A stretch of DNA of 38,902 nt, taken from contig CAIOTH010000088.1 in assembly GCA_903861145.1 (NCBI GenBank), positions 1-38,902 of the forward strand, in the 5' to 3' direction. How positions within the stretch are numbered: the first letter of the stretch is position 1; each line of letters begins with the position of its first letter. The DNA comes from an uncultured Bacteroidota bacterium (GTDB lineage: Bacteria > Bacteroidota > Bacteroidia > Chitinophagales > LD1). The notes beneath the pieces are model-generated. The model was not told the DNA's origin. It saw nothing but the letters and a program-made list of their open reading frames with translations, and did not search any database. The translations under genes were made by a program, and so were the position numbers. This document shows, in pieces, positions 1-38,902 of this stretch.

Positions 1-1
1 T

Positions 2-178
2 GCATCTTCCGATCCATCGCACGTATTCAAAGGATTAAGAATGGCCGGCCGTACCGGTGGAGAAATTATAGAAGTATTAAACCTAAAGGTTGTAAAAGTG
101 ATGGCTGAAGAGAACATCTTGCTTATTAAAGGAGCAGTTCCCGGTGCAATAGGTGGATACGTAATTATTGAAGGGTAG
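2..178 (+). CDS. rplC: 50S ribosomal protein L3, C-terminal end (partial)
   Basis: This is the last 58 codons of ribosomal protein L3, an early-assembling 23S rRNA-binding protein; the 5' part lies outside the window. The frame reads [15 protein letters not shown] near its start and [15 protein letters not shown] near its end, which match the C-terminal L3 signatures (VFKGxRMAGRxG and LLxxKGAVPGxxGG). The stop is TAG at 176-178. In most bacteria rplD follows within a few dozen bases. Here a terminator follows instead, then three genes on the opposite strand, and rplD begins only at 2429. Identification is secure even though only the tail is visible. Confidence 0.95.
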
Positions 179-219
179 TTTGAAGGAAACTTCAAATCCT
201 GATAAAGGAAAGTGAAAAG

Positions 220-243
220 AGGCCCGGTTTACCGGGCCTTTTT
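220..243. terminator. Rho-independent terminator after rplC, probably bidirectional
   Basis: A perfect 8-bp GC-rich stem (AGGCCCGG/CCGGGCCT, loop TTTA) is followed by a T-rich run on the plus strand. It lies between the rplC stop at 178 and the end of the convergent gene at 248. The minus strand also has a T-rich stretch beyond the stem, so it may serve both genes. Its presence means that rplC transcription ends here and does not run into rplD. Confidence 0.85.
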
Positions 244-247
244 CATT

Positions 248-628
248 TTATGCAACTACCAGTTTTGGAATCGAAGTAGCTACCAAAATGGAATTGTTGA
301 ATGTAATTCCATCCCTGAAACTACGGAAAGGAGCCGAGCGTATCACCGGAAAACTAATATAAAGTAATAATAGATTTAATAAGAGTGCAATCACCTCTAA
401 TGCCTTTGATTGCGACTTGCGACATAACCGGGTAATCACAAATGTTACCAGGCAAATTAATGCCATTAAAACTATTTCGGCTATTAATAAAAGGTCAACC
501 AGGCCGCCAATATCTGGATGCCCGCTGGCGAACGTTAGTGCTGGTACTAATAAAACCAGCAGCGTGAATATTCTCTTAACGCTTAAATTTGGATAGGCTA
601 ATCGAAGTTCAGTTAATAGTTTATCCAT
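248..628 (-). CDS. small membrane protein of unknown function
   Basis: I do not recognise this 126-residue protein. It has three likely membrane-spanning segments: about residues 19-36, 41-67 and 76-96. The rest is short: a basic N-terminus (MDKLLTELRLAYPNLSVKR) and a tail of about 30 residues. Arg/Lys residues sit between TM2 and TM3. It is the last of three minus-strand genes lying between rplC and rplD. Its start overlaps (ATGGATAA) the stop of an upstream open frame at 621-821. No catalytic motif can be seen. The open frame and hydrophobic pattern support a real gene, but without homologs this is a moderate call. Confidence 0.55.
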   Translation of the reverse strand: MDKLLTELRLAYPNLSVKRIFTLLVLLVPALTFASGHPDIGGLVDLLLIAEIVLMALICLVTFVITRLCRKSQSKALEVIALLLNLLLLYISFPVIRSAPFRSFRDGITFNNSILVATSIPKLVVA

Positions 629-821
629 ATGCTATATTACTAAAGAAGAATGAATTATTTGAACCAGACAGATAGCCGACATTTATATAGTTAAGGTCGA
701 CCTGCGAGGTCAATTCGTTACAAACGGAAATATCGTTATTAGATTGAGATGATGTGCTAGGTGATGGACCGTCTGTGGTCAATGTCTGGAAAGTAATATA
801 AGCATAAACGCTATTTAGCGC
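621..821 (-). other. open frame without ATG between two minus-strand genes
   Basis: About 66 codons are open in this frame, from just after an in-frame TGA to a TAA that overlaps the start codon of the 126-residue membrane protein (ATGGATAA, 628-621). It also overlaps the end of the zinc-ribbon gene, in another frame. There is no ATG; a TTG lies inside. The predicted product is rich in Ser, Asn and Thr. It could be a small translationally coupled gene, the remnant of a decayed gene, or chance. Frame length and coupling geometry are the only support. Confidence 0.2.
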
Positions 822-1044
822 TCAATACCTTTTCAGTGGCCCGTGCATCAATACTTTTGTAGGTAGAAGTATTACAGGCTTTACAATAATATTTTTGGTA
901 GTAGTACTTCCCCGAACTTAAAATACACATAAACTTCTCATAAAAAGTGCGATGCATCCTTTTGGTATTATGCGTTCCGCAATCTTTACATGGCACTGGG
1001 GGGGCCAATCGCGTTTTTGGTTTCTCTCTGTAAAGTGCTGCCAT
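811..1044 (-). CDS. small zinc-ribbon protein of unknown function
   Basis: This 77-residue basic protein carries two CxxC knuckles, C19-K-D-C22 and C54-K-A-C57, about 31 residues apart. That is the layout of a zinc ribbon coordinating one Zn with four cysteines. The segment between them is rich in Tyr, Lys and Arg (KYYYQKYY), compatible with nucleic-acid or protein binding. No enzyme motif is present and I cannot assign a family. A consensus promoter box lies about 95 bases upstream, giving a leader with a perfect hairpin. It is the middle one of three minus-strand genes in the broken S10 operon, and probably shares a transcript with the membrane protein gene downstream. Confidence 0.6.
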   Translation of the reverse strand: MAALYREKPKTRLAPPVPCKDCGTHNTKRMHRTFYEKFMCILSSGKYYYQKYYCKACNTSTYKSIDARATEKVLSAK

Positions 1045-1100
1045 GTTACAAGTTAAGCTTTGTAATTCAAACCGGTCTCAGTACTGAAGGATTTTATTAA

Positions 1101-1119
1101 AATTAACCCAAGGTTAATT
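1101..1119 (-). promoter_or_regulatory. hairpin in the leader of the zinc-ribbon gene
   Basis: A perfect 8-bp stem with a 3-base loop (AATTAACC-CAA-GGTTAATT on the plus strand) lies between the promoter box at 1140-1147 and the start codon at 1044. On the minus strand it is followed by TTTAATAAAAT, so it may be a weak attenuator or simply a stable 5' leader element. Function is inferred. Confidence 0.35.
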
Positions 1120-1139
1120 CTTATGCACCTTAATTGTAC

Positions 1140-1169
1140 CAAAGCTATTAAATTTAGTTACATAATCCA
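1140..1169 (-). promoter_or_regulatory. Bacteroidota-type promoter for the zinc-ribbon gene
   Basis: Read on the minus strand, TAGCTTTG (1147-1140) is an exact TAnnTTTG -7 box, with a TTG 20 bases upstream as the -33 element. Transcription would start near 1133, leaving a leader of about 90 nt before the ATG at 1044. Confidence 0.5.
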
Positions 1170-1263
1170 ACAAAAGCGTTGTATTAAGTTACACCCATTC
1201 AAAACCGGGTGTGGATTTAATTGCCCAGTGCAATATACGGCTATGATAGTGCTATAGTTACAG

Positions 1264-2310
1264 CTACATACCTGTTAAAATTTTCAAGCTGCATTTAACT
1301 AATTCGCCCATTGTGCGGGCGGCAATGAATGTCTCATTTTTGTAATGATCGGCCAGTTCCTTGCCTAATTGACGTACCTTTTCTGCCGATGAAATCGTGT
1401 CGCGGGCCATAACATCGGTTAAATGGTTTAACCTGAAGTGCGAAGAAATACTCCGCCTGGCAATTAATGTCCGTTCCTCCTTTTGGTATTGTCTGATGGT
1501 TTCAGGGGTAAGCAGTTTTAGCGTCAGCTGCACCAATTCAACATTCTCTTTAAAAAACTGCGGTAAATAAAGCGTCTTTCTCCCCTCGTAACTTTGCTGG
1601 TCAAAATCTATGGGTCTTATCCTAAACTGCACCTCTTCAAAATCGGGCGTAATGTCAAACACGTAGTTGTACGAACGCATGTCTCCCAGCAACCTTACAA
1701 AACAGCGCTCATTAAACTTTACAAACTCTTTGGCAACGCGCACTTTGTTAAACTCCGGGTTTTCCAGGTACGAATGTATAAACTGGTCGCCGGGTATACC
1801 CGCAATATGCTCTTCAACCAGCGTATGGTCATCAACAAAGTAGTTAATCCGCGCCGGCGAAAGTATATGCTCCAGTTCCAGGCCATAAATACGCGATGCA
1901 TCTGCCTGTTTAATATAGAAATAGTCGTAGTTATCGTTAAAGTCGTTTACAATCTTAATTCTAAACGGGTTCGAATTGCCAAAGGTGCAATAATCAATCC
2001 GCTCAACATGCAGGTGGGTATGTACCGATGCATCGCCCCCGCTTCTTAATATAGAGTATATCTGTTTTAGCCCTTCGTGTATGTGGGTCAGGTCGTTTTG
2101 GGCGTAAAGTGCCGCTTCCCAAAGTGTATCGTTTCCGTTTTTATCGCGTATGGCAATGGCGCCGCTAAAGTGCTTCAGGTCGGCATAAGTAACGGGTAAT
2201 TCAATTTCCCGCCGGTTTTCGGCCAGGTACCACTGTAGTTCCTTATTTACGGGGTATATGTTTTTCTTCTTGGTAATGACTTGTTGCGTGTAGTTTTTCG
2301 GCTTTTTCAT
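1264..2310 (-). CDS. degenerate kinase-like (APH/HipA-fold) protein, function unknown
   Basis: This 348-residue protein has no signal peptide or TM segment. Three motifs in the right order suggest a protein-kinase-like or aminoglycoside-phosphotransferase-like fold: a lysine in FYIK (131-134) that could be the ATP-binding Lys, the block GDMRSYNYV (209-217) resembling the HGDxxxxN catalytic loop with Asp210 and Asn215, and IDFD (234-237) resembling the metal-binding DFG/IDFE element. The usual His before Gly-Asp is replaced by Leu. A segment IAGIPGDQF (169-177) is also typical of such kinases. The C-terminal 100 residues look helical. It is divergently oriented to rplD, with 118 bases between the start codons. 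Substrate cannot be predicted; the fold assignment is inference from motifs. Confidence 0.6.
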   Translation of the reverse strand: MKKPKNYTQQVITKKKNIYPVNKELQWYLAENRREIELPVTYADLKHFSGAIAIRDKNGNDTLWEAALYAQNDLTHIHEGLKQIYSILRSGGDASVHTHLHVERIDYCTFGNSNPFRIKIVNDFNDNYDYFYIKQADASRIYGLELEHILSPARINYFVDDHTLVEEHIAGIPGDQFIHSYLENPEFNKVRVAKEFVKFNERCFVRLLGDMRSYNYVFDITPDFEEVQFRIRPIDFDQQSYEGRKTLYLPQFFKENVELVQLTLKLLTPETIRQYQKEERTLIARRSISSHFRLNHLTDVMARDTISSAEKVRQLGKELADHYKNETFIAARTMGELVKCSLKILTGM

Positions 2311-2349
2311 GCATACTGGCTTTGGCAGCGTATTTTTTTAAGGGAAATA

Positions 2350-2380
2350 TTTGTAACTCTGTTGATAAAGTCTATTTTTG
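2350..2380 (+). promoter_or_regulatory. consensus Bacteroidota promoter for rplD-rplV
   Basis: TTTG (2350-2353), a 19-base spacer and TATTTTTG (2373-2380) match the housekeeping consensus TTTG-N19-21-TAnnTTTG of Bacteroidota exactly. Transcription would begin at about 2386, some 40 bases before the rplD ATG. It is the only strong promoter seen between the rplC terminator and rplV, so it explains how the separated half of the S10 operon is expressed. Confidence 0.75.
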
Positions 2381-2428
2381 CGTTCCCTTTTTGGGGAAGG
2401 TGTATTATACCGAATAAATTTTTGAATT

Positions 2429-3061
2429 ATGAAGGTAAAAGTTTTAAGCAAAGACGGTGCAGAAACAGGGAGAGAGTTAAATCTTTCCGATGATATTTTT
2501 GGTATTGAGCCTAACGACCATGCAGTGTATTTAACTGTTAAGTCATACTTAGCTGCTCAACGTCAGGGAACTCACAAAACAAAAGAAAAGTGGGAAGTTT
2601 CTCGTACAACTAAAAAAGCATTCCGTCAAAAGGGAACAGGTGGTGCCCGTCGTGGTTCAATGAAATCGCCGTTGGTTAAAGGTGGTGGCCGTGCTTTCGG
2701 TCCTAAACCTCACTCTTACGATATTAAGATTAACAAGAAGGTAAAAGATATCGCTAAAAAAAGCGCTCTTACTTATAAGGTAAAGGAAAACAACCTGATA
2801 GTGGTTGAAAACTTTGAAATGGCCGCTCCAAAAACAAAAGATTTTGTAGCAGTATTAAAAGGCCTTAACCTAACAGGTACAAAAAGCGTATTTGTGGTTG
2901 AGGGAGCCGAAAAGAATACCTTGCTTTCAGCACGTAACGTTCCTTCGGTTTCAATTACCGAGGTAAACCACCTTAACATTTACGATATTATGAATTGCAA
3001 AAAGCTTGTATTAAGCGAAGCTGCAGTTAAAGCAATTGAATCTAATTTCTCGAACAACTAA
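2429..3061 (+). CDS. rplD: 50S ribosomal protein L4
   Basis: L4 binds domain I of 23S rRNA and lines the peptide exit tunnel. The 210-residue length is normal. The long tunnel loop is seen at about residues 45-95, with the family signature KAFRQKGTGGARRGS followed by a basic Gly-rich stretch (KGGGRAFGPKPHSY). The C-terminal half (KSVFVVEG, LNIYDIMN, KLVLSEAA) is typical. Translation from the ATG at 2429 gives the usual N-terminus MKVKVLSKDG; there is no Shine-Dalgarno sequence, as expected in this phylum. In other bacteria L4 can repress its own operon; here it is the first gene of its transcript instead of the third, so any such control would act on a different leader. Gene identity is certain. 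Confidence 0.98.
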   Translation: MKVKVLSKDGAETGRELNLSDDIFGIEPNDHAVYLTVKSYLAAQRQGTHKTKEKWEVSRTTKKAFRQKGTGGARRGSMKSPLVKGGGRAFGPKPHSYDIKINKKVKDIAKKSALTYKVKENNLIVVENFEMAAPKTKDFVAVLKGLNLTGTKSVFVVEGAEKNTLLSARNVPSVSITEVNHLNIYDIMNCKKLVLSEAAVKAIESNFSNN

Positions 3062-3067
3062 TTACTT

Positions 3068-3073
3068 AGGAGG
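3068..3073 (+). promoter_or_regulatory. perfect Shine-Dalgarno sequence before rplW
   Basis: AGGAGG lies 8 bases before the rplW ATG (3082). The other ribosomal genes here (rplD, rplB, rpsS, rplV) and the respiratory genes have only A/T-rich sequence at this place, as is usual in Bacteroidota, whose ribosomes largely ignore SD sequences. This one is therefore exceptional in the window. Confidence 0.7.
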
Positions 3074-3081
3074 ACATAGCC

Positions 3082-3375
3082 ATGGCAAACGTATTAATAA
3101 AACCTATCGTAACAGAAAAGTCTACCAAGAGCAGCGAAAAGCTGGGCAAGTATGCTTTTAAAGTGGTTAAAGAGGCAAACAAGCTTGAAATAAAGAAAGC
3201 TGTTGAAGCTGCTTATAACGTACAGGTTGATTCTGTAAACACACAGGTAACCGTAGGTAAGAAAAAAAGCCGTCAAACAAAACGTGGTGTTGCTACAGGT
3301 ATTAAGTCGCCTTATAAAAAAGCGCACGTTACTTTGAAAAAAGGCGAAGTAATTGATTTTTACGGATCAGTATAA
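3082..3375 (+). CDS. rplW: 50S ribosomal protein L23
   Basis: L23 sits at the mouth of the exit tunnel and is the docking site for trigger factor (also encoded in this window) and SRP. The 97 residues are full length: the N-terminal PIVTEKST motif, the helix NKLEIKKAVEAAYNVQV, and the basic loop VGKKKSRQTKRGVATGIK. It follows rplD after 20 bases and is preceded by a perfect AGGAGG, unlike its neighbours. Identity is certain. Confidence 0.98.
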   Translation: MANVLIKPIVTEKSTKSSEKLGKYAFKVVKEANKLEIKKAVEAAYNVQVDSVNTQVTVGKKKSRQTKRGVATGIKSPYKKAHVTLKKGEVIDFYGSV

Positions 3376-3464
3376 ATAAAGCTGCGTTTAGCAGAGAATA
3401 TATTCTTTAACTAAAGTGGATATCCTACCACTGATAAGACAAAGGGGATTAAAAAAAGAATAAA

Positions 3465-4289
3465 ATGGGCATTAAGAAGTACAGGCCTTACACCCCGAGC
3501 ATGAGGTTTACCGAACTCCTCACGTTCGACGAAATCACCACCAACGTTCCGGAGAAAAGCCTTTTGGCTCCTCACAAAAAAAGCGGCGGCCGTAACAAAG
3601 CCGGTGCTATGACCATGCGTTATGTAGGCGGTGGGCACAAACAACGTTACCGTATTATTGATTGGAAAAGAGACAAAGCAAATGTTCCAGGAAAAGTTGC
3701 TACTGTTGAATACGATCCAATGCGTACATCATTCATCGCTCTGATTCACTATCCTGACGGCGAAAAAAGATATATCCTTGCTCCGGCAGGTATTAAAGTA
3801 GGCCAAACGGTTATTTCCGGCAAAGGTGTTCCACCTGAGTTAGGTAATACACTTACCCTGGCTGAAATTCCACTAGGTGCTATCATCCACAATATCGAGT
3901 TACACCCTGGCAGAGGCGGCACAATCGTTCGCAGCGCAGGTGCATCAGCTCAGTTATTGGCTCGTGAAGATCGTTATGCAATTATCAAATTGCCTTCAGG
4001 CGAAACAAGAAGAATGTTATTAGAGTGTGTTGCAACTATAGGCACTGTATCTAACGGAGACCACAACCTTCAAAGCCTGGGTAAAGCCGGCCGTAAACGT
4101 TGGTTAGGCCGTCGTCCGCGCACAAGAGCTGTTGCCATGAACCCTGTCGATCACCCAATGGGTGGTGGTGAAGGACGTGCATCTGGTGGACACCCACGTA
4201 GCCGTAGAGGCTTAAAGGCTAAGGGATACAAAACCCGCTCGCCTAAAAAGACTACTTCTCAATATGTTGTTTCAAAAAGAAGTAAGTAA
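3465..4289 (+). CDS. rplB: 50S ribosomal protein L2
   Basis: L2 is a core 23S rRNA-binding protein needed for subunit association and peptidyl transferase activity. The 274 residues show the expected [11 protein letters not shown] start, GGRNKAG and [15 protein letters not shown] motifs, and the C-terminal signature [18 protein letters not shown] containing the conserved His near the peptidyl transferase centre. It lies 89 bases after rplW in the standard order, and the start at 3465 gives the usual N-terminus. Confidence 0.98.
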
Positions 4290-4330
4290 TCAGTAAACCA
4301 AATTTAAAATTCAAAATTTAATATAAGCAG

Positions 4331-4600
4331 ATGGCACGTTCAATAAAAAAAGGCCCTTACGTTCAATTCAAACTGGCTAAAAAAGTAAGCAAGATGAATG
4401 ATGGCGGAAAGAAAACGGTTGTTAAAACCTGGAGCCGTGCTTCGGTGGTAGTTCCCGAAATGGTAGGCCATACTTTTGCAGTACATAACGGTAATAAATT
4501 CATACCGGTTTATGTTACCGAAAATATGGTAGGCCACAAGCTTGGTGAGTTTTCACCTACCCGTATTTTCAAAGGGCATTCATCTAAGAAAGTTAAATAG
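4331..4600 (+). CDS. rpsS: 30S ribosomal protein S19
   Basis: S19 binds 16S rRNA in the head of the small subunit, with S13. The 89-residue protein is full length and has the family features [11 protein letters not shown] at the start, the conserved [17 protein letters not shown] region, and the C-terminal [16 protein letters not shown] signature. Position after rplB is canonical. No SD sequence is present. Confidence 0.98.
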
Positions 4601-4657
4601 TAAGTAACCGGTAATGCCGGATTATAAAATAAGAAATTTCAAAATCGAAATAGTATC

Positions 4658-5050
4658 ATGGAAGCAGTAGCACATTTAAGAAACAACCCAACCTCTACCC
4701 GCAAAATGCGTTTAATTGCCGATTTAATCCGCGGCAAAAAAGTGTTTGAGGCTTTAACCATCCTGAAATTCAGCAAGCAGGAAGCTTCAGTTAAGTTAGA
4801 GAAATTGTTGAAGAGCGCTATCAACAATTGGGAGCAAAAAAACAACCTGAAACCGGAAGATAACGACCTTATCGTTTCCGAAATTCAGGTAAATGCAGGC
4901 ACAATGCTTAAGCGTTTCTTGCCAGCCCCACAAGGCCGTGCTTATCGCTTACGCAAACGCAGCAACCACGTTACTATTAAAGTAAACACCAAAGGCGCAC
5001 CGGCTATTGATGCACCGGTTGAAGAAGTTGAGGCTACTGAAGAAGCCTAG
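4658..5050 (+). CDS. rplV: 50S ribosomal protein L22
   Basis: L22 lines the exit tunnel with L4 and contacts all domains of 23S rRNA. The 130-residue protein has the N-terminal [19 protein letters not shown] motif, the helix [20 protein letters not shown], and the hairpin signature [15 protein letters not shown]. Beyond the usual end there is an acidic tail of about 18 residues rich in Glu, Ala and Val. rpsC normally follows at once. Here a strong terminator comes 32 bases after the stop and no rpsC is present. Confidence 0.98.
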
Positions 5051-5081
5051 TTTTAATAAAGATTAAATTCAAGAATAGATT

Positions 5082-5111
5082 AAACCCTTGCCTCGTAGGC
5101 GAGGGTTTTTT
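5082..5111 (+). terminator. Rho-independent terminator after rplV
   Basis: A 12-pair stem (AAACCCTTGCCT with AGGCGAGGGTTT, one T-G wobble, CGT loop) is followed by a T run at 5106-5111. It closes the rplD-rplV unit 32 bases after the rplV stop. Confidence 0.9.
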
Positions 5112-5135
5112 CGTTTGTAAAATAAAAAGAGTGTC

Positions 5136-5184
5136 ATTGCGAAGCCTTTTCCAAAAAATCAATTAGAGGAAAGGCTGTGGCAAT
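5136..5184. repeat. fold-back intergenic repeat (TCATTGCGAAG type)
   Basis: The arms ATTGCGAAGCCTTTTCC (5136-5152) and GGAAAGGCTGTGGCAAT (5168-5184) are imperfect inverted copies separated by 15 bases. Sequences of the form GTCATTGCGAAG...GCAATC are frequent between genes in sphingobacterial genomes. A half-like copy, GTCATTGCTGCAG, occurs near 33963. Confidence 0.5.
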
Positions 5185-5253
5185 CTTCAGTTTTGTCTTT
5201 GAAATAGTTTTGAAAGTTAGACTCGTTCAACGATCGGCCTCCCTGCCATAAGT

Positions 5254-5404
5254 GTTCGGAAGAAATTAACGGCTAAAGCCAATACGCTTAAATTCTTACC
5301 TCGCCGACTTAAAGAGCGGGGTAAACATTTCCCCGACTTTTAAGTCGGGATTGGCATAGAAAGGTATCTGGCTTTAGCCATAATGGTATTTGCGTCTTCC
5401 GGAC
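5254..5404. repeat. nested inverted-repeat (REP/MITE-like) element
   Basis: Three nested inverted repeats share one centre region. The outer arms are GTTCGGAAGA (5254-5263) and TCTTCCGGAC (5395-5404), 9 of 10 matching. The middle arms are GGCTAAAGCC (5271-5280) and GGCTTTAGCC (5370-5379), a perfect match. Inside is a hairpin CCCGACTT-TT-AAGTCGGG (5332-5349). No coding frame is evident in 5112-5583, so this gap of about 470 bases is mostly repeats. No target-site duplication was identified, and mobility is inference. Confidence 0.5.
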
Positions 5405-5583
5405 AGTTATGACGTCCCCGCCAACCGGAATTTGCACCATTCTAATTAAACCATTCCTCTGTATAAATTAATCAATCTTCCACCACACCTTGTTTTTTAC
5501 TAAAACCTCCTTTCCCTCCTTGACGTAAACCATTAATACACCTACCTTGATAGAACAATGGGTAACGTTTAAAAATCGCTTCA

Positions 5584-6141
5584 ATGTTTCACGCTATACT
5601 TTTCTTATTGCTCGGCGCTACTCAGTATACCAACGTGCAGGCGCACCAGGATAGCCTGCTCATTTATAATGCATATACTGAAAGTGCCAAAATTTTTGAA
5701 CAAGCCACCGAACCGGCCCAGTGGAAAGCAGTGAATGATAGTGTGGTGCAGGTAACTGCAGAGGCCTTTGTTCGCTTGCACAAGTACAACAAAACAAAAT
5801 ATGTAGCTGCAGATGAGCTTAACCGCGAGGCTATTGGCGTTGCTCTTATTTTTCCTCAACCCTCAACTTTTGTGGTTGGCGACGCTACAAAATCAGCCGC
5901 TGATTTAAAGGCCGATGCAAATAGAACAGTAGCTGCTCCGGCCGGTAAAGAAATCGCCTTTAAAGTACTTGATGAACAAACCCATTTTTTGATAGGCCCT
6001 AACGGAAAAGGAAGAATTCCTTATGTAGTAATGAACTATTACGCTAAAGGCCGCATCCTGGTAAAAAGCGAAAAACTTGACCCCATAACTCTAAAAATTA
6101 TAGCAGTTGAATATCCGGGTTTAGCAACCAGTTCCAATTAA
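5584..6141 (+). CDS. small exported protein of unknown function
   Basis: This 185-residue protein starts with a signal peptide (hydrophobic core at residues 3-12, probable cleavage after VQA at about residue 20). The mature part of about 165 residues contains no Cys and no membrane segment. A helical region (about 25-80) is followed by a more beta-rich region (about 85-175: VALIFPQPSTFVVG, AFKVLDEQTHFLIG, RILVKSEKLDPITLKIIAVEY). I recognise no family. It lies alone where rpsC would be expected, between two repeat-rich gaps, and its promoter is not clear. Confidence 0.6.
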   Translation: MFHAILFLLLGATQYTNVQAHQDSLLIYNAYTESAKIFEQATEPAQWKAVNDSVVQVTAEAFVRLHKYNKTKYVAADELNREAIGVALIFPQPSTFVVGDATKSAADLKADANRTVAAPAGKEIAFKVLDEQTHFLIGPNGKGRIPYVVMNYYAKGRILVKSEKLDPITLKIIAVEYPGLATSSN

Positions 6142-6188
6142 TTCCACTAAGGGTTTACGTTTGCCTTGGTTGACGCCGTCTCCACAAT

Positions 6189-6266
6189 TGTTCGGAAGAT
6201 TGTTTTTGCCCTACATTTTTCCAGCGAAGCGAAGAAAAATGTAGATGTGTCCCCCGCTGGCGGGGG
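6189..6266. repeat. second cluster of fold-back repeats
   Basis: TGTTCGGAAGA (6189-6199) repeats exactly the left edge of the element at 5253-5263. It is followed by a hairpin with 11-bp arms, CTACATTTTTC (6211-6221) and GAAAAATGTAG (6234-6244), and by a second hairpin CCCCCGC-TG-GCGGGGG (6251-6266). The gap 6142-6494 holds these repeats and a minus-strand terminator; no gene is seen in it. Confidence 0.45.
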
Positions 6267-6370
6267 TGGAGAGCATCCTCGCTGATCGTAAACCTAAGCT
6301 TTGAAAGACCTCATTTTCGGAATACGAATAGCGTCCTCAACAACTAACATTTTACGCCATAACATTTATA

Positions 6371-6400
6371 AAATAAAAAAGGGCTGAATAGCTCTGCCCT
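6371..6400 (-). terminator. terminator for the sigma factor / membrane protein unit
   Basis: On the minus strand the stem AGGGC/GCCCT (6400-6396 and 6384-6380) with an 11-base loop is followed by TTTTTTATTT (6380-6371). It lies about 95 bases beyond the stop codon of the 111-residue membrane protein gene. The stem is short, so the call is moderate. Confidence 0.5.
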
Positions 6401-6494
6401 ATCCAACCCTTACTCAAAATATCGCTTTAATTACGCTGTATTTATAAAAATGTATTTCATCATAATCATCATAATAAATCAGCGTCCCCTGTAT

Positions 6495-6830
6495 TTACTC
6501 GTTCCTTTCAACCTTTACCTCAACCCGGCCCCATTTGCGGTTGCAGCGTTCAGCAAACTTGGTCTTAAACTGTTCCCGTTCATCGGGCGTCATTCCTTCC
6601 CATTTTGCCTTCCACATTTTACCTCTGCCCCAATGTCCGCGGCCTCTAAAACCGCCAAACAGTATCTTTGATAACAGTAATAGCGCTAGTGCATGGTAAA
6701 AATCAATCATCGGCAGGTGAAAAAGCTCGGGCATGGTGTAGTTCCATAACCACATGGTTCCATAACCAAACAAATAAACCGCCAGCCCAATTAATGCCAG
6801 CACTCCAATTCCTTTAAATATCCATTTCAT
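6495..6830 (-). CDS. small membrane protein downstream of an ECF sigma factor
   Basis: This 111-residue protein has two probable membrane segments (about residues 4-25 and 43-60). A Gly/Arg/Trp-rich linker (FGGFRGRGHWGRGKMWKAKW) follows, then a polar tail beginning MTPDEREQFKTKFAERC. The tail resembles the helical 'LTPEERxxFxxKF' segments of CpxP/Spy-like heavy-metal sensor proteins, often linked to ECF sigma factors in this phylum. It starts 56 bases after the sigma factor stop on the same strand, so co-transcription is likely. A role as the sigma factor's membrane partner or anti-sigma is inference; a classical anti-sigma domain is not visible. Confidence 0.65.
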   Translation of the reverse strand: MKWIFKGIGVLALIGLAVYLFGYGTMWLWNYTMPELFHLPMIDFYHALALLLLSKILFGGFRGRGHWGRGKMWKAKWEGMTPDEREQFKTKFAERCNRKWGRVEVKVERNE

Positions 6831-6886
6831 AAGTTTGTATTTTAAATGTTATGCCCTTTTTAAGGTGCCAACCCGCGGGCTAATAA

Positions 6887-7471
6887 TTAAGTATTAAATA
6901 AATCGTTATACAGGCTTTGCAACCGTTCCCTCAAAAACAAAATGGCATATCGCTTTCTCGATAAAAGGGTGTTAACATTCGCCCCCGTTATTTCCGAAAT
7001 CTCCTGAAAACTCTTGTCTTCAATTTCATGCATAATAAATACCTCGCGTTGTTCTGCCGGCAACTCTTCAAGCGCCGCCATTAGGCCTTCCGTAATTGCA
7101 TCGCGCATCATTTCCGTTTCAGGCGAGTTCGAATTAGAAGGTAAAAAATCCGAAATATCCAACCGGTCACCATCGTCTCCGGCCCGTACTGCAAAGTGGT
7201 CTTCTAATGAAGTAGGCTTCTTTTTTCTATAGCGGTCAGTAATCTTATTACGCGCCACTGTAAACAGCCATGATGCAATTTGCTCTACGGGTTTCATTAA
7301 GCGATAGGTATTTACCAGTTCGTAGAAAACATCCTGCAGAATGTCCTCAGCATCTTCCTGAGTTGGTACTCTCTTCCTTATAAAATCCAATAAACGTTTC
7401 CGTTCCTTTTCAACCGTTAGACTGATAGAGTCGTTCTGGGTATCGGCCATTGTGATATTTAAGTTAACCAT
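6887..7471 (-). CDS. ECF-type RNA polymerase sigma-70 factor
   Basis: Region 2 is clear (EDAEDILQDVFYELVNTYR, then ASWLFTVARNKITDRYRKK), as is region 4 (LPAEQREVFIMHEIEDKSF, SEITGANVNTLLSRKRYAI helix-turn-helix). The two are joined by a linker of about 45 residues rich in Asp, Ser and Asn. I place the start at the ATG at 7471 (MVNLNITMADTQ, 194 residues); MADTQ at 7450 is also possible. The frame stays open to 7576, but those residues do not resemble a sigma factor and would cover the promoter-like inverted repeat. It should direct RNA polymerase to a small stress or envelope regulon. The 111-residue membrane protein lies downstream. Confidence 0.92.
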   Translation of the reverse strand: MVNLNITMADTQNDSISLTVEKERKRLLDFIRKRVPTQEDAEDILQDVFYELVNTYRLMKPVEQIASWLFTVARNKITDRYRKKKPTSLEDHFAVRAGDDGDRLDISDFLPSNSNSPETEMMRDAITEGLMAALEELPAEQREVFIMHEIEDKSFQEISEITGANVNTLLSRKRYAILFLRERLQSLYNDLFNT

Positions 7472-7519
7472 AGTCCTTTCCTGTATGGATTGAAAGACGG
7501 CGATGACGTAAGAATATTT

Positions 7520-7612
7520 TACAAAGGTGGTTAAATATTGTTTTAAGCAGCTATTTTCAATGCTAAAGCAGGCCATTAGCCCTTCTTCAGTCTTTTAACA
7601 ACCACCTTTGTA
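7520..7612. promoter_or_regulatory. 13-bp perfect inverted repeat with divergent promoter-like boxes
   Basis: TACAAAGGTGGTT (7520-7532) and AACCACCTTTGTA (7600-7612) are exact inverse copies 67 bases apart. Each arm contains CACCTTTG, one base from the TAnnTTTG box. The left arm points toward the sigma factor gene and would start transcription about 37 bases before its ATG. The right arm points toward the histidine kinase. The pair may be sites for the same sigma factor or regulator. The 7613-7903 region before the kinase holds no recognised gene. Confidence 0.4.
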
Positions 7613-7903
7613 GTAAGCGTTGACAAGCGTGGAGCTCGCATTTTGAGGTGCATATCAACAAGGGGAATACAAGCTGTTGATTTATAAAGCAAAATCGTTA
7701 TTGAAAATTTATTTTGCTGGTTATCAACCTCTTTTAAAAAAGAGTTTCTAAATTAGCTATCAAGGTTAACCCCCTATAACCTCACCCATGGAAGTGTGTA
7801 TTTTTTGGCCCTGAAGTTTCTACAAAAATTATTTGTAGAAAGTGAAACATTCTGCCGGGTATTGAGTAGAACAATGTGTGCGTTGTGTTATAAAACCGTT
7901 ACC

Positions 7904-9298
7904 ATGGCTAATTTTCAAAATACTATCGCTGAAATGACTTTGACTGATAAAACGGCCGAGTATTCCGAAAAAGTGAAGGCAAACGAAATGAACCCTCTGG
8001 CTTCGCTTTACGAAAACCTGCTTAACCTCGGTGCCGATTCAGTTGCCGATAAGGAACAGAAAAAGTACATCCGTATTACCAACTTTATTACCATCAATGC
8101 CTTCATTGCATCGCTGGTTTATCTTACAATAGCCATTTTATGGGAGAGGTGGTTTTGGTTCGGCGCTAATCTTGGTATGACCGTGGTTTGCCTCCTGGTT
8201 ATTTTTATGAACGGCTTTAACTATACCAACCTCTCAAGGTTAACTTTTATGCTGGGTGTTAACCTGGCTTTGTTTGGCGGCATTGTTATTATGGGCCCCC
8301 AGGCCCGTGGCGATAACTTCTTTTTAATTGCCCTCGTTATTCCCTTTTTGATTTACGACCTTAAAAGCACAATCCACATCCTGCTTGGCGTAGGTACCTC
8401 TATGGCCCTATTGGTTTTTTGTAGTTACCTGGTGCCATTTATGACGGCCTATAATTTAAATGTTGAACAGCAGTTGCTCATGTACCACATAGGCCTGGTA
8501 ATTCAGTTTTTTTTAGCGCTTTCGGCTGTCTATCAAATGGCGCTTTACAATCGCAAAGCCGAGGAAGATCTGGCTTCGTCAGCCGCTCAAATGTCATTTC
8601 AAACAACCGAGTTAAAGCGGTCCAATTCCGACCTGGAACAATTTGCCTACATCATTTCGCACGATTTAAAAGCCCCTGTCCGTAATATTTCCAGTTTTAT
8701 GAGTTTATTGGCTACCAAACACGGCCCCTCTTTAAATCCGGAGGCGCGCGAGTTTGTAGATTATTCGCGCAACGGCGCCAAGCGTATGGAGCGCCTTATT
8801 GACGATGTTCTTTCATATTGTCGCATAGGCACCAATCTGCCAAATCCCACCCCGGTTAACCTTAACGATGTGGTAAGCACGGTTAGGTTTGAGTTGGGCG
8901 AAAGGCTAAAGGCTATAAATGGCGAGGTCATTATCAGTAAAGAATTGCCCATAGTGCATAACGTGCACTCATCGCTCATGTATCACGTATTGCAGAACCT
9001 CATAACCAACGGCCTTAAATTCAACAAAAGTGCCAACCCCGAAATCAATGTTTATTGGACAAACTCTCTAAATTATTATACTTTTTCAGTACATGATAAT
9101 GGTATTGGTATTTCAAAAGAGTACTCTGCTACCATCTTCCAGATGTTTAAACGTTTGCATAACGAAAACGAATACGACGGAACCGGTATTGGCCTCGCCA
9201 TTTGCAAAAAAATTGTAGAGTATTACAACGGCGAAATCTGGTTTGAAAGCGAAGCTGGTAAAGGCACCACTTTCCATTTCACTATCCGTAAGTTTTAA
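7904..9298 (+). CDS. orphan membrane histidine kinase
   Basis: From the ATG at 7904 this is 464 residues. An N-terminal cytoplasmic stretch of about 55 residues precedes about six TM helices (roughly residues 63-210) forming a sensor without a large periplasmic loop. A short coiled linker, the DHp helix (SDLEQFAYIISHDLKAPVRN, phosphorylated His at about residue 253), and a full HATPase domain follow: N box NLITNGLKFN, G1 DNGIGIS, F box IFQMFKRL and G2 GTGIGLAICKKIV. The linker sequence is of the phytochrome-type HK group. No response regulator gene is adjacent, so its partner is elsewhere. The frame could begin at 7796, but the first 36 residues (Cys- and Phe-rich) look non-coding. It is divergent from the sigma factor gene and may be linked to it. 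Confidence 0.92.
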   Translation: MANFQNTIAEMTLTDKTAEYSEKVKANEMNPLASLYENLLNLGADSVADKEQKKYIRITNFITINAFIASLVYLTIAILWERWFWFGANLGMTVVCLLVIFMNGFNYTNLSRLTFMLGVNLALFGGIVIMGPQARGDNFFLIALVIPFLIYDLKSTIHILLGVGTSMALLVFCSYLVPFMTAYNLNVEQQLLMYHIGLVIQFFLALSAVYQMALYNRKAEEDLASSAAQMSFQTTELKRSNSDLEQFAYIISHDLKAPVRNISSFMSLLATKHGPSLNPEAREFVDYSRNGAKRMERLIDDVLSYCRIGTNLPNPTPVNLNDVVSTVRFELGERLKAINGEVIISKELPIVHNVHSSLMYHVLQNLITNGLKFNKSANPEINVYWTNSLNYYTFSVHDNGIGISKEYSATIFQMFKRLHNENEYDGTGIGLAICKKIVEYYNGEIWFESEAGKGTTFHFTIRKF

Positions 9299-9549
9299 CA
9301 ACTTCTTCTTACTGGCTTTTGTGTCAAATAAAACACAACAAAAATAGCTTGGGTGTGCATTTTATCCATTTTTTTATTGCCAGGTAATGACTCTTGTCAT
9401 GTCGGGTTTCCTCATGATTTTTGTCAGCCATAGTGTATTCCTGCTTGCGTTGTTATACACATTTCAACAATGCGCATTTTTTGTAATGTTTAAGATGAGC
9501 TGAAACCCTTATAAAGTCTCATCTCTGGCGCTTATTTAAATCCAGTCCA
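9299..9549. other. intergenic region with no recognised gene
   Basis: About 250 A/T-rich bases follow the histidine kinase. I see no coding frame, no clear terminator and no structured RNA here. The regulatory elements of the act cluster begin at 9550. Confidence 0.5.
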
Positions 9550-9575
9550 AATAAAATTTTGTCCGAAATTTTATT
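9550..9575. promoter_or_regulatory. perfect AT-rich palindrome upstream of the act promoter
   Basis: AATAAAATTT (9550-9559) and AAATTTTATT (9566-9575) are exact inverse copies around a 6-base core TGTCCG. It ends 8 bases before the -33 element of the predicted act promoter, a position typical for an activator site. No T run follows, so it is not a terminator. The binding protein is unknown. Confidence 0.45.
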
Positions 9576-9583
9576 GCCCAATT

Positions 9584-9615
9584 TTTGGTTTTTTAGTCGC
9601 TGGTGTTCATATTTG
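9584..9615 (+). promoter_or_regulatory. predicted promoter of the act-cox cluster
   Basis: TTTG (9584-9587), a 20-base spacer and CATATTTG (9608-9615) match the Bacteroidota promoter with one mismatch in the -7 box. A start near 9622 would leave about 16 bases before the actA ATG. Confidence 0.5.
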
Positions 9616-9637
9616 CCCCGCATTTTTTTACAATTCT

Positions 9638-10930
9638 ATGACATTTCTCTGCCAAATGATATTAGAACACCACGCGCGAGCATCGAAAAATCTTTCCCTC
9701 CCAACCTTTTTAACCATATTCCTCTGTTTGGGGATGTTGGTGTCCAACGCTGAAGTTGACAAGGCCAAATGGACCGAGGGGAAGGCATTATTTAAAAGCA
9801 ATTGTTCTTCCTGCCATAATCCCACTGCGGATGGCACAGGCCCTGCTTTAAAAGGAGTAACCGCCCGCTGGGATGCTGGTGGCGACTATAAAGGCAAAAC
9901 AGGCAACCAATGGCTGCACGTTTGGATTACAAACTGGCACGATGCTGTTGATGCCGGCGACCCATACGCCGTTAACATGCGCCACAGCCGTACCGCTGAA
10001 ATGAATGTTTTTAAAGGCATTCTTAAAGCCGATGACGTTGACAATATCATCCTTTATGTTGAGAATTCTGACCTCTTCGCACCTAAAACCGAAGCCAAAA
10101 CAACGGCAGCCACTACAACTAACGAAGGGGATGAAGCACCTGGCGCTTCTCTTTACATCTTTGTAATCTTCCTGGTATTGCTTGTTGCAATATTGATTGG
10201 AGTTACCAATAAGCTTGATCAGATTATTGATGAGAAAAAAGGTGTGGCCCTTGAAGTTAAAGTTCCTTTCTGGAAAAAGCCAAACTTTATTGTGGCCGCC
10301 TGTTTGATTTTGTTCGTTTATGGCGGGTATGTAACGGTTGATGCCGGGGTGCATTTAGGCCGCCAGCAAGGTTACCAGCCCGATCAGCCCATCCGTTTCT
10401 CGCACGCTTTACATGCCGGCACACATAAAATCGATTGCCAGTATTGCCACCAAACAGCTAACAAAGGCAAAAACTCAAATATCCCTTCGCTTAATACTTG
10501 TATGAACTGTCACAAACAAGTTAGCAAAGGCCCTAAATACGGAACTGAGGAAATTGCTAAGATTTATGCTGCTGTGGGTTGGGACCCTGCAACTAAAACA
10601 TATGCAAACACCCCTAAACCGGTTGAGTGGGTCCGCGTTCACAACCTGCCTGACCATGTTTACTTTAACCACGCACAGCACGTAAATGCCGGTAAAGTTC
10701 AGTGTCAAACATGCCATGGCCCTATCGAAACTATGGACCAGGTTTATCAATACTCTCCGCTTTCAATGGGCTGGTGTATTAACTGCCACCGTAATACTGA
10801 GGTGCAGTTTGCTTCAAACAACTACTACAGCACCTACACAAAAATTCACGAAGGCTTGAAGAACAAATCAATCGACAAAGTAACAGTTGAAACAATTGGT
10901 GGAACTGAATGTCAAAAGTGCCACTACTAG
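9638..10930 (+). CDS. actA: alternative complex III subunit ActA, hexaheme cytochrome c
   Basis: ActA is the multiheme subunit of alternative complex III (ACIII), which oxidises menaquinol and passes electrons on. The 430-residue product is the fused form: a monoheme cytochrome domain (CSSCH, 56-60) after a signal sequence (about 21-38), a TM segment (172-190), a second TM (216-232), and a pentaheme domain (CQYCH 267-271, CMNCH 288-292, CQTCH 356-360, CINCH 380-384, CQKCH 425-429). Six CXXCH motifs in all. The start is uncertain: ATG at 9638 fits the promoter, ATG at 9656 is possible. First gene of a twelve-gene respiratory cluster; actB follows after 40 bases. Confidence 0.95.
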   Translation: MTFLCQMILEHHARASKNLSLPTFLTIFLCLGMLVSNAEVDKAKWTEGKALFKSNCSSCHNPTADGTGPALKGVTARWDAGGDYKGKTGNQWLHVWITNWHDAVDAGDPYAVNMRHSRTAEMNVFKGILKADDVDNIILYVENSDLFAPKTEAKTTAATTTNEGDEAPGASLYIFVIFLVLLVAILIGVTNKLDQIIDEKKGVALEVKVPFWKKPNFIVAACLILFVYGGYVTVDAGVHLGRQQGYQPDQPIRFSHALHAGTHKIDCQYCHQTANKGKNSNIPSLNTCMNCHKQVSKGPKYGTEEIAKIYAAVGWDPATKTYANTPKPVEWVRVHNLPDHVYFNHAQHVNAGKVQCQTCHGPIETMDQVYQYSPLSMGWCINCHRNTEVQFASNNYYSTYTKIHEGLKNKSIDKVTVETIGGTECQKCHY

Positions 10931-10970
10931 GATTTTTATTTTAAGAATAACGAACGATCAACATAAAGCA

Positions 10971-13900
10971 ATGGCTGAAAAAATTTACTGGAAAGGGATA
11001 GAAGAAAAGGAACAATCAGAAGGCTTCCGTCAGATAGCTGAAAAGGAATTCATGGATGAACTTCCTGTATTAAGCTCTATTACCGAACCTATCTCTACAG
11101 GCAACTCAAGCAGAAGAGATTTTTTGAAAATGCTTGGTTTTAGTGTAACGGCAGCAACCATTGCCGCAAGCTGCGAAATGCCTGTTCGTAAGTCAATTCC
11201 TTACATCTGGAGGCCCGAAGAAATTGCTCCCGGTATTGCTAACTACTATGCAAGTACCTTTTACCAGGGTGGCGATTACTGCGCTGTGTTGGTTAAAACC
11301 CGCGAAGGACGCCCTATTAAAATTGAAGGCAGAAACTTAAAAAATGCCCGTGTAACCAAAGGCGGTACTAACGCCCGCGCACAAGCATCAGTACTTAGTT
11401 TATACGATGGCGCCCGTTTCAAAAGCCCTAAAAGAGGAAATGAAAATATTACATGGGAAACTGCCGATAAAGAAATAGCAGAGAAGCTGAAAGCTGCCGC
11501 AGGTGCAGGTAAAGTGGTTCTGTTCTCTTCAACTATCATTTCACCTTCTACAAAAGCTGTTATTGCCGAATTTGCAAAGTCAGTTGGCGAAAGCAAATTT
11601 GAGCATTTGGTATACGATGGTATTTCGTACTCAGGCATGCTGGATGCTAACGAAAAATCATTCGGCAAACGTTTAATTCCTTCATACAACTTTGCAAAAG
11701 CAAAAGTGATTGTTGGTGTAGGTGCCGATTTCTTAGGTACCTGGGTTTCTCCTATCGAATTCTCTGCTGATTACGCAATCAATCGCCGCGTATCGAATGA
11801 TAAAAAAGATATGAGCCGCCACATTCAAATTGAGTCGGTTCCTACTATCACCGGTTACAAGGCCGATACCCGCATTTCAGTTAAACCATCTGAAGAATTG
11901 AATGCTTTAGTTGATTTATACAACGTAATAGTTGGTGGTTCTTCGGCTAAAAATGCAAAAGTTGGCAAGGCTGCAAAAGAACTATTGGATGCAAAGGGTG
12001 CATCATTAGTGGTATGCGGAAGTAACGATACCAACGCTCAATTACTGGCTAACGCAATCAACAACGCACTGGGCAACTACGGCACTACCATTACCTGGGA
12101 TCGTCCATATAACACTAAACAAGGTTCTGATAAAGCAATTACATCATTAGTTGACGGCTTGAATGCCGGAACTACCAAAGCCGTTTTATTCTACGAATCG
12201 AACCCGGTTTCTACTTCGCCTGTTAAAGGCCTTGCCGATGCTTTAAAGAAAGCTGATGTTGTTGTATCGTTTGCAAACCGCCAGGATGAAACATCTTTGG
12301 TTAGCACCTATGTTACGCCCGATAACCACTGGTTAGAAAGCTGGAACGACGCTGAACCAAAGGCCGGCATTTTCAACACAACCCAACCTACTATTACTAA
12401 ATTATTCGATACCCGTCCTTTCCAGGAAACATTGATGAAATGGGCAGGTAAAGAAGGTTCATACTACGATTTTATACAGCAACACTGGGAGGCTAATGTA
12501 TATCCTAAAGCCGACCACTTAGGTTTGTTCTGGTCATTCTGGGATTTAGCTGTTGCCGATGGCGAAGTTGAGGTCCCGGCTTCAGGTTCTGCTTCATACA
12601 GCGCAGCCGGTGCTTCTGATGCAGCTGCTTCGGTTACTGCTACTGCTTCATCTTTAGGCGATGCGCAGGTTAAATTCTACGAATCAATAGCTATAGGCGA
12701 TGGATACTGGGCTGATAATCCTTGGCTACAAGAGTTACCCGATCCGGTTTCTAAAATTACCTGGGATAACTACATTATCGTTAGCCCGCAATGGTTAGTA
12801 AAGAACGGTTATAGCTTCGACGGCGACTTCAAAGAAAAGAGATATTATATTGGCAAGCTTACCGTAAACGGCCAAACAATCGAATTACCTGTTGTTGGTG
12901 TTCCGGGCACGGCCGAAGGCACCTTTGGTATAGCTTTAGGGTACGGAAGACAAGGCATTCAAAATCCTGAATTAAGAAACGGTAAAGCGGCTTTCCAATT
13001 CCTGGTTAATAATAAAGATGGAAACTTCACCAACGTAGCTAAAGCCTCTATCGAAAAAACGGCTAATACCGAGCAATTGGCTATTACCCAAACCCACTTC
13101 AACATTACCATGAAGGATTTGGGAGGTGTTAAAACAAGAAAAACTGTAAAAGAAACCACGCTTCACGAATACAAGAAAGACTCAATGGCCGGTAACGAAG
13201 ACCGCAAAGAGATTCTTGAAGACATGGTTACATTATACGACAAGCACGAATATCCGGGCCCACACTGGACCATGGTTGTTGACCTTAACACTTGCACCGG
13301 TTGCGGCGCCTGTGTGGTAGCTTGTAATGCAGAAAATAACGTACCAGTTGTAGGTAAAGACCAGGTTCGCCGTAGCCGCGAAATGCACTGGATGCGTATC
13401 GACCGGTACTATACCGGTGAGGTTGACAATCCGGATGTAGTATTCCAGCCTTTAATGTGCCAGCACTGCGATAACGCACCTTGCGAAAACGTTTGCCCGG
13501 TTGCCGCTACTAACCACAGCAGCGAAGGTTTGAACCAAATGGCTTATAACCGTTGCATCGGTACCCGTTACTGCGCTAACAACTGTCCTTATAAAGTACG
13601 TAGGTTTAACTGGTACGATTACCAACAAGCCGATTCTTTCGATAAGAAATGGGGTACTGATAACAACCGTCCGTTAAGCGAAACTACGCTCGAAATGCAC
13701 GAACCACTTACACGTATGGTGTTAAACCCTGATGTGACCGTTCGTTCAAGAGGGGTAATGGAAAAATGCTCTTTCTGTGTGCAGCGTTTACAAGGTGGTA
13801 AATTGGAAGCTAAAAAAGCTAACCGCGTATTAACTGGTCTTAAGCTTGATACTGATGGAACCGTTGTTGAATACGGCGACATCCACACTGCTTGTCAAAC

Positions 13901-14102
13901 AGCATGTCCTACCAACGCAATCACTTTCGGCGATAGAAATAATAAAGAAAGCGAAGTATCGAAGAAGTTTAAAGACGAAAGAGCTTTTGGTGTAATTGAA
14001 GAAATACACACTATGCCAAACGTGCTTTACTTAACACAGGTTCGTAACCGTGAAGAAGAGAAGAAATACGAAGTAATAGATTACTATCATCCAAAAGCGT
14101 AA
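10971..14102 (+). CDS. actB: alternative complex III subunit ActB, iron-sulfur/molybdopterin-fold protein
   Basis: ActB is the large peripheral subunit of ACIII. In 1043 residues it joins a molybdopterin-oxidoreductase-like domain without cofactor (about 75-745) and a C-terminal ferredoxin-like domain (about 765-1000) with four cysteine groups: CTGCGAC...C, CQHCDNAPC...C, CIGTRYCANNC and CSFC...CQTAC. Known ACIII structures place three [4Fe-4S] and one [3Fe-4S] clusters here. A twin-arginine-type signal (RRDFLK, 48-53) precedes Cys68 in a lipobox-like context (AASC), matching the lipid-anchored ActB of Flavobacterium. A Ser/Ala-rich insert lies at about 545-567. The ATG at 10971 is chosen because an open frame beginning upstream would overlap actA and lacks family sequence. 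Confidence 0.96.
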   Translation: MAEKIYWKGIEEKEQSEGFRQIAEKEFMDELPVLSSITEPISTGNSSRRDFLKMLGFSVTAATIAASCEMPVRKSIPYIWRPEEIAPGIANYYASTFYQGGDYCAVLVKTREGRPIKIEGRNLKNARVTKGGTNARAQASVLSLYDGARFKSPKRGNENITWETADKEIAEKLKAAAGAGKVVLFSSTIISPSTKAVIAEFAKSVGESKFEHLVYDGISYSGMLDANEKSFGKRLIPSYNFAKAKVIVGVGADFLGTWVSPIEFSADYAINRRVSNDKKDMSRHIQIESVPTITGYKADTRISVKPSEELNALVDLYNVIVGGSSAKNAKVGKAAKELLDAKGASLVVCGSNDTNAQLLANAINNALGNYGTTITWDRPYNTKQGSDKAITSLVDGLNAGTTKAVLFYESNPVSTSPVKGLADALKKADVVVSFANRQDETSLVSTYVTPDNHWLESWNDAEPKAGIFNTTQPTITKLFDTRPFQETLMKWAGKEGSYYDFIQQHWEANVYPKADHLGLFWSFWDLAVADGEVEVPASGSASYSAAGASDAAASVTATASSLGDAQVKFYESIAIGDGYWADNPWLQELPDPVSKITWDNYIIVSPQWLVKNGYSFDGDFKEKRYYIGKLTVNGQTIELPVVGVPGTAEGTFGIALGYGRQGIQNPELRNGKAAFQFLVNNKDGNFTNVAKASIEKTANTEQLAITQTHFNITMKDLGGVKTRKTVKETTLHEYKKDSMAGNEDRKEILEDMVTLYDKHEYPGPHWTMVVDLNTCTGCGACVVACNAENNVPVVGKDQVRRSREMHWMRIDRYYTGEVDNPDVVFQPLMCQHCDNAPCENVCPVAATNHSSEGLNQMAYNRCIGTRYCANNCPYKVRRFNWYDYQQADSFDKKWGTDNNRPLSETTLEMHEPLTRMVLNPDVTVRSRGVMEKCSFCVQRLQGGKLEAKKANRVLTGLKLDTDGTVVEYGDIHTACQTACPTNAITFGDRNNKESEVSKKFKDERAFGVIEEIHTMPNVLYLTQVRNREEEKKYEVIDYYHPKA

Positions 14103-14149
14103 TTAAGAAGATAGAAACCGATTAAATTTTAACTGATTAATTTTTAGAA

Positions 14150-15610
14150 ATGCACGCATACGAATCAGAATTCCGGGAACCTCTAATCAATGGATTAGAC
14201 AAGAACTACACCAAAATCACTGATGATTTGGTTGCCCCTACAGAAAGGATCACTCCGCTGTGGTTAATAGCAACTTTAATCACCGGTGCTGGTGCCGCCT
14301 TTTTTGTTTTCTGCTTAACCTGGACAGTTTGGTTCGGTATCGGAACCTGGGGTTTAAATAAAACAATTGGTTGGGCATGGGATATCACCAACTTCGTTTG
14401 GTGGATCGGTATCGGTCACGCCGGAACTTTGATTTCTGCCATCTTGTTATTATTCCGTCAGCGTTTCCGTACCGGTATTAACCGTGCTGCTGAAGCCATG
14501 ACAATTTTTGCGGTAATATGTGCGGGTATGTTCCCCATCTTCCACATGGGCCGTGTTTGGGATGCTCCTTTCATCTTCCCTATACCAAATACACGTGGTC
14601 CGGTTTGGGTAAACTTTAACTCACCACTTTTGTGGGATGTGTTTGCAATCTCAACTTACTTCTCGGTATCGCTCTTGTTTTGGTATTCAGGTTTAATGCC
14701 TGACTTTGGAACAATTCGTGACCGTGCAAAAGGCAAAACCCGTAAGTGGATATACAATATTTTATCCTTCGGCTGGCAGGGTACTGCTAAACAATGGCAG
14801 CGTTTTGAAGCACTTTGTTTGGTATTGGCCGGTCTTTCTACCCCACTGGTACTTTCGGTTCACACCATAGTAAGTTTCGACTTCGCAACCTCAGTTATTC
14901 CGGGATGGCACACTACCATTTTCCCTCCATACTTCGTGGCCGGTGCAATCTTCTCCGGTTTTGCCATGGTTGAAACATTGATGTTGATTTCGCGCAAAAT
15001 GTTCAGCCTCGAAGATTACATTACTATTAACCACATCGAGTCAATGAATAAAATCATTGTGCTTACCGGTTCAATAGTAGGTATAGCTTACTTAACAGAG
15101 TTGTTCATTGCATGGTATTCAGGTTTCTTGTATGAGCAGTTTGCTTTCTACAATCGTATTTTAGGAAAGTATTTTTGGGCTTACGCTATCATGATGACTT
15201 GTAACGTTGTTACACCTCAGTTCTACTGGATTAAGAGCATCAGAAGAAACCTTTACTGGACATTCGCTCTTTCAATTTTCGTAAACATTGGTATGTGGTT
15301 CGAGCGTTTTGTAATCATCGTTACCTCTTTGGCTGATGATTATTTGCCATCTAGCTGGAACTACTTCTCGCCAACATGGGTTGACTGGGGTATTTATTTA
15401 GGTTCAATTTCAGTGTTCCTGTTCTTGTTCCTGTTGTTCTCTCGTTTCTTCCCAACCATCGCTATTGCCGAAGTAAAATCTATATTCCGTATTGCATCCG
15501 AAGTGTCAAAAGTTGCACGTGCTAAAGAAGCACAATCGGCAACCGCAAGCACCGGTGGTTTTGTAGGCTTGCAATCAATAGGGCCATTAGATAAAGACGC
15601 TAAGAATTAA
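14150..15610 (+). CDS. actC: alternative complex III subunit ActC, NrfD-like quinol-binding membrane protein
   Basis: ActC is an NrfD/PsrC-type integral membrane subunit carrying a menaquinol site. The 486 residues hold about ten TM helices. Family features include GIGHAGTLISAILLLFRQ in TM2, the HMGRVWDAPF motif after TM3, and an antiparallel four-helix-bundle layout with conserved His and Asp residues near the periplasmic side. The C-terminal tail of about 40 residues is cytoplasmic. It lies 47 bases after actB, and with ActF would form the membrane core of the complex. Confidence 0.96.
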   Translation: MHAYESEFREPLINGLDKNYTKITDDLVAPTERITPLWLIATLITGAGAAFFVFCLTWTVWFGIGTWGLNKTIGWAWDITNFVWWIGIGHAGTLISAILLLFRQRFRTGINRAAEAMTIFAVICAGMFPIFHMGRVWDAPFIFPIPNTRGPVWVNFNSPLLWDVFAISTYFSVSLLFWYSGLMPDFGTIRDRAKGKTRKWIYNILSFGWQGTAKQWQRFEALCLVLAGLSTPLVLSVHTIVSFDFATSVIPGWHTTIFPPYFVAGAIFSGFAMVETLMLISRKMFSLEDYITINHIESMNKIIVLTGSIVGIAYLTELFIAWYSGFLYEQFAFYNRILGKYFWAYAIMMTCNVVTPQFYWIKSIRRNLYWTFALSIFVNIGMWFERFVIIVTSLADDYLPSSWNYFSPTWVDWGIYLGSISVFLFLFLLFSRFFPTIAIAEVKSIFRIASEVSKVARAKEAQSATASTGGFVGLQSIGPLDKDAKN

Positions 15611-15642
15611 TAAAAGATATAAAGGACTGATTAAATAAGTAT

Positions 15643-16185
15643 ATGGAATCAAACAAATTTGTAGTAGGCCTTTGGGACCATGAGGAAGTTTACCTTCATG
15701 CAATTGGGCATATCAGAAAAAAGGGGATAGCGATTTACGAAAGCCTTACTCCGTTTCCGGTTCACGGATTGGAGAACGCACTGGGTTACCGCGATACCCG
15801 CTTGCATACCACAGCATTTATTTTCGGTGCTACCGGTACCACGCTGGCGCTTACCTTTATGACTTGGGTGATGACCTATAACTATCCATTAAACGTGGGT
15901 GGTAAACCTTACTGGCCGCTGCCTTCGTTCATTCCTATCACTTTCGAGTTAACAGTATTGTTCTCGGCATGGGGTATGACTCTTACTTATTTGGTTAGAA
16001 ACAAACTATGGCCGGGCCGCGTTCCAAGAATTTTCGACAAGAGAACTACTGACGACCGTTTTGCATTGGTATTTGATGCCGAGCAATTAACCGAAGCTCA
16101 GAAAAACGAAATAAAGAGTCTTTGCACCAGCGAAGGCGCTGTTGAAGTAAAAGACAAAGTATTTGCTGAAAACGAAGGATTATAA
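15643..16185 (+). CDS. actD: alternative complex III subunit ActD (DUF3341)
   Basis: ActD is a small membrane subunit at the cytoplasmic side of ACIII. The 180-residue protein has the DUF3341 layout: a soluble N-terminal ferredoxin-like part (VVGLWDHEEVYLHAIGHIRKKGI), two TM helices (about 67-88 and 104-125), a WPGRVPRIFD segment and an acidic C-terminus. Its position between actC and actE is canonical. Confidence 0.94.
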   Translation: MESNKFVVGLWDHEEVYLHAIGHIRKKGIAIYESLTPFPVHGLENALGYRDTRLHTTAFIFGATGTTLALTFMTWVMTYNYPLNVGGKPYWPLPSFIPITFELTVLFSAWGMTLTYLVRNKLWPGRVPRIFDKRTTDDRFALVFDAEQLTEAQKNEIKSLCTSEGAVEVKDKVFAENEGL

Positions 16186-16209
16186 AAACGGAAATCGCTA
16201 ATAACGAAG

Positions 16210-16932
16210 ATGAGAAACCAAATTATAAAATTGATTCCTGTTGTAGCAGTAGCTTTAGTTTTAGCTTCATGCGGCAGAGATGTTAAGGAACCAGGCAGAA
16301 TTTATATGCCCGACATGACTTATTCAAATTCCTACAAAGCGTATACTGCAAGTGATATAGCTACGCCTGAAGGTAATTTTATGTCGGCACGCTATCCTGC
16401 TGCAAAAACTATTCCTTACGGATACATTCCTTCTGACTCTGCAGTTAGAAGAAACCCTGCCTACCTGATGAGCTACGTGGCAAAAAACCACTACACCCAT
16501 TCTGCCGAAAACTGGCAGGCAGAGTTTGACCGTGCAGGCAAAGAAATTAAAGACCCTCTTCCTTATACCGACGAGAACAAGACCGAAGGAAAGAGATTGT
16601 ATGATATTAACTGTACTCCATGTCACGGCTCAGGCGGCGAAGGTAATGGTCAGTTAGTTGAATTGCCTGGTGGCGGCGATGGCCCTTTTACCAGCAGGCC
16701 ACCGGCTTACAAAACACGTATACCCCAGGTTAACGATGGTAACATATTTTACGTGGTTAGTTACGGAAAGAACATGATGGGTGGCTATGGATTCCAGTTA
16801 AATGTTAAAGAAAGATGGCAGGTTATTCACTACATTAAAAGTTTAGCAGGCATAACCGGCGATGCAACCGGTGCCGGTGCAATAGCTAGTGCGGCACCAG
16901 TAAAGGAAGAGCCAAAAAAGAAAAGTAAGTAA
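16210..16932 (+). CDS. actE: alternative complex III subunit ActE, monoheme cytochrome c lipoprotein
   Basis: ActE carries the heme that hands electrons to the oxidase. The 240-residue precursor has a lipoprotein signal (VALVLASC, lipid-bearing Cys21) and one CTPCH heme site (135-139) in a cytochrome c domain of about residues 122-217. Met residues in GKNMMGGYGF (about 192-201) probably supply the axial ligand. A charged Lys/Glu tail ends the protein. In Flavobacterium the ACIII and aa3 oxidase form a supercomplex in which this subunit contacts CuA; adjacency of coxB here fits that. Confidence 0.95.
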   Translation: MRNQIIKLIPVVAVALVLASCGRDVKEPGRIYMPDMTYSNSYKAYTASDIATPEGNFMSARYPAAKTIPYGYIPSDSAVRRNPAYLMSYVAKNHYTHSAENWQAEFDRAGKEIKDPLPYTDENKTEGKRLYDINCTPCHGSGGEGNGQLVELPGGGDGPFTSRPPAYKTRIPQVNDGNIFYVVSYGKNMMGGYGFQLNVKERWQVIHYIKSLAGITGDATGAGAIASAAPVKEEPKKKSK

Positions 16933-16966
16933 TTAGGCATTTAGAAATAACTGAAACAGATATACG

Positions 16967-18370
16967 ATGAAGGAAACGTTTGAATTTACCGCTAAGTTGA
17001 AGAGAACCCTCTTCTACATGATGGGAGCCGGTGTTGTTGGCATACTCATTCTGCTGCTGTACCCACATAACCAACATGCACGTTTGTGGTCTAACATACT
17101 TGCTTGTACATACTACTTTACGGGTATAGGTTTGTTTGGCATGTTTGCAGTATCGGCCGGGCAAATTGCTTATGGTAGCTGGCAAACTTTGGAGAAGAGA
17201 ATTTTCCTTTCGCTTTCATCTTTCGCGCGTATTGGTGGGTTTATGTTGGCGGGTATCCTAATTCTTGGTGTATTGGGCGTTCATAATCTTTACGAGCACG
17301 TTCATACCATTACCCACTCGCCTGTAACACCTGAAACTACAACCAAGATGATTTATTTCGCCCCGGCGTTTTGGATTGGCCGTGTGTTGGTTTACGCTAC
17401 CCTTTGGTGCATCTTTTCAATAGTATTAAATAACTTCTTTGCTAGAACCGATCAAACTGACCCTAAAGTTTACAAGCGTTCTAAATTACTTTGTGCAGCT
17501 TTCATCGTTGTATTCGCTGTAACCGAATCAGCTATTAGCTGGGATATGATTATGAGCCTTGACACCGGTTGGTATTCAACACTGTTTGGCTGGTATAACT
17601 TTGCAAGCTACGGATGTGCAGCATGGGCAATGACTATTTTGTTGGTTATCTACCTTAAATCAAAGGGCTACTTAGAGAGAGTTAACGAAAACCACGTTCA
17701 CGACTTAGGTAAATTGCTTTTCGGGTTTTCAATCTTCTGGTCATACCTTTGGTTCGATCAGTTTATGTTACAATGGTTTGCCAATATACCTGAGGAAACA
17801 AGCTTTTGGGTTAAACGTTTTGGCACTGGCTATTTTAAGTTTACAATTTTCTTAGCGTTAGCCATCAACTTCCTTTTCCCTTTATTATTCCTTATGAAGC
17901 GTGGTGCAAAGCGTAACTTTAAAGTGGTTGGTTTTGCCGCAGCTATGCTAATTGTTGGCCACTACATAGACTTCTTCAATTACACTTTTGTTGAGTCTGG
18001 TTGGAACAAAGAAGCAGTTGAGGCTAAAAAGAAAGAAGCATTAAAAGGTTCTGAAAAAGTAGTTCTGTATGCACAGGCTGCTGAAGAAAAGAAAGGCACA
18101 ACTACCGATGCAACTCCGGCTAAAGAAAATACTGCGGCTGTAGCTTCTGAAGTGAAAGAAGCGAAAAAAGGCGAAGCTGAGGGTGGCGAAGAAGCAGAAA
18201 AACCTGAATTGACTTTTTCGGGTATTGGTATAGCTGAGATGTTGGTATTCACCGGCTTTTTAGGTGTATTCTTATTCATGTTTTTCAATAACCTGGCTAA
18301 GCGTCCTATTATACCTGAGAACGATCCGTATTTGAAAGAGAATGAGAAATTAGAAGTGATATATTCTTAA
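16967..18370 (+). CDS. actF: alternative complex III subunit ActF, NrfD-like membrane protein
   Basis: ActF is the second NrfD-type membrane subunit, paralogous to ActC. It has 467 residues and about ten TM helices, with recognisable elements GWYSTLFGWYNFASYG and FWSYLWFDQFMLQWFANIPEE typical of ActF. Between the last two TM helices (about residues 346-415) is a Lys/Glu/Ala-rich charged insert with low complexity. The last TM (AEMLVFTGFLGVFLFMFFNN) follows the insert. Start ATG at 16967; coxB follows 36 bases downstream. Confidence 0.95.
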   Translation: MKETFEFTAKLKRTLFYMMGAGVVGILILLLYPHNQHARLWSNILACTYYFTGIGLFGMFAVSAGQIAYGSWQTLEKRIFLSLSSFARIGGFMLAGILILGVLGVHNLYEHVHTITHSPVTPETTTKMIYFAPAFWIGRVLVYATLWCIFSIVLNNFFARTDQTDPKVYKRSKLLCAAFIVVFAVTESAISWDMIMSLDTGWYSTLFGWYNFASYGCAAWAMTILLVIYLKSKGYLERVNENHVHDLGKLLFGFSIFWSYLWFDQFMLQWFANIPEETSFWVKRFGTGYFKFTIFLALAINFLFPLLFLMKRGAKRNFKVVGFAAAMLIVGHYIDFFNYTFVESGWNKEAVEAKKKEALKGSEKVVLYAQAAEEKKGTTTDATPAKENTAAVASEVKEAKKGEAEGGEEAEKPELTFSGIGIAEMLVFTGFLGVFLFMFFNNLAKRPIIPENDPYLKENEKLEVIYS

Positions 18371-18406
18371 TGAGCATTTGATAAACAGAAAGAAACATAA
18401 ATCATC

Positions 18407-19528
18407 ATGATAGCATTTTTAAGTTTTGCAATAGTTGTGTTGTTGTTCACGGTGCTGGTGTTAACCGCTAAGGCCGGTGAAGTGGCTACCGAGTTGAATG
18501 ACGGTAATAGAAACTACGTAAACCAAAGCCGTATTAACGGGTATTTATTACTGGCCTTTTTGGTGCTTATGTTTGCAGGTTCGGCATACGCCTTTAAATG
18601 GTTAATGCCCGTAATGTTGCCAAAAGCAGCTTCTATACACGGTTTAAAAACCGACTTTCTGTTTAATGTCACCATGATTATCATTTTGGTGGTAGCTGTT
18701 CTCACACAGGTAGCGCTGTTCTACTTTGCATACCGCTATAACGAGAGCCGTGTTAAGGAGGCTTACTTCTACGCGCACAATAACACTTTGGAAATTGTTT
18801 GGACCATTATACCAACTATCGTATTAACCGGTTTGATTTCGATGGGTATGTATGAGTGGTTCAGCATTTTTAATAAAGACAGCCGCGACCCCAAAATGCT
18901 TGTAATCGAAGCAACTGGCAAGCAGTTCAACTGGATGCTTCGCTATTCAGGTAAAGACGGAAAATTTGGCGAGAGAATTATTGATACCGCGCACGTAACA
19001 CCAACCAACGAGTTAGGCATTAACTGGAACGACCCTAAGAGCCACGATGACTTTATGAGCGACAAACTTTACCTGGTTAAAGACCGTCCGACATTAATGA
19101 AATTAGGTGCACAGGATGTTATCCATAGTTTCTATCTGCCTCACTTCCGCGTTAAAATGGATTGCGTTCCGGGAACTCCAACGGAGTTTTACTTTACACC
19201 TACCATGACTACTGAGGAAATGCGTCAGTATCTTAGCACTCAACCATGGTGGCAAGGCGTTAGCCCTGAAACAGGCCAACCACGCTGGCAAACTTTTAAA
19301 TATGAATTGGCTTGCGCCGAGTTGTGCGGAAAATCGCACTTTGGTATGGAGCGCGAGGTAATTGTTGTTACACAAAAAGAATACGATGAGTGGTTGAACA
19401 AACAAACATCGCTTTACGATGCTACGGTTAAACCAGCGGTGACTAAAGAAGAAACACCGGCTCCTGCGGCAGCCGATTCGACCAAAGCGGGCGATAAAAA
19501 AGCCACAGCAATGCTTATTAAAAAATAA
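18407..19528 (+). CDS. coxB: cytochrome c oxidase subunit II
   Basis: Subunit II carries the binuclear CuA centre that receives electrons. The 373-residue protein has an enlarged membrane part with about four TM helices (3-20, 44-62, 84-107, 128-150) where two are usual. The cupredoxin domain follows. CuA ligands are complete: His240 in VIHSFYLP, Cys303, Glu305, Cys307, His311 and Met314 in CAELCGKSHFGM. There is no CXXCH, so this is not a caa3-type fusion. The C-terminus is Ala/Lys-rich. Located between actF and coxA in the same direction. Confidence 0.96.
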   Translation: MIAFLSFAIVVLLFTVLVLTAKAGEVATELNDGNRNYVNQSRINGYLLLAFLVLMFAGSAYAFKWLMPVMLPKAASIHGLKTDFLFNVTMIIILVVAVLTQVALFYFAYRYNESRVKEAYFYAHNNTLEIVWTIIPTIVLTGLISMGMYEWFSIFNKDSRDPKMLVIEATGKQFNWMLRYSGKDGKFGERIIDTAHVTPTNELGINWNDPKSHDDFMSDKLYLVKDRPTLMKLGAQDVIHSFYLPHFRVKMDCVPGTPTEFYFTPTMTTEEMRQYLSTQPWWQGVSPETGQPRWQTFKYELACAELCGKSHFGMEREVIVVTQKEYDEWLNKQTSLYDATVKPAVTKEETPAPAAADSTKAGDKKATAMLIKK

Positions 19529-19558
19529 ATTTTTAGAGAGAACTTAAATAACTGTTAC

Positions 19559-21370
19559 ATGCAAACTTCTCATTCTGTTGAACACGCTGGCGCTGATACT
19601 GACCACATCCACGGTCATGAAGAGCACCACCATGAGGAAACATTCCTGACGAAATATATTTTCAGCCAGGACCATAAAATGATCTCCAAGCAATTCCTTA
19701 TCACCGGTATGTTTTGGGGTGTTGTCGGAGGATTGCTTTCGGTGCTATTCCGTTTGCAATTAGGTTTCCCGAATGAGACATTCCCTTTCCTCGAAAGCTT
19801 TTTGGGCAAATGGGCTGAGGGCGGAAAAATAAGCCAGGAGTTCTACTACGCCTTAATTACCATGCACGGAACTATATTGGTGTTCTTCGTGTTAACAGGT
19901 GGTTTGAGCGGTACTTTTGCTAACCTGCTTATTCCTTACCAGATAGGTGCACGCGATATGGCCTCACCCTTTATCAATATGCTTTCTTATTGGTTCTTTT
20001 TCTCAGCGGGTTGCGTAATGTTGTTTTCGTTCTTTATTCAAACAGGCCCTGCTTCTGGTGGTTGGACAGCTTACCCACCGTTGAATGGCTTAAGAAATAC
20101 TGGTGTTAACCTGGGTTCGGGTTTAGGCTTTGATATGTGGGCGTTAGGTATGTCTTTGTTCATCGTATCATCGCTGTTAGCAGCTTTGAATTATGTTACC
20201 ACAGTATTGAACCTAAGAACAAAAGGCATGACCATGATGAGATTGCCATTAACTGTTTGGGCATTAATGTTCACCGCTATCGTAGGTATCCTTTCTTTCC
20301 CTGCGCTTTTAGCTGGTGTTGTTTTGTTAGAGTTTGACCGTTTGCTTGATACAAGTTTCTATTTGAACAACATCATCATCAACGGACAATTGTTGGGCTA
20401 CAAAGGTGGTTCACCTATTTTGTTTGAGCACTTATTCTGGTTCCTTGGCCACCCTGAAGTTTACATCATCATACTACCGGCTTTCGGTATTGTATCCGAA
20501 GTATTAGCAGTTCACTCTCGCAAACCAATTTTTGGTTACAAAGCGATGGTTATCTCGTTAATTTCGATTTTGATCCTTTCGTTCATCGTTTGGGCTCACC
20601 ACATGTTCGTTACAGGTTTGAACCCGAATTTGGGCGCTATCTTCACGCTGTTTACGCTGTTAATTGCAATTCCTTCGGCCATCAAAGTGTTTAACTGGAT
20701 AGGCACTATTTGGCGCGGTAAAATCAGGTTAACTGCTGCTGCCCTCTTCGGTATTGGTTTCGTTTCAATGTTCATCTCTGGTGGTTTAACAGGTATCATC
20801 CTGGGTAACTCATCTATCGATATTCAATTACACGATACCATGTTTGTGGTAGCCCACTTCCATATAGTAATGGGTATCGCTGCCTTCTTTGGTATGTTCG
20901 CCGGTGTTTATCACTGGTTCCCTCGTCTGTATGGTCGTTATATGAACGAAACATTGGGTCAGATACACTTTTATGTAACCCTGATTGGTGCATATTGTAT
21001 ATTCTTCCCTATGCACTTTATGACAGGTCTGCCAAGAAGATATTACAGCTATACCAATTTCGAGTCGTTCAACAACTTTAATAACCTGGCCGCTTTCATG
21101 AGTATAGTTTCTATCATCGTATTCTTAGCTCAGATTCTGTTCGTGGTTAACTTCTTCTACAGCATATTTAAAGGAAGAAAATTGGAAGGCGAATACGCTA
21201 ACCCATGGGATTCAAACTCGTTAGAGTGGACTGCACCGGTTGAAAGAATTCACGGAAACTGGTCAGGCGATATACCTGAAGTTCACAGGTGGCCATATGA
21301 TTACAGCACTAATGGCAGGGCATTTACCCCTCAAACCGAACCATTGAAAACTGGAGAAAAAGCTCATTAA
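19559..21370 (+). CDS. coxA: cytochrome c oxidase subunit I (heme-copper, type A1)
   Basis: Subunit I reduces O2 and pumps protons. The 603-residue protein has twelve TM helices and all metal ligands: His103 (heme a, TMHGT), His298 with Tyr302 in GHPEVY (CuB and the cross-linked Tyr), His347/His348 (CuB, AHHMF), and His433/His435 (heme a3 and heme a, AHFHIV). Glu300 of the GHPEV motif marks the A1 subfamily with a D-channel. The N-terminal 28 residues are unusual: eight His and many acidic residues, before the first helix. The ATG at 19559 is chosen by spacing from coxB. Confidence 0.97.
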   Translation: MQTSHSVEHAGADTDHIHGHEEHHHEETFLTKYIFSQDHKMISKQFLITGMFWGVVGGLLSVLFRLQLGFPNETFPFLESFLGKWAEGGKISQEFYYALITMHGTILVFFVLTGGLSGTFANLLIPYQIGARDMASPFINMLSYWFFFSAGCVMLFSFFIQTGPASGGWTAYPPLNGLRNTGVNLGSGLGFDMWALGMSLFIVSSLLAALNYVTTVLNLRTKGMTMMRLPLTVWALMFTAIVGILSFPALLAGVVLLEFDRLLDTSFYLNNIIINGQLLGYKGGSPILFEHLFWFLGHPEVYIIILPAFGIVSEVLAVHSRKPIFGYKAMVISLISILILSFIVWAHHMFVTGLNPNLGAIFTLFTLLIAIPSAIKVFNWIGTIWRGKIRLTAAALFGIGFVSMFISGGLTGIILGNSSIDIQLHDTMFVVAHFHIVMGIAAFFGMFAGVYHWFPRLYGRYMNETLGQIHFYVTLIGAYCIFFPMHFMTGLPRRYYSYTNFESFNNFNNLAAFMSIVSIIVFLAQILFVVNFFYSIFKGRKLEGEYANPWDSNSLEWTAPVERIHGNWSGDIPEVHRWPYDYSTNGRAFTPQTEPLKTGEKAH

Positions 21371-21394
21371 TAATTATAATTAGCAATAATAACA

Positions 21395-22294
21395 ATGTCG
21401 AAAACAATATCCATAGCACTTAGTCCCTTTGCGGTTGTATTGCAAAAGGTTAAAGACTATGCCCAGTTGGCTAAGCTAAGGCTTAGTTTCCTGGTGGTAT
21501 TCTCGGCCGTTATTGGGTATATTTTTGGCGTTACGGGATATTATCCCTTCTCGAATTTATTGTGGCTTGCTTTAGGCGGCATATTAGTAGTTGGCGCTTC
21601 AAATACTATTAACCAAATTATTGAGCGCGATATTGACAAGTTGATGGCGCGCACGCAAAACCGTCCGCTACCTGCTGAACGCATGAATACATTAGAAGCT
21701 ATTTTAGCTGCAGGTGTAATGGGCATTGCCGGCATACTGGTGTTGACTTATTTCTTCAATCCCATTTCCGGAGTATTAGCGGCTATCTCTTTATTGAGCT
21801 ACGCATTTATTTATACCCCTTTAAAAAGGGTTTCATCAATAGCAGTTTTTGTTGGCGCTATACCTGGTGCACTTCCGCCAATGATTGGGTATGTATGTGC
21901 TACGGGTAGAATTGATTTTGTTGCCGTCGTATTATTCAGCATTCAGTTTATCTGGCAATTTCCCCACTTCTGGGCAATTGCCTGGGTATTGTTTGACGAT
22001 TACAAAAAGGCAGGCATTATGTTGTTGCCTTCTACCAGCGGTAAAACCCGCATGAGCGCTATACACAATGTAATTTATTGCGCGGTGTTATTGATTGTTT
22101 CAATGATTCCGTATTTCTTTAATATGGTGGGCCTGGTGGCAAATATTTTTATTGCTGGCGTGGGCGCTATGTTTTTATTAATGGCCTATAATCATTACAG
22201 AAAATGTGATGACGCGTCGGCCCGCATGTTAATGTTTGGTTCGTTTATTTATTTACCGGTTATGCAACTGGCTTTGGTTTTAGGGAAAATGTGA
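21395..22294 (+). CDS. ctaB: protoheme IX farnesyltransferase (heme O synthase)
   Basis: CtaB adds a farnesyl group to heme B to give heme O, the precursor of heme A in aa3 oxidases. The 299-residue UbiA-family membrane protein has about nine TM helices and the prenyl diphosphate/Mg site NQIIERDIDKLMARTQNRPL (about 73-92) with its Asp residues, plus the second loop DDYKKAGIMLLP. The gene lies inside the oxidase operon, and its TGA stop overlaps the start of coxC (TGATG at 22292-22296), suggesting coupled translation. Confidence 0.95.
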   Translation: MSKTISIALSPFAVVLQKVKDYAQLAKLRLSFLVVFSAVIGYIFGVTGYYPFSNLLWLALGGILVVGASNTINQIIERDIDKLMARTQNRPLPAERMNTLEAILAAGVMGIAGILVLTYFFNPISGVLAAISLLSYAFIYTPLKRVSSIAVFVGAIPGALPPMIGYVCATGRIDFVAVVLFSIQFIWQFPHFWAIAWVLFDDYKKAGIMLLPSTSGKTRMSAIHNVIYCAVLLIVSMIPYFFNMVGLVANIFIAGVGAMFLLMAYNHYRKCDDASARMLMFGSFIYLPVMQLALVLGKM

Positions 22295-22920
22295 TGGAAT
22301 TAACTTTGAACAACAACGAGCTTATTAGGGACAAAACAGAATACACCGGGGTACACCCGTTGAAATTTGCTTTGTGGATAGGTATGGGCACCATTGCCAT
22401 GTTTTTTGCCGCCCTTACCAGTGCGTTGCTAATCAAAAAAGGCGATTTCAGGGTTTGGGAAAGTTTTAGGTTGCCGAACATTTTTATGTATAGCACTGCG
22501 GTAATTGTTGCAGTAAGTGTTACCATGCAATTGTCGCTAATGAGTTACAAGCAGGCAAAGTTTGCGCGCTTTAGATGGCTCCTTGCTTTTTCATCTGTAT
22601 TAGCCGTGCTGTTTTTGGGTTTACAATTATGGGGCTGGCATACATTAAAAGAAATGGGTTTACCATTAGCCGGTAACCTGGCTGGTTCTTTTGTTTACCT
22701 GCTTACTTCAATGCACGGCGCGCACATTGTTGGCGGTCTGGTAGTGTTGTTCATTTTTTTGGTTTATGCCATACGGTCGCGTAAAGACCCTATTTATGAA
22801 TTAAGGGATATCATTAATCCAAAACGTCAATTGCATCTTGAATTGCTGGTTAATTACTGGCACTTTATCGATATCATTTGGGTTTATTTATACGTTTTTC
22901 TGATTTTAAATTATCAATAA
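22294..22920 (+). CDS. coxC: cytochrome c oxidase subunit III, first copy
   Basis: This is a subunit III-type membrane protein of 208 residues with five TM helices. Family elements are HPLKFALWIGMGTIAMFFAAL at the start, LTSMHGAHIVGG in the third part, and the C-terminal NYWHFIDIIWVYLYV. The ATG at 22294 overlaps the ctaB stop; a GTG at 22291 would add one residue. Subunit III stabilises the core oxidase. It lies directly before a second subunit III gene, an arrangement known in Bacteroidota. Confidence 0.93.
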   Translation: MELTLNNNELIRDKTEYTGVHPLKFALWIGMGTIAMFFAALTSALLIKKGDFRVWESFRLPNIFMYSTAVIVAVSVTMQLSLMSYKQAKFARFRWLLAFSSVLAVLFLGLQLWGWHTLKEMGLPLAGNLAGSFVYLLTSMHGAHIVGGLVVLFIFLVYAIRSRKDPIYELRDIINPKRQLHLELLVNYWHFIDIIWVYLYVFLILNYQ

Positions 22921-22941
22921 GCAAAAGTTTAAATATTTAGC

Positions 22942-23664
22942 ATGGCAGCAGAAGCTACATTACATCACGGTCATGGTACCGAAAATACCGCGGGCCACGG
23001 GCACCAGGACGATAAGGACTTATGGCAGGGGGGGCATTCGCCTTTCCGTATAGGATATGGTAAGGTAATGATGTGGTATTTCCTTATTTCAGATACGTTT
23101 ACGTTTGCCTCTTTCCTGATTGCCTACGCTGCAGAGCGTTTTGCCAATTCGGCAGCATGGCCTAAAGCGGCTGAAGTTTTCAGCTCAATACCTGTTCATG
23201 CTTTCGGTCTTGATAAATTACACGCACCGTTGGTGTTTGTAAGCTTTATGACCTTCTTACTAATCCTTAGTTCGTACACCATGGTACGCGCGGTGCAGGA
23301 AGGTTATAGAATGAATAAGTGGGGTGTGGTAGCCTTTTTGGTTCCAACTATTATTTGCGGTATCATGTTCTTGGGTTGCCAGTATTTGGAATGGACACAC
23401 CTTATACGTGAGGGAATGACACCTACATCGGCATCTTCATTAACCAAAGTAATATTGTTTGGTAACCTGTTCTTCGTTATCACTGGTTTCCACGGTATGC
23501 ACGTGTTGGGTGGGGTGGTATTGAATACATGGCTTGCAGTTTCAGCCGCTAATGGCAGATTTGATAAGGTGGGCCATTACGAAATGGTTGAAAAGCTTGG
23601 CCTTTACTGGCACTTTGTGGATTTAGTTTGGGTTTACGTATTCCTTTGCTTTTATCTGCTTTAA
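22942..23664 (+). CDS. cytochrome c oxidase subunit III, second copy
   Basis: A second subunit III homolog of 240 residues, with the hallmark GFHGMHVLGG and C-terminal YWHFVDLVWVYVFLCFYL. It is clearly diverged from the preceding copy. The first 35 residues form a polar, His-rich extension with six His (8, 9, 11, 19, 21, 32). Five or more TM helices follow. It is 21 bases after the first copy and probably both are built into one oxidase, or they serve alternative assemblies; sequence does not decide. Confidence 0.92.
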   Translation: MAAEATLHHGHGTENTAGHGHQDDKDLWQGGHSPFRIGYGKVMMWYFLISDTFTFASFLIAYAAERFANSAAWPKAAEVFSSIPVHAFGLDKLHAPLVFVSFMTFLLILSSYTMVRAVQEGYRMNKWGVVAFLVPTIICGIMFLGCQYLEWTHLIREGMTPTSASSLTKVILFGNLFFVITGFHGMHVLGGVVLNTWLAVSAANGRFDKVGHYEMVEKLGLYWHFVDLVWVYVFLCFYLL

Positions 23665-23706
23665 TAGATTTTGAAAGACAATTTCTTAACTGAAAAATAA
23701 ACTGAT

Positions 23707-24081
23707 ATGAATTTCGACGAACCGGTACAAGGACACCTTCATTGGGACGATAATGAATATAGCTTCGGAAAAAAAGAAGCTGTTAGAACTATTGCTATCC
23801 TTTCGGTAGTAACGGTTGTTGAGGTGGGTATTGCTATCTCCTATGACGCGTTTTCTACCGATGGTGGAAAATATAAGTGGGGAATAAGCTTGTTGATGGC
23901 TATCTTCTCGGTTATTAAAGTGATTTTTATTATGGGAACCTTTATGCACTTAAAGCATGAAAAAAAAGGCTTTATCCTTACCTGCCTGTTGCCATTTTTG
24001 TTTTTGATATGGGCCATAATAGCCTTTACTTTCGAAGGCTCCAGCTGGGAGATGATGCGCGGTTGGTTGAACGCCTTCTAA
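23707..24081 (+). CDS. coxD: cytochrome c oxidase subunit IV family protein
   Basis: This 124-residue protein has three TM helices (about 23-42, 57-83, 91-112) and the prokaryotic subunit IV signature (KVIFIMGTFMHLKHEKKGF). It is an accessory subunit of heme-copper oxidases that supports assembly. Last gene of the act-cox cluster: a terminator follows 20 bases after the stop. SCO1-type and DUF420 genes, often found next in this phylum, are not present here. Confidence 0.88.
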   Translation: MNFDEPVQGHLHWDDNEYSFGKKEAVRTIAILSVVTVVEVGIAISYDAFSTDGGKYKWGISLLMAIFSVIKVIFIMGTFMHLKHEKKGFILTCLLPFLFLIWAIIAFTFEGSSWEMMRGWLNAF

Positions 24082-24100
24082 ATTTCACAAATCTTATATT

Positions 24101-24132
24101 TAATGGCTCCGTTTTCGGGGCCATTATTTTTT
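24101..24132 (+). terminator. Rho-independent terminator of the act-cox cluster
   Basis: The stem TAATGGC...GCCATTA (24101-24107 with 24120-24126, further G-C pairs inside) encloses a T-rich loop and is followed by TTTTTT (24127-24132). It lies 20 bases after the coxD stop. Confidence 0.85.
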
Positions 24133-24188
24133 ATATTAGCCCTTCTATTTAAAGAAACACAATAATTAAGCTGCTAAAGATTAAACCT

Positions 24189-25052
24189 ATGAGAACATGC
24201 TATTTAGCAACTATTGCACTTTGCTTTATTACCATTACCTCTTTTGCGCAACAAAAGGGAACTACCCCAAACAAACCTGCCAGGGCTCAAACAAAAAGAG
24301 CCCCTATCGACACCGGTAAGTTTGTGCTGGTTGATGGCGGTACCTATAAAATGGGTACTGATAAAGTTGTTGAAGCCGTTGAGGGCCCACCGCACGATGT
24401 AACCGTAAAAAGCTTTTGGCTGGCTAAAACCGAAATGACTTTTGAAGACTACGACAAGTTTTGCTACGATACTAAACGCGATACTTTGGGCTCTATTGGT
24501 TGGGGACGTGGCAAGCAACCCGCTATTTGGGTATCGTGGAATGAGGCCATTGCATATTGCAATTGGTTAAGTGGAAAGGAAAAGCTTTCTAAATGCTATA
24601 AAATTGACACAGCCGGGCATGTTACCTATTTAGATACCGCTAAAGGTTACCGATTACCCACTGAAGCCGAATGGGAATTTGCAGCCCGTGGCGGTAACAA
24701 AAGCAAAGGCACTACCTATGCAGGTAGCGAGAATATAAATGATGGCGTTTGGTATGCCTCAAATTCTAACGGCCGGGCCCATGCGGTGGCCGAAAAAGCA
24801 CCGAACGAACTTGGCTTGTATGATATGAATGGAAACGTATGGGAATGGCTTTGGGACATTTACGACGGCAGCTACTACCGTACTTCGCCTGCCGATAACC
24901 CTGAAGGCCCTGCCACCGGCCCTTACCGCGTAATGCGCGGGGGTGCTTTTTACAATAACGCCAATTATGCCCGGGTGTTTACCCGCCAAAATAGCTATGT
25001 GGTTTTCCGCCAAAACAGCGTGGGGTTCCGTATCGCCCGCACCTTCTACTAG
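24189..25052 (+). CDS. exported FGE/SUMF1-fold protein, non-catalytic
   Basis: The 287-residue protein begins with a signal peptide (cleavage after SFA, about residue 20). A complete formylglycine-generating-enzyme-type C-lectin-like domain follows (about 45-287): FVLVDGGTYKMGTD, WLAKTEMTFEDYDKFC, WVSWNEAIAYCNWLS, YRLPTEAEWEFAARGG, GLYDMNGNVWEWLWD, YRVMRGGAFYNNANYARV and NSVGFRIAR. The cysteine pair that catalyses formylglycine formation, expected after RGGxF, is absent (Tyr-Asn-Asn there), so it is not a sulfatase activator. Bacteroidota use this fold in surface and gliding proteins such as GldJ/GldK; this one lacks a lipobox. It stands alone after the oxidase terminator. Confidence 0.9.
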   Translation: MRTCYLATIALCFITITSFAQQKGTTPNKPARAQTKRAPIDTGKFVLVDGGTYKMGTDKVVEAVEGPPHDVTVKSFWLAKTEMTFEDYDKFCYDTKRDTLGSIGWGRGKQPAIWVSWNEAIAYCNWLSGKEKLSKCYKIDTAGHVTYLDTAKGYRLPTEAEWEFAARGGNKSKGTTYAGSENINDGVWYASNSNGRAHAVAEKAPNELGLYDMNGNVWEWLWDIYDGSYYRTSPADNPEGPATGPYRVMRGGAFYNNANYARVFTRQNSYVVFRQNSVGFRIARTFY

Positions 25053-25205
25053 TAACAAATTCGCAACGTTTTTAAAACCGTCTGTTGTTAAACAAACATT
25101 ATCATTTCCTAAAGGCATTGTACGCTTTTAGGTATATCCATTGGTGAGTTTAACAGAGCCTAAAACACTGGTTTTAGAAGAATTAACGTAATTCATTTTT
25201 TAAAT

Positions 25206-25213
25206 TATCTTTG
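25206..25213 (+). promoter_or_regulatory. -7 promoter box of the first RRM gene
   Basis: TATCTTTG matches TAnnTTTG exactly. No clear TTTG lies 19-21 bases upstream. Transcription from about 25220 would give a leader of about 100 nt before the ATG at 25323, long for this genome. Confidence 0.5.
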
Positions 25214-25236
25214 TAACCGTTTAAAAAGCGAGCTCC

Positions 25237-25275
25237 TAACCGGGCCTCATAAAGCTTCCATTTTTGAACCGGTTA
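25237..25275 (+). promoter_or_regulatory. stem in the leader of the first RRM gene
   Basis: TAACCGG (25237-25243) and CCGGTTA (25269-25275) pair perfectly across 25 bases in the predicted 5' leader. It may be an RNA-level control element, for instance temperature-dependent or bound by the RRM protein itself. This is inference from pairing only. Confidence 0.3.
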
Positions 25276-25322
25276 AAGACGTTGTTTTAAGCAGTATTTT
25301 TTAATCAGTTATTTTCTAAACA

Positions 25323-25571
25323 ATGAACATTTACGTAGCAAACATTAGCTTCCGTGCACGGGAGCAGGATTTAAAAGAATTATTTGAGCAATATGGAGAA
25401 GTATCTTCAGTAAAGATCGTAACAGATCGTGAAACTGGCCGCAGTCGTGGTTTTGGTTTTATCGAAATGACTAACGATTCTGAAGGCAAACAAGCCATTT
25501 CGCAATTGAACGGTGTTGACTTTAACCAAAGAAATCTGGTGGTTAACGAAGCACGACCATCAAAAGGATAA
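25323..25571 (+). CDS. single-RRM RNA-binding protein, first copy
   Basis: The 82-residue protein is one RNA recognition motif: RNP2 IYVANI (3-8) and RNP1 RGFGFIEM (about 41-48), with the aromatic residues that stack on RNA, and the conserved TDRETGRSRG loop before RNP1. Such small RRM proteins occur in Bacteroidota and cyanobacteria (Rbp type) and bind single-stranded RNA; several are cold-induced. The first 12 residues are identical to those of the next gene. Long leader with a possible stem; terminator-like hairpin downstream. Confidence 0.95.
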   Translation: MNIYVANISFRAREQDLKELFEQYGEVSSVKIVTDRETGRSRGFGFIEMTNDSEGKQAISQLNGVDFNQRNLVVNEARPSKG

Positions 25572-25587
25572 TATCCCGTTAACTGTA

Positions 25588-25624
25588 AGCAAAAGCCTCC
25601 TAATTATTGGGAGTTGCTTTTGTT
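25588..25624 (+). terminator. terminator-like hairpin between the two RRM genes
   Basis: AGCAAAAGC-CTCC (25588-25600) pairs with GGAG-TT-GCTTTTGTT (25610-25624) around an A/T-rich loop. The T's are within the 3' arm and only a short run follows, so it may terminate partially and leave some read-through to the second copy. Confidence 0.5.
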
Positions 25625-25676
25625 AGCAGGATGTTTTATTTTTAAACCAGTTTTCTTAATCACTTATTTTTAAACA

Positions 25677-25928
25677 ATGAACATTTACGTAGCAAACATC
25701 AGCTTCCGCGCTAGGGAGCAAGACCTGAAAGAATTATTTCAACAATTCGGAGAAGTAACATCTGCCAAAATTGTAACAGACCGTGAAACAGGCCGTAGCC
25801 GTGGTTTCGGTTTTGTTGAAATGGCAAACGACTCTGAAGGAAAACAAGCAATCGCTCAATTGAACGGTGCAGAGTTTTCTGAAAGAAACCTTGTAGTTAA
25901 CGAAGCAAGGCCATCAGAAAAAAGATAG
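25677..25928 (+). CDS. single-RRM RNA-binding protein, second copy
   Basis: A close paralog of the preceding gene: 83 residues, RNP2 IYVANI, RNP1 RGFGFVEM, the same TDRETGRSRG loop, with most differences conservative and a C-terminal EKR in place of KG. The 25 bases before the ATG (TTAATCA-TTATTTT-AAACA pattern) are shared with the first copy, showing that the duplication included the upstream region. Binding of single-stranded RNA is the expected role; targets are unknown. Confidence 0.95.
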   Translation: MNIYVANISFRAREQDLKELFQQFGEVTSAKIVTDRETGRSRGFGFVEMANDSEGKQAIAQLNGAEFSERNLVVNEARPSEKR

Positions 25929-25955
25929 TATTACCTACCCTCGAAAATTAAAAAC

Positions 25956-25990
25956 AACGCCTTTCTGTAGTGATACCGAGGCGTTTTTTT
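25956..25990. terminator. terminator after the second RRM gene, probably bidirectional
   Basis: AACGCCT (25956-25962) pairs with AGGCGTT (25979-25985), followed by TTTTT. On the minus strand the same stem is followed by GTTTTTAATTTT, so it may also end the convergent TPR protein transcript. Confidence 0.8.
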
Positions 25991-26067
25991 ATGTACCTAT
26001 GGTAATGAATTTACGTTGCCGTTATTAGTAACGAACTTTGCAAAGGCGTCATTAATAGTCGCGATGT

Positions 26068-28407
26068 TTATTTAGTGCTGGCTACAGCGGCTTTATTTTT
26101 CGCAATAACCTCCTTATACAACTCCTCATATCTATCGGCCGAATCTTTCCTTCCCATATTACGATACGAAATAGAAATGTTCATGTATGCCGAAGCGTAT
26201 TTAGGGTTTACAGCTATTAATTGCCTTGAGGCACCAATCGCTTCGTTAAATTGATTATTAAGCCCGTAAGCAACACCCAGGTCTTCATAATACAATTCAG
26301 CTTTAGGGTTCAATTCTATGGCCTGTTTCAAAAAATCAATAGCCATAGGTAGATTGTGTCCTACTTTGCCAAATGCCGTACCAATTAGGTAGAAATCAGC
26401 AGCGTCTTTCTTCTTTACTTCTAGCCCTTTTGCCAACCAATAGTTAACCGAATCGGGCATGTTAAGCTTAGCATAGCTTTGCGCCAGCAAAAACCTAACC
26501 TCCATCGATTCTGGTTTAGCTTCATATGCCTTAAGCAGGTTTTGCTTAGCCTTCAGCGCCTGGTTGCTTTCGTTATAAACTATACCCAGGTTAAAATAAG
26601 CATCGTAATAACCTCCCACCCTATAGGCTCCTGCCTTTTCATAAATCGGAATTACCTCTTCAGGCTTATGGTCACGCTTATACATGGCGTTGCCAAGTAG
26701 CAGCCATGCGTTGGAATGAGTTTTATAAATATTCACCGCCTCGTACAAGTGCGAAATGGATGAATCCAGTAAAAGCTTGCGGATGCTTGAATCTGGTAGG
26801 GCATTAATGGCATTCAGTTCAGCTTCTGTTTTGCTGCCACAACTTAAGTCTTGAATAACCTTCTTAATCATGCCACTATCGCGCATTACCGAAATATTCC
26901 AATCCGCGGCCTTGGTTAAATCGCCACCAACCGAAGTCTGTATTTTAGCCGAATTAGGGCTTTTGGTGCAGTCTCTTCTAAACAAAGTAAAACTGTCCTT
27001 CCAATCAAAATTGCGCGAAAACGTTTTAACGGAGTACAAGGAAAGCACTACTACAAATGCTCCCAAAACCACATTGGGAGATAGTTTAAACTCGTCTTTC
27101 GAGCGAACAAACAAGTATGCCAGCAGGATACAAAAGCCCAGCGAACTCATGTAAATAAAACGCTCGTTCATCAATACACCCACGGTAAACAATACGTTTG
27201 ATGCAATGGAGAAAGTGATGAAGTAAAACAGAATGCCATAAGCTGCCACATCTTTCTTTTTGAATGTTAGCGCCGCGTAAATCAAAAGCAGTGCATTAAT
27301 TACGATGGATAGCACCACCCATATATTATCAAAATCAACGTACGGGATTTGGTTGAAATAATAATCGTGTGTTAGTGGATAAGGAAACAGCAGTAACTTA
27401 AAATAATACAGGAAGGTTAAAACGGTAGTGGCATATCGTTGCCCTGTAGTGGCCAGCAAAAACGGATTATTCAATATTTCGGGCGAGTCCTGGGTTAAAC
27501 CGGCCTGCGTATACTTACCCCTTAAAAGCAGGAAAACTGCTACCGGTATAATATAGGCCCCTATCGTAAATGCATAATCTTTAGCCTTGGCTTTGGTAAA
27601 GAAAAAATAAGTGAGCGGAATAACCGCCATAAAAGTCAACGAGTTTTCTTTTGAAAGCAACGCAAGGAAAAAAATAAGGGTACCCCAAACCAGGTGCACA
27701 ATGTTTTGGGTTTTTACATACTTAAGCGCGGCATACAGCGCTAGTAATGAAAACAACATACACATTACCTCATCGCGCCCCTTAATATTAGCAACCGCTT
27801 CGGTATGTAAAGGATGCGCTGCATAAAGCAACGTTGCGAAGAAGGGAACTCCTAACGCTCCAATAGGCGTAATAATTGAATATTTAGCAGGCACCAGTTT
27901 TAACAATATATTGAAGAGTAACATGCACGTTAACCCAAACAGAAAAACGTTAATGCCGTGGCTAAGCATGGGTATCATGTATGGGTCGCTTTCGCTACCC
28001 ATTATTACGTTCTTGTCCGTAATCTCTTCACGCTTATCGCCGCGCATTCTTCGGGTAAGCTCATACTCTACGGTTAAGCTGGCCATACTTAAGGGGCGGT
28101 AACGGCCACCGCTTACTAAGCGGGCGCCACGCTCACCAAAAAAGCCTTCAAACATGTCATGCGTAAAGTGCTCCTTAATTCCACCAAAACCTTTTTTGGT
28201 GAATCTATTATCCGTAACCACAATGGTATCATCAATGGCATAATTATTCCAAAGCGTGTTTGAATAAAGCATGCACGAAAACAGGAAGATGAAAGCATAT
28301 AACGACCAACCCGGTAGCTGAAACATGATTTTCTTTTCGGCCTGGGGCGCTGGTGCCTCAACCGCCTGCGGGCCTGATGATTTTGATTTTGATTGCTGTT
28401 TTGCCAC
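26068..28407 (-). CDS. TMTC-like GT-C membrane protein with C-terminal TPRs
   Basis: The 779-residue protein has a polar Gln/Ser/Ala N-terminus, about eleven TM helices (33 to about 460), then a TPR region to the end (about 535-770, some six repeats). The membrane part follows the eukaryotic TMTC O-mannosyltransferases: an acidic pair D59-D60 after TM1 (NYAIDDTIV), the motif HPLHTEAVANIKGRDEV after a later helix, and a DUF1736-like MNERFIYMSSLGFC near the end of the bundle. GT-C enzymes of this kind transfer sugars from a polyprenyl-phosphate donor, with TPRs engaging the acceptor. A glycosyltransferase role in protein O-glycosylation is inference. Third gene of the dprA unit. Confidence 0.8.
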   Translation of the reverse strand: MAKQQSKSKSSGPQAVEAPAPQAEKKIMFQLPGWSLYAFIFLFSCMLYSNTLWNNYAIDDTIVVTDNRFTKKGFGGIKEHFTHDMFEGFFGERGARLVSGGRYRPLSMASLTVEYELTRRMRGDKREEITDKNVIMGSESDPYMIPMLSHGINVFLFGLTCMLLFNILLKLVPAKYSIITPIGALGVPFFATLLYAAHPLHTEAVANIKGRDEVMCMLFSLLALYAALKYVKTQNIVHLVWGTLIFFLALLSKENSLTFMAVIPLTYFFFTKAKAKDYAFTIGAYIIPVAVFLLLRGKYTQAGLTQDSPEILNNPFLLATTGQRYATTVLTFLYYFKLLLFPYPLTHDYYFNQIPYVDFDNIWVVLSIVINALLLIYAALTFKKKDVAAYGILFYFITFSIASNVLFTVGVLMNERFIYMSSLGFCILLAYLFVRSKDEFKLSPNVVLGAFVVVLSLYSVKTFSRNFDWKDSFTLFRRDCTKSPNSAKIQTSVGGDLTKAADWNISVMRDSGMIKKVIQDLSCGSKTEAELNAINALPDSSIRKLLLDSSISHLYEAVNIYKTHSNAWLLLGNAMYKRDHKPEEVIPIYEKAGAYRVGGYYDAYFNLGIVYNESNQALKAKQNLLKAYEAKPESMEVRFLLAQSYAKLNMPDSVNYWLAKGLEVKKKDAADFYLIGTAFGKVGHNLPMAIDFLKQAIELNPKAELYYEDLGVAYGLNNQFNEAIGASRQLIAVNPKYASAYMNISISYRNMGRKDSADRYEELYKEVIAKNKAAVASTK

Positions 28408-28447
28408 TGTTCAATAAATTTTACGCGCCAAATTAAAAAAACGCGCT

Positions 28448-29017
28448 CTAAGTGCGCAACTTCTTAATTAAAGATGCTAACGCCATAACAATAATTGAGG
28501 GTATCCAAACCCAAATAAATTCATTTTGTAAAACCTGCCAGCCCCGCTCACTAAAAAAGCGCGTAATACTTATAGGCGATACAAGTATAGGCCTGAACGG
28601 GAAGAAATACCGGGCATCGTAAAAAGGGGCAAAAAAAGCAACCCCGCGTACCTTAGGGCCACCTCCGGTCATAGCATCAAGCATACCGTGGCTGGCTGTG
28701 GCCGCAAAAAACACCAGGAACAGAAAAAGCCAACCCCGGCTAAACATTTTTTGCTCCCTATAAAAAAAGTAAACCACAACTACTGAAAGCAGCGCGGCAA
28801 AAAACAACGAATGCGTAATCCCTCTATGTCCCCAAACCGAGTCGTAAGACACCCCCATCCAAAACCCAATGGCATCAATATCGGGTATGGCACCGCAAAA
28901 GGCTAATAACCACCAAAACCTGGTATCAACCTTAGCAAGCTCGCCCGGCCAACCAACAGCCCTCGAAATTTTCCCTATCGCTACCGCAGCTATTGCATGC
29001 GAAAATGCCGATGCCAT
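28448..29017 (-). CDS. YdjM-type membrane-bound metal-dependent hydrolase family protein
   Basis: The 189-residue protein has four to five TM helices with the family's metal-site residues: His7 at the start, PDIDAI (Asp46, Asp48), WGHRGITHS (His64, His69), and TASHGMLDA (His110, Asp114). Members of the YdjM/DUF457 family resemble phospholipase-like hydrolases of the inner membrane, but substrates are not established. The gene begins 2 bases after the dprA stop codon, so both are co-transcribed. Confidence 0.85.
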   Translation of the reverse strand: MASAFSHAIAAVAIGKISRAVGWPGELAKVDTRFWWLLAFCGAIPDIDAIGFWMGVSYDSVWGHRGITHSLFFAALLSVVVVYFFYREQKMFSRGWLFLFLVFFAATASHGMLDAMTGGGPKVRGVAFFAPFYDARYFFPFRPILVSPISITRFFSERGWQVLQNEFIWVWIPSIIVMALASLIKKLRT

Positions 29018-29019
29018 GG

Positions 29020-30138
29020 TTAAATTAGTTTATAACGTTTACCGGGTAAAGAAACAATTATTCCGTTCATTTCCATTTCAAGTAAAGTACCTGCCAGTGC
29101 GCTGCTGTTCATGGCGCTAAGGGCAACCAGTTTATCAATTTCTAATTCCGGCTTTTCGCTTAGTAAGGTATAAATTTTCTGCTCATCCTCGGTTAGGGCA
29201 AAGGTGAGTTGGCGCTGTTGTTTTTGGCTTTTAGCAGCATCTCCCGCTTTACTCCAATGCATCGCTTCCAAAAAATCATGGGCATTTTCAATCAGGCCGG
29301 CCTTAAACGTTTTAATCAAAAAATTGCAACCACAACTGGTCTTATCAATTGTTCTTCCGGGGTAAGCAAAAACATCTTTGTTATATGAGTTAGCAATGTT
29401 AGCCGTTAGCACCGCCCCACCCTTGGTTGGCGACTCCATTACAATAACCGCATCACTAATACCGGCAACAATCCGGTTCCGCTCCGGGAAATTATGCAAC
29501 CGCATTTCATCCACCGATTTGTACTCTGTAAGTAGGCCACCCTGGGTAACCATTTTCTTTGCCACAGCCGTGTGCTGTGATGGATAGATAGTATTTAACC
29601 CATGGCCCAAAACCCCAATCGTTTTTAAATTGTTTTCAAGCGCGGCATTATGCGCAGCAACATCAATACCATAAGCAAGACCGCTAACTACCACAACGTC
29701 ATGTGCTGCAAGTTCTGAAACCAGTTTGCGCGTTGCTTCTTTACCATATTCGGTGGCCTTACGCGTGCCAACAATAGCTACCATTCGTTCAGCATTCAAA
29801 TCTGCATTGCCTTTGTAAAAAAGAAGCAGCGGGCTGTCCGCAAGCTGTTTTAACCTGCGTGGATATTCCTCATCCGTAAAAAAAAGCGGGGTTATTTTAA
29901 AGTCTTCTATAAACTTCAATTCTTTCTCGGCGTCCGTAAGCACATCTGCTTTTGCAATCGCTTCGGCACGTTCTTCACCAATAGCCGGTATTTTTAACAG
30001 CTTTGCTTTCGACGTTTTAAAAACGGCCTCGGGGCTGCCGCAATAGGCCAAAAGGTTTTTAGCCAATATACTGCCCACTCCGGGCAGCATGGTCAGGCCA
30101 ATTTGATAAAGAAGTTGTGAAGAATTCGCTTTCGACAA
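29020..30138 (-). CDS. dprA: DNA-processing protein DprA
   Basis: DprA loads RecA on incoming single-stranded DNA during natural transformation. The 372 residues contain an N-terminal HhH/SAM-like region (about 8-65), the Rossmann core with AIVGTRKATEYG (121-132) and SGLAYGIDVAAH (152-163), HNFPERNRIVAG, and a C-terminal winged-helix domain (about 305-372). The start is a TTG at 30138: no ATG precedes it in frame, and the next ATG (residue 17) would cut into the conserved QLLYQIGLTMLPGVG segment. First gene of the unit with the YdjM-type gene. Divergent from the M1 peptidase gene. Confidence 0.95.
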   Translation of the reverse strand: MSKANSSQLLYQIGLTMLPGVGSILAKNLLAYCGSPEAVFKTSKAKLLKIPAIGEERAEAIAKADVLTDAEKELKFIEDFKITPLFFTDEEYPRRLKQLADSPLLLFYKGNADLNAERMVAIVGTRKATEYGKEATRKLVSELAAHDVVVVSGLAYGIDVAAHNAALENNLKTIGVLGHGLNTIYPSQHTAVAKKMVTQGGLLTEYKSVDEMRLHNFPERNRIVAGISDAVIVMESPTKGGAVLTANIANSYNKDVFAYPGRTIDKTSCGCNFLIKTFKAGLIENAHDFLEAMHWSKAGDAAKSQKQQRQLTFALTEDEQKIYTLLSEKPELEIDKLVALSAMNSSALAGTLLEMEMNGIIVSLPGKRYKLI

Positions 30139-30197
30139 AAGATGTTTATTTTGAGGCTGTCAAATTTATAAAAGCATCATAATTATTTTAGTTGTTT

Positions 30198-33100
30198 ATG
30201 CCAAAATCGCTCATTCTTTTCACTTTTATCTTTGCGCTTTTTCATAACCTTAATGCACAATATAACGATATAGGCCCTGAGAATAATTTTCAGAGCCGAA
30301 AGAACCCCTACTATTGGAAAAACCGCCGCCCATTCCCCGGCTACTGGCAGCAGGATGTTCATTACAACATAAAGGCAGCTATTGACGAAACCACAGATAT
30401 AATAACAGGTGAGGAGCATTTAACTTACACCAACAATTCGCCCGATACCCTATACTTCGTTTATTTCAACTTGTATCAAAATGCTTTCCAACCCGGTTCA
30501 TACCTCGATAATCTCCAAAAAAATAATGGGGTAACACCTGTTTACGGTAAATACGAACGCACCAAACTCGGGACCGTAATTGACGAGGTAAAAGCCGGCG
30601 AAGTGAATCTGAAAATACAGTTGGATAACACTGTTATAAAAGTATGGCTCGACAAGCCCTTATCACCCAAAGCCATGAGAAAATTCGACCTTAAGTTCCG
30701 AACCTTTTATGATTCTGGCAATACACGCCGCCGAATGAAAAAGTATAAGGTGTCAGGGTTTACTCATTATAACGGTTGCCAATGGTACCCCAAAATTTGT
30801 GTGTACGATCGCAAAAGCGGTTGGAACACCGACCAGCATTTAAACCGCGAGTTTTACGGTGACTTCGGTGCCTTTGATGTTGAGCTAACTTTTGCTTCTA
30901 ACTACATAGTTGAAGCCACCGGTGCTTTGCAGAATGAAAGTGAGGTGTTGCCCGATACTTTGAAGAAGAAGCTTGATATCTACAACTTCGCCAATAAGAA
31001 ATGGGATTCAAAACCTGGCATTGTTACCAAGTATAAAAAGGGAATAACCAAAACCTGGAAATATCACGCCGAGAACGTGCATGATTTTGCCTTTACCGCC
31101 GACCCATCATACCGCATACACGATACTATTATTTACCCCGGAAGGAAGAATGGCGAAGGGGTCAGATGTGTAGCTATTGTGCAGGAAGGGCACGCCTCAG
31201 GTTGGCAAAATGCAGCTGATTATTTATCAAAAATCATTACCGTTTTTAGCCGCGATATAGGCGTGTTTGAATACCCTAAAATTGTGGTGGCCGATGCAGC
31301 CGATGGTATGGAATACCCCATGCTTACGCTGGATGGAGGCAGAGACAAAGAATACCGCGGTTTGTTTGTCCATGAAATTGGCCATAACTGGTTTTATGGT
31401 ATGTTAGGTAACAACGAAACCTACCGCGCTATGATGGATGAGGGCTTCACACAATTTCTTACCGCATGGGGTTTAGAAGCTATTGACGGTAAAAATCTTC
31501 CTGCCGATTCAATTAGTGTAAAGCATTGGTACCTTAGAAAGTTTACCGAACCTATTAATGTACGCGACCGTGAATTTAATATCGGTTACCAGCGCGGAGC
31601 AATTCAGTACGAGGACGAGCCATTGAATACGCATTCCGACGCATTTAACGGCGCATTGGGCCAGGGTGGTGGTTACGGAAATGTATATTTCAAAACCGCA
31701 ACCATGTTGTATAACCTGCAATATGTTTTAGGCGATTCGTTGTTTAGCGCGGCTATGAAGCATTATGTGGCCCAATGGAAATTTGCTCATCCCTATCCCG
31801 AAGATTTTCGCAATTCTGTTATTCAATTTACCCATGTTGATTTAAACTGGTTTTTCGATCAATGGATTGAAACCATTAAAAACATCGACTACAAAATTGG
31901 CTGCGTTAAAAAGGGCCGCTTAAAAAATGAATATATTATCAAATTAAAACGCAAAGGCCGCATGCAAATGCCTATTGATTTGCGGGTAATCAGTAAAAAG
32001 GATTCGGTATACGATTATTACATACCAAACACATGGTTCGAAAAGAAACCTGATAGCGCACAATCAGCACCTGGCGTAACAACCTTACCTAAATGGTATG
32101 GCTGGGATAAACTGCAACCAACGTACGATGCCATTGTAACCGTACCAGGCGGAATAAAGAATATCATTATTGATCCCAGCCAAAGAATGGCCGATATTAA
32201 TATGCTTGATAACCGCAAAAAAGGCAATGTTGAGTTTAGGTTCGATTCGCATATTTACCCTTATCCTTCCTGGGAGAAATACCGCATATACATGCGCCCC
32301 GATATTTGGTGGAATGCTTACGATGGTTTAAAAGTAGGCTTTAACCTGAACGGCAATTACATGAACATTAAGCAAAATTTTTCTTTCACCGCTTGGGTAA
32401 ATACCCATTTATTACAAGGAGGAGAAAGATATGGTTTTGATGCAACTGCTAAAAAGCAAGCAGGTTGGTTCAGTTATAAATTTGATTACAGCACTGCGTT
32501 TGATAAGGTGATGAGGAAAACCACTTTCTATTTCCACAGCCAGTGGTTAGATGGCTTAGAGCTTTACAAAATTGGCTTAACAAAACAGTTCCCCAAAAAC
32601 TTCTCGGGCGATATCAATATCAAAGGCTTCACCCGAAATAAAGAAGATTGGAGAAATTACTTACTATACCCCGACGAGTGGGATGCCATTTGGACAAGCA
32701 ATAACAAGTTCAATGTCTCGCTTAATTTATCAGGCACATTTAGCTATGCTAAGGATAAGTATAATGGGTTTGTAACAGCACACCTGCGTTCAGGTGCGCT
32801 TACCTCTGCCTTTAATTATAATTACCTCGAGGTTACTTCGGTAACCAAAGCTGCTGCCTGGAAATTTGATTTCCGCACCCGCGTTTATGGACGTTATGGA
32901 ACCGGCACCAATGTGCCCAGCGAAAGCGCCTTATATTTTGCCGGCGGCAATCCAGAGGACATGATGGATAGCAAATACTATCGGGCTGCCGGTTTTGTGC
33001 CTCAAAGCTGGGCCGGGCAGTATGGAGATGATGTTAATCACCTGCAGTTTGGCGGCGGCTTAAACATGCGCGGTTATGCCGGCTACCAAATGGCTGAATT

Positions 33101-33473
33101 GGATAAGCATGGTGTAATAATGCTTACTTACAAAGGCCCTTCAGGAATATCATTGAGCGAGGAACTTGATTTTAACCGTATTGTCACGGTAAAAAACCAA
33201 TGGCTGCGCGAGCACTTTACACTTAACACCTACCTGTTTGGCGATGCTGGCAGCATTGGCTACATCAATAGTGCCAATGTGCAACAGCTTTCCGTCGTAC
33301 GTTTCGATGCCGGTGCGGGGCTTGCATTCACTGTTAAAAAATGGGGGCCCTTGCAGGGTATAAAGCCATTAACCTTTAGATTTGATGTGCCGTTCTTCCT
33401 AAGCAATACCCCTTACGTCGATCAGGACCATTTTAAGTTTAGATGGGTAGTGGGCATTGGTAGAACTTTTTAA
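30198..33473 (+). CDS. exported M1-family metallopeptidase fused to a beta-barrel-like domain
   Basis: The 1091-residue protein has a signal peptide (cleavage after NA, about residue 20). The N-terminal beta domain and an M1 gluzincin catalytic domain follow: the exopeptidase motif is GMEYP (370-374), the zinc site HEIGH (392-396) with Glu415 in MMDEGF, an HExxH-x18-E spacing. After about residue 670 comes some 420 residues of alternating amphipathic strands with many Trp and Tyr, ending FRWVVGIGRTF. A terminal Phe after alternating hydrophobic residues is the signal for outer-membrane barrel assembly. It may be an aminopeptidase anchored in the outer membrane. The ATG at 30198 is chosen over a TTG two codons earlier. 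Confidence 0.88.
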   Translation: MPKSLILFTFIFALFHNLNAQYNDIGPENNFQSRKNPYYWKNRRPFPGYWQQDVHYNIKAAIDETTDIITGEEHLTYTNNSPDTLYFVYFNLYQNAFQPGSYLDNLQKNNGVTPVYGKYERTKLGTVIDEVKAGEVNLKIQLDNTVIKVWLDKPLSPKAMRKFDLKFRTFYDSGNTRRRMKKYKVSGFTHYNGCQWYPKICVYDRKSGWNTDQHLNREFYGDFGAFDVELTFASNYIVEATGALQNESEVLPDTLKKKLDIYNFANKKWDSKPGIVTKYKKGITKTWKYHAENVHDFAFTADPSYRIHDTIIYPGRKNGEGVRCVAIVQEGHASGWQNAADYLSKIITVFSRDIGVFEYPKIVVADAADGMEYPMLTLDGGRDKEYRGLFVHEIGHNWFYGMLGNNETYRAMMDEGFTQFLTAWGLEAIDGKNLPADSISVKHWYLRKFTEPINVRDREFNIGYQRGAIQYEDEPLNTHSDAFNGALGQGGGYGNVYFKTATMLYNLQYVLGDSLFSAAMKHYVAQWKFAHPYPEDFRNSVIQFTHVDLNWFFDQWIETIKNIDYKIGCVKKGRLKNEYIIKLKRKGRMQMPIDLRVISKKDSVYDYYIPNTWFEKKPDSAQSAPGVTTLPKWYGWDKLQPTYDAIVTVPGGIKNIIIDPSQRMADINMLDNRKKGNVEFRFDSHIYPYPSWEKYRIYMRPDIWWNAYDGLKVGFNLNGNYMNIKQNFSFTAWVNTHLLQGGERYGFDATAKKQAGWFSYKFDYSTAFDKVMRKTTFYFHSQWLDGLELYKIGLTKQFPKNFSGDINIKGFTRNKEDWRNYLLYPDEWDAIWTSNNKFNVSLNLSGTFSYAKDKYNGFVTAHLRSGALTSAFNYNYLEVTSVTKAAAWKFDFRTRVYGRYGTGTNVPSESALYFAGGNPEDMMDSKYYRAAGFVPQSWAGQYGDDVNHLQFGGGLNMRGYAGYQMAELDKHGVIMLTYKGPSGISLSEELDFNRIVTVKNQWLREHFTLNTYLFGDAGSIGYINSANVQQLSVVRFDAGAGLAFTVKKWGPLQGIKPLTFRFDVPFFLSNTPYVDQDHFKFRWVVGIGRTF

Positions 33474-33497
33474 TTCATTGCACATAAATTTAAAACC

Positions 33498-33941
33498 ATG
33501 AACAACAAATATTTAACCTTCGCTTTTGCCTTCTGTTTATTGCTGGCTTCTTGCAATAGCAATTCAAAAAAGAAGGTTGACGATGCCGGTGAAGAATTGG
33601 AAACCGCCGGCCACGATTTAAAAGACGCTGTTATTGAAGCCACAAAAGATGAGACCGAAGACTGGCAAAAGTTTAAAGCCGAGGCTGAACAAAAAATTAG
33701 CGCCAATCAAAAGCAGATTGATGATTTAAAAGTCCGCCTGGTAAAGGCAAGCAAAGAGCTAAAGACAAAATACCAGCAAAAGGTAAATGACCTTGAGCAA
33801 AAAAATGCTGACCTTAAAAAGCAATTAGAAGACTACAAAGGCGAAGGCGAACAGGCCTGGCAAAAATTTAAAACCGATTTTGACGCCAAAATGAATCAAC
33901 TCAAAACTGCGATTGATGATTCAACCTATCATGATTTTTAA
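33498..33941 (+). CDS. coiled-coil lipoprotein of unknown function
   Basis: The 147-residue precursor has a lipoprotein signal (LLLASC, lipidated Cys19). The mature part is highly charged and predicted all-helical, with heptad patterns from about residue 60 to 115 (KISANQKQIDDLKVRLVKAS, KKQLEDYKGE). Repeated WQKFK segments (57-61, 121-125) suggest an internal duplication. It resembles small envelope coiled-coil lipoproteins but no family is assigned. It starts 24 bases after the M1 peptidase stop and may be co-transcribed. Confidence 0.8.
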   Translation: MNNKYLTFAFAFCLLLASCNSNSKKKVDDAGEELETAGHDLKDAVIEATKDETEDWQKFKAEAEQKISANQKQIDDLKVRLVKASKELKTKYQQKVNDLEQKNADLKKQLEDYKGEGEQAWQKFKTDFDAKMNQLKTAIDDSTYHDF

Positions 33942-33999
33942 AGACGGACCAAAGTAAATGCGTCATTGCTGCAGAAGGCTTTGCGAAAAACATAAAATT

Positions 34000-34392
34000 T
34001 TACTTCTTTTTACTCTTAAATGCAGATGTTTTCAATTTTATATCCTTGGACTTACTCTGAAGTTGCTGTCTTTTATTGAAGGCAACACATATTGAAACAA
34101 CGAATAAAAAAGTGAAAATAATTGTGGAATAAAAGAAAGATTGAGATTTTGCTGGATCCGAATTGGTGCAGTACGCTACTAAAAATCCTAAAAAAGCGTT
34201 GGAGAGAATTGATGAAATAAAAAGCCAAACCTCATAATCTGAAAGTGTAGATGCATTAACCATTTTTATTTGAACAGTTTCAGGTATTGATACAGTAATA
34301 TTAAAAGTATCATCTATTGGATCTTCACCCAATTCTGAGTTTTTGTAATCCTCAGCTTCAACCTGCTCAACTTTATCCTTGTCGGCGCTCAT
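34000..34392 (-). CDS. two-TM membrane protein paired with a SinR-like protein
   Basis: I do not recognise this 130-residue protein. A polar acidic N-terminus (about 1-30) is followed by a short strand-like part (TFNITVSIPETVQIKMV), two TM helices (about 54-74 and 85-105), and a very basic tail ending KSKKK. It begins 5 bases after the stop of the SinR-like gene, so the two form one transcript. The two-TM plus small soluble domain layout is similar to effectors in some defence systems, but no diagnostic motif is present; function is open. Confidence 0.6.
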   Translation of the reverse strand: MSADKDKVEQVEAEDYKNSELGEDPIDDTFNITVSIPETVQIKMVNASTLSDYEVWLFISSILSNAFLGFLVAYCTNSDPAKSQSFFYSTIIFTFLFVVSICVAFNKRQQLQSKSKDIKLKTSAFKSKKK

Positions 34393-34397
34393 TTCAA

Positions 34398-34694
34398 TTA
34401 ACTTGTCCGCTTTTTAATTTTGTCCCATAAATCTACGGGTAGCCAACCATTATATATTCCACCTTCCATAAGTGGGGTAATTAAAATATTAATTTTTCCT
34501 TGATTTGTTTTTGCAACTGCATTTAGTTTTTCCTTGATAGCTTTTTTTTCTTCGTTATCTGATACTTTAACAACGTAAACCGTTTTTAACGGCTTTACCC
34601 ACGAGTAACCTTCCAAACACTGCTTAAGTTGTTGGTTTAGTTTAGTCCATTCTGGTTCTGCAACCTTTATATCCCAAGAAACTAAAAAGTGCAT
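34398..34694 (-). CDS. Cas2/SinR-like ferredoxin-fold small protein
   Basis: This 98-residue protein shows the beta-alpha-beta-beta-alpha-beta order of the Cas2/VapD/SinR superfamily: strand HFLVSWDI with Asp8, where Cas2 has its YD motif; helix PEWTKLNQQLKQCLEGY; strand KTVYVVKV; helix EKKAIKEKLNAVAK; strand INILITPL; and a C-terminal Trp-containing helix. SinR-like proteins are solo Cas2 relatives found outside CRISPR loci; no cas1 or repeat array is nearby. It is the first gene of a two-gene unit with the two-TM protein, behind an exact TAnnTTTG box. Fold assignment is by pattern; function is unknown. Confidence 0.6.
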   Translation of the reverse strand: MHFLVSWDIKVAEPEWTKLNQQLKQCLEGYSWVKPLKTVYVVKVSDNEEKKAIKEKLNAVAKTNQGKINILITPLMEGGIYNGWLPVDLWDKIKKRTS

Positions 34695-34725
34695 TTCTGC
34701 TTATTTAACAATTTATAATAAGTAT

Positions 34726-34733
34726 CAAAAATA
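34726..34733 (-). promoter_or_regulatory. promoter box of the SinR-like / 2-TM unit
   Basis: Read on the minus strand, TATTTTTG (34733-34726) fits TAnnTTTG exactly and lies 32 bases before the ATG at 34694. The -33 element is weak. Confidence 0.45.
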
Positions 34734-34791
34734 GGTTATTAAACCACTTTATTAAGGTAACCACCAATCTACAGTGTTTTTGGCTTAAATA

Positions 34792-34840
34792 AAAACTGAC
34801 CTATGTTATTCGATCGGAACAACATTAAGTCAGTTTTATT
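34792..34840 (-). terminator. terminator of the trigger factor gene
   Basis: AAAACTGAC (34792-34800) and GTCAGTTTT (34829-34837) are exact inverse copies, with further inner pairing (ATGTT...AACAT). On the minus strand T-rich sequence follows. It lies just beyond the tig stop codon and separates tig from the SinR-like gene. Confidence 0.7.
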
Positions 34841-34855
34841 TTATCGGAACCTTGT

Positions 34856-36223
34856 CTATTGTTCTTTCTCAACCAGCGCTTTAAAATCTTCAAAGCCGAT
34901 TGGTTTTTCAGCCAGGGTTACTTTGCTCTTAATGTAGCCAAGCACCTTGTCTTCCATCAATTGCTCGCGCGTTTGGTTAATTACTTTTTTATCAGTCAAT
35001 TGCTTTTGAACAAATTGCTCTACCCATTCTTCACCAATATTTTTTAAGCCGTAACCGTATAATTGTTGAATAACATTCATACGCACGCGCTCTAAAACTT
35101 CGGCTTCAGTTACTTCAAGGTTTTGCTCCTTTACAATCTCCCGCTGAATCAACGACCAACGAAGTGATTTTGCAAACTGCGGGTATTCTTTTTCTAAATC
35201 TTCCGCCGAAATGGGTTTCTCGTTAGTTACATCAATCCATCTCTTCAAAAACTCATCAGGTAAAGGGAACTCAATATGCTCCATAATGCCTTTGTAAAGG
35301 TCATTCACTAAGTAGCTATCGGTTTTGCCATCAAAGTAAGCTTCTAGGTCGGCTTTAATGTTATTGCGCATTTCCTCTTCAGTCTTAGGGCCTGTTTCGC
35401 CGTAAACTTTCAAAAAGAATTCTTCATTAATATCGGCTGGCTTTGAACGGGTAATGTTGTTCAGTGTTAATCTGAATTTATCACCAACAGTAGCCAACTT
35501 CTCCATGTCGTTCATGTTCAACACGTTTTTAGCAATGCCTTCGCGGTCGCGATCCATTACTTCAAACACGTTGTAATCAAAACTCTCTTGTTTCTTTAAA
35601 GGCATCACCTTCGCTTTAGCCTCAGGCTTCAGCAAGTCAACAGTAAGGGTGCTAACGGTATTAATGCCACCTTCCTTAATATTTCCGGCTTCATCCAACT
35701 CTTCAATGGTAAAAGTTAAAACGTCAGTATCACCAACCGTTTCAGGGTATTCAAAAGTGGCGAAACGCTTGCGGGTGCGGTCAATTTCTTCGTCAATCAG
35801 CTTGTCTTCAACAGTAATCTTGTATTTATCAAACGGGGTTGAGCTCTCAATAAAAGATAAACTAATATCAGGTGCATGGCCTATTTCGTAGGTAAAATCC
35901 AGGTCCTTTAAAGTATTGATATCAATATCAAGCTTTTGCTCAGCAACTGGTATTGGTGATGCTATAATTTCAAGCTTGTTTTCGTTGATGTATTTATAAA
36001 TCTCGTCGTTAAACAGTTTGTTCAACTCTTCAACCAAAACGCTGTTGCCATACATTTTCTTCACCACTTCCATAGGCACCATACCCGGGCGGAAGCCTTT
36101 AATCTGAACGCCTTTGGCAACGCTCTTCATTTGCTTTTTAACCTGTGGCTCGTAATCTTCCTTTTTAAGGCTGATTTTAACCTTCGACAACAAATTGTCA
36201 ACTTTCTCTTGAGTAATCGTCAT
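34856..36223 (-). CDS. tig: trigger factor
   Basis: Trigger factor is the ribosome-bound chaperone that meets nascent chains at L23. The 455-residue protein has the N-terminal ribosome-binding domain with the docking motif GFRPGMVP (about residues 42-49), a middle region where the PPIase domain should be but with little FKBP similarity (about 145-250), and the helical C-terminal arms (to KEQ). This is typical for Bacteroidota. The start is the ATG at 36223 (MTITQEKV); the frame stays open upstream but runs into the tRNA-Leu gene. Only 27 bases separate it from the tRNA, and no promoter is seen between them. Confidence 0.95.
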   Translation of the reverse strand: MTITQEKVDNLLSKVKISLKKEDYEPQVKKQMKSVAKGVQIKGFRPGMVPMEVVKKMYGNSVLVEELNKLFNDEIYKYINENKLEIIASPIPVAEQKLDIDINTLKDLDFTYEIGHAPDISLSFIESSTPFDKYKITVEDKLIDEEIDRTRKRFATFEYPETVGDTDVLTFTIEELDEAGNIKEGGINTVSTLTVDLLKPEAKAKVMPLKKQESFDYNVFEVMDRDREGIAKNVLNMNDMEKLATVGDKFRLTLNNITRSKPADINEEFFLKVYGETGPKTEEEMRNNIKADLEAYFDGKTDSYLVNDLYKGIMEHIEFPLPDEFLKRWIDVTNEKPISAEDLEKEYPQFAKSLRWSLIQREIVKEQNLEVTEAEVLERVRMNVIQQLYGYGLKNIGEEWVEQFVQKQLTDKKVINQTREQLMEDKVLGYIKSKVTLAEKPIGFEDFKALVEKEQ

Positions 36224-36250
36224 AATAATTTTGTTTGGAGAGAAAAAAAG

Positions 36251-36332
36251 TGCGGGCGGAGGGACTTGAACCCCCATGCCTTGCGGCGCCAGATCCTAAG
36301 TCTGGTATGTCTGCCAATTTCACCACGCCCGC
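36251..36332 (-). tRNA. tRNA-Leu (anticodon UAG)
   Basis: The 82-nt minus-strand sequence folds as a class II tRNA: acceptor stem GCGGGCG/CGCCCGC, D-loop with TGGTGAAATTGGCAGAC, anticodon stem CCAGA/TCTGG with loop CTTAGGA (anticodon at 36298-36296), a variable arm, and T-arm GGGGGTTCAAGTCCCTC. The long variable arm and UAG anticodon identify leucine. No CCA is encoded; the discriminator base is A at 36251. It lies 27 bases upstream of tig on the same strand. Confidence 0.97.
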
Positions 36333-36364
36333 ATTCAATGAACTTCCTTTCTTAAAAGGAGGTG

Positions 36365-36372
36365 CAAAAGTA
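36365..36372 (-). promoter_or_regulatory. promoter box of tRNA-Leu and probably tig
   Basis: On the minus strand TACTTTTG (36372-36365) is an exact TAnnTTTG box, 32 bases before the tRNA 5' end. Because no other promoter is apparent before tig, it may drive both. Confidence 0.55.
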
Positions 36373-36443
36373 TAACTTTTGACGAGAAAAGGAAGTTTTG
36401 GGAGAAATTGTGTAAAAGTGTTAAACCACCAGGCTTTTTCTTG

Positions 36444-37352
36444 CTACACCGCCACCTCCGCTGCAATATGCGGATGTGGGTTATAATCGGTCAAAGTAAA
36501 GTCCTCATACTTAAAATCAAAAATCCCTTTAACCTCGGGGTTAATTATCATTTTTGGAAGAGGACGTATGTCCCGGCTCAATTGAAGTTTAGCCTGATCG
36601 ATGTGGTTGGAGTAAAGGTGAACATCGCCAAAGGTGTGCACAAAATCACCCAGATCTAAATCGCACACCTGCGCAATCATCATAGTTAGCAATGCGTATG
36701 AGGCTATATTGAACGGAACCCCCAAAAACACATCGGCGCTACGTTGATATAACTGGCAACTTAATTTGCCTTTGGTTTCACCTTTTTCTTTGTTCGGCGG
36801 TGCCACATAAAACTGAAACATAGTATGGCATGGAGGCAAAGCCATTTGGTCGATGTAAGGAACATTCCAGGCACTCACTATTAAGCGGCGCGAGTAAGGA
36901 TTCTTTTTTATTTGTGCAATCAAATCGGTAATCTGGTCAACTGATTTGCCATCGGGTGCTGGCCAGCTGCGCCACTGGTAACCATAAACGGGCCCCAGGT
37001 TTCCCCACTTTTTTGCAAAATCATTATCGGCAGCAATTTTTTGGGCAAAGGCTTTTATGTCCTCTCCCCCAAACTCAGCACTCTTTCTGTATTTTTCATA
37101 AGGCCAGTCATCCCAAATGCGCACCCCGTTTTGGCACAGGTATTGAATGTTTGATTCGCCCTTCAAAAACCACAGCAATTCATGTATAACGGCCTTGGTA
37201 AAAACTTTCTTAGTGGTAAGCAGCGGAAAGCCATCCTGTAAGTTAAAGCGTGCCTGGTAACCAAATACACTATAAGTGCCAACACCGGTTCGGTCATCTT
37301 TCCAAATTCCGGTTTCTAAAATATGCTTCAAAAGGTCGTGATACTGCTGCAT
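36444..37352 (-). CDS. thyA: thymidylate synthase
   Basis: ThyA methylates dUMP to dTMP with methylenetetrahydrofolate. From the ATG at 37352 ([15 protein letters not shown]) it has 302 residues, somewhat longer than the E. coli enzyme owing to inserts at about 85-115 and 185-195 ([10 protein letters not shown]). All hallmarks are present: [13 protein letters not shown], the phosphate-binding [10 protein letters not shown], the nucleophile Cys175 in [30 protein letters not shown], and HLYSNHIDQ near the end. An exact TAATTTTG box (37365-37358, minus strand) ends only 5 bases before the start, so transcripts may be nearly leaderless. Confidence 0.97.
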
Positions 37353-37491
37353 AACAACAAAATTAAAATATCGTTTCCGTTTACCGAAACTAATATACAC
37401 CGCCTGTGGAAACTTGCTCCCGTCGGGTTAATAACCAAAATAAATGGCGAAGGTTCTGAACCCTGATTTATTTTTTAATATAATTGCGCCA

Positions 37492-38157
37492 ATGAAAACA
37501 ATAAAATACACCCTCAGGTTATTGGCCGCAGTGCTCATTTTGTTCGCTATGCAATCATGCGGAAAACGCGATGACCAGGGTAGATTACTTACAAAATATA
37601 TTACTACCACAAGCGGTGGTTTAAATTTTGCGCCAATGATTCGCAGCGATAGCGCCTCGGTAAAGGGCTTTAAACCCGATACTATTTTGTATGACGGCAA
37701 ACCTTATACAGGTGGCCTTGCTCAATACGACCCCGCTCAAAAGCTGATTATTGCCGGCTACGTTAAAAACGGTTTGATGGACAGTACATGGAAATTCCTT
37801 TATGCAAGTGGCGGTACGCGTATGGAAGGCAAATACAAAAACGGAATGGATATTGGCTTGTGGCAATCGTATTATGGTTACGGGAAACATAAAATAACCA
37901 AGCTATACGATAATTTCGGCTATATGCTTATGCGCATTGAGTATTACGATAACGGCCGTGTAAAAAATTATCAAAATGTAAAAGCTCCGATGTTTGATAA
38001 CAAAGAAAGAAGCTACGATATGGATGAACACGGCGCCCCAATAACAGTTTACGTTGAAGACTCGGTATTGATGGTTAAGCAGGGCGAGAAAGCTGAACGC
38101 GTTGGCAAAAACGTTTTTCAGGAAGCCGGTAAAGAGCATTTGAATATTGCTAAATAG
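37492..38157 (+). CDS. MORN-variant repeat lipoprotein
   Basis: The 221-residue precursor from the ATG at 37492 has a lipoprotein signal (FAMQSC, lipidated Cys at about residue 23). The central region contains three or more MORN-variant repeats of the type GYVKNGLMDSTWKFLYASGG, GKYKNGMDIGLWQSYYGYG and YDNGRVKNYQNVKAP. This repeat occurs in the YwqK toxin-antitoxin-related family and in many exported Bacteroidota proteins, where it serves binding or scaffolding. No partner gene is evident. An in-frame ATG at 37444 is rejected because it would put a non-signal sequence in front of the lipobox signal. Confidence 0.82.
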   Translation: MKTIKYTLRLLAAVLILFAMQSCGKRDDQGRLLTKYITTTSGGLNFAPMIRSDSASVKGFKPDTILYDGKPYTGGLAQYDPAQKLIIAGYVKNGLMDSTWKFLYASGGTRMEGKYKNGMDIGLWQSYYGYGKHKITKLYDNFGYMLMRIEYYDNGRVKNYQNVKAPMFDNKERSYDMDEHGAPITVYVEDSVLMVKQGEKAERVGKNVFQEAGKEHLNIAK

Positions 38158-38172
38158 TAATAGACAGTGCTT

Positions 38173-38700
38173 CTATTTCCCTTCAATTTCAATACTAGGG
38201 TATGTTAAGGGCGCATCGTCCATTTGCTTTACCTCTTTCGAAATCAGCCTTTCTATAGATTTTATCGCAAGTAGGTAGTTGCTGATATCTGTATGTGCAT
38301 ACTTTACATGCGCCAGGTATTCGTAATAGGTTCCTTTAGGGTGTTTTGTTTTCCAGGGATCATAATAGGTAGTTTGCCAAACCCGTAAGTACGCAAGGCA
38401 ATCGTAAATACTATTAAATCGTATGTAGTGGTTGTTGGTTCTGAAACCAAACAGGTTATTAAATTGAAGTGCGCAATGTTTACACTCCAACCAACCGGTT
38501 TCGTTAATAGCAATTGCTAAAACCGTTTTAGGACATTCAATATCATACTCCTTCAAACAACTGTAAAGGTCATTTACCCTCATTGTTCTTTCGTCCTGGC
38601 TAAGCGCCGGTAAATGCGTTGATAGCAATAAGGCAACAACTAAAAGACCTTTGGGTGCTTTATTCTTTTTTCTCCTTTCGGTGAAACCTGAACAATTCAT
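38173..38700 (-). CDS. exported glucosaminidase-like (Bax/FlgJ-type) protein
   Basis: The 175-residue protein has a signal peptide after a basic N-terminus (hydrophobic core 18-32). The domain that follows resembles the lysozyme-fold glucosaminidase family: VLAIAINETGW with the candidate catalytic Glu67, CALQFNNLFGFRTN, the YIRFNSIYDCLAYLRVW element, and YLAHVKYAH. It may cleave peptidoglycan glycan strands in the periplasm. Four Cys (48, 56, 73, 76) may form disulfides. It lies 15 bases from the end of the convergent MORN lipoprotein gene. Confidence 0.78.
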   Translation of the reverse strand: MNCSGFTERRKKNKAPKGLLVVALLLSTHLPALSQDERTMRVNDLYSCLKEYDIECPKTVLAIAINETGWLECKHCALQFNNLFGFRTNNHYIRFNSIYDCLAYLRVWQTTYYDPWKTKHPKGTYYEYLAHVKYAHTDISNYLLAIKSIERLISKEVKQMDDAPLTYPSIEIEGK

Positions 38701-38787
38701 GGCGCAAAGTTACCATTTATATCTCCTAATATGTTAGCGCAATCAACCAACCTTAAAAGGGCTGCCTTGTAAATTGGAATTTTATCA

Positions 38788-38902
38788 TCAAAACTGGAAA
38801 TAAATAAACGGTTGCACACCGGCACTTTTCATCTGTATTACCAACACAATGGCCGATACAACAAATGCAACTTTGCCTGCAAGGGGTATTTCTGTTATCC
38901 AA
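38788..38902 (-). CDS. C-terminal end of a probable MBOAT-family acyltransferase (partial)
   Basis: The last 37 codons of a minus-strand gene are visible; the rest lies beyond the window. The frame reads a hydrophobic helix (PLAGKVAFVVSAIVLVIQ) and ends QPFIYFQF, a terminus I recognise from Bacteroidota MBOAT proteins (alginate-type O-acyltransferases). It does not appear to overlap the glucosaminidase-like gene downstream on the same strand. Family assignment rests on a short piece and should be taken as tentative. Confidence 0.5.
   Translation of the reverse strand, partial: WITEIPLAGKVAFVVSAIVLVIQMKSAGVQPFIYFQF

Follow-up and report, generated by a model that had tools for sequence, protein, structure and literature searches.

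The S10–spc run is among the most conserved gene orders of Bacteria, and co-regulation is the usual explanation for this. Break-up of ribosomal operons is nevertheless already known in other phyla (PMC8046335, PMC3879981). In the passages of PMC8046335 that count such events, 75 of 115 rearrangements separate operons but leave them intact, and a figure legend in the Aquifex aeolicus paper gives a novel arrangement of ribosomal operons (PMC3879981). Leader RNAs of ribosomal proteins are a second point of comparison. Among the table rows of PMC7247131 considered here, L13 and S4 leaders occur in Bacteroidia and none stands at an rplD or rplE head.

Here we analyze a window of 38,902 nucleotides, the start of contig C88 in a bacterial genome of 4.7 Mb (174 contigs, 98.65% complete). 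The initial annotation held that three genes had split one operon between rplC and rplD. The break is real, but it is not an insertion into an operon otherwise intact. What the window shows is one joint of something larger, with another cause than first proposed: across the whole family, the S10–spc superoperon has been taken apart. A literature search of titles and abstract openings, with subscription gene-order papers outside its scope, returned no description of a split of this kind. Nor did it return any account of internal breaks that are fixed throughout a family and accompanied by matching new promoters and a common spacer element.

Layout of the window

In the window, rplC is not directly followed by rplD on one strand. 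The rplC stop codon occupies positions 176 to 178 and rplD starts at 2429, leaving a gap of 2250 nt. The gap contains a terminator-like hairpin (216 to 243) and three minus-strand open reading frames (ORFs), here INS1 to INS3, just as first described. The features are as follows.

2–178, plus strand: rplC, 3′ portion only (block A ends with this gene); translation continues rplC of contig C159
216–243, plus strand: Rho-independent terminator-like hairpin 3′ of rplC (12 pairs, T tail; terminator scan)
248–628, minus strand: INS1, hydrophobic 126-aa ORF (ORF only)
811–1044, minus strand: INS2, 77-aa ORF with two CxxC pairs (relatives in the same position in G006 and G011)
1264–2310, minus strand: INS3, predicted 348-aa kinase-like protein (relatives, AF2 model, Foldseek)
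2350–2381, plus strand: predicted block B promoter, TTTG-N19-TATTTTTG (motif search)
2360–2368, plus strand: TGTTGATAA inside the block B promoter (spacer 9-mer search)
2382–2428, plus strand: rplD leader, with start region and two short predicted hairpins (2383–2398 and 2399–2411)
2429–3061, plus strand: rplD (L4), head of block B (Pfam PF00573)
3082–3375, plus strand: rplW (L23) (Pfam PF00276)
3465–4289, plus strand: rplB (L2) (Pfam PF03947, PF00181)
4331–4600, plus strand: rpsS (S19) (Pfam PF00203)
4658–5050, plus strand: rplV (L22), last gene of block B (Pfam PF00237)
5082–5108, plus strand: terminator-like hairpin 3′ of rplV (terminator scan)

The other genes of block A (rpsL-rpsG-fusA-rpsJ-rplC) lie on contig C159. 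The end of that contig and the 5′ end of the window are identical over 141 bases, which we infer to be an assembler k-mer overlap. Block C (rpsC-rplP-rpmC-rpsQ-rplN-rplX) is on contig C133 and block D, the run from rplE to rplQ, on contig C90. An ORF that we named acetyltransferase-like by eye follows rplX on C133. No rpsC was found in the 33.9 kb of the window downstream of rplV. This second break, at rplV|rpsC, had been overlooked at first reading.

The terminator scan found 12 sites against 6.2 in shuffled sequence, and its call alone is weak; the terminator sequence behind rplC is conserved in the sister species G006 and G011. Furthermore, a single contig of G011 (L045) carries fusA-rpsJ-rplC, INS2, INS3 and rplD to rplV in that order, and one of G006 (L041) extends from within rplC through beyond rplV. 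Because two sister species show the same gene order in separate assemblies, the misassembly that the initial annotation had wished to exclude is unlikely.

Breaks across the family and the class

The window's family (label f1) comprises 25 genomes in four genera, g1 to g4, mostly of uncultured Bacteroidia. Nearly all of the family sequence in this analysis comes from draft assemblies of metagenomes. We compared the rplD, rplC, rpsC, and rplE neighborhoods of relatives and found rplC|rplD broken in all 24 family genomes that have rplC. In three of these (G000, G006, and G011), rplD lies at 1.8 to 2.6 kb. Twenty have no rplD within the 2.6 to 14.5 kb examined, and G008 offers only 348 nt. Among the family genomes compared, rplC is thus no more than 2.6 kb from rplD only in the {G000, G006, G011} clade.

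Two further joints are broken as consistently. In none of 19 family genomes does rpsC follow rplV (at least 4 kb of downstream sequence in 14 genomes, only 62 to 618 nt in five), and in none of 17 does rplE follow rplX. At the latter joint, G006 has rplE at 2.2 kb, 15 genomes have none in 3.7 to 11.3 kb, and G016 provides only 1629 nt. G011 has rplE about 5 kb beyond rplX, and in G005 the rplE block comes after the rpsC block, inverted. The rplC|rplD split is the normal state of this family, together with two further shared breaks. The layout is therefore only half standard for the clade: relatives share the split, but only two share the inserted genes. Of the 20 family infA loci that are long enough to judge, 14 lack map upstream; the six that keep it are those of G000, G006, G007, G008, G011, and G013.

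The blocks occupy changing places from species to species, and the flanking genes differ in most. In G018, a near-complete genome of 10 contigs, a single contig carries both rplD and rpsC, separated by 444 kb, and rplC is on a different one. One contig of G016 (C328) has the canonical order. We treated it as probable contamination and dropped it from the counts, because its proteins are only 42 to 66% identical and because blocks A and C are already present elsewhere in G016.

Outside the family, 11 further families in the order keep rplC next to rplD. A search of the class covered 296 genomes, and adjacency was judged on 40 regions fetched among the matches listed. Of these, 32 were taken one per family where possible, from listed rows with rplC only, and 8 were picked from rows already known to span rplC–rplD in one frame. 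In this non-random sample of Bacteroidia, rplC–rplD is adjacent in 39 of 40 fetched genomes (31 of 32 without the 8 preselected regions). For rplV–rpsC the count is 38 of 38 judgeable genomes, one at a contig edge and one without the gene having been left out, and for rplX–rplE it is 35 of 35. Map–infA is kept in all five loci outside the family. The rarity first claimed for the break thus holds for the class, with one exception among the 40 fetched genomes. This sole exception, G225, belongs to another family and has no rplD in the 8.2 kb after rplC.

Promoters, spacer element, and leaders of the blocks

Bacteroidota promoters carry TTG as their −33 part. The element TAnnTTTG is described for the phylum in PMC6414381. 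At the block heads we find a TTG box, a spacer of about 19 nt, and TAnnTTTG; upstream of rplD, the window has TTTG-N19-TATTTTTGC-GTTCC. A pattern joining promoter and start region, TANNTTTGCNNTCC, has 33 matches in the window's own 4.7-Mb genome, against 11 for the reversed control. Fourteen of the 33 sites precede rpsL, rpsF, rpmI, rplL, rpoB, rpmH, rplU, rplD, infA, rplE, rpsP, rpsT, rpsC, and efp. Five more stand before tRNA genes and one before prs, and the remaining 13 lie before other genes or nothing recognized. This pattern marks translation genes in this genome.

Allowing at most one mismatch, the motif precedes every family locus compared for rpsC (21 of 21), rplE (27 of 27), and infA (21 of 21), and 18 of the 19 for rplD (it was not found before rplD in G019). 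Its distance to the start codon is 36 to 151 nt among the rows listed. In other families, with up to two mismatches, it was found before rplD in 0 of 11, rpsC in 0 of 10, and rplE in 0 of 10 cases. Outside the family, these three genes nearly touch the genes that precede them. The infA motif also occurs outside, less exactly, in two of five genomes. The rpsL promoter, at the head of the old operon, has the motif in 16 of 18 cases inside the family (at most one mismatch) and, in looser form, in six of seven outside it at the same threshold. Judging from these sequences, the block-head promoters would drive the separated blocks.

The promoters of rplD, rpsC, rplE, and infA often have a 9-mer in common, TGTKGATAA, at a fixed place in the spacer. 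A stricter pattern, TTTGNAANTNTGTTN{8,11}TANNTTTGC, drawn from the same three sites that it finds, matches the 4.7 Mb only at rplD, rpsC, and rplE (three matches; reversed, none). The DnaA-box consensus given in PMC8203912 is TTATCCACA, and TGTGGATAA is the exact reverse complement of this consensus. The exact form TGTGGATAA is found at rpsC of g3 and g4 (4 of 4), at rplE of g3 and g4 (9 of 9) plus G024, and at infA of g3 (2 of 2). A one-mismatch form is found at rplD of g1 (7 of 13), rpsC of g1 (4 of 14), and infA of g1 (2 of 14) and g4 (2 of 2). Altogether, 16 of 87 block-head promoters (g3, g4, and one g2) carry the exact complement, and a further 15 carry a form with one mismatch. The copy in the window, TGTTGATAA, differs from the DnaA-box sequence at one position.

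The position of the 9-mer is regular. In the family DNA examined, which is centered on these loci and so does not yield genome rates, 15 of 20 copies of TGTGGATAA begin precisely 13 nt upstream of TANNTTTG, and another begins 15 nt upstream of it. For TGTTGATAA, the 13-nt spacing holds in 14 of 21 copies, after removal of two duplicate places. Outside the family, it was found for 0 of 8 TGTGGATAA and 0 of 11 TGTTGATAA copies. We also compared 18 of 20 promoters in a gapless alignment (rpsP and tRNA-Glu left out). The rplD, rpsC, rplE, and infA spacers share a mean of 11.8 of 19 positions, against 6.2 for other translation promoters; of 3060 possible quadruples, only this one scores so high, a result equally compatible with common descent and with a shared binding site. 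The flanks of the 9-mer differ in g3 and g4, although the 9-mer itself is conserved there, which favors a binding site. Against a site, none of the 16 rplE promoters of g1 contains it, and it is missing from almost every g2 promoter; rpsL promoters also lack it (0 of 18).

The match could be due to DnaA, to some other factor, or to duplication of a single ancestral promoter. It is doubtful, in our estimation, that a common DnaA-box-like operator (TGTGGATAA or TGTTGATAA) between the promoter boxes of rplD, rpsC, rplE, and infA brought the separated blocks back under joint control, with one DNA-binding protein, possibly DnaA, tying ribosomal protein transcription to the replication cycle. By text search, the DnaA review mentions no rps or rpl gene (PMC8203912). 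If TGTKGATAA does bind DnaA, the family would connect ribosome synthesis directly to the control of replication.

The rplE leader contains a hairpin with a near-invariant core, ACGGTTGG(G)AATCGT (RNA form ACGGUUGG-AAUCGU). In an alignment of 26 of the 27 leaders, 95.5% of cells are paired, and covariation is 0.191 against 0.059 in shuffles (reached by 0 of 500). Two-sided changes fall on only two pairs (72 of 500 shuffles match this), with 14 of 15 cells on one pair, and the pair types do not exceed those of shuffles. Single-sequence folds of the leaders give z-scores of −0.55 to −2.77; that of rplD (−1.44) is not significant alone. Rfam returned no match up to an E value of 1 for four rplE loci, and sub-threshold matches only for the rplD region and contigs C159 and C133. 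The rplE hairpin is thus a candidate leader RNA only.

History of the blocks and comparison with known systems

Our tree, built from 2690 alignment columns of 14 proteins in 35 genomes (G004 had too little data to be included), shows the family as monophyletic. The {G000, G006, G011} clade is nested in genus g1, beside G012 and G013, and is the only one with block A near block B. A sigma-factor gene and a small ORF follow rplV in G000, G006, G007, G013, and G017 and follow rplC in G010, a swap of the kind that an inversion with one end behind block A and the other behind block B would leave.

We consider the following history, taken as a whole, likely. The str–S10–spc run would have been cut in the family ancestor at rplC|rplD, rplV|rpsC, and rplX|rplE into separate transcription units, and later, in part of the family, at map|infA. 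Transcription of each freed block would start at a strong Bacteroidota promoter belonging to that block and similar to those of other translation genes, and block A would be ended by a terminator in the window. With co-transcription gone, the blocks would have been moved about by inversions and translocations. Block A would then have arrived secondarily upstream of an existing INS3–rplD pair, with INS1 to INS3 as its neighbors there. On grounds of parsimony, the closeness of A and B in {G000, G006, G011} is most simply explained by this secondary approach.

It is possible, if unlikely, that this clade instead preserves an early stage, in which genes were inserted at rplC|rplD and rplX|rplE, and that it kept the order while the others lost it. 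Blocks A and B (G000, G006, and G011) and blocks C and D (G006, at 2.2 kb; G011, at about 5 kb) do stand in ancestral order and strand, and two chance moves explain both approaches in one clade poorly. Insertions between operons, then full separation, are reported for other phyla in parts of PMC8046335, and an old A-gap-B order might persist in a fast-shuffling lineage. However, such a history needs loss in every other lineage, including the sister G013 and genera g2 to g4, and INS3 lies next to rplD only inside genus g1. We therefore retain a secondary approach of block A as the preferred reading.

On that reading, the three gap genes are probably bystanders. None of them scored above Pfam or NCBIfam cut-offs. 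The zinc-ribbon ORF, INS2, has a sub-threshold IS66 match (E 0.006; 15.7 bits, where the cut-off is 180), and among the family loci fetched it was found only in the {G000, G006, G011} clade. INS1 has three membrane segments as judged by eye, and tblastn gave no match for it in the rplC–rplD gap of G006 or G011. INS3 is, by sequence, a member of a wide Bacteroidota and Verrucomicrobia family: relatives occur at 167 places, 80 of them kept, and the record titles name Bacteroidota, Verrucomicrobia, and in one case Acidobacteria. Its AF2 model (pLDDT 90.2, pTM 0.87) points to a kinase-like fold, as nearly all of the 50 Foldseek matches shown are titled protein or lipid kinases (best E 4.8e-5), with low TMq values of 0.22 to 0.42. 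Conserved K, GDM..N, and DFD motifs in the alignment read by eye as kinase-like. The label 'kinase-like' given to this gene at the outset fits to that extent: the model resembles protein kinases, at low TM-scores. We also rejected a mobile-element insertion into the operon: profile searches gave no transposase or integrase over cut-off, in agreement with the initial annotation, and relatives lack the canonical rplC–rplD joint anyway.

INS3 adjoins rplD in five g1 genomes, among them G007 and G013, in which rplC lies elsewhere; this adjacency is confined to g1. In G021, of another genus, the gene, here with an in-frame TAG, stands about 110 nt downstream of the rpsC block and in the orientation of that block, so it came to lie next to ribosomal genes on at least two occasions. 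A relative is present in 25 of 30 family genomes, in most of them sited elsewhere than the ribosomal blocks. Only 7 of the 80 kept loci also match a gene of the ribosomal blocks tested: five are of the window's genus, L082 has rpsL about 3 kb away, and one is a 29%-identity fusA match. The tested genes are absent near the relative in the other 73, many of these loci being short.

The suggestion that the gap genes relate to translation thus finds something in the two ribosomal contexts of INS3 (rplD in g1, the rpsC block in G021), but INS3 is mostly found elsewhere. Nor do the three products travel together: only INS2 and INS3 share the gap of G006 and G011. With INS1 missing there and INS2 limited to the window's clade among the fetched f1 loci, we judge it very improbable that the three form a ribosome-tied functional unit recruited into the operon. 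An assembly or binning artefact, with the blocks adjacent in the living cell, might be suspected from draft metagenomes, a window that begins at a contig end, and the foreign-looking canonical contig in G016, but its probability is close to nil given breaks common to 24, 19, and 17 genomes of four genera with long unrelated flanks, block-head promoters absent outside the family, and the few contigs of G018 and G009.

A family that lives with S10–spc in at least four shuffled pieces, each apparently with its own promoter, is a natural experiment on the purpose of operons. It raises the question of whether stoichiometry is kept via a common promoter signature, leader RNAs, or a shared operator. 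All block heads fit the Bacteroidota promoter of TTG and TAnnTTTG (the latter in PMC6414381); beyond it, they add a start region, GCNNTCC, and many add the spacer 9-mer TGTKGATAA. As with the ribosomal protein leader RNAs in the rows of PMC7247131, a short predicted hairpin lies between promoter and first ribosomal gene. Aquifex aeolicus has rearranged ribosomal operons too, but it belongs to another phylum, and the likeness to the legend in PMC3879981 concerns arrangement. In the parts of PMC8046335 compared here, a conserved cluster is likewise broken and then separated, with insertions beside the break points. Unlike those cases, the breaks described here fall inside S10 (rplC|rplD and rplV|rpsC) and inside spc (rplX|rplE), they are fixed in a whole family, and every new head has its own predicted promoter.

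Ends of the ribosomal protein blocks

After rplC, the final gene of its block, genome G010 carries a sigma-factor gene and a small ORF (L190, 2370-4117), a pair that comes after rplV in other genomes; this placement is likely a scar left when the ends of two blocks were exchanged by an inversion. Outside the window's family, no rplD was found within 8.2 kb after rplC in G225, from another Bacteroidia family (f73; L308).

Surroundings of the rpsC-rplX and rplE blocks

On the rpsC-block contig of the window's genome (C133), a gene for a helix-turn-helix or small-terminase-like protein (208-215 aa) occurs twice, with 81% identity between the copies, one of which lies directly 5' of rpsC.

L037, 2352-2978: first copy
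L036, 6740-7384: second copy

At loci L204, L207 and L215 of genus g2, the rpsC-rplX block ends with rpsD attached, outside its usual alpha-operon place. The sister species G006 (L210) and G011 (L211) have two small ORFs (88 and 84-94 aa) on the same strand 3' of rplX, beyond the acetyltransferase-like gene; by eye, these look like a toxin-antitoxin pair.

Upstream of rplE, a candidate leader hairpin with the core ACGGTTGG(G)AATCGT is found in the window's family (L219, on contig C90 of the window's genome; L226-L252). Its outer pairs differ among loci, and Rfam gave no match at the four loci scanned.

The rplL-rpoB region

G000:C36:40689-41063 (L321): rplL
G000:C36:47775 (L321): rpoB

In the window's genome, rplL is isolated, with its own promoter motif. 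It lies 6.7 kb away from rpoB, and the ORFs in between are unrelated; the rplJL-rpoBC run also seems broken here.
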